Part shown: piece after piece, positions 1-48,806 of the stretch
How positions within the stretch are numbered: position 1 is the first letter of the stretch
How the letters are laid out: the number at the start of each line of letters is the position of its first letter
Assembly (NCBI GenBank): GCA_944323265.1
Contig: CALURX010000012.1
Coordinates: 1-48,806 of the forward strand
Direction: 5' to 3'
Length of the DNA: 48,806 nt
Origin: Candidatus Gastranaerophilales bacterium
GTDB taxonomy: Bacteria; Cyanobacteriota; Vampirovibrionia; Gastranaerophilales; Gastranaerophilaceae
Position numbers and translations under genes: made by a program
The notes under the pieces: model-generated
Told to the model about the DNA's origin: nothing
Databases searched by the model: none
The model's input: only the letters and a program-made list of their open reading frames with translations

Positions 1-866
1 TAAGCCTCTTCTTCAAGCCAATTTTTTCTGTATTCTGCAAAATTTTGTTCGGCAGAAACATATTTCCCATTTTCTTCAATATAACTAAGGCCTCTCATAT
101 ACTCCTCAGTATACGGTTGGAATTTTTCCATATTTCCAAATGCCTCATCCATCCATTTTAACCTGTATTCATTGGGGGAATTATACAATTCCTCAAGCCT
201 TTTCTCTTTAGCTTCCTCAAGAGTTAGATTCTGCTCTCTTGCCATTTTTTCCAGCAGTTCTTTTTCAGGACTGTACTTGTCATTTAAATTGGCATTATAG
301 TTTCGTTTTATAAGTGCTTTGTTTAATTCTTCTGGAGATGTTCTGTAAGCGATTTCGCTCTGTTTCACGTGAGTATATTCATGCACCATTGTGACAAAAA
401 TATCCCTTTTATGCCGGTGCAAAACCCGATCGTGAGTTTTTTGGTCGGCAGGTGTTACGTGCAGTCTGCCGTTTACTTTATCCCAAGCTCCCAGTGTACC
501 GTCTATATTCAAGGTAATGTTGGTATTTTTATATCCAAAATCTTCTTTTAGCTGTTTGTTTAATTCTGTTATATAGGTTGCGGTGTTTCTGTTATGATAT
601 ATTCTTTTGTATTTATCAGCTAAATCTCTTGTCTCATCAAGTGTAAATTCTCTGCCAAAAATCCTTGAGAGATCCTCTTGAACCTTCCAAATCATCGGCT
701 TTTGTGCTTTTCTTCTGATTAAAACAGCGCTGCTTGTTACGGCAAGAGCCGAAAGAGTACCGATTCCTACTTTCATAGGGGTAGAAATCTTCTTTTCCTT
801 TTTAGAATTAATGTCGGATTTGAATGGTATATGGGTGTTGATATGTGAGATTGGATATATCATCAT
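1..866 (-). CDS. Zincin-like membrane-anchored metalloprotease, 3' end cut by window edge
   Basis: Open reading frame running off the left edge; about 289 residues are visible. An HEYTH zinc-binding motif (HExxH class) lies at residues 162-166, followed by a helical, charged region, so a zinc metallopeptidase fold is likely; the third metal ligand is not certain. Residues about 34-50 are hydrophobic and could be one membrane segment. Near the N-terminus is a short FKSD motif (residues 15-18), which recurs in other proteins of this window. I chose the ATG at 866 rather than the one at 902, because a consensus promoter (TTGACA 914-909, 17-bp spacer, TATAAT 891-886) overlaps the upstream ATG and would place the transcript start near 879. 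Substrate unknown. The family was not recognised beyond the zincin motif. Confidence 0.7.
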   Translation of the reverse strand, partial: MMIYPISHINTHIPFKSDINSKKEKKISTPMKVGIGTLSALAVTSSAVLIRRKAQKPMIWKVQEDLSRIFGREFTLDETRDLADKYKRIYHNRNTATYITELNKQLKEDFGYKNTNITLNIDGTLGAWDKVNGRLHVTPADQKTHDRVLHRHKRDIFVTMVHEYTHVKQSEIAYRTSPEELNKALIKRNYNANLNDKYSPEKELLEKMAREQNLTLEEAKEKRLEELYNSPNEYRLKWMDEAFGNMEKFQPYTEEYMRGLSYIEENGKYVSAEQNFAEYRKNWLEEEA

Positions 867-885
867 AGCTTTGTCTGGTAAATTT

Positions 886-914
886 ATTATATAAGCAGAC
901 ATTTCTACTGTCAA
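886..914 (-). promoter_or_regulatory. Consensus sigma70-type promoter for the zincin gene
   Basis: On the minus strand TTGACA (914-909) and TATAAT (891-886) are separated by exactly 17 bp, a perfect consensus. The -35 box overlaps the stop codon of the upstream YkgJ gene (911-913). The implied start near 879 rules out the ATG at 902 as initiator. Confidence 0.75.
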
Positions 915-1315
915 TCTTTCTTTAAGTTTTCTAAATACTTATCAAAGCTTTTGTCTTCTACTTTATACCCGCATCCCGGATGGAGTTTTCCAGGGTACGA
1001 AATCTTTTTGGCAGGGTAATTTCTGCACATCTTAAGCCGCTTATCGTAAACCGAGCAAAGACCTTCTTCTGTTACGTATTTGCACGCAAAAATCAGATTA
1101 CCTTCCTCGTCCTTGCCTCTGATATAAAATCTGCGGTAGGCGGGGAATAGAAATTGCATAATTTTAAAATCAGTCGTTGTGTATGTATCAAAACTATACA
1201 TATACCTGCAGCACTTCCCGCATTTAAGGCATTTACCGGTGATTTTGTACTCCATTTTTTCGGGTACAAAATATGATAAAATTTCGTTTTTTAATATCGT
1301 CAAAAAACTTAACAT
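911..1315 (-). CDS. YkgJ family cysteine-cluster protein
   Basis: A 134-residue protein with the cysteine pattern of the YkgJ (putative zinc- or iron-chelating) family: CLKCGKCC near residue 28, then single cysteines in FACKY, GLCSVYDKRLKMC and HPGCGY. The family is thought to bind a metal or Fe-S centre; its reaction is not established. Length and cysteine order agree with the family. It is divergent from the PBP gene, with a 93-bp gap between the two starts, and its stop codon overlaps the promoter of the next minus-strand gene. No signal peptide is seen, so it is probably cytoplasmic. Confidence 0.8.
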   Translation of the reverse strand: MLSFLTILKNEILSYFVPEKMEYKITGKCLKCGKCCRYMYSFDTYTTTDFKIMQFLFPAYRRFYIRGKDEEGNLIFACKYVTEEGLCSVYDKRLKMCRNYPAKKISYPGKLHPGCGYKVEDKSFDKYLENLKKD

Positions 1316-1408
1316 TATATTGCTAAAAAACTCCTTTAATATATTTCTTTGATAGAATATTAATTATATATTACTGAGATTTAAATAAAAAAACAACGAG
1401 GTATATAA

Positions 1409-3583
1409 ATGGGAAATTATAATATTCCGAAAAACCGTAAACGAGGCGGTTCCAAGAGATTGACAGTAGATAATCCGCTGTTTAATTTTCTTGCAGGGCT
1501 TTTTGTTTTCGGGCTTGGCGTTATGCTGGCCGGCATGATTGCCCTGAAACTTTATCTGGTATCGCTTCCACCGATTAAGAATCTTAATACTTTAAAACCG
1601 AATATTGTAACAACCTTCTGCGCAGGCGACGGTGAAGTTATTAAGACATTTGCGGCTTATGCTTATTCTAACGTTGAATTGAAAGAGGTTCCTGAAGACC
1701 TTGTAAAAGCTTTAATTGCCACAGAGGATAAAAATTTTTATAAACATCCCGGATACGATATATTGGGGCTTGCCCGCTCAATGGTTGCAAATATACTTGC
1801 AGGACATGTTGTTCAGGGCGCAAGTACAATTACCCAGCAGCTTTCAAGAATCTTATTTTTGTCTAATGAGAAAACATTTACAAGAAAAATAAAAGAGCTT
1901 CAAGTTGCAGCCCAGATAGAAAAAACTATTTCTAAAGATAAGATTTTGGAAATGTATTTGAATAATGTATACTTAGGCTCAGGCGCCTATGGGGTAAAAG
2001 GGGCGGCAAGGATTTATTTTAACAAGAATCTTAATGAACTGACGCTCCCTGAAATGGCTTTGATAGCAGGGCTTCCGCAGGCGCCTTCTGTTTATTCTCC
2101 GTATAATAATATTAAACTCGCAGAAAAGCGCCGTAATCAGGTTCTTACAAGAATGTATAAAATGAAATACATTGACAAAGAAACTATGGATAAGGCTAAA
2201 AAGGCTCCTATTAAGCTTTCTACAATGCCGATGATGTATGCGACAAATAAGGCGCCGTATTTTTGTGATTATGTAATGAAAGATTTGCAAAAACTCGGCT
2301 TTACTGAAGACGAGATTGTAAACGGAGGCTATAAAGTAATTACAACTCTGAATTATAAAGCGCAGGTGGCTGCGAATGAGGCTATACTAAAAAATCTCAA
2401 TGCCTGGGGACTTAAACAAGACAAAAATCAGGCTGCAGTCTTTTCATTCAGTCCGATTGACGGCAGAATCCTTGTTTATGCAGGCGGAAAAGATTACTCA
2501 AAGAGCCAGTATGACCGCGTCTCACAATCTGCAAGGCCCTCAGGTTCTGCGTTTAAACCGTTTATTTATACAGCAGCAATCGAAAAAGGATATTCTCCAA
2601 ACGATATGATTGATGACTTACCGTTTAAGGCAGGAAATTGGACTCCGAAAAACTACGGTAACAAATACCGCGGCCCGATTCCGCTTTACACTGCGTTAAT
2701 GGTTTCATCTAACGTTTGTACGGCAAGACTTATGGACGCAATTGGCGTAAGACCAGTTATTCAGCTTGCAAGAGTTATGGGTATAACAACACCGATTCCT
2801 TATGATTATACAATTTCACTCGGCTCAAACAGTGTTAAGCTGTTTGAAATGACCAGAGCGTACGGAGTTTTTGCAAACGGCGGCTTTAAGGTCGAACCTT
2901 ATGCAATTGAGCGTGTTGAATCCTCAAGGGGAACGGTTTTGTATGAGGCTAAAAAAGCACGTTCAAGCAAGGTTTTGAACTTAAATACCGCTGCAACAAT
3001 GACTGCAATTATGAAAACTGTTATTACAAATGGTACCGGACGTGCTGCAAATATCGGAAAGCCTGCTGCGGGTAAAACAGGAACAACGGATGACAGCAAA
3101 GACGCGTACTTTATTGGATTTACTCCTGATGTTGTAACAGGTGTATGGGTCGGTAATGATGATAACTCCAGAATGGGTAATTTAACCGGTGGTACAGTTC
3201 CTGCTCTAATCTGGAAGGATGTTATGAAGGTTGCAACAGAACCTTATGGTAACGCGGATTTTGAGTATCCTGAAATTATTTTGAATCCGTTCAAGGCGCC
3301 GGGTGTATCAATAATCCCTCAAAGCGAAGCAAAAAAAGCTTTGGAAGAGAAGGAGAGAAAAGAGTTGGAAGAAGCTCAGAAAGCTTCTCAGCAGCCGCCG
3401 GAGGCTCCGATTATAAAACCGACAAGTATTAAGCCAAACGGCATGCTCCAGAACTTTACACCATTGAAACGAAAAGAAGTTCAGACAATTGAAGTGCCAT
3501 CCGAAAGAGTGGAGGAAACTCCTGCTCCATTAGCGCCGATTCCTGCTACAACAGCGCCTATCGGAATAACAACAGAACAGTAA
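1409..3583 (+). CDS. mrcA: Class A penicillin-binding protein (PBP1A type)
   Basis: Bifunctional peptidoglycan glycosyltransferase and DD-transpeptidase, 724 residues, anchored by one N-terminal membrane segment (about 24-54). The glycosyltransferase (GT51) domain shows EDKNFYKHPG at 106-115, with catalytic Glu106, and GASTITQQ at 137-144. The transpeptidase domain shows the three penicillin-binding motifs: SAFK 380-383 (acylated Ser380), SSN 433-435 and KTG 556-558. The C-terminal tail (about 640-724) is Pro/Glu/Lys-rich and probably disordered. A likely ribosome site (ACGAGG) precedes the ATG. The next gene begins 9 nt downstream with its own ribosome site, so the two are probably co-transcribed. 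The symbol denotes family only; mrcA, ponA and pbpF are near-synonyms. Confidence 0.93.
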   Translation: MGNYNIPKNRKRGGSKRLTVDNPLFNFLAGLFVFGLGVMLAGMIALKLYLVSLPPIKNLNTLKPNIVTTFCAGDGEVIKTFAAYAYSNVELKEVPEDLVKALIATEDKNFYKHPGYDILGLARSMVANILAGHVVQGASTITQQLSRILFLSNEKTFTRKIKELQVAAQIEKTISKDKILEMYLNNVYLGSGAYGVKGAARIYFNKNLNELTLPEMALIAGLPQAPSVYSPYNNIKLAEKRRNQVLTRMYKMKYIDKETMDKAKKAPIKLSTMPMMYATNKAPYFCDYVMKDLQKLGFTEDEIVNGGYKVITTLNYKAQVAANEAILKNLNAWGLKQDKNQAAVFSFSPIDGRILVYAGGKDYSKSQYDRVSQSARPSGSAFKPFIYTAAIEKGYSPNDMIDDLPFKAGNWTPKNYGNKYRGPIPLYTALMVSSNVCTARLMDAIGVRPVIQLARVMGITTPIPYDYTISLGSNSVKLFEMTRAYGVFANGGFKVEPYAIERVESSRGTVLYEAKKARSSKVLNLNTAATMTAIMKTVITNGTGRAANIGKPAAGKTGTTDDSKDAYFIGFTPDVVTGVWVGNDDNSRMGNLTGGTVPALIWKDVMKVATEPYGNADFEYPEIILNPFKAPGVSIIPQSEAKKALEEKERKELEEAQKASQQPPEAPIIKPTSIKPNGMLQNFTPLKRKEVQTIEVPSERVEETPAPLAPIPATTAPIGITTEQ

Positions 3584-3592
3584 GGAGACAGA

Positions 3593-4480
3593 ATGAATAT
3601 CGACAATATAGAAATAACGTGCGGTGAGAATATTTATCAAAAAGCCGAAATTAATAAAAACGAAAAAACAATTGATTATGAAACAAGTAAGAATTTGTCA
3701 TACACAGATATTATAAGTATCACAAAAGGCTTGGATGTAATTAGCGAGTTTTTTGATGTAAACGCCGCTGCAACGACTGCAGGTACCGGAATTTGTGCAG
3801 TAGCGCTCGGAAAATCTCTGGAAGAAGCTGTTCAAAAAACTATGGATTCTAATCCGATAGAGTTTATGAATGCGACTGTTGTTGTTTCTGCAGAAGTTGA
3901 CAGTGATATTGCAAAAATCATGAAGAGTTCTAATATTATTGTTGCTCCAAAGTTTACTAAAAATGCTTTAGAGATACTTGAACGAAGGGATATTTGTTAT
4001 GTAACGATAAATACTCCGCTCAAGGATTACAAGAAATTTCTTTCTGAAGATATTAAAGTGACACCGTTAGGAACACTTACTCAGAGCCCGAATACAAGTG
4101 AGCTTACAAAGGATACTTTCAAAGTTGTTTCTAAGCAGAAGCCGACAGTCGAGCAAATAGAAGATGCTGTGTTTGCCTGGAAGATTGCAAAACATGCCTC
4201 TTCACAGGCTATAGTAATCGCAAAAGACTTGAAAACATCAGCAGTATCTCAAGGCCTGCACAGAGCATCAGTAGAGTTTGCACTTGATTATTCCTGTGAT
4301 ATGTCAAAGGAAGCTGTCTTGGCGTCAGATATGCCGATTACGGTACATGATGTTAATGTTGCAGCTCAAGGCCGAATTGGGTTAATCATGATTCCTCAAG
4401 CACCTAAAGATGTATTGGATTTGGCTGATAAGTACAACATTGCAGTAATAGAGACAGGTTTTACAAATATCCTACTCTAA
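3593..4480 (+). CDS. Degenerate AICAR transformylase (PurH C-terminal domain)-like protein
   Basis: A 295-residue protein that aligns with the AICAR formyltransferase half of PurH and lacks the IMP cyclohydrolase half (full PurH is about 510 residues). Recognisable blocks are CGENIYQKAE (10-19, family RYGENPHQKA), KPTVEQIEDAVFAWKIAKH (183-201) and IVIAKD. The catalytic Lys-His block of the family (VKHANPCG) is here AATTAGTGI (about 59-67), so both catalytic residues are gone. The SDAFFPFRD block is SDMPITVHD (245-253). Together these point to a non-catalytic homologue, perhaps binding a nucleotide or regulating. A strong site (AAGGAG) precedes the ATG, and the gene follows the PBP gene by 9 nt. 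The true purine enzyme would have to be encoded elsewhere. Confidence 0.75.
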   Translation: MNIDNIEITCGENIYQKAEINKNEKTIDYETSKNLSYTDIISITKGLDVISEFFDVNAAATTAGTGICAVALGKSLEEAVQKTMDSNPIEFMNATVVVSAEVDSDIAKIMKSSNIIVAPKFTKNALEILERRDICYVTINTPLKDYKKFLSEDIKVTPLGTLTQSPNTSELTKDTFKVVSKQKPTVEQIEDAVFAWKIAKHASSQAIVIAKDLKTSAVSQGLHRASVEFALDYSCDMSKEAVLASDMPITVHDVNVAAQGRIGLIMIPQAPKDVLDLADKYNIAVIETGFTNILL

Positions 4481-4509
4481 ATATTTTTTAATATATTTTC
4501 CAAAATCTC

Positions 4510-4538
4510 TTGACAAAAGAAAAAATCTTTTGTATATT
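4510..4538 (+). promoter_or_regulatory. Promoter giving a leaderless transcript
   Basis: TTGACA (4510-4515), a 17-bp spacer and TATATT (4533-4538). The ATG at 4545 lies 6 nt after the -10 box, so the predicted transcript start coincides with the start codon. No Shine-Dalgarno sequence lies between. Confidence 0.75.
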
Positions 4539-4544
4539 TGAGTT

Positions 4545-4745
4545 ATGGAAATGGAAGATTTAATAGTAAAAATTTCTCATATTGAGGAACAAATAACACT
4601 GAATATTGATTTGCTGGAAATTGCCAAAGGCTATTGTGAGCATAATTTTGATAAAGCCAGTGAAATTTCAACACTAGGAACAATAATTGGAATTATACTG
4701 GATGAGCAGCAAAGGCTGGCTCGCAGTTTTGACGGTATATTATAG
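4545..4745 (+). CDS. Small acidic helical protein, unknown function
   Basis: A 66-residue protein, not recognised. The sequence is mostly predicted helical with alternating charged and Ile/Leu residues, one Cys (in KGYCEH), and no signal peptide or membrane segment, so it is probably cytoplasmic and may form a small helical bundle. Support for it being real: a near-perfect promoter sits directly upstream, with its -10 box 6 nt before the ATG, and coding composition matches the neighbours. It lacks a Shine-Dalgarno site and would be translated from a leaderless mRNA. A second ATG at codon 3 is possible but would leave a 6-nt leader. Confidence 0.6.
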   Translation: MEMEDLIVKISHIEEQITLNIDLLEIAKGYCEHNFDKASEISTLGTIIGIILDEQQRLARSFDGIL

Positions 4746-4790
4746 GTACATCTATAATGCAGTGATGCATGAATCCATCCATGCTTAGTT

Positions 4791-4860
4791 TGTTAACATT
4801 TGTAAAGAAATAATTCGTCTGTGAAATCAGAAGAAAAATATTTACTTTATATATATGTAA
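4791..4860 (+). promoter_or_regulatory. Shared upstream regulatory module, copy A
   Basis: A 70-bp block that aligns without gaps to 34029-34098 (50 of 70 identical). Conservation falls in three blocks: TGTTAA[CG]ATTTGTAA at the 5' end, GTGAAAT in the middle (offset 31-37) and ACTTTATATATATGTAA at the 3' end, with variable sequence between. It lies directly upstream of the repeat peptide gene. The 3' block probably contains the -10 element; no standard -35 is seen at 17 bp, which fits an activator-dependent or alternative-sigma promoter. Confidence 0.65.
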
Positions 4861-4882
4861 ACACTGAGTAAGGATAATGGTT

Positions 4883-5239
4883 ATGTTAACACTAAATTCA
4901 GATGAAAAACAAAGCACATGTTTCAAGTTTATAGGCGCAGATGTTGCTCCTAAAACAACACATTTAATTTCAAATAACACTTCATTAATTTCTGCAGCAC
5001 CGTCTGATGGCGGAGTTGATACTTGCAGTTTTTATTCAGGTCCATCTGATGCGGCAATTATGGCATTTGGCGAAAGCTCAGAAACAACCGGTTCTATCGC
5101 ATATTCTGGTATGGGTGAAACCTGCGGTTCAATCGCTTACTCTGGCGGCGGTGAAACTTGCGGATCTATAGCATCAGCTTCAGTATCCGTATCATCAGGT
5201 TCAAGTTTCTCTGGCGGAAGCTGCAGCTATTCTTGCTAA
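4883..5239 (+). CDS. Small Cys/Ser/Gly-rich repeat peptide, unknown
   Basis: A 118-residue product, not recognised. Its C-terminal half is low-complexity: three 12-residue repeats of the form ETCGSIAYSGGG (the first has T for C), then a Ser/Val/Gly stretch ending GGSCSYSC. There are six cysteines, two in the repeats and two in the last six residues. The N-terminal half is ordinary and polar, like a leader. No Sec signal peptide is evident. This layout (leader plus repetitive Cys/Ser/Thr core) resembles a ribosomally made, modified peptide precursor, or a small surface or structural protein; no modifying enzyme is adjacent. I prefer the ATG at 4883 because AAGGA (4870-4874) sits 8 nt before it, but only 2 nt before the ATG at 4877. 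A strong terminator follows, so the gene is probably monocistronic. Confidence 0.6.
   Translation: MLTLNSDEKQSTCFKFIGADVAPKTTHLISNNTSLISAAPSDGGVDTCSFYSGPSDAAIMAFGESSETTGSIAYSGMGETCGSIAYSGGGETCGSIASASVSVSSGSSFSGGSCSYSC
5081..5188 (+). repeat. Three in-frame 36-nt repeats inside the peptide gene
   Basis: Units at 5081-5116, 5117-5152 and 5153-5188, each beginning GAAAC and encoding a 12-residue ET[CT]GSIA unit. The units have diverged at third codon positions while the protein motif is kept, which suggests selection on the peptide. Confidence 0.7.
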
Positions 5240-5263
5240 TCAACACAATTTAAAATAAATTTC

Positions 5264-5290
5264 ATCCGGTTATAGGACCGGATTTTTTTT
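5264..5290 (+). terminator. Intrinsic terminator after the repeat peptide gene
   Basis: Arms ATCCGGT (5264-5270) and ACCGGAT (5277-5283) with a 6-nt loop, followed by a run of T to 5290. Confidence 0.9.
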
Positions 5291-5342
5291 GTTGTCAAAA
5301 AACTAACGAAATGATATACTCAAATAGGAGGAGAGAGTGTAG

Positions 5343-6440
5343 ATGGATGAGTATTTCAATATTTTGAAGTTTTTAAGAGAAGCTGTTGCTATAGGCGCAT
5401 CAGATGAACATATAATGGTAGGGTCTTCCCCTTATATAAGAAAAAATGGGTTTATTATTAAAACAAAAATTCCGCCGCTTACTAAAGAAGATGTAGATAA
5501 TGCAATTCTGGATATAGTTCCGGCTTCCATCAGAGATAGAATTTTTACGATGTGCGATGTTGATTTTATGTATGAGATTAAGGACTGTTCACGGTTTCGT
5601 ATAAATTACAACAGGCAGCTCGGTCAGCCGGCTCTGGTTGTGAGAAATATCCCATACAAAATTCCAGAGTTGAAAAATTTGTCTCTGCCTGAAGTGCTGT
5701 ATTCATTTGCTAATTATCAAAACGGTATTGTTCTGGTTACTGGTCCAACCGGCAGCGGTAAATCTACAACTATTGCATCTATTATTAATCAAATAAATGC
5801 AACTTCCGCTAAACATATAATAACAATTGAAGACCCTGTTGAATATGTATACGAAAACCATAAAAGTGTGGTCTCTCAAAGACAAGTCGGTGTTGATACC
5901 GCAACTTTTGCCGATGGGATTAAATACGCATTAAGACAGGATCCGGATGTTATATTTATTGGCGAAATCAGAGACAGAGAAACAATGGAAGCAGCTCTAA
6001 AAGCCTCAGAAACAGGACACCTTGTATTCTCAACCCTGCATACAAATGATGCCGTACAAACGATTAATAGAATTGTTAATATGTTTGATGAATCGAACCG
6101 ATTTATTGTAAGAAAGCAACTTGCAGAAACTTTAAGGGCAACGGTTGCTCAAAAATTAATCTACTCGGAAGCTCAGAAAAAGAGATTCCCTGCATGCGAA
6201 GTTATGGTTGTTACATCTACGATTAAGGATTACCTGATAAAAGATGAATCAGAAGAAATCTATTCATTGCTAAGCAGCAATACTGTTGATGAAATGATTT
6301 CCCTCAACTCATCTCTTGCTATGCTTGCAAATGAGGGCTGTATTACTCAGGAATTGGCGCTTGAAAATTCTAATGATGCGCCAGAGCTTGAAAAGATATT
6401 TAGAGGAGTATACCAGGGTACAAAGGCTCTTTATGAATAA
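5343..6440 (+). CDS. pilT: PilT-type pilus retraction ATPase
   Basis: Hexameric secretion-type ATPase that powers type IV pilus retraction at the inner membrane; 365 residues, the usual PilT length. Visible motifs are Walker A GPTGSGKS (134-141), the Asp box around TIEDPVEY (161-168), Walker B with DVIFIGEIRD (202-211) and the His box HLVFSTLHTN (226-235). The N-terminal PAS-like domain precedes them. It could also be a PilU-type paralogue; the C-terminal AIRNLIRE motif is not clear. recO begins inside its last codons (8-nt overlap), so the two are co-translated. With the comEC and prepilin-like genes in this window, this fits a pilus or DNA-uptake system. Confidence 0.92.
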   Translation: MDEYFNILKFLREAVAIGASDEHIMVGSSPYIRKNGFIIKTKIPPLTKEDVDNAILDIVPASIRDRIFTMCDVDFMYEIKDCSRFRINYNRQLGQPALVVRNIPYKIPELKNLSLPEVLYSFANYQNGIVLVTGPTGSGKSTTIASIINQINATSAKHIITIEDPVEYVYENHKSVVSQRQVGVDTATFADGIKYALRQDPDVIFIGEIRDRETMEAALKASETGHLVFSTLHTNDAVQTINRIVNMFDESNRFIVRKQLAETLRATVAQKLIYSEAQKKRFPACEVMVVTSTIKDYLIKDESEEIYSLLSSNTVDEMISLNSSLAMLANEGCITQELALENSNDAPELEKIFRGVYQGTKALYE

Positions 6441-7197
6441 CTATGTGACAGAGGCAATAAATTTAAAATCATACAACCTCAATGATGCGGATAAAATAAT
6501 TGTAATGTACTCCAAGGACAACGGTCTTATTAAGGGCGTTGCAAAGGGGATTAAAAAACCGAAGAGCAAACTCGGTGCAAGAATGGATTTGCTCGTTGCA
6601 AATTCGCTCCAGCTTCTCAAAGGACGTTCTATGGATACGATTGTTCAAGCACAGACGGTTAATCATTTTAGAAAAACAAGAGAAGATATGGATAAGCTGA
6701 TGCTTTCATCTTACATATCCGAGGTTGTGATGAACTTTGGCGAGGGTTCGGAAGCTGCATCAGAAGAAGTTTATGATCTTTTATACAAAGCGCTCAACAG
6801 AATTTCTAACGCGTCAGAGAAAAAAGATATGCTGATTGCGGCTATCAAATTTCAACTGAAAATCCTGCTTATTATGGGATTCTGTGTTGAATTAGATACC
6901 TGCCTTTGCTGCAGAGAGCAGGTTCTTGATGAAGATATGTACTTCTCATCTTCAATGGGCGGAATTGTATGTAAAGAATGTAACGAACATTTGGGCGTTA
7001 AGTTGAAAATGCACCATAAAATCCGGGATTTTCTGCAGGCTATGCTCCAGTTTGATTTTGATTTCGAAAGCGATTATGACAAAAAGGCCACTGAAAAGGT
7101 TTGTCAGGTATGCTTTGATTTGCTTGATGAGTATATTAAAACCCATACAAACAAGCGCCAAAAATCGGTGAAGCTTATAAGAGAATTGGCAGGCTGA
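6433..7197 (+). CDS. recO: DNA repair protein RecO
   Basis: RecO mediates annealing and RecA loading in RecFOR recombination repair. The product from the ATG at 6433 is 254 residues, the normal size. It has the N-terminal OB-fold (EAINLKSYNLNDADKIIVMYSKD) and a helical C-terminal domain carrying a four-Cys zinc site (CxCC about 157-160 and CKEC 180-183). Longer upstream starts inside pilT were rejected, because the family begins at this Met and AAAGG lies about 8 nt before it. The start overlaps the pilT stop (ATGAATAA), and gatD follows after 2 nt, so pilT-recO-gatD form a tight operon. Confidence 0.92.
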   Translation: MNNYVTEAINLKSYNLNDADKIIVMYSKDNGLIKGVAKGIKKPKSKLGARMDLLVANSLQLLKGRSMDTIVQAQTVNHFRKTREDMDKLMLSSYISEVVMNFGEGSEAASEEVYDLLYKALNRISNASEKKDMLIAAIKFQLKILLIMGFCVELDTCLCCREQVLDEDMYFSSSMGGIVCKECNEHLGVKLKMHHKIRDFLQAMLQFDFDFESDYDKKATEKVCQVCFDLLDEYIKTHTNKRQKSVKLIRELAG

Positions 7198-7199
7198 TT

Positions 7200-7904
7200 A
7201 TGAAAAAGCTGAGAGTTGCGCATTTATATCCGAAATTATTAAATATCTACGGTGACGGCGGAAATATTCTTGCGCTTATCAGACGTTGTCAGTGGCGCGG
7301 AATAACAGTTGAGCTTGATGAAATCGGTGTTGGGGATAAAATCGGCAGGCATGATATTTATTTTATCGGAGGCGGGCAGGATTTACAGCAGATAGAAGTT
7401 TCAAAAGAGCTTCTTAAAAATAAAGATTTTTTTACGGAAGAGCGTGACCGTATGGCGGTGTTTTTAGGAATTTGCGGCGGATACCAGCTTATGGGGCATT
7501 ATTACCAGCCTCATAACGGTGAGAGGCTTGAAGGAATAAGTCTTCTAGACGCTTATACGGTCGCCGGGAATAAACGTTTTATCGGGAATGTAACCGCAGA
7601 AACAGATTTGGTTGAACCGCATACACTGGTCGGGTTTGAGAACCATAGCGGGCTTACGTATCTTCAAGGGGATACTGTTCCTATTGGGAAGGTTTTTGTC
7701 GGAAACGGAAATAACGGTGAGGACAAGACAGAGGGAGCTAGATTTAAAAATGTTTTCGGAACATATTTACACGGTTCTTTTTTGCCAAAAAATCCTCATT
7801 TTGCGGATTATATGATAGAGCTTGCGCTCGGTGCTAAACCGGAGCCGCTGGATGACGAAATAGAACTTCTGGCGCATAATTCGCTGGTAAATAAGAAGTA
7901 TTAA
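7200..7904 (+). CDS. gatD: Lipid II isoglutaminyl synthase, glutaminase subunit GatD
   Basis: Class I glutamine amidotransferase subunit of the MurT-GatD complex, which amidates D-Glu in the lipid II stem peptide to D-isoglutamine. It is 234 residues. The family N-terminal motif LYPKLLNIYGDGGN (9-22), nucleophile Cys92 in GICGGYQ and catalytic His191 in TYLHG are all present. CobB/CobQ-like amidotransferases are the nearest alternative, but the N-terminal motif is GatD-like. murT normally lies next to gatD and is absent here; the neighbours are recO upstream and a convergent gene downstream with a 4-nt overlap. Confidence 0.85.
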   Translation: MKKLRVAHLYPKLLNIYGDGGNILALIRRCQWRGITVELDEIGVGDKIGRHDIYFIGGGQDLQQIEVSKELLKNKDFFTEERDRMAVFLGICGGYQLMGHYYQPHNGERLEGISLLDAYTVAGNKRFIGNVTAETDLVEPHTLVGFENHSGLTYLQGDTVPIGKVFVGNGNNGEDKTEGARFKNVFGTYLHGSFLPKNPHFADYMIELALGAKPEPLDDEIELLAHNSLVNKKY

Positions 7905-8719
7905 ATCTGCAATACTTTAAAAAGAATATCCAAAAATTCTTTAGGATAATTTTTTAGGCTCTCAAGCGGATTCGCAACAGGACGTATACCGGCTAGGCTG
8001 TCACAAATAAGCTTTGTAAAAGTTTCAGCAAAGACTTCGTGATATTGATTGCGAGGTTGTGTAGAATAATCTCCCAGAACATTTTTTAAGACTTCATTTT
8101 CACGACTGCTAAAAGTTTTATGCTGCAATTCTTCCATTACTTTTAAACCAGAACCTGTTTGCGTCGGATATAAGCTCTTTGTATATGGACAAATGCCATC
8201 GTACCCATATTTATTATAAATGTGATTTATATAAATAGAGTGCATTATTTCATGTATTATTTCTGATAGAAAATGTCCGGAACTACGCTTTCCCTGCCTA
8301 AAATCCGCGTCAAGATGTTCATCTAAAGATTTCAGGCTGCCTATCTTTTGCTGAAAAATAGACGAAGTTTCAAAAGGGGGTTCATTATTCAGTACCAAAC
8401 AGGATTCCGGTATGCAAAAATTTTCTGCATTATTCTTTAGTACAAGATTATCTCGGTTGAACACTCTGTATCTTGGAAATTTCATAAGAAATAAATTTGA
8501 ATTTGTCTTGTTTTTTAGTAAATCGAATATTTGCCAAACGTTAGCAAAACAAAGGGCTAGAGGCTTGTTATTATTAAATTTTGCGTCTATATTTTTTTCT
8601 TTTAAGGCCATTTTTTCTAAATTATCGGTACTTAAAATCAGCCCCCGGGCTAATATTTTTTGAGAAAGCCCCGAGGTAAAATTCACATTAAAGTTGTTTA
8701 TATTGGTGATAGATAACAT
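7901..8719 (-). CDS. Zincin-like protein with HEIMH motif
   Basis: A 272-residue protein. It has HEIMH (156-160) as an HExxH zinc motif, and HEVFAETF (227-234) downstream that could supply the third ligand Glu, the gluzincin arrangement. Near the N-terminus is NFTSG (residues 13-17), resembling the FKSD-like motif of the gene at the left edge of the window. No signal peptide or membrane segment is seen. Substrate and exact family are unknown. On the minus strand a TATAAT box lies 11 nt before the ATG, so the leader would be only a few nucleotides. It converges on gatD with a 4-nt overlap. Confidence 0.6.
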   Translation of the reverse strand: MLSITNINNFNVNFTSGLSQKILARGLILSTDNLEKMALKEKNIDAKFNNNKPLALCFANVWQIFDLLKNKTNSNLFLMKFPRYRVFNRDNLVLKNNAENFCIPESCLVLNNEPPFETSSIFQQKIGSLKSLDEHLDADFRQGKRSSGHFLSEIIHEIMHSIYINHIYNKYGYDGICPYTKSLYPTQTGSGLKVMEELQHKTFSSRENEVLKNVLGDYSTQPRNQYHEVFAETFTKLICDSLAGIRPVANPLESLKNYPKEFLDILFKVLQI

Positions 8720-8785
8720 AGTTATATGTGATTATACATCAAATAGAAACTTTGGGTATATGTTAGGAATTTTAAAGGAGTAGAC

Positions 8786-9109
8786 ATGAAAGTAGATGCT
8801 ATCACAACTCAAAAAGTATTGAACAGCAAGATTGTTAAAAGGACGGCTTTACCGGCAGCAAGTGGTCTGGCCATTTTAGCAGGACAGTCAATGAATGGCG
8901 GTCAGTTTCCACCTCCAAATCTTACCGAAGGCCCTCGCACACTTTGGGATAAAATAAAATACTCTTGGGAAATGGCAACCGGTAAACGTTGTTCTGACGG
9001 ACAATTAACTGAAAATGCAAAGGATGTATTATCAGATGACAGCGTCCAGGATACAGCGAGTGAAGCTACAGGGAGTATTCTTGAAAAGATAGCGGACTTT
9101 TTTGATTAA
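8786..9109 (+). CDS. Small hypothetical protein
   Basis: A 107-residue protein, not recognised. It starts MKVDAITT, similar in style to the following small genes (short charged or hydrophobic N-terminus). A weakly hydrophobic Ala/Gly/Leu stretch (about 23-37) is followed by Pro-rich then acidic sequence. A good ribosome site (AAAGGAG, 8775-8781) sits 4 nt before the ATG. It is first in a plus-strand run of five small genes to 10521. Confidence 0.55.
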   Translation: MKVDAITTQKVLNSKIVKRTALPAASGLAILAGQSMNGGQFPPPNLTEGPRTLWDKIKYSWEMATGKRCSDGQLTENAKDVLSDDSVQDTASEATGSILEKIADFFD

Positions 9110-9172
9110 TAATTTAACGAAGTTTTAAATAGTGTTATTTAAATAATTTTAATAAGTTTGGTAACTATAGCA

Positions 9173-9412
9173 ATGAGAATCAATTTATTACCTAATAAAA
9201 TCTTTTCTAAAGATGTTGTTGTAAAAAAAGTAAAAAAAATTTCATCATTCATAAAAAATAAGACTGATACTTTTGAAAAAAATGTTTCAGAAACTTTCCA
9301 AGACACGCAAAAGCAAAAAGAAGAATCTGTTCATAATATAAAGGACAAGATTTCTTGTATAGGAAAGCGTTTAAAAAGGGAATTATGGGATGTATTTGAT
9401 GGAATTGTTTAA
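9173..9412 (+). CDS. Small basic protein, likely coiled coil
   Basis: About 79 residues, very Lys-rich, with heptad-like spacing across most of its length (KKVKKISSFIKNKTDTF), so a coiled coil or DNA/membrane-surface binder is possible; function unknown. The ATG at 9173 was chosen over a TTG at 9158; neither has a strong ribosome site. Position within the small-gene run and coding composition support it moderately. Confidence 0.45.
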   Translation: MRINLLPNKIFSKDVVVKKVKKISSFIKNKTDTFEKNVSETFQDTQKQKEESVHNIKDKISCIGKRLKRELWDVFDGIV

Positions 9413-9435
9413 GGATATGTAAAAGGAGATATAAT

Positions 9436-9822
9436 ATGAAAGTCTTATTAAATACTAATATTTATAATCAATATTCGGCAGCACAAAGGCAGAGGCCTAC
9501 ATTTAAATCTGATAAAGGTGAAATCCTTCATGAGCTAGGTGGAGCCGTAACTGGATATAATAGATTAAAAGAATTAGCAGAGGCTAAAACAGAAATGGAA
9601 GGTTGGAAAGTTGCAATGAAAATGGCTGATTACGGAAATCCTGTTCGTCATGCAGCTTGGGGAGCCGGGTTAGCAAAGGGAAGTACGATAGGGGCTATGT
9701 TAGGTGGGCCTGTCGGTGCTATAATAGGAGCTGGTATAGGCGCCTTAGCTACAAACTATTTATGTAATAAGGTCAGAAATAAAGTTTTGGATAAAGTTGC
9801 AGACTGGGCAGAAGGAGAATAA
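9436..9822 (+). CDS. Small glycine-zipper membrane protein with FKSD motif
   Basis: A 128-residue protein. PTFKSD at 21-26 matches the N-terminal motif of the gene at the left edge of the window. Residues about 76-112 form a Gly/Ala-rich hydrophobic segment with repeated GxxxG spacing (GAMLGGPVGAIIGAGIGA), as in glycine-zipper membrane proteins and some class II bacteriocins. Excellent ribosome site (AAAGGAG) before the ATG. It could be a pore-forming or membrane-remodelling peptide, or a small structural membrane protein; no immunity or transport gene is recognised nearby. The next gene starts 2 nt after its stop. Confidence 0.6.
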   Translation: MKVLLNTNIYNQYSAAQRQRPTFKSDKGEILHELGGAVTGYNRLKELAEAKTEMEGWKVAMKMADYGNPVRHAAWGAGLAKGSTIGAMLGGPVGAIIGAGIGALATNYLCNKVRNKVLDKVADWAEGE

Positions 9823-9824
9823 GC

Positions 9825-10241
9825 TTGATAAATTTTTCATCAATTGCAACACTTGATAATAATAGAACAGATAGCAGATCCCGAAATAAGGTTGTCTCGA
9901 CATTAGGATGGTTTGCGATTGATATGAGTGTTGGAATTTGTGCTGATATATATCATAGCTCAAAAAACAATGTTAAACGCTCTTCTAAAGAAATTATGAA
10001 ACAGACCGGGAAAAATGCTCTATGGGCAGGAGTTTCTGCCCTGGCATTTGGTCCGATACTAGGAAAGTTATATAATTCAATTAAACAGGGAAAAAGTATA
10101 ACTGATGAAGATGTAATTTCGACTACAGGATTTACAGCATTATCCCTTGCAATGCTATTCAGGCTGTTTGTAGCATCCAGACCGCATCCAAAATGGAAAG
10201 ATGCTTTTTCTAAATTAAGGAATTTGTTTGACATTTTTTAA
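9825..10241 (+). CDS. Small membrane protein, unknown
   Basis: A 138-residue protein with two or three hydrophobic stretches (about 26-42, 66-80 and 102-116), so probably an integral membrane protein; not recognised. The TTG at 9825 is taken as start because AAGGAG (9812-9817) lies 7 nt upstream. It follows the glycine-zipper gene by 2 nt, and its end overlaps the region before the next gene, so the three are probably one transcript. Confidence 0.5.
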   Translation: MINFSSIATLDNNRTDSRSRNKVVSTLGWFAIDMSVGICADIYHSSKNNVKRSSKEIMKQTGKNALWAGVSALAFGPILGKLYNSIKQGKSITDEDVISTTGFTALSLAMLFRLFVASRPHPKWKDAFSKLRNLFDIF

Positions 10242-10251
10242 AACTTTGCAT

Positions 10252-10521
10252 ATGAAAATCCAGCCTTTGTATGCTAATCCCGATATTAATTTTAAAAATA
10301 ATGAACGAAAGTACAGCATGAAGAAACGTTTAACTGTTCTAGGCGGTGGAATGACTTTGGGTACGGCCGCGGGGCTTCTATATTTTTCTAAAGCACATAA
10401 CTATAAAGGGAAAAAACTCTGGTTAAATGCTATGGAGCTAGGTGCTGGGCTGACTTTTGCTATTGATATGCTCCATTTGCTTGATGACAGCATTGACGGT
10501 GTAAAGAAAGAAAATCAGTAA
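10252..10521 (+). CDS. Small membrane protein with INFKNN motif
   Basis: About 89 residues from the ATG at 10252 (a TTG at 10228 overlaps the previous gene and is less likely). INFKNN at 12-17 is a variant of the F-K-[SN]-[DN] motif seen in its neighbours. A hydrophobic, Gly-rich stretch at about 34-50 (TVLGGGMTLGTAAGLLYF) and another near 65-80 suggest membrane insertion. Function unknown. It is the last gene of the small-gene run; uppS converges on it 30 bp further on. Confidence 0.5.
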   Translation: MKIQPLYANPDINFKNNERKYSMKKRLTVLGGGMTLGTAAGLLYFSKAHNYKGKKLWLNAMELGAGLTFAIDMLHLLDDSIDGVKKENQ

Positions 10522-10550
10522 GTTTTCTAGCTATTTTTCCCCAAGCCAAA

Positions 10551-11258
10551 TTACCCCGCTCCGTAGCGGCGGTTTCTGCGAGCAAATTCTTTTACACACT
10601 CTGCCAAGGCCTCTTTATCAAACTCGGGCCAGTATTTTTTGAGGACAATAAATTCTGAATACGCAATCTGCCATAAAAGATAATTAGAAACTCTCATTTC
10701 ACCGCCGGTTCTTATGAGCAAATCAGGATCAGGAATATTTCTTGTATAAAGATGTTTAGAGATTGTTTCTTCTGTTATATCCTTTTCTCCGGAGGCGATA
10801 ATTTCTCTTACTGCGTGCACAATCTCATCTCGAGAGCCGTAATTAAATGCAATCTGTAAATTTACTCCGGTGTTATTTTTTGTTGTCTCTACAGAATCTG
10901 CAAGGATTTCCTGTAATTTTGGATTAAGCTTTGTGGTATCCCCAATAAAGGATATTACAACGTTATTTTCATCCATTTCCTTTAATTCATTTTTCAATGT
11001 TTGAGCAAGCAGATCCATCAAGAAGCTGACTTCTTCCGGCTTTCTGTTCCAATTTTCGGTAGAAAAAGCGTAAACTGTCAAATACTTTATACCAAAATCA
11101 TCACAAGCCTTCATTGCAGCCTTTAGAGAATCAACACCCTTTTTATGTCCTACGGCGGAGGGAAGGTTTCTTTCCTTAGCCCACCTTCTGTTTCCGTCCA
11201 TTATTATTGCAACGTGTTTTAATTCGCAATCTTTTACAATCTTTTTTATATCTTCCAT
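10551..11258 (-). CDS. uppS: Undecaprenyl diphosphate synthase
   Basis: Cis-prenyltransferase that extends farnesyl diphosphate with isopentenyl diphosphate to the C55 carrier lipid for peptidoglycan and LPS. It is 235 residues, typical. The conserved IMDGNRRWAK contains catalytic Asp21; GHKKG, YAFSTENWNR and the C-terminal RTGGEMRVSNYLLWQIAYSE block (substrate binding) are present. It lies in a minus-strand run with the M14 and M16 genes upstream (9-nt and 12-nt gaps). Confidence 0.95.
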   Translation of the reverse strand: MEDIKKIVKDCELKHVAIIMDGNRRWAKERNLPSAVGHKKGVDSLKAAMKACDDFGIKYLTVYAFSTENWNRKPEEVSFLMDLLAQTLKNELKEMDENNVVISFIGDTTKLNPKLQEILADSVETTKNNTGVNLQIAFNYGSRDEIVHAVREIIASGEKDITEETISKHLYTRNIPDPDLLIRTGGEMRVSNYLLWQIAYSEFIVLKKYWPEFDKEALAECVKEFARRNRRYGAG

Positions 11259-11267
11259 TTGTAATCC

Positions 11268-11843
11268 TTAATATTTTTCAAGCATTTTAAAAATTTTAAA
11301 AACCGGCTCTTTGAGTAATTCTACATCAATCTCTTCATCTAATTCAAGTGTTATGGTCGGAATTTTTCTTTCAATTCCTGCCCAGGTTCCAAAACTTCCC
11401 GGGGTCGGATACCCTACAGACGGCTCAACAGGGTAGTTTATAATTTCCGATATTTTCTGCGCAAGCTCTTCTGCGTCTCCGTCGTAGTTAACAATTTTAA
11501 ATGGCGCATGGAGAGTTAAAATAACTTTGGGGTTGTATTTTTCTATGGTTTCGATTACGAAATTTGTTTCCTGCTCGCTTGCAGGAGAATCACCTCCAAA
11601 GAATTCATTACGTTGGGTTAGCTCCCAATTTGAAGTCGGGAAGTTCCTGTTCAAATCAACCCCATTAGAGTTGGTTCTTGTCTTATTCTCAAATCCGTAT
11701 TGATTAAGGCATGGGATAAAAAGTATTCTCGTATCCGGATTTTCTTTCAAATATTCTTCAATCAAAAACTTGCCCTGCGGTTCGTCTCCGTGAAAACAAC
11801 CAATTATGAGAACTGAAGGGTTTTTCTTGTTGCCTTTTAGCAT
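11268..11843 (-). CDS. M14-family zinc peptidase, MpaA-like
   Basis: A 191-residue cytoplasmic zinc carboxypeptidase-fold enzyme. Zinc ligands are visible as His18 and Glu21 in FHGDEPQG and His112 in TLHAP; the catalytic Glu is Glu167 in TLELDEE. The NSNGVDLNRNFP block (58-69) positions the substrate carboxylate. It most resembles murein peptide amidase MpaA, which cleaves gamma-D-Glu-diaminopimelate bonds in recycled wall peptides; succinylglutamate desuccinylase-like enzymes are an alternative. The context beside uppS suits a wall role. Confidence 0.8.
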   Translation of the reverse strand: MLKGNKKNPSVLIIGCFHGDEPQGKFLIEEYLKENPDTRILFIPCLNQYGFENKTRTNSNGVDLNRNFPTSNWELTQRNEFFGGDSPASEQETNFVIETIEKYNPKVILTLHAPFKIVNYDGDAEELAQKISEIINYPVEPSVGYPTPGSFGTWAGIERKIPTITLELDEEIDVELLKEPVFKIFKMLEKY

Positions 11844-11855
11844 GTCAATTCCTCA

Positions 11856-13058
11856 TTAGGGTTTCAGGATAGAAAGAACATAGTCTTCTGTGAAATATTT
11901 ATTTGCACAGCGCAGAATATCATCAGGAGTAACCTGCTTAACTTTTTCAATAATATCTTTTTGATACCCAAACGGTTTTCCCATTATTGAATAGTAAGCC
12001 ATCATATTTGCCTGTTGGGAATTTGTTTCCGTAATAAATTGCTGCTTTCCGATAAGGTTGTTTTTTGCATTATGGAGTTCTTCTTCTGAAACAGGAATTG
12101 TTTTAATCTTTTCTATTTCTTCTTTAAACCCTGCAATTGAAGTTTCAATATTAGAAGGCTCTGTTCCTATGTAAATACTAAATGCTGCCGTATTTATATG
12201 TGTTTCATAAGCCGTTCTTACAGTATATGCAAGCCCCTTTTTCTCACGAAGCTCCATAAAAAGTCTGGAGGACAGACCGCTTGCACCTAAGATAACATTC
12301 ATCAGCATTATTACAGGATAATCCTCGCTTCCGATAGTCGGTACAAGCCAGCCTTGAAGAATTTGAGCCTGATTTGCATCCTCTTTGATTAATTCCGAGT
12401 ATTCTTGCTTTAGAGCTTTTGGCGGCTCAATATTAGAGTTTATATCAATAGCCTGCGGAATAATTCCCAAATATTTGTTTAACAGCTCTTCTGCTCCCTC
12501 AACGTCTCCAACCAGAGCAAGTGATTTGCGGCTGTTTGTAAGAATGTTTTGGTAAGCATTTTTTACATCGTCTTTTGTAACCTTGTCTATTTCATCAAGG
12601 ATTACGGTATAACTGTGTCCATAGTAATGGTTTTTGTAAATTGTTTTTGTGAATAAATCTGAAACCTTTACTCTTGCTGAATCAAGCTCTGCAGTTAATT
12701 CACCTTTGAGCTTTGTTCTTTCTTTTTCAAATTCTTCAAAGGTTGAATTTTGTATAATATCACTCAAAATATCCAGAGCGAGTTCAAAGTCTTCATTGAG
12801 GCAAACAAATCTGAATCTCAGATAATCTGACTTCATCTCCGCATTTAAATCTATTGCGTTTTCGTCCAGAATCGCAGCGAGCTCTTCTGATGTACGAGTT
12901 TTTGTACCCTTCAAAAGAAGGCGGTTCATTATCGTATATTCTCCGGCAGCCTTTTCTGCATCATTTATAGAAATATTTAAAGTAAGAGCTATGCGCGGAG
13001 TGTTTTTATTTTGTTTTATACAAGCTCTAATCTTGTTATTTAAATCAAATTCTTTCAT
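11856..13058 (-). CDS. M16 (insulinase-type) peptidase homologue lacking the zinc motif
   Basis: About 400 residues with two M16 domains. The family motif GxxHxxEHMxFKGT appears as GEYTIMNRLLLKGT (about 39-52): the two His and the Glu are Thr42, Arg46 and Asn45, so zinc binding and catalysis are lost. The second domain keeps the Arg/Tyr region (SSRLFMELREKKGLAYTV) that, in paired M16B peptidases, is supplied by the inactive subunit. It therefore looks like the partner subunit of a heterodimer whose active half is not in this window. Start: ATG at 13058 preferred; a GTG at 13085 overlaps a TATAAT box (13083-13078). Confidence 0.8.
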   Translation of the reverse strand: MKEFDLNNKIRACIKQNKNTPRIALTLNISINDAEKAAGEYTIMNRLLLKGTKTRTSEELAAILDENAIDLNAEMKSDYLRFRFVCLNEDFELALDILSDIIQNSTFEEFEKERTKLKGELTAELDSARVKVSDLFTKTIYKNHYYGHSYTVILDEIDKVTKDDVKNAYQNILTNSRKSLALVGDVEGAEELLNKYLGIIPQAIDINSNIEPPKALKQEYSELIKEDANQAQILQGWLVPTIGSEDYPVIMLMNVILGASGLSSRLFMELREKKGLAYTVRTAYETHINTAAFSIYIGTEPSNIETSIAGFKEEIEKIKTIPVSEEELHNAKNNLIGKQQFITETNSQQANMMAYYSIMGKPFGYQKDIIEKVKQVTPDDILRCANKYFTEDYVLSILKP

Positions 13059-13177
13059 ACTTGAATTAAACCACGAATTATACACAAAAGTAAATAGTTA
13101 GTTTTTGGTATCATTTTGTAAAAATTTGTATTGAAATAGGCATTTTCATGGTAAAATTTTTTTGCAGAGGGTACTTG

Positions 13178-15679
13178 ATGAAGATTTTAGAAGTAAGAGA
13201 CGGTTTTATCAAATTAGAAGCAGACAAGAATACCTGTTTATCGTCATTTGTACAGATTGACGGAATGGATAAAAGCTATATTGCACAAATTTTTCAAATT
13301 AAAAGAGCCGGAGAAAATTCTATAGCTTACGGAAAAATTTTGTTTTTATATGACGGAGAACTTATTGCATACGATAAGACACTTCCATCAAAAGATGCAC
13401 AAATAAAGCCATTTACTTTTGATATCTTAAGCAATTCCATTATTACTCAAAGCCCTGTTATTGCAGGAAAAACCGCAGGTGAAAATATTAATATTAAAAT
13501 TGATGCGTCTGCGTTTGATAAAAAAATGCTGATGAGCATTGATGATAAGACTTCTAATAATCTTGTCATAAGGAATTTAACAAAACAGTTTAATAACCTC
13601 GGGAAAAAAGTTGTTATTATTGACACTTTAGGGATTGTTGATGCAAAAAAATATACTGCAGGCGTGGATTTTAAGCTCCCTCTGAATAAAGACTCTCTTG
13701 CTTTTATGTATCAAGATTGCCTCAATGACGCAACCTCCGAGAGCAAATCTTTGATAATGGAAATCTTCAAAGACCTTGCCGAGTATTCAGAGACAGTACC
13801 TTTTGTGCCGTTTGAAACACTCAAAGCTATTGTGGATGATATGGTTGACAATTCACATGTGTTTAAGCTTCTTGTTTTGAAAAACAAGCTTGCTAAATTT
13901 CACAGGCTTGGGTATTTTGCAAGTAACAAAAACCAAATTGACAGGCTCGGAGATATTTTGGATTCTCAGTGTGTTATTTTGGATTTATCTAAATTGGATT
14001 CGGCTTTTCAGAATAAGTATCTGGATTTTATATATGAATCTCTTAAGGCTCATACTGAAATACAGGTTTTCCTTGAGCTATCAAATGTTGTCAGTAAAAA
14101 AAGCATAAAAAATATTTTATCTGATGAAGCTGTTGCAACAACGATTGTTACTCATTCAAAATTTAAGTATTTGAATGATATAAAAAATATTTTTGATAAT
14201 TTTATTGTAGTACCTTCTTTTGCAAACAATACAATATTTAATATCTATTCAACATTCTTAAGTTCAATGCCGAAGGATACATATCTTCTTGTCGGCGAAG
14301 CTACTAATTACATACCTCTTGTATCACTTCTGACCAGAATTGATGAGACTGTAGAGGTTGCAAAACCTATTGTAAATGAAGAGCCGGAAATTCCGGAGGA
14401 AGAAAATTCTCAGGATGAAGAGTTTGAAGAGGTTCTAAATAATGAAAATCCTGCGGCATTATCTTCTGAAATAGTAGAAGTCGACTTGGAAGAGAACGAA
14501 GAAGAGGCGCCAGAGAATATCCCATCTTCCGAAGAAATTTTGGCAAGTATAGAAGAAAAATCGGACGATATTATATCTAAAGCCATTGGTGATACAGAGG
14601 CTACGCTTCCCGAAAATATGTTTGAAGGAGAAGAGGAAACTTCAGAGGAAGATAGTGCGGATGAGGCTGCAGAAGAAATAACGGAAGCTGATTTAGAAGA
14701 GGATACACCTTCTTCTACGCCTGACGAGGATATTGTTGAAGAAAGTTATGAAGAAGTTCCTTTGTCAGAGAGTTTTGAAACAGAAGTGCATCCGACAGAA
14801 GAAATCGAAGAATACAATCCGCAAGAATTTAACACTCAAGATTTTGAAGAGATTTCGCTAACAGAGGAGCTGGAGACGGATTCTGTTTTAGAAGAATTGG
14901 AACAGCAGAGCGATGATGTCGGTATTGTTGAACCACAAGCAGAGGAAGAAATTCTGGAAGAGATTGAAGTCCCTGCTGATATTGATATTGAAGAGCCTGA
15001 AATCGTCGAGACTCCGCTTCCGGATGAAATTAACTCGCAGGACGAGCCAATAGATTCCGAAAAGGAAATCGACATACTTCCATTAACATTGGATGACGAG
15101 TTTGATTCTATTGTTGAACTCGACCCGCAGGATGCGGATGAAAATGATATTGTTATAGATATGGAAGAAGATGAAGACGAAGAATTATCGCTTGACGAAC
15201 AAATTGTAAAAGATGTTGATAAAGTTTTCACTTCAAGAAAAGACGATGAAATCTCTGATTCTGATTTAGATTTTATAGATGAGCTAAACAGTGATGCAGG
15301 GGATTTTCTTGAAGAAGTAAGTGATTCAGATAATACACTAGAAGAGCTTGCAGAAGCAGACCAAGACGGTATATTGGAAGAAATTCCTGAGGAAAGCTCA
15401 ACCATTACACCTATAGACGATAATGATTCTTCTGAAATATTAGAAACAAGAAGCTCTACAACTCCTATTGTTCCTGTGTATAATGCCGATATTCCGCAAG
15501 AAGATATGGTTATGAGTGATAATATTCAACAGGGGGATGTTGTTACGCATGCTAAATACGGTTCGGGTGTTGTAGAAAAGATGATTAAATACGGTAACAA
15601 AACACTGTTTTCAATAAATTTTGATAATATCGGAAGACGTTTGTTGGATCCGACACTTACTGAAATCAAAAAAGCTTAA
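13178..15679 (+). CDS. HerA-like degenerate ATPase domain, acidic linker and C-terminal Tudor domain
   Basis: An 833-residue protein in three parts. Residues 1 to about 395 resemble the beta-barrel plus P-loop core of HerA/DUF87 ATPases, but the Walker A position reads IDDKTS (121-126) without the Gly residues, so ATP binding is doubtful. Residues about 396-785 are extremely acidic (Glu/Asp-rich) and probably disordered. Residues 786-833 (GDVVTHAKYGSGVV through FDNIGRRLL) resemble the C-terminal Tudor domain of UvrD/PcrA helicases, which contacts RNA polymerase. Role unknown; it may tether something to the transcription machinery. The ATG at 13178 has AGAGGG 6-7 nt upstream and is preferred to 13148; an extended -10 (TGGTAAAAT) ends at 13157. 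Confidence 0.6.
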   Translation: MKILEVRDGFIKLEADKNTCLSSFVQIDGMDKSYIAQIFQIKRAGENSIAYGKILFLYDGELIAYDKTLPSKDAQIKPFTFDILSNSIITQSPVIAGKTAGENINIKIDASAFDKKMLMSIDDKTSNNLVIRNLTKQFNNLGKKVVIIDTLGIVDAKKYTAGVDFKLPLNKDSLAFMYQDCLNDATSESKSLIMEIFKDLAEYSETVPFVPFETLKAIVDDMVDNSHVFKLLVLKNKLAKFHRLGYFASNKNQIDRLGDILDSQCVILDLSKLDSAFQNKYLDFIYESLKAHTEIQVFLELSNVVSKKSIKNILSDEAVATTIVTHSKFKYLNDIKNIFDNFIVVPSFANNTIFNIYSTFLSSMPKDTYLLVGEATNYIPLVSLLTRIDETVEVAKPIVNEEPEIPEEENSQDEEFEEVLNNENPAALSSEIVEVDLEENEEEAPENIPSSEEILASIEEKSDDIISKAIGDTEATLPENMFEGEEETSEEDSADEAAEEITEADLEEDTPSSTPDEDIVEESYEEVPLSESFETEVHPTEEIEEYNPQEFNTQDFEEISLTEELETDSVLEELEQQSDDVGIVEPQAEEEILEEIEVPADIDIEEPEIVETPLPDEINSQDEPIDSEKEIDILPLTLDDEFDSIVELDPQDADENDIVIDMEEDEDEELSLDEQIVKDVDKVFTSRKDDEISDSDLDFIDELNSDAGDFLEEVSDSDNTLEELAEADQDGILEEIPEESSTITPIDDNDSSEILETRSSTTPIVPVYNADIPQEDMVMSDNIQQGDVVTHAKYGSGVVEKMIKYGNKTLFSINFDNIGRRLLDPTLTEIKKA

Positions 15680-15703
15680 ATTTAATGCTGCTAAGAAATA
15701 GGC

Positions 15704-16735
15704 TTAAGGTTTGATTAAGAACTTAATCGCATTCCCGGCAATATGTCTTTCCATCGCGTATTGAACCTTATCAAGCGGAAGGGTATCTGTTATGAGTTTT
15801 TCTACTTCTATATCACCGGATGCAATTAAATCCAGTGATTGTCTAAAATATTTAGGAGTATGATGAAATACGCTCATCAGTCTTATATCGCCATAGTGCA
15901 TTTTTGTTGTATCAATACTGACCTTGGAGCCTGACTTGCAGCCGCCAAAGAAATGAACAGTTCCGCCGGGACGGACACAAGAGAATACGAGCTCCCATAT
16001 TTCAGGCATTCCGACACATTCTATTGCTACGTCAAGCCCCTTTTTTTCATCAGAAAAATCCTTGAATATTTTCTCAGGATTAGTATATTTCTTAAGATCT
16101 ACTATCTCGTCTGCATGGGCAAATTCGTCTGCAAGTTTTAACTTCAAAGGGTTTCTTCCTGCAACAATAACTCTTGCGCCTTTGAGCTTAGCAAGCCGGG
16201 CAAACATAAGCCCTATAGGGCCAATCCCGATTACCCCTACGGTTTGTCCCGGTTTTATGCCGGTTCTTTCTATTCCGTGAACAACATTAGCAAGCGGCTC
16301 AGTAAAGGCAGCCTTCTCAAAAGGAAGACTTGGCGGAAGAATCAGTGTATTTTTTTCGACAATTCTTGAGGGAACCACTATGTACTCGGCGTAAGCTCCA
16401 TTTAGTAAATCAAGATTTTCGCATAGATTATACTCGCCTCGTTTGCAGTAAAAACACTCACCGCATGGAGCAGAATTTGCACAAACAACCCTGTCTCCGG
16501 GTTTAACATTTTTTACACCTTCTGCAACTTTTTCTACTATTCCAGAAAATTCATGGCCAAAGCCTGACGGAACTCGCTTTATTAAAACAGGATGTCCGCG
16601 TCTAAATGTTTTAACATCTGTACCACAGGTCAGAGCCGCTTCAATTTTAACAAGAATTTCACCTTGTTCTAAAGGTTTAATTCTTGTTTCTTCATACCTT
16701 ATGTCCTGCGGTCCGTAAAATAATACAGCTTTCAT
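15704..16735 (-). CDS. Zinc-dependent medium-chain alcohol/polyol dehydrogenase
   Basis: A 343-residue MDR-family NAD(P)-dependent oxidoreductase. Catalytic zinc ligands: Cys37 (LTCGTD), His61 with Glu62 (GHE) and probably Glu146. Structural zinc ligands: Cys91, Cys94, Cys97 and Cys105. Rossmann motif GVIGIGPIG (167-175). The pattern is that of sorbitol or threonine dehydrogenase-like proteins; the substrate cannot be assigned. It converges on the Tudor-domain gene and lies 3 nt downstream of skp, so the two may be co-transcribed. Confidence 0.85.
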   Translation of the reverse strand: MKAVLFYGPQDIRYEETRIKPLEQGEILVKIEAALTCGTDVKTFRRGHPVLIKRVPSGFGHEFSGIVEKVAEGVKNVKPGDRVVCANSAPCGECFYCKRGEYNLCENLDLLNGAYAEYIVVPSRIVEKNTLILPPSLPFEKAAFTEPLANVVHGIERTGIKPGQTVGVIGIGPIGLMFARLAKLKGARVIVAGRNPLKLKLADEFAHADEIVDLKKYTNPEKIFKDFSDEKKGLDVAIECVGMPEIWELVFSCVRPGGTVHFFGGCKSGSKVSIDTTKMHYGDIRLMSVFHHTPKYFRQSLDLIASGDIEVEKLITDTLPLDKVQYAMERHIAGNAIKFLIKP

Positions 16736-16738
16736 TGT

Positions 16739-17188
16739 CTATTTGATTACCTGCAATATAGTTGCTGTTATATCATCTCCGCCGTAAATTACTGCAGATT
16801 TAGGCAATACCATTGTGTAGCCCATCTCAGCCGCCTTTTTACCGATTTGAGATGTAATAGCTTCGTCTGCTGCTTTTAACTTTGTTGCGTAATCTTTCGC
16901 ATTAGCTTCTCTTTTAGAGGCTAATTGTTTTTCATATTTTTCAGCAAGTTCTTTTTTCTTTTTTGCATCTGTTTGTTTGTTGACATCTGCCTGTGCGTTC
17001 TTGATAAAATTTGTTAATTCTTTATTCTTAGCTTCCTGAGAAGACTTGAGAGCTTTTACCTGAGAAGATGATGCAACAACTTTCTGTATATCAACAACTG
17101 CAATTTTCTGCGGTGATGGCGCTGCAAAAACGGCAGTTGAACATAACATTGCTAAAGTCATTGATAATGTGATAATCTTTTTTTTCAT
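16739..17188 (-). CDS. skp: Skp/OmpH-family periplasmic chaperone
   Basis: A 149-residue protein with a Sec signal peptide (cleavage likely after VFA, residue 22), then AVVDIQKVVASSS, the family's opening strand, and a Lys/Ala/Glu-rich helical hairpin (about 40-110) forming the tentacles that hold unfolded outer-membrane proteins in the periplasm. It ends in the usual short strand region. Length and layout match OmpH/Skp. lgt lies 12 nt upstream in the same operon. Supports a diderm envelope. Confidence 0.85.
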   Translation of the reverse strand: MKKKIITLSMTLAMLCSTAVFAAPSPQKIAVVDIQKVVASSSQVKALKSSQEAKNKELTNFIKNAQADVNKQTDAKKKKELAEKYEKQLASKREANAKDYATKLKAADEAITSQIGKKAAEMGYTMVLPKSAVIYGGDDITATILQVIK

Positions 17189-17200
17189 AATAAACCCTTC

Positions 17201-17983
17201 CTACTTATTTGTATATTTTCTGTAAATCAGAAGTAAAACTGATAAAACTATTATACTTATGGACACAAATATTGCAACAGGCATTCCCATAATATATTTT
17301 ACGCTGTCAAGCCTTAAGCTTTCTACTGCAATTCTTACAATAGAATACATTATAAGATATATAAGCGCTAAGTTTCCCTCTTTTTTTATTTTATTAGTTT
17401 TAACAAGAAAAAGAATAATTGCAAAAATAACGACATCTAAAATACTTTCGTATAGAAATGTCGGATGAAAGTACGCATAATCGCTGTATGGGATTGGTCT
17501 GTATTGAGGTGCAATATACAATTTCCACGGAAGATTTGTCGGTCCTCCAAACGCTTCTGAGTTAAAGAAGTTTCCCCATCTTCCAATGCCCTGTGCGATT
17601 GACAATCCTATAACTGAAACGTCGCAGAGTTTGAGAGCCGGAAGCTTATGTCTGATAGAAAACAACCATAGCCCGAAGGCTCCGCCAAGTATTGCACCGT
17701 GAATCGAAATTCCGCCATGTCTTATCGCTATTATTTCTGTTGGAAATCTAAGGTAAAAATCATAGTTCAAAATACAATAATATAATCTTGCGCCAATTAT
17801 TCCGAAGATAATTAAGTAAGGCGCCATATCAATTATTGTTTCTTTTTTAAGGTTAAAATATTTTGTCCCTGCCCAATCTGAAATAAGTGTTCCTATAACA
17901 ATAGCAATTGCCATAATCACGCCGTAATAATAAATATTAACGCCGCAAATTGTACATAAAATTTGAGAAGGGGATGTAAACAT
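17201..17983 (-). CDS. lgt: Prolipoprotein diacylglyceryl transferase
   Basis: An integral inner-membrane enzyme, 260 residues, with about seven membrane segments; it transfers diacylglycerol from phosphatidylglycerol to the lipobox Cys of prolipoproteins. HGGISIHGAILGG (89-101) and the signature GRWGNFFNSEAFGG (134-147, with Arg135) are the catalytic and lipid-binding blocks. Its ATG directly follows the stop codon of the upstream TPR gene (TAA-ATG), so translation is probably coupled. Confidence 0.94.
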   Translation of the reverse strand: MFTSPSQILCTICGVNIYYYGVIMAIAIVIGTLISDWAGTKYFNLKKETIIDMAPYLIIFGIIGARLYYCILNYDFYLRFPTEIIAIRHGGISIHGAILGGAFGLWLFSIRHKLPALKLCDVSVIGLSIAQGIGRWGNFFNSEAFGGPTNLPWKLYIAPQYRPIPYSDYAYFHPTFLYESILDVVIFAIILFLVKTNKIKKEGNLALIYLIMYSIVRIAVESLRLDSVKYIMGMPVAIFVSISIIVLSVLLLIYRKYTNK

Positions 17984-18586
17984 TTATTCAGCCTTAGATT
18001 GTATATCGTCACCGTTGATAAAAGAATTTGATTCTTGGATAAGCGCTTCTATTGTTTCTTTATCCTCGGTATTAGGATTCATACTTAAATATTTATTAAG
18101 GTTTTCAACTGAAGCCTTTTTATACTCAACAGCTTTTGCTTTGTCCTCAGAAGCTTCAACCCTTTTATCAGCCTCCATAAGCGGATTATTCTCATTTACA
18201 TTATCGGTATTTTCTTCCGGTTTAGCATTCTCTTCTTCTTCCGTTTTAGCCATAATCTCATCAGCAAGTTCTGATTGAGCAATACCCAGAGAATAATAAA
18301 AATCGGCATAATCAGGTTTAATTTTTATGCCGCCTTCAAGTGCCTCTATAGCTTTTTCGTATTTTTTTGCATTAATAGCTGCAACGCCTAAATTATAATA
18401 AGTTTCATACATTGTGGAATCCAAATCCAAGCTTGCCTGCAGTCTGTTCATAGCAGATTCATAATCACCTTTCTGCATAAACTCTGCAGCCTTATTATTA
18501 AGTTCCTGTACTGCCATGTTATTAATGCACGCTGTCGATATAACTGCAATCATTAGTACAGAAACAATCATTAAAGCTTTTTTCAT
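17984..18586 (-). CDS. TPR-containing putative lipoprotein
   Basis: A 200-residue protein with a hydrophobic N-terminal signal ending ISTAC, a lipobox-like site at Cys20 (the -3 Ser is off consensus). Residues about 25-105 hold two to three tetratricopeptide repeats (EFMQKGDYESAMNRLQASLDLD and following). An acidic linker (Glu/Asn) and a last helical repeat complete it. TPR domains bind partner proteins; being first in an operon with lgt, skp and a dehydrogenase suggests an envelope-assembly scaffold. It has its own promoter at 18617-18645. Confidence 0.75.
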   Translation of the reverse strand: MKKALMIVSVLMIAVISTACINNMAVQELNNKAAEFMQKGDYESAMNRLQASLDLDSTMYETYYNLGVAAINAKKYEKAIEALEGGIKIKPDYADFYYSLGIAQSELADEIMAKTEEEENAKPEENTDNVNENNPLMEADKRVEASEDKAKAVEYKKASVENLNKYLSMNPNTEDKETIEALIQESNSFINGDDIQSKAE

Positions 18587-18616
18587 ATCAACAATATCCT
18601 CAACTCTTACAAAATT

Positions 18617-18645
18617 ATTATGGGTATTCTAATACACTTTTGCAA
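18617..18645 (-). promoter_or_regulatory. Promoter of the TPR-lgt-skp operon
   Basis: Minus strand: TTGCAA (18645-18640), 17-bp spacer, CATAAT (18622-18617), 30 nt before the ATG of the TPR gene. Confidence 0.6.
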
Positions 18646-18725
18646 AATAATCAAGTTGTAAATTTTTATGTTGTTTACGCTCCGGCATGTTTCTGTTAAA
18701 GTTGAGTTAAAGAGGTAAGTAAATT

Positions 18726-19808
18726 ATGAAAGATATGTTGGATAAAATTATTCAGATAGAGAAAAAATATAAGGAACTCGGTGAAACTCTGTCTGATCCT
18801 GCTGTAATAGCAGATTATAACAAATTCAGAGACCTCTCTAAACAGAGAAAGTCTATGGAAGAAACAGTTGAATTATATTATGCCTGGAAAAAAGCTAATG
18901 ATGCGATAGAAGAAGCTAAGCAGATGATTCATGAAGAAAAAGATGAAGAAATGAGAAGCTTCTTAAAAGCGGAGATGGAAGAAAATGAGGCGAAACTTCC
19001 TGAGTATGAAGAGAGGATGAAAGTCCTTCTCCTTCCTAGAGACCCGATGGATGATAAAGACATTATGCTTGAAATCCGAGGCGGTGCAGGCGGAGATGAA
19101 GCCAATATTTTTGCAGGCGACCTTATGAGAATGTATCTTAGATATGCTGATAAAAAAGGCTGGCAGACGCAGATTTTGAGTAAAACAGAATGCGAAGCCG
19201 GCGGAGTTTCGGAAGTTATTATTTCCATGAAAGGCGACAGCATATATTCAAGACTAAAATACGAATCAGGTGTTCACAGAGTTCAGAGGGTTCCCGCGAC
19301 GGAATCTCAAGGCAGGGTTCACACATCAACCGCAACAGTTGCAGTTATGCCGGAGGTTGATGATGTGGAAGTCGAACTTAATATGAATGATGTTGAAATT
19401 ACAACAGCTCGTTCAGGGGGCGCAGGCGGTCAAAACGTTAACAAAGTAGAAACCGCGGCCAGAGTGTTCCATAAACCGACGGGAATTATGATTTTCTGTA
19501 CGGAAGAGCGCTCCCAGCTCCAGAACAAAGAACGTGCTCTCCAGATTCTTAAGGCAAAGCTTTATGATATGGAAGTGCAAAAACAGATGCAGGAAATTAC
19601 GGACTTAAGACGTTCTCAAGTCGGGACAGGTGACAGAAGCGAACGAATCAGAACATATAATTTTCCGCAGGGAAGATTAACCGACCACAGAATAGGCCAG
19701 AACTTGAATGTCTGGACTGTAATCGACGGTGATTTAGATGAACTGATTGATTTACTCACTGAGTATGACCAAAAACTTAAACTTGAAAAGCTTGCAGAGG
19801 TAAATTAG
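18726..19808 (+). CDS. prfA: Peptide chain release factor 1
   Basis: A 360-residue class I release factor that reads UAA and UAG and triggers peptidyl-tRNA hydrolysis. The stop-codon recognition tripeptide PAT lies at 190-192 (RF1 type; RF2 has SPF), and GGQ is at 234-236 in [10 protein letters not shown]. The ribosome site AGAGG precedes the ATG. The last base of its stop codon is shared with the GTG of rnpM, so the two are coupled. Confidence 0.97.
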
Positions 19809-20071
19809 TGCAGAGAAAATGTGCCGGCTGCGGTGAGATGAAAAACCGGGAAGATATGATAAAGATTACTAAAAATTATAAAGACGGAAGCATAGTAATA
19901 AACCCGGATTCCGTAACATTTGGCAGATCTGTATATCTTTGTTATAATCAAAGTTGTATTGATAAAGCTTTTAAGAAATCAAAACTTAATAAGGCGCTAA
20001 AAACAAGCGCTGCCTTCGATAAAACAGAAATTTCTAGTATGGTTGTGAGGTTTTGCGAAGAGAAAATTTGA
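19808..20071 (+). CDS. rnpM: YlxR/RnpM family RNA-binding protein
   Basis: An 87-residue protein of the YlxR (DUF448) family, reported to modulate RNase P and bind RNA. It has the N-terminal CAGCGEMKNREDM block, an IVINPDSVTFGRSVYLC core (family GRGaYvC) and a basic helical tail. It starts at GTG overlapping the prfA stop codon by one base. In most bacteria ylxR sits between nusA and infB; here prfA takes the nusA position and infB still follows (13-nt gap). Confidence 0.9.
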   Translation: MQRKCAGCGEMKNREDMIKITKNYKDGSIVINPDSVTFGRSVYLCYNQSCIDKAFKKSKLNKALKTSAAFDKTEISSMVVRFCEEKI

Positions 20072-20084
20072 AAGGACAATTTGA

Positions 20085-22595
20085 ATGGATAGTATAAGAG
20101 TTAGTGAATTAGCAAAAGAATTAGGGATGACAAGCAAAGAAGTTATAGAAAAGTTTGGCGAGATAGATATTTTTGTTAAGTCGCACTCTAATACAGTAAC
20201 TCCTACTCAAATCCGTAAACTTAAAGAACATTTAGGCGTTCTTCCGAAAAAGAGTTCTGCAAAGCCAAAAGCTTTTGTTGTTAAGAAAGCTAAACCTGCT
20301 GTTGAAGAAGTGAAACCGGAAGAGGCAAAGCCTGCTGCTAAGGTTGAAAAGGTCGAAAGAGTTCAGAAAGTTGAAAAAGTTGAGAAAGTCCAGAAGGTAG
20401 AAAAGGTTGAAAAGATTGAAAAAGCTCCGGAAATTAAGAAGGCAGAAAAGCCTATTGTCCGTGTAGAAAGAACAAAAATTGAGTATCCGAAAAACCAATC
20501 AAGGATTGAAATTGTAAGAAAAGCTCCTCCGAAACCGGTGAAACCGGAAGGAGAAAAGGCCGATTCTGCAAAAGATAAGAAGCAGGCTAAGCCGGGACAA
20601 CATGAAAAGAAGCTTGTTGAAAGAAGAATTATTCCGCAAGAAATTTATGAAGGAAAAGGCGGAGCTTCTAAAAAGAAATCTGACCAGAGACGCAAAGATA
20701 AGGATTTTAATTCCAAAAAAGAAGATCAGGAAATGATTTCTCTTGAAAAGGCTGCAGCTCAAAAGCATAAGAAAAAAGTCCATAAAGAAGAAGCTGTGGA
20801 AGAAGTTAAACAGATTGTTGTCAATTCTGCAATGACAATCAGTGAACTTGCTGATAAAATTCAAAAAACCCCGGCTGAAATCGTAAAATTTCTTATGTTT
20901 CAGGGAATTATGGCAACGGTTAACCAGCTTATAGACGTTGATACTATTAAAAAAGTATGCGCAGAATATAATCTTGAAGTTTTGGAAGAAGATATTGATG
21001 CGTATATCGAAGAAGAATTAGAAAAAGAAGAAAAGCAAAAAGCTTTAACGGAAGTCGACAAGAAATTGCTTAAAAAACGTGCTCCTGTTGTAAGTATTAT
21101 GGGACACGTAGACCATGGTAAAACTACACTTCTTGACAGTATCAGGGCTTCTAAGCATAAAATTGTTGCAACTGAAGTCGGCGGTATAACACAGTCAATC
21201 GGTGCGTATACGGTTTATCTTGATAATAAAAACGAAAAGAAAATCGTATTTGTTGATACTCCAGGTCACGAAGCATTTACAGAGATGCGTGCAAGAGGTG
21301 CAAAAGCTACTGATATTGCAATTCTTGTTGTTGCGGCGGATGACGGTATAATGCCTCAGACTATTGAAGCTATTAACCACGCAAAAGCTGCAGAGGTTCC
21401 GATTATTGTTGCCGTTAACAAGATTGATAAACCGGGCGCTGATCCGGATAGAATTTTGCAGCAGTTAACTGAACACGGCCTTGTTCCGGAAGCTTGGGGC
21501 GGAGATACAATTACTGTTAATGTATCTGCTCTTCAAGGAACAGGTATTGATGAACTTTTGGAATATATTCTTTTAGTTGCTGAAATTCAGGATTTGAAGG
21601 CTAATCCAAAGGCAGAAGCAACAGGTGTTGTAATTGAGGCTAACCTTGATAAAGGTAAGGGACCTGTTGCAACGCTTCTGGTTCAAAACGGAACGCTTAG
21701 AACAGGTAATTGTATTGTTGTAGGTACTGCCTGCGGAAGAGTTAGAGCGCTTTTATCAGATTCGGGCGAAAGAATTCAAAAGGCTGAACCGTCAACTCCG
21801 GTTGAGGTTCTGGGATTGACAGAAGTTCCGAATGCGGGTGATTTCTTTGAGGTTGTTAAGAACGAAAAAGAAATGAAGGCAATTGTTGACAAGAGAAAAG
21901 AAAAAGAACGTAACAAGCGTCTTGATGCAATGCTTCCGGCTCATATGAGACGTGAATCAGCTGCTGATGACGGTGCAGTACAATTGAATTTGATTATTAA
22001 GGCAAATACTCACGGTGCTGCAGAGGCTGTTTCTCAAGCAATTGCACAGTTTGAATCCAAAGAAATTAATACAAAAATTATCCATGTTGGCGTAGGTGAT
22101 ATTTCCGAGGCTGATGTAATGCTTGCATCCGCTTCCAATGCTTTGATTTTGGGATTTACAGTAAAAGAGGATGCGAACGCTCTTGCTGCTGCCGAAAGAG
22201 AAGGGGTTACAATCAAGAAATACGATATTATTTATCAAATCCTTGAAGATATGGAAAAAACAATGATATCATTACTTTCTCCGGAGGTTAAGGAAGTCGC
22301 TACAGGTCAGGTTGAGATTAGACAAATATTTACGGTTGGTAAGACCCAAAGAATTGCCGGCTGCTATGTAACAGAAGGTAAGATTAACAGAAATGATACT
22401 GCAACGATTTTGAGAGGCGGAAAAGAAATCTTTAAGGGCGCGGTTGATCAGCTTAAACGCTTTAAGGATGACGTTAAAGAGGTTGCACAGGGCTTTGAAT
22501 GCGGTATTTCTTTTGTTAAGTTTAACGATATCGAAGTCGGTGATATAGTTAAATTTACTACAAAGCAGGAAATTGAGCGTTCTGAATTGGAATAG
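20085..22595 (+). CDS. infB: Translation initiation factor IF-2
   Basis: An 836-residue GTPase that brings initiator tRNA to the 30S subunit and promotes subunit joining. The N-terminal domain opens with [12 protein letters not shown]; then comes a long Lys/Glu/Val/Pro-rich linker (about 60-230) with tandem KVEKVE-type repeats, then a second IF2-N domain ([20 protein letters not shown]). The G domain starts at GHVDHGKTT (340-348), with DTPGHE and NKIDKPGA following, and domains II-IV complete it. Ribosome site AAAGGA. Normal length for the family. Confidence 0.97.
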
Positions 22596-22611
22596 GGTTT
22601 TCAGGATAATC

Positions 22612-22640
22612 TTGACAACTGTAACCAATCTGGTTATAAT
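22612..22640 (+). promoter_or_regulatory. Consensus promoter with embedded operator for higBA
   Basis: TTGACA (22612-22617), exactly 17 bp, TATAAT (22635-22640): a perfect consensus. The spacer contains the palindrome TAACCA-ATC-TGGTTA (22622-22636), which overlaps the -10 box, so a bound repressor would block RNA polymerase. HigA-type antitoxins autoregulate in this way. The GTG start lies 6 nt after the -10 box. Confidence 0.8.
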
Positions 22641-22646
22641 ATTAGT

Positions 22647-22925
22647 GTGATTAAATCTTTTAAGCATAAAGGTTTAGAAAAATTTTACCTTACAGGTTCT
22701 ACTAAGGGTATTCAGGCTGACCATGCACAAAGACTTCGGTTGATATTGAATCGCCTTAATTTGATTACAGAAATAAGTGATTTAGATATTCCATCTTTAA
22801 GGCTTCATAAGCTTAAAGGAAATATGCAAAATTTATGGTCTGTTACTGTAAGAGCAAATTGGAGAATAACATTTGAATTTGAAGATGAAAATGTTTATAT
22901 TGTTGACTATCAAGACTATCATTAA
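22647..22925 (+). CDS. higB: HigB/RelE-superfamily toxin
   Basis: A 92-residue mRNA-interferase-type toxin. The family N-terminus IKSFKHKGLEKFY, the central LRLHKLKGN block and the C-terminal NWRITFEFED with VDYQDYH all match HigB proteins, which cleave mRNA at the ribosome. It starts at GTG 22647, in agreement with the conserved protein start; the predicted transcript begins at or next to this base, so the mRNA is probably leaderless. The antitoxin follows after 11 nt, in the toxin-first order typical of higBA. Confidence 0.92.
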   Translation: MIKSFKHKGLEKFYLTGSTKGIQADHAQRLRLILNRLNLITEISDLDIPSLRLHKLKGNMQNLWSVTVRANWRITFEFEDENVYIVDYQDYH

Positions 22926-22936
22926 GGAGCATAACT

Positions 22937-23224
22937 ATGGAAATGTATAATCCGCCGCATCCGGGTGAAATGCTAAAAGAAATATATATGAAAGATTATG
23001 GGTTAACTGTTGCAAAGTTGGCATTAATGCTTGGAATGAGCAGGAAACATTTGTCTAATATTCTTAATTGTAAGGTTCCTATTACAACGGAAACAGCTTT
23101 GAAACTTGCAAAGTGTTTCAATACTTCTGCAGAAATTTGGCTTAGAGAACAATTAGTTTATGACTTGTGGGTCGCACGCCAATCCGTCAATCTTGATGGT
23201 GTACAGGTTGTCGCGGTGAATTAA
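22937..23224 (+). CDS. higA: HigA antitoxin (XRE-type)
   Basis: A 95-residue HigA-family antitoxin opening NPPHPGEMLKEIYM, with a helix-turn-helix at about 22-60 (TVAKLALMLGMSRKHLSNILN). It neutralises HigB by binding it and represses the operon, most likely through the palindrome at 22622-22636. A good ribosome site (AAGGAG) precedes the ATG, so unlike the toxin it has a normal leader and should be translated well. Confidence 0.92.
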   Translation: MEMYNPPHPGEMLKEIYMKDYGLTVAKLALMLGMSRKHLSNILNCKVPITTETALKLAKCFNTSAEIWLREQLVYDLWVARQSVNLDGVQVVAVN

Positions 23225-23247
23225 GTAAATAATGTGTTTTTGATTAC

Positions 23248-23457
23248 ATGTCAAGGCTAAAATTATTAGGAATTAATATAAAAAAGTATAGGGAACAGAA
23301 GGCTTTATCTCAAAATCAGCTTGCTGAACTGGTTGGAGTTACAAGGGAATATATTGCTGATATAGAGAGAGGGCACAAGAGGATTAGTCTGAAAAAATTA
23401 TTTGTTATTGCGGATGTCCTTGAGATAAAGTGCTCGGATTTGGTTGATTTTCCCTGA
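23248..23457 (+). CDS. Small XRE-family transcriptional regulator
   Basis: A 69-residue single-domain protein, essentially one lambda-repressor-like helix-turn-helix (IKKYREQKALSQNQLAELVGVTREYIADIERG). It lies 23 nt after higA on the same strand and may be co-transcribed, acting as an accessory regulator of the toxin-antitoxin locus or of comEC downstream. Target unknown. Confidence 0.85.
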   Translation: MSRLKLLGINIKKYREQKALSQNQLAELVGVTREYIADIERGHKRISLKKLFVIADVLEIKCSDLVDFP

Positions 23458-23500
23458 AATATAGCTGTTCTTTAGTAACTTATGATACAATTGGCTTAGG

Positions 23501-25876
23501 ATGATAAGAGATTTATGTAATACTGTCTGTCATAATAAGAACCTTCTTATGCTTGTGACTGTCGGAATTTATATTCTGGCTCTTTTCTCAGCACTGGCGG
23601 GCTGCTCGCTTCTTTTTGCTTTTTTCATTACGCTTGTTTTGGTGTTTGCTGTTCTGAAAAATTATTTTCCGCCAAAGTATGCTCTGGTTTGGGTTTTGAT
23701 ATTTTATTTCGGGATTTTTAATACGTCCCATCGCATAAGAGAAACTGATGAACTTCTTAATATTGCGCCGGTGAATTCGACTATTTACGGCAAGATTCTT
23801 TCGATTCCGCAAATTAAAGGTGAAGATAAAACAAGATTTTTCTTTAATGTTGAGAAGATTGAGTATGATTCAATGGTCAGAGATTTTGATAAAGAAAAAC
23901 TGCTTGTTACCTTGAATACGCCTGACAAGTTGAAAATTTATGACTCATATAAAATTACCGGCCGCCTTTCAATACCATTCAAGGCTGGTAATCCTTCTCA
24001 ATTTGATTACGGAAATTATTTGAGAAATTTTGATACTTATGCTGTGTTTTACGGCAAAGAGTTTAGTAAGATTGAAGCTAAAAAGAGTTGGACGGAAAAT
24101 GCGCTCCAGTGGATTAACGATTATAGAGAAAAGATTATCTGCGTACATTCAAAATATTTGCCGTCTCCTAATCTGGAAATATTAGGCGGTATTGTGTTTG
24201 GAGATGATGCTGTTTCTGCGCCAGAGGATATAAAGAAATCTTTTGTTAATTCGGGCTTACTCCATATTCTTGCAGCTTCCGGTATGAATGTTGCATTTAT
24301 CTTTTCATTCTTTTACTTTTTCTTGTCTCTTTTCAGAATTAATTACAAAGTCAACATATCTATGTGTATTCTTGCCGTGATAACTTATTCTCTTATGACA
24401 GGTTTGGGAGCTTCTGTTATAAGAGCAACTTTTATGCTGGTGTTTGTACTTATCGGCAAACTGATTGACAGAGATGCGCATAGCATTTCGCTGCTATCTT
24501 TTGTAGCATTTCTGATGCTGGTTTATAATCCGATGTTTATAAATGATGTGGGCTTTCAATTGTCGTTTATTGTCACATTCGGGCTTCTTGTTATGACACC
24601 TTATCTTGTAAGAAGTGAAAACAAATATGTAAACTGGATAATCGGAACGGTGAGCGTACCTGTGATTGCACAGCTCTGGGTTATTCCTATTCAGATTTTC
24701 TATTTCAGCAATATAAGTTTGTATTCTGTATTTGCAAATATAATGAGTGTTCCGATACTCTCAATAATAAGCTTTGGCGGATTTATAAGCTCTCTGGTCT
24801 CAATTATTACTCCGATTTCTGATTTTGTATGCAGAGTGTTTGATTATTTTCTGAACCCGCTTTTATCTGTTCTTGTGAATATTTCAGACTTTTGGGGAGA
24901 GCTTCCGCATGCTGCGATGCAGACTACTCATCCGAATGCGGTTCAGATAATTATTTACTATTTGATTCTGCTGAACATTACGGCTTTGTTTGATAAAGAA
25001 ATAAGAGAAAAGTTTTTGAAATATTTGAGAATAACGCTTCCTGCAATGGTTTTGATTCTTCTAATCTCTACGATTCCGATAAAGAATAATAATCTTGAAA
25101 TTACTGCATTTGATGTCGGGAATGCAGATTCGTTTCTTGTAAAAACTCCGGATAATAAATATTTAATCATAGATACTGCAAAGAGCGGATATAACGGCGG
25201 TAAATCTCAGGCAGAGATGATTATTCTTAAGTATCTGAAAGACAGGGGAATAAAGAAGATTGATACAATTATCGTAACCCACTTTGATAATGACCATTGT
25301 GGCGGAGCCGTTGATTTAATGAACGGGCTGAACGTTAATAAGATTTATGTAAACTCGCTTGACCATGTATCAATTGCTGCAAGGCGCATTTATAAGACTG
25401 CGGATGGAAATGGTGTAAAATTGGTTCTTGCAGAAAATGGGCAAAGTGTGACAGATGAAAACGGATTAAAAATAACAAATTATATTTCTCCTGCAAATAC
25501 GGACGACAACGAATCTTCAATAGTAACCCTTTTAGAGTATACGGATTTTAAGATGTTGTTTACAGGGGATTCCGGTATAAAAACTTTTGACAATCTGAAA
25601 TCAAAACTGCCTAAAAATATAACTGTTTTAAAAGTGGGGCATCATGGAGCTTTTGGAGTAGTGAATAAGGAAATGGCAGATTATTTAAATCCAAAGGTTT
25701 CCTTAATTTCGGTCGGCGAAAATAAGTTCGGGCATCCTTCGATTTATACGCTTGAAACATTAAAGAACACAAGAATTTTAAGAACGGATATTAATAATTC
25801 GGTTAAATTTACTGTAAACAAGCAAGGCTGGAAAGTTCAGACCTATGACAGTGAAAAGCGTAAGTATTGCGATTAA
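23501..25876 (+). CDS. comEC: ComEC/Rec2 DNA-uptake channel
   Basis: A 791-residue inner-membrane protein that carries single-stranded DNA into the cytoplasm during natural transformation. An N-terminal hydrophobic region and DUF4131-like domain (about 1-200) are followed by the Competence domain with the conserved LLHILAASGMNVAF and ASVIRATFM blocks, then a C-terminal metallo-beta-lactamase-fold domain (about 540-790) with THFDNDHCGGA as its metal motif. Full length for the family. Its end overlaps the convergent gene by 4 nt. With pilT it suggests transformation competence. Confidence 0.93.
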   Translation: MIRDLCNTVCHNKNLLMLVTVGIYILALFSALAGCSLLFAFFITLVLVFAVLKNYFPPKYALVWVLIFYFGIFNTSHRIRETDELLNIAPVNSTIYGKILSIPQIKGEDKTRFFFNVEKIEYDSMVRDFDKEKLLVTLNTPDKLKIYDSYKITGRLSIPFKAGNPSQFDYGNYLRNFDTYAVFYGKEFSKIEAKKSWTENALQWINDYREKIICVHSKYLPSPNLEILGGIVFGDDAVSAPEDIKKSFVNSGLLHILAASGMNVAFIFSFFYFFLSLFRINYKVNISMCILAVITYSLMTGLGASVIRATFMLVFVLIGKLIDRDAHSISLLSFVAFLMLVYNPMFINDVGFQLSFIVTFGLLVMTPYLVRSENKYVNWIIGTVSVPVIAQLWVIPIQIFYFSNISLYSVFANIMSVPILSIISFGGFISSLVSIITPISDFVCRVFDYFLNPLLSVLVNISDFWGELPHAAMQTTHPNAVQIIIYYLILLNITALFDKEIREKFLKYLRITLPAMVLILLISTIPIKNNNLEITAFDVGNADSFLVKTPDNKYLIIDTAKSGYNGGKSQAEMIILKYLKDRGIKKIDTIIVTHFDNDHCGGAVDLMNGLNVNKIYVNSLDHVSIAARRIYKTADGNGVKLVLAENGQSVTDENGLKITNYISPANTDDNESSIVTLLEYTDFKMLFTGDSGIKTFDNLKSKLPKNITVLKVGHHGAFGVVNKEMADYLNPKVSLISVGENKFGHPSIYTLETLKNTRILRTDINNSVKFTVNKQGWKVQTYDSEKRKYCD

Positions 25877-27321
25877 GTTTCGTGGTGATGTTCAAAATCG
25901 TACGTTCCCGGGAATGCGTCAACACCGGTTGTCTTTTTGGTTATGTAATATTGAATTTTCGGAATAAATGTCGATAAGAATGCTGCTGCGACTGCAAACC
26001 CTGCAGCAAAGTTTATTCCGCTGTACATTAAGTTTCTCTTTTGAACTTTTCCCAGGAGTTCTTTGTTAACCTTACCGTCTTTTGCGGACTTACAAATCGT
26101 TTCGACATACTGTTCCATCTCTTTTTTAAGCTTATAGAGCTTAGAGTTTGAAACATATCTGTATTCTTCTTTGTGAGCTCCGCCAGTGAAGTCATAAAAG
26201 ACTTTGTTTAGAAGATCTGGGTCATTAATTTCAGCTTTATTCAACGCATCAATGAACTGTTGTTTTGTAACAACGGCTTCGTCTACTCTTTTCGGCTGGA
26301 GTTTAGACATTTCTCTTACACGCTTGAGAAACTCTGCATCTCCTCCGAGATTTTCTATATCAGCAACTTTGGCGACTTCAAGCGGTTTTCTCTTGAACAA
26401 TTTATCAAAGAATGACGGCTTTTCTGATTTGAACACCGCGTCATAATCTTTATTATACTTAATATCAGAGCTGTTAAGCCCGAGTATGGCTTTTTTGAAC
26501 TCTTCTACATTCATATTTTTATCTTTAATATAATCTACAAGATGCTTGTGTAAAGTCTCTACAGTCGCAGGGTTCAGTCTTGAAGCCTTTCCGCTCTCAA
26601 TGAGGTTAAGCAGTTTTATGACATGTCCCTGAGCCCACATATAGAAATAAATTGAGCCGATATCACGGATAGCAACTTCTCTTCTTTCTTCTTTTCTTCT
26701 GGCGTTGTACATTCTTCCGCCTGCGATACCTATGTCGCTTGAGAGAAGTTTGCCGGTGTTAGTGTTTTCAATAGCATTGGTAAAAGCATTAATAGCATTT
26801 ATTGCGCCGCCTTTGAATGAGGGATTCGGCCCTTTTGCCTCTGGCGGCTGTTTTCTATCATTTCTTAACTTTCTAGTTAGAGCCTGGTTAACTTTAGGTA
26901 CAACAAAACCTATAAATAGGTTTGTGATAACAATACTGGTGAGCACTTTAGCGCCTTTTATCAATGCTACCTGTTTTGCGCTAAAACCTTTTGGAGCAAC
27001 CTTATTCATAAAGTTTTCAAAAGGCGTTCTTAAAACTTTATCTGTTCCGACGTCAAAGTTTGCACCGGGCTTTTTAAGAATTTTGGCAACAATTTTATCT
27101 CCAAGCTTGTTCATTGCTCCGACACCGCAAAGCCAAACAATAGAACCCATAGATTCTTCAATAAAACGCTCTCTGGCTTCATCAGCTTTTCCGCGTTTGT
27201 AAGCCTGATAAGTACGTCCTAAAACAACTGTGCCCTCTAGGGCTACAATAGGCGCCATCGCGTCTGCTTTAGTCATACTTGTTATAAAATTCGATACACT
27301 TTTACTGGATACTGGTCTCAA
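25873..27321 (-). CDS. Large lineage-type protein with two hydrophobic regions, unknown
   Basis: Up to 482 residues, not assigned to a functional family. Hydrophobic stretches occur at about 112-127 and 440-460, separated by a long charged helical region. PSFKGG appears at about 168-173, an internal form of the F-K-[SG] motif seen near the N-terminus of other proteins here. The C-terminus is His-rich (FEHHHET). The longest frame begins at a TTG at 27321 directly beside a TATAAT box (27328-27323), so the ATG at 27276 is also possible; neither has a clear ribosome site. Probably an envelope-associated protein, by inference only. Confidence 0.6.
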   Translation of the reverse strand: MRPVSSKSVSNFITSMTKADAMAPIVALEGTVVLGRTYQAYKRGKADEARERFIEESMGSIVWLCGVGAMNKLGDKIVAKILKKPGANFDVGTDKVLRTPFENFMNKVAPKGFSAKQVALIKGAKVLTSIVITNLFIGFVVPKVNQALTRKLRNDRKQPPEAKGPNPSFKGGAINAINAFTNAIENTNTGKLLSSDIGIAGGRMYNARRKEERREVAIRDIGSIYFYMWAQGHVIKLLNLIESGKASRLNPATVETLHKHLVDYIKDKNMNVEEFKKAILGLNSSDIKYNKDYDAVFKSEKPSFFDKLFKRKPLEVAKVADIENLGGDAEFLKRVREMSKLQPKRVDEAVVTKQQFIDALNKAEINDPDLLNKVFYDFTGGAHKEEYRYVSNSKLYKLKKEMEQYVETICKSAKDGKVNKELLGKVQKRNLMYSGINFAAGFAVAAAFLSTFIPKIQYYITKKTTGVDAFPGTYDFEHHHET

Positions 27322-27438
27322 AATTATAACCTTTCATATCTCGGCTGGTGATTATAAAAACCGTAAAGTTTTTCTTTTGATAATTTTACATGAAATTGTT
27401 ACAAAAGTAAAAAAATGTTTACAATTCAGAATACCTAC

Positions 27439-27467
27439 TTGTAATTGGATTTTTTTTTATTTATGAT
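27439..27467 (+). promoter_or_regulatory. Promoter of rplS
   Basis: TTGTAA (27439-27444), 17-bp spacer including a run of nine T, TATGAT (27462-27467). The leader is about 40 nt and carries AAGGAA before the ATG. Confidence 0.6.
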
Positions 27468-27513
27468 GAAATTAAAATGTATAACAATAGTCAAAATATA
27501 AAGGAATAGCAAA

Positions 27514-27867
27514 ATGAATCCTATTATTAAAAACTTGGAAGCAGAATATACAACAAGAGAATTGCCAGATATGAATCCTGGTGACACTGTTCGTGTATTT
27601 GTTAAAATCGTAGAAGGTAATAAAGAAAGAATACAGGCTTACGAAGGAACTATTATAGCTGAACATGGTTCTGGCATTAATAAAACTATCACTGTAAGAA
27701 AAGTATTCCAAGGTGTTGGCGTAGAGCGTGTGTTCTTAGTACATTCTCCACGTATAGACAAAATCACTGTTCAGAGAAAAGGTGATGTAAAACGTGCTAA
27801 ATTGTACTATTTAAGAGAGCGTTCAGGAAAAGCAACGCGTATTAAGGAAAAAATTGAAAAAAGATAA
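27514..27867 (+). CDS. rplS: 50S ribosomal protein L19
   Basis: A 117-residue large-subunit protein at the 30S-50S interface. The core GDTVRVFVKIVEGNKERIQAYEG and the C-terminal RRGKVKRAKLYYLRxR-type block (GDVKRAKLYYLRERSGKATRIKEK) are diagnostic. It is not in the usual rpsP-rimM-trmD-rplS operon but is followed by rbgA, which overlaps it by 14 nt. That is sensible, because RbgA acts late in 50S assembly. Confidence 0.97.
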   Translation: MNPIIKNLEAEYTTRELPDMNPGDTVRVFVKIVEGNKERIQAYEGTIIAEHGSGINKTITVRKVFQGVGVERVFLVHSPRIDKITVQRKGDVKRAKLYYLRERSGKATRIKEKIEKR

Positions 27868-28696
27868 GCTGCATATTCACTGGTATCCGGGTCATATCGC
27901 GAAAGCCGAGCGTCAGCTTAAGGAAAAACTGAATCTGGTTGATGTGATTATTGAGGTACGAGATAGCAGAATACCTTTATCAAGTAGTTATGCAAACATA
28001 GAGAAGCTCTTGGGTGATAAACCAAGGCTTCTTTTGTTGAATAAAGCAGATTTAGCGGATAAGAATGAGTTAAATAAATGGACAGAATATCTAAGGGCAA
28101 CGACTGGCTGTCCTGTTGTTGTTACAGATGCAAAAAGTGCTAAGGATTTGAATCAAGTTGTAAAGCTTGCGGTAGAATTAAGCGAAGAAAAAATACAGGC
28201 ATTAATAGCAAAGGGGCTTTTGAGACGTGCGGCAAGGGCTATGGTTGTAGGAATGCCTAATGTTGGAAAATCCAGTATTATTAATAAGCTTACAAAGTCT
28301 TCTAAAACTAAAATTGGTGCAAAGGCTGGAGTTACTAGACAACAACAGTGGGTTAGGATTAATCCGAAATTGGATTTGCTGGATACTCCAGGGATAATTC
28401 CTACAAGACAAGATAATCAGCAGCAGGCAGTAAAACTCGCGTTTGTCAGTTCAGTATCTGAAAATGCATATTCCCCTGAACCTGTTGCAAGAGCTTTATT
28501 AGAGATGCTTAAAGGTAAACGGTCTGTAATAGAGTATTACAATGTCGGGGATTTGACTTTGGAAAATATTGCTATGAAACGAAATTGGATATTAAAGGGT
28601 GAACAACCGGATACAGAGCGAACGGCAATATATGTTCTTAAAGATTTTCGAGAAGGTCGCTTGGGGTTGTTTATACTGGATGAATTGCCGCAATGA
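27854..28696 (+). CDS. rbgA: Ribosome biogenesis GTPase RbgA (YlqF)
   Basis: A 280-residue circularly permuted GTPase required for 50S maturation. Motif order is G4 (LLNKAD, about 55-60), then G1 (GMPNVGKSS, about 132-140), then G3 (DTPG). The N-terminal HWYPGHIAKAERQL is the family signature. It starts at TTG, with AAGGA 5 nt upstream inside rplS, and overlaps that gene. tag begins at an ATGA overlap with its stop codon. Confidence 0.94.
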   Translation: MKKDKLHIHWYPGHIAKAERQLKEKLNLVDVIIEVRDSRIPLSSSYANIEKLLGDKPRLLLLNKADLADKNELNKWTEYLRATTGCPVVVTDAKSAKDLNQVVKLAVELSEEKIQALIAKGLLRRAARAMVVGMPNVGKSSIINKLTKSSKTKIGAKAGVTRQQQWVRINPKLDLLDTPGIIPTRQDNQQQAVKLAFVSSVSENAYSPEPVARALLEMLKGKRSVIEYYNVGDLTLENIAMKRNWILKGEQPDTERTAIYVLKDFREGRLGLFILDELPQ

Positions 28697-29277
28697 AAAG
28701 ATGTTTTTGGGTTGATGAAAAGTCAGATATATATGTAAAATACCATGATGAAGAGTGGGGAGTTCCCAAGTATGATGACAGAGATTTATTTGAACTGCTT
28801 GTGCTGGAATCTTTTCAGGCAGGTTTAGCCTGGATTACAGTACTGAAAAAAAGAGAAGCTTTCCGAGAGGCTTTTGATGGGTTTGATGTCGTAAAAGTCT
28901 CAAAATACGATGAAAATAAAATAAACGAATTATTAAACAATGAAAAGATAATCAGAAGCAGAGGGAAAATAGCGGCTTCGATAAACAATGCCAAAGTTTT
29001 TCTGGAGATACAGAAAGAATACGGTTCGTTTTCAAATTATATATGGGGCTTTACAGGAAATACTGTTATAAAGCGCGAGGAAGCGGATTTGCCAGTTAGT
29101 ACTCCGCTATCAGATAGAATATCAAAAGATTTGAAAAAACGCGGCATGAAATATGTCGGAACCGTAATTATTTATTCTTATCTTCAAGCAATCGGGGTAG
29201 TGAATGACCATGACAAGGATTGCTTTCGAGCTGCAGAGGGTAAATGTATTGGGTCTCAAAGCAGGACTACTCGCTAG
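28693..29277 (+). CDS. tag: DNA-3-methyladenine glycosylase I
   Basis: A 194-residue base-excision repair enzyme that removes 3-methyladenine. It has the family N-terminus RCFWVDEKSDIYVKYHDEEWG, LLVLESFQAGLAWITVLKKRE with the catalytic Glu, and the C-terminal NDHDKDCF; His17, His175 and Cys179 with an N-terminal Cys form the zinc site. It overlaps rbgA by 4 nt (ATGA). About 640 bp without a gene follow. Confidence 0.94.
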   Translation: MKRCFWVDEKSDIYVKYHDEEWGVPKYDDRDLFELLVLESFQAGLAWITVLKKREAFREAFDGFDVVKVSKYDENKINELLNNEKIIRSRGKIAASINNAKVFLEIQKEYGSFSNYIWGFTGNTVIKREEADLPVSTPLSDRISKDLKKRGMKYVGTVIIYSYLQAIGVVNDHDKDCFRAAEGKCIGSQSRTTR

Positions 29278-29915
29278 CAGGCTTTTGCACAACTGTCCGG
29301 TAAAAAAACGAATAAAAAAGCAAGACGCAGCAAATGCTGTTCCTCGTATAATAAAGTTGTTGAGACAATAAATTAACAATTATACTATTTGTCGTCCTGA
29401 ATCTTGTCTTGGATTATTCGGGGTGTCGAAAAGTTCTCAGCTTCCCGACACCTTATGGGCTTACTCGTCAAGCCTCGCATCGCCCTGCAGAAAATCCGCG
29501 GTTTAGGACTTTACCAATAGAGCGCAAAGACTTGTAACCGGTAAGATTCCGAGGGGTAAATGTGTATTTGAGTTAGGAGTATGAACACCCGACCGGTAAG
29601 ATTTCGAGGGGTAAAGGGGTAAAGGGAATAAATTCGGGATGACATCTTATTAGAGATAAATACGGACAGTTCTGCCTACTAGGGGAGGGTTAGGGTGGGG
29701 AATAATTGAGCAAACATCTCTAACGAGACGTTCCCAGCCTTCCTAAGCTTGGGGACGGAGCAAAGCCCCGAACTGCCATGTCTTGAATTTTTCGGGTGCA
29801 ACGAAAGAAACTTTTAGGAACAAAACTTTTATTACGTATGTGATGCAACTTTGTTCATCCGAGCTTTCCTTTTATCTTGTACACTATAAAACTCTAAAAA
29901 TAAAATTTGCCAGTC
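29278..29915. other. Noncoding repeat-rich stretch
   Basis: No supported gene in 638 bp. It holds two 24-bp direct repeats (29537-29560 and 29592-29615), a 7-bp hairpin GGTGTCG/CGACACC (29422-29428 and 29446-29452), a GGGG/CCCC hairpin (29751-29769) and a TTCGGGATGACA piece (29632-29643) shared with the palindromic repeat at 35731-35768. It looks like decayed intergenic repeats rather than a gene; several stops break every frame. Confidence 0.6.
29537..29615. repeat. Direct repeat pair, GGTAAGAT-type family
   Basis: Two copies of a 24-bp sequence beginning ACCGGTAAGAT and ending CGAGGGGTAAA differ at one base (23/24). The first half, GGTAAGAT[TC][CT]CGA, recurs at 35735 in the palindromic element there, so these are members of one dispersed family. 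Confidence 0.6.
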
Positions 29916-30737
29916 TTAGTTCAATATTATTATAACGGCTCCGAGTATCATTATTATAGAACCAATAAGTTTTTGTTTAAGTCCCTGCTCGTGAAATAAG
30001 TTTGCACCCAAAAATACGCTGAGCAGAGTTGATAATTGAAACAGTGCAAGTGCCGGTGCAACCTCCATTCGTGCAAAAACAAAATTCGTTGAATATTGCA
30101 TAATTCCAACCGTCAAAATAAGTAATATTTGGTATTTGTACGAAGCAATTCGTAAACGATGTCGCCCAACAATAACAAATAATATAGCAAATAAAAGTCC
30201 CGCAGCTGCCCAAAGAAAGAATGCGGTCGTAATGTTTGAGCCGAGAATTACTCTTTTTATAAAAACAGCCTCCGTTGCCGAAAAAACAAGCGCTAGTATT
30301 CTATATAAAACAGCTTTCTTATTGGCTTTGATTTTAGGATTTATAACAAAAAAGGTGCCAGCGATAATCAAAACCAAGCCCAGTATTGAGTAAATATCAG
30401 GAAATTCTTTTAAGAAAATTATTCCGGCAAGCATTGCTACAATCGGTTTGTAAGAATTAATCGGGGCAATAGTTGATAATTCGCCGATTGACAGTGCTTT
30501 TATAATAAAATAATTCCCGAGAGCCCCCAGAATACCCATAACAGCAGCATCTTTAATAAGCCCGGTATTTAGTTCCAAGCAAGGAAAGAGCAAAATCCCT
30601 AGTAGAGTTAATCCCAGATACGTGAAGAAATTAACAGCTGAAGGTCTTTGCCCACTAGAAGTTAGTATTTTTTGAAACACATTGAGAGTGGAATTTGAGA
30701 TTATGCGAGTAACGATTCCAAAGCAGGTACTAAACAT
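29916..30737 (-). CDS. EamA/DMT-family transporter
   Basis: A 273-residue inner-membrane protein with about ten hydrophobic segments in two EamA repeats. The first repeat ends with the typical PIVAMLAGIIFLKE block and the second with LLSVFLGANLFHEQ. DMT transporters export small metabolites; the substrate is unknown. A TATAAT box lies 6 nt before the ATG and no ribosome site is seen, so a leaderless transcript is likely. The start faces the inverted-site segment beginning 83 nt upstream, which also contains a leftward promoter-like sequence. Confidence 0.85.
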   Translation of the reverse strand: MFSTCFGIVTRIISNSTLNVFQKILTSSGQRPSAVNFFTYLGLTLLGILLFPCLELNTGLIKDAAVMGILGALGNYFIIKALSIGELSTIAPINSYKPIVAMLAGIIFLKEFPDIYSILGLVLIIAGTFFVINPKIKANKKAVLYRILALVFSATEAVFIKRVILGSNITTAFFLWAAAGLLFAILFVIVGRHRLRIASYKYQILLILTVGIMQYSTNFVFARMEVAPALALFQLSTLLSVFLGANLFHEQGLKQKLIGSIIMILGAVIIILN

Positions 30738-30743
30738 AGGTTT

Positions 30744-30749
30744 ATTATA
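30744..30749 (-). promoter_or_regulatory. -10 box 6 nt before the EamA start
   Basis: TATAAT on the minus strand at 30749-30744, 6 nt before the ATG at 30737. The -35 position (TACCAT at 17 bp) is poor. Confidence 0.45.
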
Positions 30750-30819
30750 CTACTGCAAAAATAATAATGGTACGAAGTTATTATATTCATAATAAAGAAA
30801 TTTATTATTTATAAAATTC

Positions 30820-30849
30820 AATGTAACAGAATACCTATTGTGTTACATT
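30820..30849. repeat. Inverted recombination-like site, left copy
   Basis: A 30-bp site with two 11-bp arms, AATGTAACAGA and TGTGTTACATT, around the 8-bp spacer ATACCTAT. It is 28/30 identical to the reverse complement of 31272-31301, and the spacers are exact reverse complements. Confidence 0.65.
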
Positions 30850-30858
30850 AGACATTTT

Positions 30859-30888
30859 ATTCTAGCATATATTTTAAGTATAGTGCAA
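30859..30888 (-). promoter_or_regulatory. Leftward promoter-like sequence inside the inverted-site segment
   Basis: Minus strand TTGCAC (30888-30883), 18-bp spacer, TAGAAT (30864-30859). It points out of the segment toward the EamA gene; inverted, it would point at the prepilin-like gene. Confidence 0.35.
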
Positions 30889-30915
30889 GTTATAAGAAGT
30901 TTATTTTTATTTGTT

Positions 30916-30955
30916 CATTTTCTCTTCTTTTTAGGCAAAAAAAGAAGAGAAAATG
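30916..30955. repeat. Long perfect hairpin in the inverted-site segment
   Basis: 17-bp arms (30916-30932 and 30939-30955, CATTTTCTCTTC... and its complement) with a 6-nt loop. There is no clear T-run, so it need not be a terminator. Confidence 0.7.
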
Positions 30956-31271
30956 GAACCAAAAGAGAAGAAAAATGCCGTTGTTTTCTACATTTTCGCT
31001 CACGCTCAAATGTGTATCATTCTTGGGCTTGCGCCCAATCTCCCACGCACGCTATTATTCGCTTCGCTCACACGCGTGCGGCTGGCTTTTTGCACTCTTA
31101 CGTGTAGTTTATTATTCTGTTAAATCACCATGGCTAAAACACTCTACTTATAATACTTTAGTCCTTACTCTATCCTACAATCCTGTAATAAAAATTGAAA
31201 TGGCGACATGAAATTTTGAAGCCTGCTTGTAGTATCTCGTTAGGGGTGCTTAAAAATAGGAATACTCACTC

Positions 31272-31301
31272 AATGTAACACAATAGGTATTGAGTTACAT
31301 T
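31272..31301. repeat. Inverted recombination-like site, right copy
   Basis: 11-bp arms AATGTAACACA and TGAGTTACATT around the spacer ATAGGTAT, the reverse complement of the left-copy spacer. It lies 45 bp before the prepilin-like start codon. Confidence 0.65.
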
Positions 31302-31346
31302 AGAAATACTAAAATTGCATCAATACAAATAAGAAGGAGCGCAGAA

Positions 31347-32708
31347 ATGAATAGACGAGGCTTTACTTTAGCAGAACTATTACTAGTTCTTGGAATAACC
31401 GGGGTTGTTGCTGCTGTAATACTTCCTGCTATCAATGGGCTTATGCCGGATAAAACTAAGATTAATTACCTGAAAGTATATGATGAAGTGGGGAAAAATC
31501 TTAAAGCGCTTGCTGCAGATTCAAGCCTGTATCCTATAATGCTAAAAAATGGAAGTGAAGATATTGATGTAAGTAAAATTCCATTGTTAAATAACAGCCA
31601 ACCTTTAAAAGCTCCATTTAAAGATAACACAAAATATTCAGGAGATAAAAAACTCTGCAACCTTATGGCTTTTTCAATGGGGGTTGAAGGAAGTAATATC
31701 TGTACAAATACTTCATACCCAACAAGCCCTTCCTACACTACATCAAATGGTATGCAATGGTGGATAAGTGAAAACAAAAGAGATATAAATACATCAGAGG
31801 GTAAGGTGAGTTATCAAACAGATATTTATGTAGATATAGATTCATCAAAAAATTCTCCTGACTGCATGTATGGAGAAGAAAGCTGCAATAATAAGACCCC
31901 TGATAGATTTAAATTTTTAGTATCAGCAGATGGAACTCTCTATCCAGCAGACCCTGTCGGTATGCATTATCTAAATACAAGAAAAAATCTACTAAAAAAG
32001 AAATTTAAACCTGAAGGAGATGTTCTTGCTAGTTTGAATGAAAATCTGCTAAAGCAGGATTATAACAAGTTCTTAGATAAAGAGCAGGATACCACTCAAA
32101 ATAATCAGACTGAAAGTGAAAATAATAGCGGTAATAATGATAATAATTCATATTCATCTTCCAATCCACCTGATAAAATCGTCTGCGGGGAAACTATAAT
32201 AGATAATAAATTGGTTAATTGTTATAGAACGGTAACAAGTTCTCCTTATACAAGTAACAGTGATATAACTATATCATTATCAAAGCCCTCTACGAGTAAT
32301 TTATATTTTGTGGCAAAAGCATCGTATGGTTCAGCTGAGATATACCGTCTTTGTATTGTAAGAGCTGGATTATCAGAACTAGTTTGTGGTCCTGAAGATA
32401 ATGAAGATGTTCTCAATTTTTACGATAATTTTTATGAATATTATAAAGATCCTGCAAACTACTGGTTTACAGGATTTGTTGAGCTTACAGAGTATGCTTA
32501 TGATGATTCTCAATATTATATTAGAACTTATGATTCCGAGAAATGGCTGATATTAAAAAGTTGGAGCTCTATAAGGTCAGAACTAGAATCCTGTGATTAT
32601 ATGAAAAGTAGAATTAAAGATTTGCTTTTTAAGTATTCTGACCTTATGGAGTTTACCCCGGAGGTTCAGCAAAAACTAAAAGATGTTTTAGATAAAGAAT
32701 TTAAATAG
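31347..32708 (+). CDS. Prepilin-like surface protein with N-terminal methylation motif
   Basis: A 453-residue protein opening MNRRGFTLAELLLVLGITGV. This is a type III (prepilin) signal, cleaved by prepilin peptidase after Gly5 to leave a methylated Phe, with Glu10 of the preprotein as the conserved Glu+5. The hydrophobic alpha1 helix runs to about residue 27. The rest is a large globular region with at least eight Cys and a Ser/Asn-rich linker (about 245-280). It is much larger than a major pilin, so more likely a minor pilin, pseudopilin or tip protein. AAGGAG lies before the ATG at 31347; the ATG-less upstream extension is not needed. It sits just downstream of the possible invertible segment and is followed by terminators. 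Confidence 0.85.
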   Translation: MNRRGFTLAELLLVLGITGVVAAVILPAINGLMPDKTKINYLKVYDEVGKNLKALAADSSLYPIMLKNGSEDIDVSKIPLLNNSQPLKAPFKDNTKYSGDKKLCNLMAFSMGVEGSNICTNTSYPTSPSYTTSNGMQWWISENKRDINTSEGKVSYQTDIYVDIDSSKNSPDCMYGEESCNNKTPDRFKFLVSADGTLYPADPVGMHYLNTRKNLLKKKFKPEGDVLASLNENLLKQDYNKFLDKEQDTTQNNQTESENNSGNNDNNSYSSSNPPDKIVCGETIIDNKLVNCYRTVTSSPYTSNSDITISLSKPSTSNLYFVAKASYGSAEIYRLCIVRAGLSELVCGPEDNEDVLNFYDNFYEYYKDPANYWFTGFVELTEYAYDDSQYYIRTYDSEKWLILKSWSSIRSELESCDYMKSRIKDLLFKYSDLMEFTPEVQQKLKDVLDKEFK

Positions 32709-32709
32709 A

Positions 32710-32740
32710 AGTAAAGCCGGATTTTTATGCCGGCTTTACT
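32710..32740 (+). terminator. Hairpin after the prepilin-like gene
   Basis: 11-bp arms AGTAAAGCCGG (32710-32720) and CCGGCTTTACT (32730-32740), starting 2 nt after the stop codon. The following sequence is only moderately T-rich. Confidence 0.65.
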
Positions 32741-32765
32741 CTCTTTATATTGATGTATATTGTGT

Positions 32766-32809
32766 AAAAAAAACCACTCGTCGTGTGTGTTTCGAGTGGG
32801 TTTTGTTTT
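32766..32809. terminator. Bidirectional intrinsic terminator
   Basis: Arms CCACTCG (32774-32780) and CGAGTGG (32793-32799). On the plus strand it is followed by GTTTTGTTTT; on the minus strand by eight T (32773-32766). It can end transcription from both sides. Confidence 0.7.
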
Positions 32810-33052
32810 CTGCATCCTAATGGTCTTTTTAGTGTTTATTATCTAGGAGTTTATATGATTTTTGGGGTTTATTATTAATTGCTATTTAGTGTTTCGGCTA
32901 CACTTAAAGTGTGTATTTATATTATTGCACATAAGAATTTTAAGTCAAGAGGGGGGTAAATATATTTTTGAAAAAATTGTATAATTCTGCTAAAACATAG
33001 GCGTAGTGTGTATCTTGTTGCTTTACAAAACTTAATATTTTAACAAAAAAAT
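32810..33052. other. Noncoding stretch, nothing assigned
   Basis: AT-rich 243 bp with no supported gene. An isolated TATAAT (32980-32985) lacks a -35 box. Confidence 0.4.
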
Positions 33053-33085
33053 AAAGGGTATTAATAATTGTAATTAATACCCTTT
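33053..33085 (-). terminator. Intrinsic terminator of lpxA
   Basis: Perfect 13-bp arms, 33053-33065 and 33073-33085, with a 7-nt loop. On the minus strand the hairpin is followed by ATTTTTTTG, giving a strong terminator 22 nt after the lpxA stop. Confidence 0.85.
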
Positions 33086-33107
33086 ATATGGAATATATAA
33101 TCTTTCT

Positions 33108-33938
33108 TTATTCTAAAGACTGATATCCTGACTTGTGAGTTTTTAGAAGAACTCCTCTTTTTGATGTCCGGATGAAGTCTATCATTTTTTCTATGTATTC
33201 ATTCATCGGTATCTCTGCTTTGATTTTTTCTATTGCCTGAGATGTGTTATATTCTTCTGAAATTAATAGTTTAAATGCTTCATTTGTTGCAGTTCTGATT
33301 TCTTGTGAAACTCCTCTGCGCTTCATTGCAATAACATTTAAGCCGCGAGGAACCGGAGGTCTGCCTTCTCCTTTTGAATAAGGAAGTATGTCCTGACGTG
33401 AAGCTGAAAAGCCGCTTATTATCGCCATATCACCAATTCTTATATTTTGATGGAATACACTCATTCCGCCGACAAATGCGCCGAAGCCGACATGAACATG
33501 ACCGCCTAAAGTTACGAGGTTTGCCAGTATTACCTGATCTTCAAGTACACAGTTGTGTGCGACGTGAGCGCCTACCATGATTAAGCATTTATTTCCGATT
33601 CTTGTTGTAAAATCTCCGCAGGCTGCGCCTCTGTGAATTGTTACGTTTTCTTTGATAATAGTTTCATCACCAATAACAACTTTTGTAGGTTCACCCTTGT
33701 AACCCAAATCCTGCGGTTCAGAACCTATTGTTGAAAACGGAGAAATTGTACATCTTTCACCTATTTCAGCGTATTCTATATAAGCATTTGCAATAACCCT
33801 TGTTCCTTTTCCTATTTTTACACCTTCGCCGATTACAACATTAGGACCTATAATTACGTCCTCTGCAATCTCTGCTGATGGATGAATTACTGCGGACGGA
33901 TGGATTGAACCTGTTTTTTCCAGAATTGTGTTTGTCAT
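33108..33938 (-). CDS. lpxA: UDP-N-acetylglucosamine acyltransferase
   Basis: First enzyme of lipid A synthesis, transferring an acyl chain from ACP to UDP-GlcNAc in the cytoplasm; 276 residues. It is a left-handed beta-helix of hexapeptide repeats (residues about 13-190, e.g. IHPSAVIHPSAEI) followed by a helical C-terminal domain. MVGAHVAHNC (121-130) carries the catalytic His. GGAG lies before the ATG, and a strong terminator follows the gene, so it is transcribed alone. Other lipid A genes are not in the window. It is the clearest evidence for an LPS-bearing outer membrane. Confidence 0.95.
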   Translation of the reverse strand: MTNTILEKTGSIHPSAVIHPSAEIAEDVIIGPNVVIGEGVKIGKGTRVIANAYIEYAEIGERCTISPFSTIGSEPQDLGYKGEPTKVVIGDETIIKENVTIHRGAACGDFTTRIGNKCLIMVGAHVAHNCVLEDQVILANLVTLGGHVHVGFGAFVGGMSVFHQNIRIGDMAIISGFSASRQDILPYSKGEGRPPVPRGLNVIAMKRRGVSQEIRTATNEAFKLLISEEYNTSQAIEKIKAEIPMNEYIEKMIDFIRTSKRGVLLKTHKSGYQSLE

Positions 33939-34028
33939 TCTCTTTCTCCATTTTCTTCTTAACTACAAATTCAAGTATAGTACAAAAAACCAGCATTGGC
34001 GGAAATTTTTATATTATTTTAATAGGGT

Positions 34029-34098
34029 TGTTAAGATTTGTAACAAATTTATAAAGAAGTGAAATTGGAAAGTTTTTATATACTTTATATATATGTAA
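34029..34098 (+). promoter_or_regulatory. Shared upstream regulatory module, copy B
   Basis: 70-bp counterpart of 4791-4860, ungapped, with conserved blocks TGTTAAGATTTGTAA, GTGAAAT and ACTTTATATATATGTAA at identical offsets. Here the 5' block is part of an inverted repeat, TTGTTA-N7-TAACAA (34028-34046). It lies upstream of the candidate small RNA rather than of a coding gene. Confidence 0.65.
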
Positions 34099-34099
34099 G

Positions 34100-34182
34100 A
34101 TGTAACGATAATAAAGTTTAATCCCTAAATCCCTTCCTAACTAATTTTCCTAGCTTCTCGCCTCTTGTGAGAAGTTTTTTTT
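34100..34182 (+). ncRNA. Candidate small regulatory RNA with CU-rich seed
   Basis: About 80 nt between module B and a strong terminator, with no open reading frame of note. The single-stranded-looking middle carries ATCCCT twice, CCCTTCCT and TTTTCCT, complementary to Shine-Dalgarno sequences, as in many bacterial trans-acting small RNAs. The 5' end is an estimate from the promoter-like block. Confidence 0.45.
34154..34182 (+). terminator. Intrinsic terminator of the candidate small RNA
   Basis: 8-bp stem CTTCTCGC (34154-34161) with GTGAGAAG (34167-34174), one G-U pair, a 5-nt loop and eight T (34175-34182). It ends at the 3' edge of the opposite-strand radical SAM gene. Confidence 0.8.
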
Positions 34183-35674
34183 AGCTTCTTTTGAGAAGTC
34201 TTTTGTATTCATTTACAAGAAGATGTTTGGGCGGATAATTCTCGATAAAATCCCAGGGAAGCGGCTCTTCTATGTCAAATCCGTTTATAAATTTTGAGAT
34301 ATCCAGATTTAATTCTTTCAGGGCGGATTTATATGCGCCTATTTTTCCGCCTTTTTTGTATACTTCGATTAAAAACTGTGAAAGGGTTTCGTCGCCTCTT
34401 GAAAGAACTGTTTGCCAGTAGTCCCACTTTATGCTTGAAAATTTTGACTGGAAGCCGAGTTTTGCAAGCTCTTTTTCTAAAAATTTTTGTTTTTTCTCCA
34501 AGCTTTTAGTATCCTCTCTTTTGCACCACTGGAGCGGTGTTTGAGGCTTTGGAACAAATGTGGAGAAAGAAAATTCTATGTTAAAGCCCTTATTTTCTTC
34601 TTTTATAAGTTTTCCAAGGCGCAGAAATTCTTGAATGTCTTCTTCTGTCTCTGTCGGAATGCCTATCATTGAATAGATTTTCAGCCCTTTTAATCCGTTT
34701 TCGCGGGCAATTTTTACTGCATTTAGAATCTGGTCTTCTTTTAAATTTTTGTTTATAAATCGTCTCAGCCGTTCGCTTGCAGCCTCTATTGCGATTGTGG
34801 AGTGTTTTTGTCCGCCAAGTACAAGCGTTTGAACCATATGCGGGGTTACTGAATCTGTTCTGAGAGAAGAAATGCCGAGTTCAATTTTTCTTCCGGCTTC
34901 AATTTTTGCTCTTATGTAGTCCATTATTTCGTTAAATTTAGGATGGGCACTTATTTGTGCGCCGAGAAGCGCTATTTTATCAGTATTTTCAAGCCCCAAA
35001 TCTATGGCGTCAATTATTTTGTCATAATCATTTGCTCTAAAGGGCAGGTTTGTGTATGAGGCTGTGCAAAAAGCGCATCTGTTCATACATCCGCGTGCAA
35101 CCTCTATTATAAAAGTATCTTTAAAATAACTTTTGTCACTCAATATCGGTGTATAGATAACTTCGTTGAGTTCTACTGTAGCTTTTTTTACCGGATTGTT
35201 CGGGATATAAACCCCATCAATCTTTTTGAGAAGTTCAAGGGCTTCCGGCTTATCATTGTTTTTAAGAATCTCAAGAACTTTTCTGAAACATTCTTCACCG
35301 TCTCCGATAATCATAAAATCAAAAAAAGCTTTGTATGGTTCCGGATTTGTCGTAATTACAGGCCCGCCTGCAAAGATTAATGGCATAGAGTCATCTCTCA
35401 TCTTTGCGTAAAAAGGAAGGTTAAGTTTTTCTAAAATCTCAAACACTCCCATAAAGTCAAAATCAAATGACATCGAAAACGCGATTGCGCCTGCGTTTTT
35501 TGCGGATTTTATATTGTCCGTTGAAATCCTTTCAGCATTGATTCCTTCTGTCTGGTCAGCAATTTTATACAGCCACATATACCCGAGAGAAGCCAGCGCA
35601 AACTCTTCTATCGCAGGATATGCCATTAAGAGTTTGTACTCTCCAATATTCGGTTTGTATAAAAGTTTTTCCAT
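34181..35674 (-). CDS. Radical SAM protein, B12-binding-like N-terminal region
   Basis: A 497-residue protein. RGCMNRCAFC (CX3CX2C, at about residue 195) binds the 4Fe-4S cluster that cleaves S-adenosylmethionine. The N-terminal region resembles the cobalamin-binding-type domain of the radical SAM class that includes TIGR03960-like proteins (IFAGGPVITTNPEPY, then FDFMIIGDGEE). The C-terminal part includes an LRTDS and FVPKPQTPLQW pattern like that of tRNA- or ribosome-modifying members. Substrate unknown. A palindromic repeat lies 57 bp upstream of its start. Confidence 0.8.
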   Translation of the reverse strand: MEKLLYKPNIGEYKLLMAYPAIEEFALASLGYMWLYKIADQTEGINAERISTDNIKSAKNAGAIAFSMSFDFDFMGVFEILEKLNLPFYAKMRDDSMPLIFAGGPVITTNPEPYKAFFDFMIIGDGEECFRKVLEILKNNDKPEALELLKKIDGVYIPNNPVKKATVELNEVIYTPILSDKSYFKDTFIIEVARGCMNRCAFCTASYTNLPFRANDYDKIIDAIDLGLENTDKIALLGAQISAHPKFNEIMDYIRAKIEAGRKIELGISSLRTDSVTPHMVQTLVLGGQKHSTIAIEAASERLRRFINKNLKEDQILNAVKIARENGLKGLKIYSMIGIPTETEEDIQEFLRLGKLIKEENKGFNIEFSFSTFVPKPQTPLQWCKREDTKSLEKKQKFLEKELAKLGFQSKFSSIKWDYWQTVLSRGDETLSQFLIEVYKKGGKIGAYKSALKELNLDISKFINGFDIEEPLPWDFIENYPPKHLLVNEYKRLLKRS

Positions 35675-35730
35675 ATCTTTTGACTGTTTTGCCCCTTCAG
35701 GGTCTTGCCAACTTTGCGTTTTACTTGATT

Positions 35731-35768
35731 TCTGGTAAGATCCCGAAACAAGTTCGGGATGACAATAT
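35731..35768. repeat. REP-like palindromic repeat
   Basis: Arms ATCCCGAA (35740-35747) and TTCGGGAT (35753-35760) with loop ACAAG, then GACA. This hairpin-plus-GACA pattern is a widespread dispersed repeat type in bacteria; related pieces occur at 29537-29643. Confidence 0.7.
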
Positions 35769-35782
35769 TATTTATCTTTTCT

Positions 35783-36817
35783 CTAGTTTACGTTTTTAAT
35801 GTAAAGTTCTTCTATAAGCACGCAAACCGTTGCAGCGATTGCCGGTGCAAAGATTACGCCTATTACACCAAGGTGCTGCGCTGTTACGAATAGGAAGAAA
35901 TATATTATTAATGGGTGCAAGTCTAAGAATTTTCCGAAAATGTACGGTCTTATAAGGTTGTTTTCCGCCCACTGCGCGATACAAAATACAACTACTATTA
36001 AAATTAATGTTAGAGGCCCCATTTTGTACGCCATTAAAAGAGTTATAACAAGTGCAATTCCTGGGCCTACAACAGGAACAATATCAAGAATTGCGTTAAG
36101 AACTCCCAAAAGAAGCGCATAATCAACTTTTAGAATCATAAGCCCAAGTGTCATTATTATACCGACACTTGTAATAGTTACAATCTGCGCCATAACATAG
36201 CCGCCGATTTTCTGGGAGATTGTCTCAATTATTTCTTCTGCTTTTTCTTTCATTTGTTTCGGGAAAAAGCTGAGGTATGTCTTTCTGACGGTTGTTTTAT
36301 CTGCCATAAAATAATAAATAATAATACAAGCTGCAAGAAAGTATACAATTGCGGAAGCGAATTCCATACTCAAATTTATAGAGCTGTTTACAAATTTTGT
36401 CGTAAATCCTGAAGCAGATGTCAGTACATCGCCCATATCAAGCATCTGGCTTCCCGGAAGGCTTTTAAACAGTGAGCTGTTTAAAATTACGCTCTTTACC
36501 GTATTTATGTGCTCCGGAAGCAGGATAAGAAATGATTTAATCTGACGAGCTGCCACATAAATTATCGGAATAAAGAATCCAGCCGTTATTGCAAGAGCTC
36601 CTCCAAGTACAATTGTAGAGGCAAGTTCGCGATTCATTTTTTTTGAAGATACAAGCTTATCTACAAGAGGGTTCATAGAGCAGGCTATAACATACGATGC
36701 AAAAAACAGGATTGCAATGTCCTTGATTTTGGTGATAAATATCAAAAATAAAATTGCAATAATGAAAAATATTACGTTTTTTGCTGTAATATACTTTTTA
36801 AAAAATGAATCAAACAT
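35783..36817 (-). CDS. AI-2E family (PerM-like) membrane transporter
   Basis: A 344-residue integral membrane protein of the AI-2E/UPF0118 family, with about seven membrane segments: two near the N-terminus, a long extracytoplasmic loop (about 90-150), then a C-terminal cluster. The pattern NAILDIVPVVGPGIALV is diagnostic. Members export autoinducer-2 or act as sodium/proton antiporters; which applies here is unknown. AAGGAGC lies before the ATG. It is divergent from the ABC ATPase gene (87-bp gap). Confidence 0.9.
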   Translation of the reverse strand: MFDSFFKKYITAKNVIFFIIAILFLIFITKIKDIAILFFASYVIACSMNPLVDKLVSSKKMNRELASTIVLGGALAITAGFFIPIIYVAARQIKSFLILLPEHINTVKSVILNSSLFKSLPGSQMLDMGDVLTSASGFTTKFVNSSINLSMEFASAIVYFLAACIIIYYFMADKTTVRKTYLSFFPKQMKEKAEEIIETISQKIGGYVMAQIVTITSVGIIMTLGLMILKVDYALLLGVLNAILDIVPVVGPGIALVITLLMAYKMGPLTLILIVVVFCIAQWAENNLIRPYIFGKFLDLHPLIIYFFLFVTAQHLGVIGVIFAPAIAATVCVLIEELYIKNVN

Positions 36818-36892
36818 ATAAAAGCTCCTTATTTTTTATGATTCTATCATAAAATCATCCATATATATATTCAATTACCCAAAAGAAAGTGT

Positions 36893-36898
36893 TACAAT
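36893..36898 (+). promoter_or_regulatory. -10 box 6 nt before the ABC ATPase start
   Basis: TACAAT at 36893-36898, with the ATG at 36905 starting 6 nt later; TTCAAT (36870-36875) is a weak -35 at 17 bp. No ribosome site. Confidence 0.45.
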
Positions 36899-36904
36899 AC
36901 CCTC

Positions 36905-37684
36905 ATGGAAAATTTGTTAGAAATAAAAAATTTAGTTGTAGAATATACAAGTATAAAAAATGAGACAAAATCTGTTGTAAGAGCCGTTGATGATGTTTCT
37001 CTATGTATAAAAACCGGTGAAATCTATGCGCTTGCAGGAGAATCCGGCTGCGGCAAATCAACTCTTTCAAAGGCAATAACAAAGCTTGTCAAGCCAAAGT
37101 CCGGCGATATTTTATTTGAGGGTAAAAGTATCTTGAAGCATACAAAAGAAGAGGCAAGGCAGTATCCTCATAATGTGCAGATGGTGTTTCAAAATCCTTA
37201 TTCAAGTTTGAATCCAAAGATGAAAATCGGAGAAATTTTAAGAGAACCGCTTGATATTAATACAAAGTTTTCAAAAAACAGAAAGTCTGCGATTATAAAA
37301 AATGCGCTGGATGATGTCGGCTTAGCGCAAAGTGCGCTTGATTTATACCCGCATGAGTTTTCCGGCGGGCAACGACAGAGGATTGCTATTGCAAGAGCGC
37401 TTATTTTAAATCCCAAGCTGCTGATTGCAGACGAGCCGGTATCAGCGCTTGATGCAAGTATTCAGGCACAGATTATCAATCTTTTAAAAGAATTAAAAGA
37501 GAGCAGAGAATTAACAATTTTATTCATATCACACGATTTGAATGTTATAAGATATCTTGCGGACAGAGTCGGAATAATGTATTTTGGGAAATTGATAGAA
37601 GAGAATTATACAACTAATATTTTTAATTTTCCCAGGGAAGATTATACTAAAATCCTTTTATCATCTGCTCCAACTCTTGCTTAA
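36905..37684 (+). CDS. Oligopeptide-type ABC transporter ATP-binding protein
   Basis: A 259-residue ATPase of the Opp/Dpp F-subunit type. Walker A is GESGCGKS (45-52), the signature EFSGGQRQR (151-159) and Walker B LLIADEP (172-178). The QNPYSSLNPKM block after the Q-loop is typical of peptide/nickel importers. It has no permease or binding-protein neighbour, so it must work with subunits encoded elsewhere, or be a stand-alone ATPase. Its 3' end overlaps a convergent TPR gene by 38 bp. The upstream -10 box suggests a leaderless mRNA. Confidence 0.88.
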   Translation: MENLLEIKNLVVEYTSIKNETKSVVRAVDDVSLCIKTGEIYALAGESGCGKSTLSKAITKLVKPKSGDILFEGKSILKHTKEEARQYPHNVQMVFQNPYSSLNPKMKIGEILREPLDINTKFSKNRKSAIIKNALDDVGLAQSALDLYPHEFSGGQRQRIAIARALILNPKLLIADEPVSALDASIQAQIINLLKELKESRELTILFISHDLNVIRYLADRVGIMYFGKLIEENYTTNIFNFPREDYTKILLSSAPTLA

Positions 37685-39014
37685 CCGGGTAGATTGATTT
37701 TTTAGGAATTTTAACAGAGCCGACCAGGGTTTTGTATTTCTCGTCTTTGAATAAGTAAACGTCTATTGTATAATTTTCAAGTTCTTTTCTGGTGAAAATA
37801 TTTTTTCCGAACATAACTGTAATTTTTTCGGTTTTTCCGCCATTTGAATAAAGCGGTTTGGACTTGTGTACAATCTTTTGAGTAACAACTTCTTTTACTT
37901 TATCCCTGTTTCTGAGTACAAATTCTGCAGAAAGATTGTTAATATCATTATTAGATATGTTCTCAAAGGTATATGTCGGTCTGAGCTGGTATTTGAACCA
38001 TAGCTTTTTAATAACAAAAGAGTCTAGGTAAACATCTATATCATTTTTGTATACGACTTTTCTGTCAATAAAAATATCTATTGAATGAATTTTGTACCTG
38101 TAATATTTAGCCTGTGTAGGTCTGCCTGATAAATCCGCAATATTGGCTGCTTTCATAAGCGCTTTGCAGTAGGTTCCGTAATCAATATGCTGCGGAATTT
38201 TATCAAGCAGCGGCTCAAAATAGTCAACGGATTTTTCGGGATCTAGGTCAGAATAAATTATTGCAAGCTTATATTGTATGTTCAAATTCTTAGGATCGTA
38301 TTTTTCAGCCTTTTGTAAGAATCTTACCGCATCAGAATTGTATCCGCTTTTAACTAATATTCCTGCAGCTTCTGAATATGCGTTTACGAGTCTTACGATG
38401 ATTGCGTTATCAATTACTTTATCTTTACGTGAAAACTTGTCATAATAAAATTTTGCACGCTCATAGCTTTTTGCCGCACTTAGGAATTTGCCTATTGAAT
38501 AATATTTATCGCCCATTTCTATATACGAACGAGTTTTTTGTTTAATAAGCTTTTTGTCCTTTGTGTCCTTGACCGAGTTGAGCAGTCTTTGGGCTTCAGT
38601 AAAATCTTCTTTTGCAATCAAAACTCCTGCCAGTTTAAAATATGGTGTATAAACTCCGGGTTTTGCTTTTTCCAATGCCAGCTCATAGGCGATTTGTGCG
38701 TTATTATAATCGTGCACGGTTTCGTATAAATAACCTACGTGCATACAAATACTGTATTTTTGGTTCTTTAAATCTTTCATCAAGTCAGATTGCATAACAA
38801 CCTGTTTTGCAATCTGTTCTTCCATTTTTGCTTTCTCTTCAATGTTTACATATAGATTTTTAATCATCTCGTTTCGAGCATGAATTGCAAGCCCGGTTGT
38901 TATTATGAGAGCTGCTAAGAACGAAAGCGAAATGGTTCTTATGTATTCCATAAGAACTCTGCTTTTTGATTTCTCTCTATTGTATTTAGATTTTCGCTTT
39001 TCTTCTTTAATCAT
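37647..39014 (-). CDS. TPR protein with N-terminal membrane anchor
   Basis: A 455-residue protein. After about 23 basic residues comes one membrane segment (TISLSFLAALIITTGLAI, about 28-45), so the rest is probably periplasmic. Residues about 90-310 hold tetratricopeptide repeats (VGYLYETVHDYNNAQIAYELALEKAKP and later RFLQKAEKYDPKNLNIQYKLAIIYSD). The C-terminal 140 residues are a separate beta-rich domain (VTQKIVHKSKPLYSNGGKTEKI). Likely a scaffold for an envelope complex; partner unknown. It overlaps mgtC upstream by 8 nt (ATGATTAA). Confidence 0.8.
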   Translation of the reverse strand: MIKEEKRKSKYNREKSKSRVLMEYIRTISLSFLAALIITTGLAIHARNEMIKNLYVNIEEKAKMEEQIAKQVVMQSDLMKDLKNQKYSICMHVGYLYETVHDYNNAQIAYELALEKAKPGVYTPYFKLAGVLIAKEDFTEAQRLLNSVKDTKDKKLIKQKTRSYIEMGDKYYSIGKFLSAAKSYERAKFYYDKFSRKDKVIDNAIIVRLVNAYSEAAGILVKSGYNSDAVRFLQKAEKYDPKNLNIQYKLAIIYSDLDPEKSVDYFEPLLDKIPQHIDYGTYCKALMKAANIADLSGRPTQAKYYRYKIHSIDIFIDRKVVYKNDIDVYLDSFVIKKLWFKYQLRPTYTFENISNNDINNLSAEFVLRNRDKVKEVVTQKIVHKSKPLYSNGGKTEKITVMFGKNIFTRKELENYTIDVYLFKDEKYKTLVGSVKIPKKSIYPVKQELEQMIKGF

Positions 39015-39726
39015 TTAGTTCCTGCAGATGGACTGAATCCGGTTCTATGATGCCGATAAGTTTGTTATAAATATTATTAACTTTTTTTTGGTTTCCCAGC
39101 TCGAAAATTGTTGATATTTTAGATTTTTCCGGATTCTCAATCAATCTTTTAGAGGTAAAATCTCTAAGTTCTCCGACTTTAGAGGTTAAAAAGTCGTAAA
39201 TTTTGGAGACTTCATCTCTTTTACAGTATATGGTTAATTTGTATCTTCTGATTCGTTTTCCGCTTGAAGGCAGGAATTGTCGTTCAAATATTCTGATTAA
39301 AGTTAAAACAGCAACACTCAGAACTGTTGCAATTATTGCAATGTCAAAAATCCCTGCTCCGCATGCCATCCCGATACTTGCCGAAATCCACAGAGTTGCG
39401 GCTGTTGTTAAGCCAAAAACCATCGGGCCGTTTCTTAGTACAGTACCTGCGCCGATAAAACCGATACCGGTGACGATTTGTGCCGCAACACGTGAGGTGT
39501 CTCTTATACCTGTTGCGTTATTTACAATAACATTGTCTCCGGGTGCATAGGTCGGAAATCCGTAGATTGAAATAAGTGTAAAAATACAGGCACCTAAGCA
39601 CACAAGAATATGGGTTCTCAAACCTGCGTACTTATTGGTTAATTCTCTTTCAAGCCCCAGTGCAAATCCTAAGATTAGCGCCATAAACAGTCTTATAATA
39701 AAATCTGCGTTAAAAAAAGTTTCCAT
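39007..39726 (-). CDS. MgtC/SapB family membrane protein
   Basis: About 239 residues. The N-terminal membrane domain has the MgtC signature (FALGLERE, then AGLRTHILVCLGACIFTLIS, then GIGFIGAGTVLR), and the C-terminal domain is a small ACT-like cytoplasmic domain. MgtC proteins act in magnesium homeostasis and, in pathogens, inhibit the F-type ATPase. Start: the ATG at 39726 has GGGAGAG just upstream; an ATG at 39759 reads through that ribosome site and is rejected. Confidence 0.88.
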   Translation of the reverse strand: METFFNADFIIRLFMALILGFALGLERELTNKYAGLRTHILVCLGACIFTLISIYGFPTYAPGDNVIVNNATGIRDTSRVAAQIVTGIGFIGAGTVLRNGPMVFGLTTAATLWISASIGMACGAGIFDIAIIATVLSVAVLTLIRIFERQFLPSSGKRIRRYKLTIYCKRDEVSKIYDFLTSKVGELRDFTSKRLIENPEKSKISTIFELGNQKKVNNIYNKLIGIIEPDSVHLQELND

Positions 39727-39788
39727 TAAATCTTCTCTCCCTATGAGATAATAATACAATATTTACACTAAAAATACAATCTGGAGGG

Positions 39789-39817
39789 TAGGCAAAGCCG
39801 TAAATTTTATGTATAAT
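39789..39817 (+). promoter_or_regulatory. Promoter giving a leaderless dgt transcript
   Basis: TAGGCA (39789-39794), 17-bp spacer, TATAAT (39812-39817). The ATG at 39824 lies 6 nt after the -10 box. Confidence 0.6.
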
Positions 39818-39823
39818 ACCGGT

Positions 39824-40849
39824 ATGGAATGTGAAACAATAAAAGAAAGGTTAGAAAATCAGGAGTATGAGCTTCTTAGTCCTTATGCAACAAAATGTAA
39901 GGACTCAAAAGGCAGAAAGCGCCCGAGAACGGAAGAGTACGAAATCAGAACTGAATTCCAAAGAGACAGAGATAAAATTTTGCATTCCAAATCGTTTCGC
40001 AGACTTAAGCACAAAACTCAGGTTTTCTTGTCTCCGTATAATGACCATTTCAGAACAAGATTAACCCACACCCTTGAGGTTGCGCAGATTGGAAGAACAA
40101 TGGCGCGGGCTTTAAAACTGAATGAGGATTTAGTAGAAGCAATTTCTCTGGGGCACGATCTGGGGCATACAGCTTTTGGGCATTGCGGTGAAGGAACTCT
40201 CGATGAACTTTTACCAAATGGGTTTCACCATAATCTTCAGAGTGTAAGGGTTGTCGAAGTGCTTGAAGATATGAATTTGTGCCGCGAAACAGTTGACGGA
40301 ATCCTGACACACACGTGGGGGTATAAACCTAAAACCCCTGAGGCTCAAGTTGTTCAGTATGCGGATAAGATTGCGTATATAAACCACGATATTGAGGATT
40401 CAATAAGGGCAGGAATTATATCGGAAAAGGATTTACCTTCGGATTGCGTAAAATATTTTTCATCTAACCAGTCTGCAAGACTTAGTAAGATGATACATGA
40501 TGTTATAACAAGCTCTATGGATAAACCGAAAGTTACAATGTCGGAAGAAGGCTGGTTTTATGTAACAAAGCTTAGAACCTGGATGTTTGATAATGTATAC
40601 CTGGATCCGATTGCAAAGGCAGAGGAGAGGAAATCTAAAAATATTATAAAATCTTTGTTTGAGTATTATTATGAAATGCTGCAGCCATATTATGAGAAAG
40701 AAGAAATTCCGCAAATTGTAACTGATTATATTTCCGGCATGACTGATCAGTATGCAATAAGAAGGTACAAGGATTTATTTATACCAATGCCTCTTGCAGA
40801 AAAAACAAGTGATGATGCGCTTTTAAAAAAAGCCAGAGAAAGAGAATGA
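39824..40849 (+). CDS. dgt: Deoxyguanosinetriphosphate triphosphohydrolase-like protein
   Basis: A 341-residue HD-domain dNTPase that hydrolyses dGTP (or dNTPs) to the nucleoside and tripolyphosphate. HD residues are His82 in LTHTLEVAQIG and His111-Asp112 in GHDLGHTAFGH, with QYADKIAYINHDIED later as the fourth ligand region. It begins with the family block RRLKHKTQVFL. I take the ATG at 39824: an upstream ATG at 39809 overlaps the TATAAT box. lipM follows with a 4-nt overlap. Belongs to the shorter dGTPase clade. Confidence 0.92.
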   Translation: MECETIKERLENQEYELLSPYATKCKDSKGRKRPRTEEYEIRTEFQRDRDKILHSKSFRRLKHKTQVFLSPYNDHFRTRLTHTLEVAQIGRTMARALKLNEDLVEAISLGHDLGHTAFGHCGEGTLDELLPNGFHHNLQSVRVVEVLEDMNLCRETVDGILTHTWGYKPKTPEAQVVQYADKIAYINHDIEDSIRAGIISEKDLPSDCVKYFSSNQSARLSKMIHDVITSSMDKPKVTMSEEGWFYVTKLRTWMFDNVYLDPIAKAEERKSKNIIKSLFEYYYEMLQPYYEKEEIPQIVTDYISGMTDQYAIRRYKDLFIPMPLAEKTSDDALLKKARERE

Positions 40850-41505
40850 GATATTTAGGGTTTAGCGTAAATACAGGTGCAGAGAATATGCAGCTGGACG
40901 AGAAGATGCTTGAAGATGCGATTGCAAACCATATTCAAGAGCCGATTTTTAGGCTATATGGCTGGTCTCCCAGATGTATTTCTCTCGGGCGAAACCAGAA
41001 GGATAGTTTTTTAACCGGAGAAATTCCTGCTGTGCGCAGGCTGACAGGAGGAAGGGCGCTTCTTCACGACGACGAGATTACTTATAGCTGCGTGTTTCCG
41101 GTTTCCTATATTCCGAACGGAGAAAGTGTTACAGAATCATATAAGTATATCTCAGGTATTCTTATTAATTTTTTTAAGACACTTGGAGTAGAGCTTGATT
41201 TTGGCGAAAATAAAAAGGTTTCTACAAATTTTGATTACTGTATGTTATTATCAACCGGCGCAGATGTGTGTTATAAGGGGCAAAAAATTATAGGCTCGGC
41301 CCAGTGCAGAAAACAGGGGTATATATTACAGCACGGTTCAATTCTCTTTGGTTATGATAAAGAATTATTAGAACATTTGTTTAATGAAAAAGTGCAGGGA
41401 ATTGTGACTGTAAAAGAAATCCTTCCTGATATGACGAAAGAGGATTTTGTTTCGAAATTTGAGGATTATATAATTTCGCTGCCTATGATGTTATACAGTC
41501 TGTAA
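40846..41505 (+). CDS. Lipoate/octanoate protein ligase-family transferase, LipM-like
   Basis: A 219-residue BPL/LplA/LipB-family protein. RRLTGGRALLHDDEITYS (64-81) and GQKIIGSAQ with Lys147 are conserved. Cys132 aligns with the catalytic Cys of LipM (octanoyl-ACP:protein transferase) and would favour that over a lipoate ligase; the alignment was by eye. ATG overlaps the dgt stop (4 nt). The 3' end overlaps the convergent NUDIX gene by 15 nt. Confidence 0.8.
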   Translation: MRYLGFSVNTGAENMQLDEKMLEDAIANHIQEPIFRLYGWSPRCISLGRNQKDSFLTGEIPAVRRLTGGRALLHDDEITYSCVFPVSYIPNGESVTESYKYISGILINFFKTLGVELDFGENKKVSTNFDYCMLLSTGADVCYKGQKIIGSAQCRKQGYILQHGSILFGYDKELLEHLFNEKVQGIVTVKEILPDMTKEDFVSKFEDYIISLPMMLYSL

Positions 41506-41994
41506 TTTATTTAATGATTCCAATAAGAAGTCTTCTGCAAGGCCGTGGTGCAATATAGCGTCTTTTGCCTCTTCGATACTATACCATCTGGCATAATCAA
41601 CTTCATTATTTAAGATAACTTTTTCACTTTCTGCAACAGTTATAAAATTACATATCAGATTGTTTGATAGCGGGAAATACTGACTTGCATTAAATTTGAA
41701 TTTTTGAATCTTCAACCCGACTTCTTCTCCGATTTCTCTTATGAGAGCGTCTTCCAGAGTTTCACCTTTACTTACATATCCTGCAACAAGTATGTTCCAG
41801 TCTTTTCCGTATTGTCTTATAAGTAGGATTTTAGATAAATCGTTGTTATAAATTACTGTGCTCACAGCGACACTAAATGTCGGAAATCTGTAGGCATCAC
41901 AGGTCGGGCAATACGGCACCAGCCCTTCGCTGATTCCGCAATTAAAACATTCTTTTGATATTAATTTTGTTCCGCATTCACTGCAATATTGCAT
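41491..41994 (-). CDS. Zinc-ribbon NUDIX hydrolase
   Basis: About 167 residues. The N-terminal zinc ribbon (CSEC at 4-7, CFNC at 16-19, and CPTC) resembles that of NADH pyrophosphatase NudC. The NUDIX box GX5EX7REUXEEXGU is complete in GYVSKGETLEDALIREIGEEVGL (split: GYVSKGE, TLEDALI, REIGEEVGL). Substrate probably a nucleotide diphosphate such as NAD(H), unconfirmed. The ATG at 41994 has AGAGG 8 nt upstream; a start at 42033 would overlap rlmD by 38 nt and is rejected. Confidence 0.82.
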   Translation of the reverse strand: MQYCSECGTKLISKECFNCGISEGLVPYCPTCDAYRFPTFSVAVSTVIYNNDLSKILLIRQYGKDWNILVAGYVSKGETLEDALIREIGEEVGLKIQKFKFNASQYFPLSNNLICNFITVAESEKVILNNEVDYARWYSIEEAKDAILHHGLAEDFLLESLNKLQTV

Positions 41995-41995
41995 T

Positions 41996-43381
41996 TTAGG
42001 CCTCTTTTCTTGTGATATTGATGATTGCGACATTTTCTATGTGATATGTATGAGGAAACATATCAAAAGGCTGGATATATTCTATCCTACATCCTTTTTC
42101 TTTCAAATATTTTAAGTCTCTTGCAAGAGTAGCCGGATTGCAGCTTACGTATATAATTTGTTTTTTAGTAAGTTTGTACGCATAATCAAGGCTCTCCCCA
42201 GAACATCCCTTGCGTGGAGGATCGAGGATTGTAATATCAAATTTCTGCCCTGACTTAACCTCCTGTTCAAAAAAACGGCCTGCATCCATATTATGAAGCT
42301 CGATATTCCCAATCCGATTTTCTTTCACGACCTCTTGTGCAAGTTCTACGGATTCTTTGACCTCTTCAACACTTACTACTTTGTCTGCAATATCGGAAAG
42401 ACAAATCCCAAATGCCGTAATCCCTGCGTAAGCATCAAGTATTGAAGGGGCAGAAAAATTGGTGGAGACATATTCCTTTATATAACGAAAAATATTGTCA
42501 GCACTTTGGGGATTTACCTGAAAGAACGTTTTAGCTCCGACTTTAAAGATTTTATCGCAGAGTTTTTCTTCTATAAACCCTTCTCCCTCAAGAATTTCTG
42601 TTTTATCACCAAGAATTACGTTTGTGTTTTTTGTATTGAAATTAATCCCCACTCCTGAAATGTTCTCCAGATTTTCATAAATTCTGCGAGCAAGTTTTTT
42701 TATTCCGTCACCGGCGCTTTTTGAATTAACAACTAGAATAACCAGACTTTTTTTATTATATTCTGATGTCCTTATAACAATGTGCCTCAGCTCTCCGGAG
42801 TTTTCTCTATAGCCTGTTACTCCGTAATTCTTTGCCTCGTCCTTTATAAATTCAATAATCTTATCACAATAATCCGGCTGAATAGGGCAGTATTTTATAT
42901 TAACCAGCTCGTGAGTGCCGGATTTATAATATCCTGCAATAATTCTTTTAGAATCTTTTGTCTCCGAGACAGGGTATTGAATCTTGTGCCTGTATTCTTT
43001 TATCTTGGGGCTTGGAATAACCTCTCTTATCTCGGGAATCTCTCCGAGAATATTCCGCATAGTATCTTCAACGATTTGTTTTTTGAACTTAAGCTGCGCA
43101 GTATAATCAATGAATTGCAGCTGGCATGCGCCGCAAATTTTTTGCATAGGGCAAAATGGCTCAACTCTCTCTTTTGATGGTTTTATAACTTCCAGAACTT
43201 TTGCATTAGCATAATTTTTACTTTTTTTGCCGATTCTTATTTTAACCGTATCTCCTGGGCAAGCACCTTCAATGAAGATAACGTAACCATCTATTTTTGC
43301 GATTCCGTATCCGAGGTTTGAAAGTTTTTCAACCTCAACAGTAATTTCTTGCGGAATATCTTTTTTGTTTACTGTTTGCAT
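41996..43381 (-). CDS. rlmD: 23S rRNA (uracil-5-)-methyltransferase, RlmD type
   Basis: A 461-residue SAM-dependent methyltransferase of the TrmA/RumA family. An N-terminal TRAM domain (EITVEVEKLSNLGYGIAKIDG) is followed by an Fe-S cysteine set (CPMQKICGAC and a later CPI), the methyltransferase core, DPPRKGCSG and the SCNPATLARDL block. The family makes m5U in 23S rRNA; RlmD versus RlmCD cannot be separated by eye. It overlaps the upstream exonuclease gene by 13 nt. Confidence 0.92.
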   Translation of the reverse strand: MQTVNKKDIPQEITVEVEKLSNLGYGIAKIDGYVIFIEGACPGDTVKIRIGKKSKNYANAKVLEVIKPSKERVEPFCPMQKICGACQLQFIDYTAQLKFKKQIVEDTMRNILGEIPEIREVIPSPKIKEYRHKIQYPVSETKDSKRIIAGYYKSGTHELVNIKYCPIQPDYCDKIIEFIKDEAKNYGVTGYRENSGELRHIVIRTSEYNKKSLVILVVNSKSAGDGIKKLARRIYENLENISGVGINFNTKNTNVILGDKTEILEGEGFIEEKLCDKIFKVGAKTFFQVNPQSADNIFRYIKEYVSTNFSAPSILDAYAGITAFGICLSDIADKVVSVEEVKESVELAQEVVKENRIGNIELHNMDAGRFFEQEVKSGQKFDITILDPPRKGCSGESLDYAYKLTKKQIIYVSCNPATLARDLKYLKEKGCRIEYIQPFDMFPHTYHIENVAIINITRKEA

Positions 43382-44289
43382 GGTTTGATTATCTGAATAT
43401 TTCTTGTCTCTGAAATTTCCTGTCTTGCATCTTTAATAATTTGTTTGTACTCTTCTGAGAGGCTGAGACCGTTACATAATCTGTCAATAAATCCATTATT
43501 TACTTTTACGGCTTTTTCAAGAGCACCGACATTTTCAAGCACATCTTTTATATCTGCCAAATCATATCCGAATGATTGTTTGGACTGATAAACCATCATC
43601 TCGCCTGTTTCTGCCACAAGCGGTTCTCCCCCAAGTTCAAAATGGAGTTTAAAAATGGATTTCAAATCTTGAAGCTCAGCCTGCATAGTTGCAATGCTCT
43701 GTTGGATTCTTAAGTACCTGTCAAAAAGATAATCTACATTATCAAGTTGTTTTCTCTGCCAATCAAGTCTTTGTAAATATAGCTTCTTAAGTTTCGGATA
43801 CGCAAGCGCAAGTGCCATTGTATCAGCCATAGCTCTATGGTGATTTGAAAGTTCTATATTAAACCTGTGAGACAAAGCCTCTAGTCCGTGGGATTCTAAA
43901 TCAGGTGCAATTTCTTTAAACATAGCCTGTGTATCAATTCTAGGATTTTCAAGCTTCTCGCCGAAAACTCTCATTTTAGCTTCATTCAAAAAAGAATAAT
44001 CAAAAATTGCATTATGAGCAACAATAGGATAATCTCCTATAAAATCAAGAATTTTGGGCAGTGCTTCCTCTTCTGTAGGGGCATCTGCGACCATTTCCTG
44101 TGTGATACCGTGTATTGCCATGCTTGATTTTCGTATGTGCTGCTGGGGGTTAATCAATGTTTGAAACTCATCTTTAATTTTGCCGTTTTCAAGCCTTACC
44201 GCAGCAAATTCAATAATTTTTTCTCTAGTGTAATCTAAGCCTGTTGTTTCAGTATCCAATACAATTTCAATTTCTTTTTTTCTTGGCAT
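43369..44289 (-). CDS. DEDDh 3'-5' exonuclease (DnaQ-like)
   Basis: A 306-residue protein. DxE is at 12-14 (LDTETTGL), the second motif at HNAIFDYSFL and the DEDDh third motif at NHHRAMADTMALA. It is homologous to the epsilon proofreading subunit, but has a long C-terminal coiled region (about 185-300) not found in E. coli epsilon. Whether it proofreads the replicase or acts as a stand-alone exonuclease is not clear. It overlaps rlmD. Confidence 0.88.
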   Translation of the reverse strand: MPRKKEIEIVLDTETTGLDYTREKIIEFAAVRLENGKIKDEFQTLINPQQHIRKSSMAIHGITQEMVADAPTEEEALPKILDFIGDYPIVAHNAIFDYSFLNEAKMRVFGEKLENPRIDTQAMFKEIAPDLESHGLEALSHRFNIELSNHHRAMADTMALALAYPKLKKLYLQRLDWQRKQLDNVDYLFDRYLRIQQSIATMQAELQDLKSIFKLHFELGGEPLVAETGEMMVYQSKQSFGYDLADIKDVLENVGALEKAVKVNNGFIDRLCNGLSLSEEYKQIIKDARQEISETRNIQIIKPCKQ

Positions 44290-44347
44290 TGTTTATTTTT
44301 TCCCTTTTTAACCACCCTCCCTCAACATATTAACATAAAAATTTCTA

Positions 44348-45244
44348 TTAAAAAAGGTTTCTTTTGATGATCGCTATTTTATAGCTTTGAGTAAGTTTTG
44401 AATTGATATATTTTTTTAATATACCAAATGAAAATTTTTGAGCAAATTTTAAAATATAGTATGTAAAGAGTTCATTTAGCTTTACAGAACTTATTTGAAA
44501 TAAATTATAGTTATTAATTATCGGGGGCGTTTCATCAATATATTTTTCAAAAAAATCCTTACTTTTAGAAATTATTGTAACTATATTAGGAGTAAGAATC
44601 AGATTATCAAGCCCGAATTGCAATTTAAAGATTTGTGCATATGGTGCTTTCAATAGGAGCAATTCTTCATCTTCAGGAAATTCCGGTCTGCATATTGTAT
44701 AATTAAACCCCGCATTTTTGGCTAGGCAGTCAATCGTTAATGGAGTGTAGGAAATAACATGAGTAAAATCATCATACCTGAAAAAATTTGCAGTTGGGGC
44801 AAGGGCATTTGGCACACGAATTACAATAAATCCTTCATTATTTATTTTTTCATATAATAATTTGAAAAAATCAGGCTGTTGCTCTTTTGGAAGATGTTCT
44901 AATACATCTAAGCAGTAAATTACATCATACTTTTCTTCTGTATTTTCTAAATATTCAATGCAATCTGCCTGAATTAAATCTATCCCCTCTTTTTTCCCGA
45001 TACTTATAAAATCTGGATTAATATCTATGCCTTTTAAATTTGTACAGCCCATATCTTGTAATGCTAAAAGGAATCTACCCATTCCGCATCCTAGTTCTAA
45101 TATTTTAGAGGTTTTATTTTTTGGAAGAAGATTATGTAATTCTATTAGAGTATGGTATTGCTGCATATCACTTTTTAGTGACTCTTTATTATTTTTATGC
45201 CAGTTTGAGTAAATCAGTGTATAGTCGAGCGTATTCTTTTGCAT
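44348..45244 (-). CDS. Class I SAM-dependent methyltransferase
   Basis: A 298-residue protein with a Rossmann methyltransferase core: motif I ILELGCGMGRFLLAL (about 48-62), then acidic DINPDF, and motif IV YCLDVLEHLPK. The C-terminal third is charged and helical. The immediate context (a COG5610-like HAD gene upstream, overlapping by 31 bp) suggests a glycan- or lipid-modifying methyltransferase, by inference. Substrate unknown. Confidence 0.82.
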   Translation of the reverse strand: MQKNTLDYTLIYSNWHKNNKESLKSDMQQYHTLIELHNLLPKNKTSKILELGCGMGRFLLALQDMGCTNLKGIDINPDFISIGKKEGIDLIQADCIEYLENTEEKYDVIYCLDVLEHLPKEQQPDFFKLLYEKINNEGFIVIRVPNALAPTANFFRYDDFTHVISYTPLTIDCLAKNAGFNYTICRPEFPEDEELLLLKAPYAQIFKLQFGLDNLILTPNIVTIISKSKDFFEKYIDETPPIINNYNLFQISSVKLNELFTYYILKFAQKFSFGILKKYINSKLTQSYKIAIIKRNLF

Positions 45245-46257
45245 ATTTTTAAAATCCCCTCTATTTGCTTCAATGAAAAGTGTGTATATAAAAGATATTT
45301 AATCTGTCGTTTAAGTTTAACAATTTGTTTGTTTATAAACTTTTTTACCTCGCGAAAGGAGAAACGTGTATTGGGGGACAAAATAAGATATTTAGAACTT
45401 TGGCTGTCTGATGCATGATAAATTTTCCTTAAATATTGACGGTCTTGTATGGTTGCAGTTTTGAGAAATTCCTTAAGAAGATTAAAAATAGTGTTGGGAG
45501 AAAAACAAATAGGTTTGTTAAGAAAAAATTGCGTGTAGTCTTCCGCAAATTCAATAATACCTGTTAGAACATATTTATAGACTTGAATTTTGTATAAATC
45601 ATATTGGTTAGGAGTTTTATATATGGGTTTGCAATTCTTAATATCTGTAAGAGGTAATTCAGGGGCGGTTATTAGGAATTCTGTTAAGTTTACAAGGGGT
45701 ACCTCCTTTTCGGTGAAAAGAGATGTTGCATAGATTTCAGCAGGTAAAGACGTATTATAAGAAAATGCGCAACTATAGAAGCCAAGATATAACTTTTCTC
45801 CAAAAATTTTTTTTAAAAAATAAAGTGATGTATATGCACCTGTTGTCATATCTATAGAGGCTAGTCTTGAGCCTTGAATATTCAAACTGTTTATATATTT
45901 TAGATATTGTTGAAGATTTGTATTAGCATAACTAGACAATTGCGGCAGATATTTCTCAAATATAACTTTTGCCTCTTTATATGTTTTCGGCAAGGTCTCA
46001 AGACCAGTATAAGCTTTTGTTATATCCAATAAATCATAAAGATAATCTTTAGTCTCTCTGTAATCTAAAAAGCATTTTAAATTTAAAATTCTTGGGGCAT
46101 ATATATAATTATTTTCGACAGGTTTATCTGTTAGAATATTGTACACTTTTTGCAAGATATATCCATCTCTTGATACAAATAATAATGAATTTATGTTATT
46201 ATTTTGAACAATTTTTTTTACATTTTCAATATACCCAACAGCAAGAGGACCTCCCAA
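45214..46257 (-). CDS. C-terminal half of a split HAD-family hydrolase (frame lost at repeat)
   Basis: A 347-residue open frame lacking a plausible start (TTG, no ribosome site). Upstream of the TTG the same frame reads SRYWKNLGYHLGG, the conserved joint between the HAD domain and the C-terminal domain in COG5610-type proteins. It is therefore the downstream part of the gene at 46266-47045, disconnected by the CTTCT tract at 46286-46334. The C-terminal domain is unassigned, with Lys-rich helical sequence at its end. It is expected to be expressed only when the tract has 8, 11 or 5 units. Confidence 0.8.
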   Translation of the reverse strand: MGGPLAVGYIENVKKIVQNNNINSLLFVSRDGYILQKVYNILTDKPVENNYIYAPRILNLKCFLDYRETKDYLYDLLDITKAYTGLETLPKTYKEAKVIFEKYLPQLSSYANTNLQQYLKYINSLNIQGSRLASIDMTTGAYTSLYFLKKIFGEKLYLGFYSCAFSYNTSLPAEIYATSLFTEKEVPLVNLTEFLITAPELPLTDIKNCKPIYKTPNQYDLYKIQVYKYVLTGIIEFAEDYTQFFLNKPICFSPNTIFNLLKEFLKTATIQDRQYLRKIYHASDSQSSKYLILSPNTRFSFREVKKFINKQIVKLKRQIKYLLYTHFSLKQIEGILKICKRIRSTIH

Positions 46258-46265
46258 ATGGTAGC

Positions 46266-47045
46266 CTAAATTTTTCCAGTAGCGACTTCTCTTCTCTTCT
46301 CTTCTCTTCTCTTCTCTTCTCTTCTCTTCTCTTCCCTATAAGCAAAAATTGATGATAAAATACTTGTATCTAAGTCGTCGTTTTGTTTAGCAAACAATCT
46401 TTTTTCCCATAATTTGGGAATATTCTGAGAAATTTTGGGGATTAAAATAGCCTTCATTCCAGCCTCTTTTGCCCTATAAAAATCGGCCGTTAAATTATCT
46501 CCAACATGTAAAAACTTTTCAGGTACTATATTAAGTTCCTGTATAACATATTCATATATGTGCTTTGTATTTTTATTTTTGTTGATATCAGAAGATATAA
46601 AAATTTCCGAGATTTCATCATAACCATTGTCTTTTAGAATTTGGCTGATGAAACTTTTCGGCAGGTACATATCAGATATAGCTATAATTTTTTTATTATT
46701 TTTGCAGGCTTTCCGATATAGTCTTTGAATAAATGGATTTGGTTTAAGTACAGATCTTTCAAGTTCCAGCTCGGCTTGTTTTAAGTATTTATATTCGTCT
46801 CTAATCGCATCATATATATCATCGAGCGTAATATCTTCTTTTTGCCTTGCTTTAATTCTAGCCCTTGTCTCTGCAAATATTCTCTCTTTGCAAAAACCTG
46901 AATGTTTGTGCAGGATTTCCAGATGCATGAATAAGTCTTTTGGTTGTTTATACGGTCTTACTAATAAAGTATCAAAAATATCGAAACTTACAATATCCGC
47001 ATATTGTAAGTTTTCTGAAAAATTTTTTTCATTAAAATTAAGCAT
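46266..47045 (-). CDS. HAD-family hydrolase N-terminal part, ending in a phase-variable tract
   Basis: A 259-residue product in the current state. It contains a complete HAD core: motif I SFDIFDTLL with nucleophile Asp22, motif II around AISDMYLP, motif III Lys in NKNTKH, and motif IV HVGDNLTADFYRA. It then reads through the repeat as REEKR repeats and stops at VATGKI, losing the C-terminal domain. Eight instead of nine units would fuse it in frame to the downstream part for a 608-residue COG5610-type protein. A GGAG site and a TATAAT box lie upstream. Members are often found in surface-polysaccharide loci. Confidence 0.85.
   Translation of the reverse strand: MLNFNEKNFSENLQYADIVSFDIFDTLLVRPYKQPKDLFMHLEILHKHSGFCKERIFAETRARIKARQKEDITLDDIYDAIRDEYKYLKQAELELERSVLKPNPFIQRLYRKACKNNKKIIAISDMYLPKSFISQILKDNGYDEISEIFISSDINKNKNTKHIYEYVIQELNIVPEKFLHVGDNLTADFYRAKEAGMKAILIPKISQNIPKLWEKRLFAKQNDDLDTSILSSIFAYREEKRREEKRREEKRREVATGKI
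46286..46334 (-). repeat. Pentanucleotide tract, 9.8 units of CTTCT (AGAAG on the coding strand)
   Basis: Nine perfect 5-bp units at 46286-46330 followed by CTTC. The coding strand reads GAAG then nine AGAAG units. Length 49 nt puts the downstream domain out of frame; 44 or 59 nt would put it in frame, and 54 nt would not. Confidence 0.95.
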
Positions 47046-47130
47046 TAATACTTCTCCAAAAGTATTATAGTATAAATATCATAATTATGCTAATATTAAT
47101 TAATAATTCATACATAAAAGGAGTTTTAAA

Positions 47131-47448
47131 ATGGTTCAGGAAATTAATGTGGATAACTTTGATAAAGAAGTTTTAAATTCAGATAAGTTAACAGTTGTTG
47201 ATTTTTTTGCAAACTGGTGCGGTCCTTGCAGAAAGTTAGGTCCGATACTTGAAGAAGTTTCAGAGGAGCTTGCAGAAAAGGTTAAATTTGCAAAGATTGA
47301 TACTGATGAGAATTTAGATGCCGCAAAAAAATATCAGGTAAGCGGGCTTCCTACACTTCTTGTTTTTAAAGATGGTGAAGTTGTTGAAAGGATGGTCGGG
47401 CTTATGCCTAAAAGCTCTATTATTACAAATATTGAAAAACATTTATAA
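47131..47448 (+). CDS. trxA: Thioredoxin
   Basis: A 105-residue thioredoxin that reduces protein disulfides in the cytoplasm. It has the active-site motif WCGPC at 29-33, cis-Pro in SGLPTLLVF and FKDGEVVERMVG as conserved structural blocks. There is no signal peptide, so it is cytoplasmic. Ribosome site AAAGGAG. The patatin gene starts 14 nt after its stop codon and is probably co-transcribed. Several thioredoxins may exist in the genome, so the symbol denotes family. Confidence 0.93.
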   Translation: MVQEINVDNFDKEVLNSDKLTVVDFFANWCGPCRKLGPILEEVSEELAEKVKFAKIDTDENLDAAKKYQVSGLPTLLVFKDGEVVERMVGLMPKSSIITNIEKHL

Positions 47449-47462
47449 GATAAGGCGGAAGT

Positions 47463-48446
47463 ATGTTTGAAGATAGAGATGTTATAAGGATATTATCAAT
47501 CGACGGCGGCGGGATAAGAGGGATTATTCCGGTAACTGTTCTTGCTGAAATTGAAAAGAGGTGCGGAAAACAAATCTATGAGCTTTTTGATTTTATCGCA
47601 GGAACTTCAACCGGCGGACTTATAACTCTGTTTTTGAATAAAAATAATCCTGCTCCGGCAGAAGCTCTTGCAGAAATGTATATTCATCACGGAAAGGATA
47701 TTTTCCCTCCTAAAAAAGCCGAGAAGTTTAGCTTAAAGAACTTGTTTGGGACAAAAGGATACCCTTCTGGCCCCAAATACAAATCTGGATTAATTAACCT
47801 GGCTCTAAGGTATCTGGTAAAAAACGATACTTATGATGAGATGATAAAACCATGCCTTATTACATCTTATGAAACCGAAAATAATAAACCGGTATTTTTT
47901 ACGAGCTATACGGATAGATATAAAAAGTATTTACTGCGTGATATTGCGCGGGCTGCGTCTGCTGCTCCGACTTATTTTGAACCGTTGAAGATAAAGCATA
48001 AAGGAACTTTTATCGATGGGGGAATACATTCAACAAACCCTGCAATGTGCGCTTATATTGAGGTTTTAAAACTCTTAAGAAGAGAGGGGCTTGAGAATAA
48101 GAAAATTATAGTCGTTTCTCTTGGAACTGGAGATTGCAAGCTGCCTTATGAGTATCATGAAATGCATTCTTGGTCTCCGCTTCAATGGATACAAGGACCT
48201 TTAATGCCGTATTTCTTCGGAGGAAATGCAAGCACTGTTGAATATCAGTTGAAACAATTTCTGCCAGAGGACTGCTACTATAGATTTCAACCTAAACTCC
48301 CCAAAGAGCTTGAGCCAATGGATAACGCAGAAGAAGAAAATGTCCTTGCCTTGCAGCATAAGGCTATGGATATGATTGATACTGATTGGAAAGAAGATTT
48401 AGAAAAATTGTGTAGTTTGCTGGCTCCTGAATATATTTTAAGGTAA
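47463..48446 (+). CDS. Patatin-like phospholipase
   Basis: A 327-residue serine lipid acyl hydrolase. The oxyanion hole is DGGGIRG (14-20), the nucleophile Ser49 in GTSTGG, and the catalytic Asp185 in DGGIHSTNPA. It is intracellular as there is no signal peptide. Bacterial patatins act on phospholipids as housekeeping, effector or anti-phage enzymes; without a nucleotide cyclase nearby, a CBASS assignment is not supported. The thioredoxin gene lies 14 nt upstream. Confidence 0.92.
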   Translation: MFEDRDVIRILSIDGGGIRGIIPVTVLAEIEKRCGKQIYELFDFIAGTSTGGLITLFLNKNNPAPAEALAEMYIHHGKDIFPPKKAEKFSLKNLFGTKGYPSGPKYKSGLINLALRYLVKNDTYDEMIKPCLITSYETENNKPVFFTSYTDRYKKYLLRDIARAASAAPTYFEPLKIKHKGTFIDGGIHSTNPAMCAYIEVLKLLRREGLENKKIIVVSLGTGDCKLPYEYHEMHSWSPLQWIQGPLMPYFFGGNASTVEYQLKQFLPEDCYYRFQPKLPKELEPMDNAEEENVLALQHKAMDMIDTDWKEDLEKLCSLLAPEYILR

Positions 48447-48555
48447 ATGACAAAATTTATACTGATTCAATCCTTTGATAAAGCTAAGGTTGACACTTGA
48501 TTTATTGGGCATAAATAAACTTATATTTAAAGATTGAATAGACAAAAAGGTGAGA

Positions 48556-48806
48556 CTAATTAAATAATTTTGAGCACTTTTCTTGAATATCTAATGCGAT
48601 ATCTTTTGCGAATTTTTCTTTTAGTCCTATATTTTTTGCCACGGCTAGAATATTATCTAAAGTTGGATTTTTACCCTCGCCATTGATGGTTGTTGCGTGT
48701 TCTCCATTAAATGAAAAACTGTAAGTCAAATCATACGCAGGAGATAAGTGCCATTCGTTTTTTGTATCATCATAAAGAAAAGAAAAATTCTTTGAATGGT
48801 CATCTC
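48556..48806 (-). CDS. HipA-like kinase, C-terminal fragment (cut by the window edge)
   Basis: The minus-strand frame runs off the right edge; about 83 residues are visible. It opens DDHSKNFSFLYDD at the edge, the kinase catalytic loop of HipA-family Ser/Thr kinases, followed by WHLSPAYDLTYS, conserved in the C-terminal domain. The gene ends at TAG 48556-48558. HipA toxins phosphorylate tRNA synthetases; the N-terminal part and any HipB antitoxin are outside the window. Confidence 0.8.
   Translation of the reverse strand, partial: DDHSKNFSFLYDDTKNEWHLSPAYDLTYSFSFNGEHATTINGEGKNPTLDNILAVAKNIGLKEKFAKDIALDIQEKCSKLFN

What the first reader, a model, noticed from the sequence alone, without database searches (positions are those of the whole stretch)
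46266..47045. Phase-variable COG5610-type HAD gene controlled by a CTTCT tract
Nine CTTCT units (46286-46334) break the gene between its HAD domain and its C-terminal domain. Arithmetic on the sequence: with 49 nt the frame stops at VATGKI; with 8 units (44 nt) it joins the downstream frame at SRYWKNLGYHLGG, giving 608 residues; 11 or 5 units would also join; 10 would not. The downstream open frame continues to 45214 and overlaps a methyltransferase gene, as in surface-glycan loci. So repeat slippage would switch between HAD-only and full-length protein, which suggests antigenic or glycan variation. Unlike most such genes the OFF form may still fold as a HAD enzyme.
Basis: partly seen in the sequence, partly recalled or inferred. 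Interest (0 to 1): 0.85.

Follow-up and report, generated by a model that had tools for sequence, protein, structure and literature searches.

The report
Slippage switch inside a ribose-adding enzyme
In an uncultured gut bacterium (Candidatus Gastranaerophilales), a five-letter DNA repeat sits exactly at the joint between the two halves of an enzyme that probably adds ribose to surface sugars, so copying slips at the repeat should couple or uncouple the halves and switch that sugar coat on or off.

Summary
A perfect 49-nt (CTTCT)9.8 tract (46286-46334) splits one minus-strand gene into a 259-aa HAD frame and a 373-codon downstream frame that overlaps a methyltransferase. The frame arithmetic is right: 44, 59 or 29 nt join; 49 and 54 nt do not.

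The gene is better identified than 'COG5610-type HAD'. It is a bipartite PRPP-dependent ribofuranosyltransferase: a HAD phosphoribose phosphatase followed by a glycan phosphoribosyltransferase. The second half's predicted fold matches Bcs3 of H. influenzae b (Z 22) and 7SHG (Z 21), and its catalytic residues are kept.

Five species of the genus carry the same locus, with the same neighbours, as one uninterrupted gene (582-606 aa) without a tract; the tract lies in their variable interdomain linker. The out-of-frame half shows no relaxed constraint.

Supporting cases: the same motif in the interdomain linker of a different HAD enzyme (FkbH-SGNH) in another species of the genus, poly-G tracts in two autotransporter-like genes of this genome, and poly-G/C tracts in this enzyme family in Helicobacter, Spirochaetaceae and Alphaproteobacteria.

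Switching itself was not seen; only one assembly was available. Verdict: probable phase-variable ribofuranosyltransferase, assembled OFF; new variant of a known kind.

The parts
46286..46334 (-). (AGAAG)9.8 simple-sequence tract (CTTCT on + strand), the putative slippage switch; it encodes EEKRR repeats in all three frames
   Evidence: TRF 100% match; frame arithmetic
46266..47045 (-). Upstream frame: HAD phosphoribose-phosphatase (PRP) domain, 259 aa as assembled; nucleophile D22 in SFDIFDT; stops at VATGKI*
   Evidence: Pfam HAD E 1e-6; Bcs3/7shg profile hit of its relatives
45214..46335 (-). Downstream frame (373 codons, no ATG near its start): glycan phosphoribosyltransferase (CriT/gPRT) domain
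   Evidence: AF2 pLDDT 92.6; Foldseek 8a0c E 1.1e-8 and 7shg E 2.8e-7; Z 22.2 and 21.1
44348..45244 (-). SAM-dependent methyltransferase, overlaps the preceding frame by 31 nt; conserved partner gene
   Evidence: Pfam Methyltransf_23 E 7.5e-18; next to the enzyme gene in five relatives
45214..45244 (-). 31-nt overlap of the enzyme gene's end with the methyltransferase start (possible translational coupling)
   Evidence: coordinates; coupling is inferred
47131..47448 (+). Thioredoxin gene, divergent; syntenic marker
   Evidence: Pfam Thioredoxin E 6.7e-33; same position in five relatives
43369..44289 (-). DEDDh exonuclease gene; syntenic marker
   Evidence: Pfam RNase_T E 1.4e-39; same position in five relatives
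41996..43381 (-). TRAM / tRNA uracil-5-methyltransferase-like gene; syntenic marker
   Evidence: seen downstream in L039-L042

Best explanation
The locus is a two-domain ribofuranosyltransferase gene placed under simple-sequence-repeat phase control. In the ON state the N-terminal HAD domain and the C-terminal phosphoribosyltransferase domain are one protein of about 603-613 aa. [quoted passage not shown] a co-encoded methyltransferase probably modifies the product. Slipped-strand mispairing at the (AGAAG)n tract changes its length by 5 nt. One length class in three keeps the domains in frame. The other two end translation just after the HAD domain, so no ribose is added, and translation of the overlapping methyltransferase may also drop. 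The tract sits in a natural charged interdomain linker. Because 5 and 3 share no factor, it encodes the same EEKRR cycle in every frame, so ON forms differ only by whole 5-residue steps in the linker. The assembly shows an OFF form. Shown: tract, frames, orthologues, fold match, catalytic residues. Inferred: slippage, reversibility, glycan target, coupling to the methyltransferase.
For: Tract and frame states. Length far outside the genome's background. Five orthologues with the same neighbours (trxA | gene | methyltransferase | exonuclease) are single frames of 582-606 aa without a tract, and the tract site is their variable linker. The predicted structure of an orthologue puts the site at the joint between two helices, with a confidence dip there. 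The out-of-frame half folds as the Bcs3/7SHG domain and keeps S55, R56, D57, R82, D162 and E219, which align with Bcs3 S678, R679, D680, R708, E818 and E874 (roles in PMC10299916). Divergence ratio of downstream to upstream half is 1.00-1.19 against orthologues, versus 1.01-1.29 between most orthologues. Chance of the exact synonymous codons is 8e-6. The same motif lies in another gene's interdomain linker in another species; poly-G tracts occur in autotransporter-like genes of this genome and poly-G/C tracts in this enzyme family elsewhere. The same CTCTT unit drives Opa switching in Neisseria (PMC3745409).
Against: Only one assembly of the species was available, so no second tract length has been seen. 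The tract is absent from the five orthologues, so it is recent or lineage-specific. The glycan target is unknown; the locus is not inside a large glycan cluster here. Both genomes with this motif in a gene (G000, G030) are in a broken frame, which also fits fixed loss.
Confidence: 0.78

Rival explanations
1. Fixed loss of function: the tract expanded once, the gene is now a young pseudogene and no longer switches.
For: The assembled form is broken; only one assembly was available; orthologues have no tract. G030's tract gene is broken too.
Against: No other stop or frameshift in 373 codons; all seven invariant residues kept; no faster divergence of the broken half; a perfect tract of this kind is itself mutable (Opa rate about 1e-3 per generation, PMC3745409). 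These tests cannot exclude a very recent loss.
Confidence: 0.12
2. Assembly or consensus artefact: the true tract has another length and the gene is simply intact.
For: The source is a fragmented assembly of 106 contigs, and repeat tracts can be miscounted.
Against: 49 nt is short enough to be spanned by ordinary reads (general knowledge). The tract's existence is not in doubt, and a similar tract occurs independently in G030. A mixed population would look like this too, which is the main explanation.
Confidence: 0.05
3. Ribosomal frameshifting on the purine-rich tract makes the joined protein at a constant low rate, without DNA slippage.
For: The tract contains AGA-AGA pairs and runs out of frame.
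Against: AGA is the main arginine codon here (61%), so it is not a hungry codon; there is no classical slippery heptamer; orthologues need no recoding.
Confidence: 0.02
4. The two halves work as two separate proteins in this species.
For: A TTG at 46257 just after the upstream stop could restart translation.
Against: The downstream frame is closed by a stop right before the tract and has no ATG until residue 163. The TTG start would cut off the conserved YW..GY motif. In five orthologues and in more distant family members the halves are one protein.
Confidence: 0.03

Closest known systems
Bipartite PRPP-dependent ribofuranosyltransferases: Bcs3 CrpP-CriT of H. influenzae b (8A0C), Thermobacillus composti 7SHG, Cj1432 of C. 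jejuni
   Same: HAD phosphatase followed by a PRTase-like transferase; sequence-profile and fold matches; catalytic residues conserved
   Different: Here the two domains are in different frames, separated by a simple repeat tract; there is no third polymerase domain as in Bcs3 and Cj1432; it is paired with a methyltransferase; D162 replaces Bcs3 E818
Neisseria opa CTCTT phase variation
   Same: Same repeat unit up to rotation (CTTCT/CTCTT); frame switching by unit number (PMC3745409)
   Different: In opa the tract lies in the leader-peptide region of an outer-membrane protein and, from general knowledge, on the other strand relative to the gene. Here it lies in the middle of a cytoplasmic enzyme, at a domain joint, encoding EEKRR
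Poly-G/C contingency genes for surface glycans in Campylobacter and Helicobacter
   Same: Surface-glycan enzymes switched by frame changes in simple repeats (PMC8437040, listed); H. bilis has C12 in a homologue of this same gene and C12 in its neighbouring methyltransferase
   Different: Pentanucleotide rather than homopolymer; tract placed in the interdomain linker; a different phylum

Membership tests
Bipartite ribofuranosyltransferase (PRP + gPRT) | HAD-type phosphatase domain with the nucleophile Asp of motif I | tested here: met
   Pfam HAD hits; D of SFDIFDT invariant in 30 homologues; profile hit to Bcs3 and 7shg
Bipartite ribofuranosyltransferase (PRP + gPRT) | PRTase-like transferase domain of the CriT/gPRT type | tested here: met
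   Z 22.2 to 8a0c over 312 residues and Z 21.1 to 7shg over 284; ordinary PRTases below Z 10
Bipartite ribofuranosyltransferase (PRP + gPRT) | Active-site residues for PRPP binding and catalysis | tested here: met
   S55, R56, D57, R82, D162, E219 align with Bcs3 S678, R679, D680, R708, E818, E874; E818 is D here
Bipartite ribofuranosyltransferase (PRP + gPRT) | Both domains on one polypeptide | tested here: inconclusive
   Joined in five orthologues; in the window only at other tract lengths
Bipartite ribofuranosyltransferase (PRP + gPRT) | Ribose-5-P transfer from PRPP to a glycan, then dephosphorylation | not testable with these tools
   Needs enzymology
SSR-mediated phase-variable (contingency) gene | Long perfect tract in the coding region, unit not a multiple of three | tested here: met
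   49 nt, period 5, 100% match; outlier in the genome
SSR-mediated phase-variable (contingency) gene | Tract length decides the reading frame of an otherwise intact gene | tested here: met
SSR-mediated phase-variable (contingency) gene | Different tract lengths observed in the same species or population | not testable with these tools
Neisseria Opa-type CTCTT gene | Tract within the leader-peptide region of an outer-membrane protein | tested here: not met
   The tract lies after the HAD domain of an enzyme with no leader peptide evident
Pseudogene | Additional inactivating lesions or relaxed constraint | tested here: not met
   No further stops; divergence ratios as in orthologues; a very recent loss would not show

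The most novel reading that the evidence does not exclude
Gastranaerophilaceae place slippage tracts at domain joints, so that unit number decides whether two catalytic domains are physically coupled rather than whether a gene is simply made. The AGAAG unit is suited to this because it encodes the same charged helical EEKRR linker in every frame. The OFF state would leave a folded HAD domain, and ON states would differ in linker length by 5-residue steps. The evidence is the parallel case in G030 (FkbH | tract | SGNH) and poly-G at a domain joint of a three-domain relative, joined in G333 and split in G330.
Probability: 0.35. Interest if true: 0.75.

Novelty: new variant of a known kind. Interest (0 to 1): 0.64.

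Why it matters
Repeat-slippage switches are known mostly from host-adapted Proteobacteria such as Neisseria, Haemophilus, Campylobacter and Helicobacter (general knowledge). Here is sequence evidence for a set of them in an uncultured gut lineage related to Cyanobacteria, for which the paper searches found no report. It ties switching to a defined reaction, ribofuranose addition, and shows the same enzyme family carrying repeat tracts in several phyla. It can be tested at once by counting repeat units in gut metagenome reads.

Tried and rejected
The first genome-contig scan with the HAD half alone found no relative; the alignment query worked. Searches failed on wrong frames or strands and were redone where needed. 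NCBIfam and Pfam give only generic HAD families for the upstream half and nothing for the downstream half. A separate downstream gene starting at TTG 46257 was considered and rejected because it would lose the conserved YW..GY motif. Promoter and terminator scans were at chance level. Paper searches for phase variation in Gastranaerophilales or Melainabacteria, and for phase variation with ribofuranosyltransferase, returned nothing; the library lacks most subscription journals. COG membership could not be tested because no COG library is on hand.

Full report
Observation. On the minus strand, ATG 47045 opens a 259-aa frame that ends VATGKI* at 46266. Between its HAD domain and that stop lies a perfect (AGAAG)n tract, CTTCT on the plus strand, at 46286-46334: 49 nt or 9.8 units, TRF score 98. 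A second frame is open from just after a stop at the tract's upstream edge to 45214, 373 codons, and overlaps a methyltransferase gene by 31 nt. A 15-nt piece of the tract is expected 0.01 times in a shuffled window. In 1.60 Mb of this genome, period-5 runs fall off steeply and stop at 17 nt, except for a 31-nt intergenic ATAAA tract and this 49-nt one. Given the encoded peptide, the exact synonymous codons would arise with probability 8e-6. The tract is therefore best read as a slippage-type expansion, not as a by-product of coding for a charged linker.

Organism. The window is a whole contig of a 2.24-Mb, 99.95% complete assembly. Two genomes of the same genus carry contigs whose numbers and lengths match records titled Candidatus Gastranaerophilales (G055:C203, 11,241 bases, CALVEE010000203.1; G050:C2, 58,671 bases, CALVAL010000002.1). 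The window's taxon is inferred from this.

What the gene encodes. A profile of seven full-length relatives matches Bcs3, the H. influenzae type b capsule polymerase (E 5e-27), and 7SHG, a polysaccharide ribofuranosyl transferase (E 2e-17). The downstream half was modelled from its own sequence at pLDDT 92.6. It matches the same two structures with Foldseek E 1e-8 and 3e-7 and VIA-align Z 22.2 and 21.1; ordinary phosphoribosyltransferases stay below Z 10. [quoted passage not shown] PMC10299916; PMC11127046). Active-site residues of Bcs3 (S678, R679, D680, R708, E818, E874) align with S55, R56, D57, R82, D162 and E219 of the window's out-of-frame half (numbering in the PDB chain is offset by one). 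R56, D57, R82, D162 and E219 are invariant in 31 sequences.

Orthologues. In five other species of the genus (L039-L043) the same gene lies between a divergent thioredoxin gene and the same methyltransferase and exonuclease genes, and it is one frame of 582-606 aa (in G039 a start other than ATG is assumed, and its methyltransferase is frameshifted). None has a tract. Their interdomain linkers differ in length and sequence, and the window's tract falls exactly there. In the predicted structure of the G039 orthologue the site lies at the joint between helices 229-245 and 253-279, where mean confidence drops to 76. In the model of the window's downstream half the EEKRR repeats run directly into the first helix of the domain.

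Not a decayed gene. The downstream half has no further stop. Relative divergence of downstream to upstream half is 1.00-1.19 for the window against orthologues and 1.01-1.29 among orthologues; one pair, G061/G064, is an outlier at 2.64 with 89% and 71% identity in the two halves, which suggests recombination.

Is switching plausible in this organism? Two autotransporter-like genes in this genome carry a G11 tract about 22-25 codons after their ATG; one (L086, with an autotransporter beta-barrel domain) is out of frame and one (L117) in frame. Several other G/C tracts of 10-11 nt are present. In the genus, G030 has a 61-nt tract of the same motif, but in a different gene. It separates an FkbH-type HAD/GNAT half from an SGNH-like half. 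In 33 of 34 other genomes with a match the SGNH-like half lies in an open frame of 577-618 aa, and the five checked in alignment hold both halves, with the tract site in their linker. In the same family, G330 and G333 carry G10 at the joint between an N-terminal domain and the HAD domain of a three-domain relative, split in G330 and joined in G333 (824 aa). Outside this phylum, the same enzyme family carries C12 in Helicobacter bilis, G15 in a Spirochaetaceae genome and G9 in an alphaproteobacterial genome, the last two in split form. The enzyme-methyltransferase pair recurs in H. bilis and in the Spirochaetaceae genome.

Mechanism. Inferred: slipped-strand mispairing changes the tract by one unit, and one length class in three joins the domains. 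Because 5 is prime to 3, the tract encodes the same EEKRR cycle in each frame, so joined forms differ by 15 nt, or five residues of a charged helical linker. The OFF product keeps the HAD domain, but its substrate is the product of the missing domain, so it is expected to be idle in this pathway. The 31-nt overlap suggests that the methyltransferase may also be affected.

What is not shown. No second tract length was seen for this species. The acceptor glycan is unknown.

Relation to known systems. As an enzyme it meets every tested feature of the bipartite ribofuranosyltransferases except that, as assembled, the domains are not on one chain. As a switch it works like simple-repeat contingency genes; the unit equals that of Neisseria opa by rotation (PMC3745409), but it is not an Opa-type gene. 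The new points are the lineage, the enzyme, and the repeated placement at a domain joint.

Noticed in passing
L038 (G030:C18) 7226-7286: Same-motif tract, 61 nt, in the interdomain linker of an FkbH (HAD/GNAT) | SGNH-like gene; currently split, while the five relatives aligned carry both halves in one frame.
   Followed up: yes
L086 14529-14539 and L117 2480-2490 (own genome, contigs C35 and C46): G11 tracts shortly after the start codons of two autotransporter-like genes; one out of frame, one in frame: probable further phase-variable genes.
   Followed up: partly
L239 1433-1442 (G330) and L240 1420-1429 (G333): Poly-G10 at the joint of an N-terminal domain and the HAD-PRT part of a three-domain relative; split in G330, joined in G333.
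   Followed up: partly
L142 4218-4229 and 6158-6169 (Helicobacter bilis): C12 tracts in a homologue of the enzyme and in the neighbouring methyltransferase homologue.
   Followed up: partly
L159 4888-4902 (Spirochaetaceae) and L161 4369-4377 (Alphaproteobacteria): G15 and G9 tracts that split the same enzyme; in L159 the methyltransferase homologue follows directly. G12 also lies just upstream of the homologue in L149 (Holosporales, 3989-4000).
   Followed up: partly
L069 9917-9952 (G243): 36-nt tract of the same motif in the intergenic region upstream of ftsZ; also three G12 runs in 11.7 kb, each in a near-identical context.
   Followed up: no
L082 7879-7909 (own genome, contig C31): 31-nt ATAAA tract between a pilin-like gene and a bioD-like gene.
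   Followed up: no
window 29607-29626; L087 9187-9210; L119 16088-16111: Recurring short octamer arrays (AGGGGTAA) in this genome, purpose unknown.
   Followed up: no
L039 3420-4229 (G039): The methyltransferase partner gene appears frameshifted without a simple repeat.
   Followed up: no
L041 and L042 (G064, G061): The two orthologues are 89% identical in the HAD half but 71% in the transferase half, suggesting recombination within the gene.
   Followed up: no
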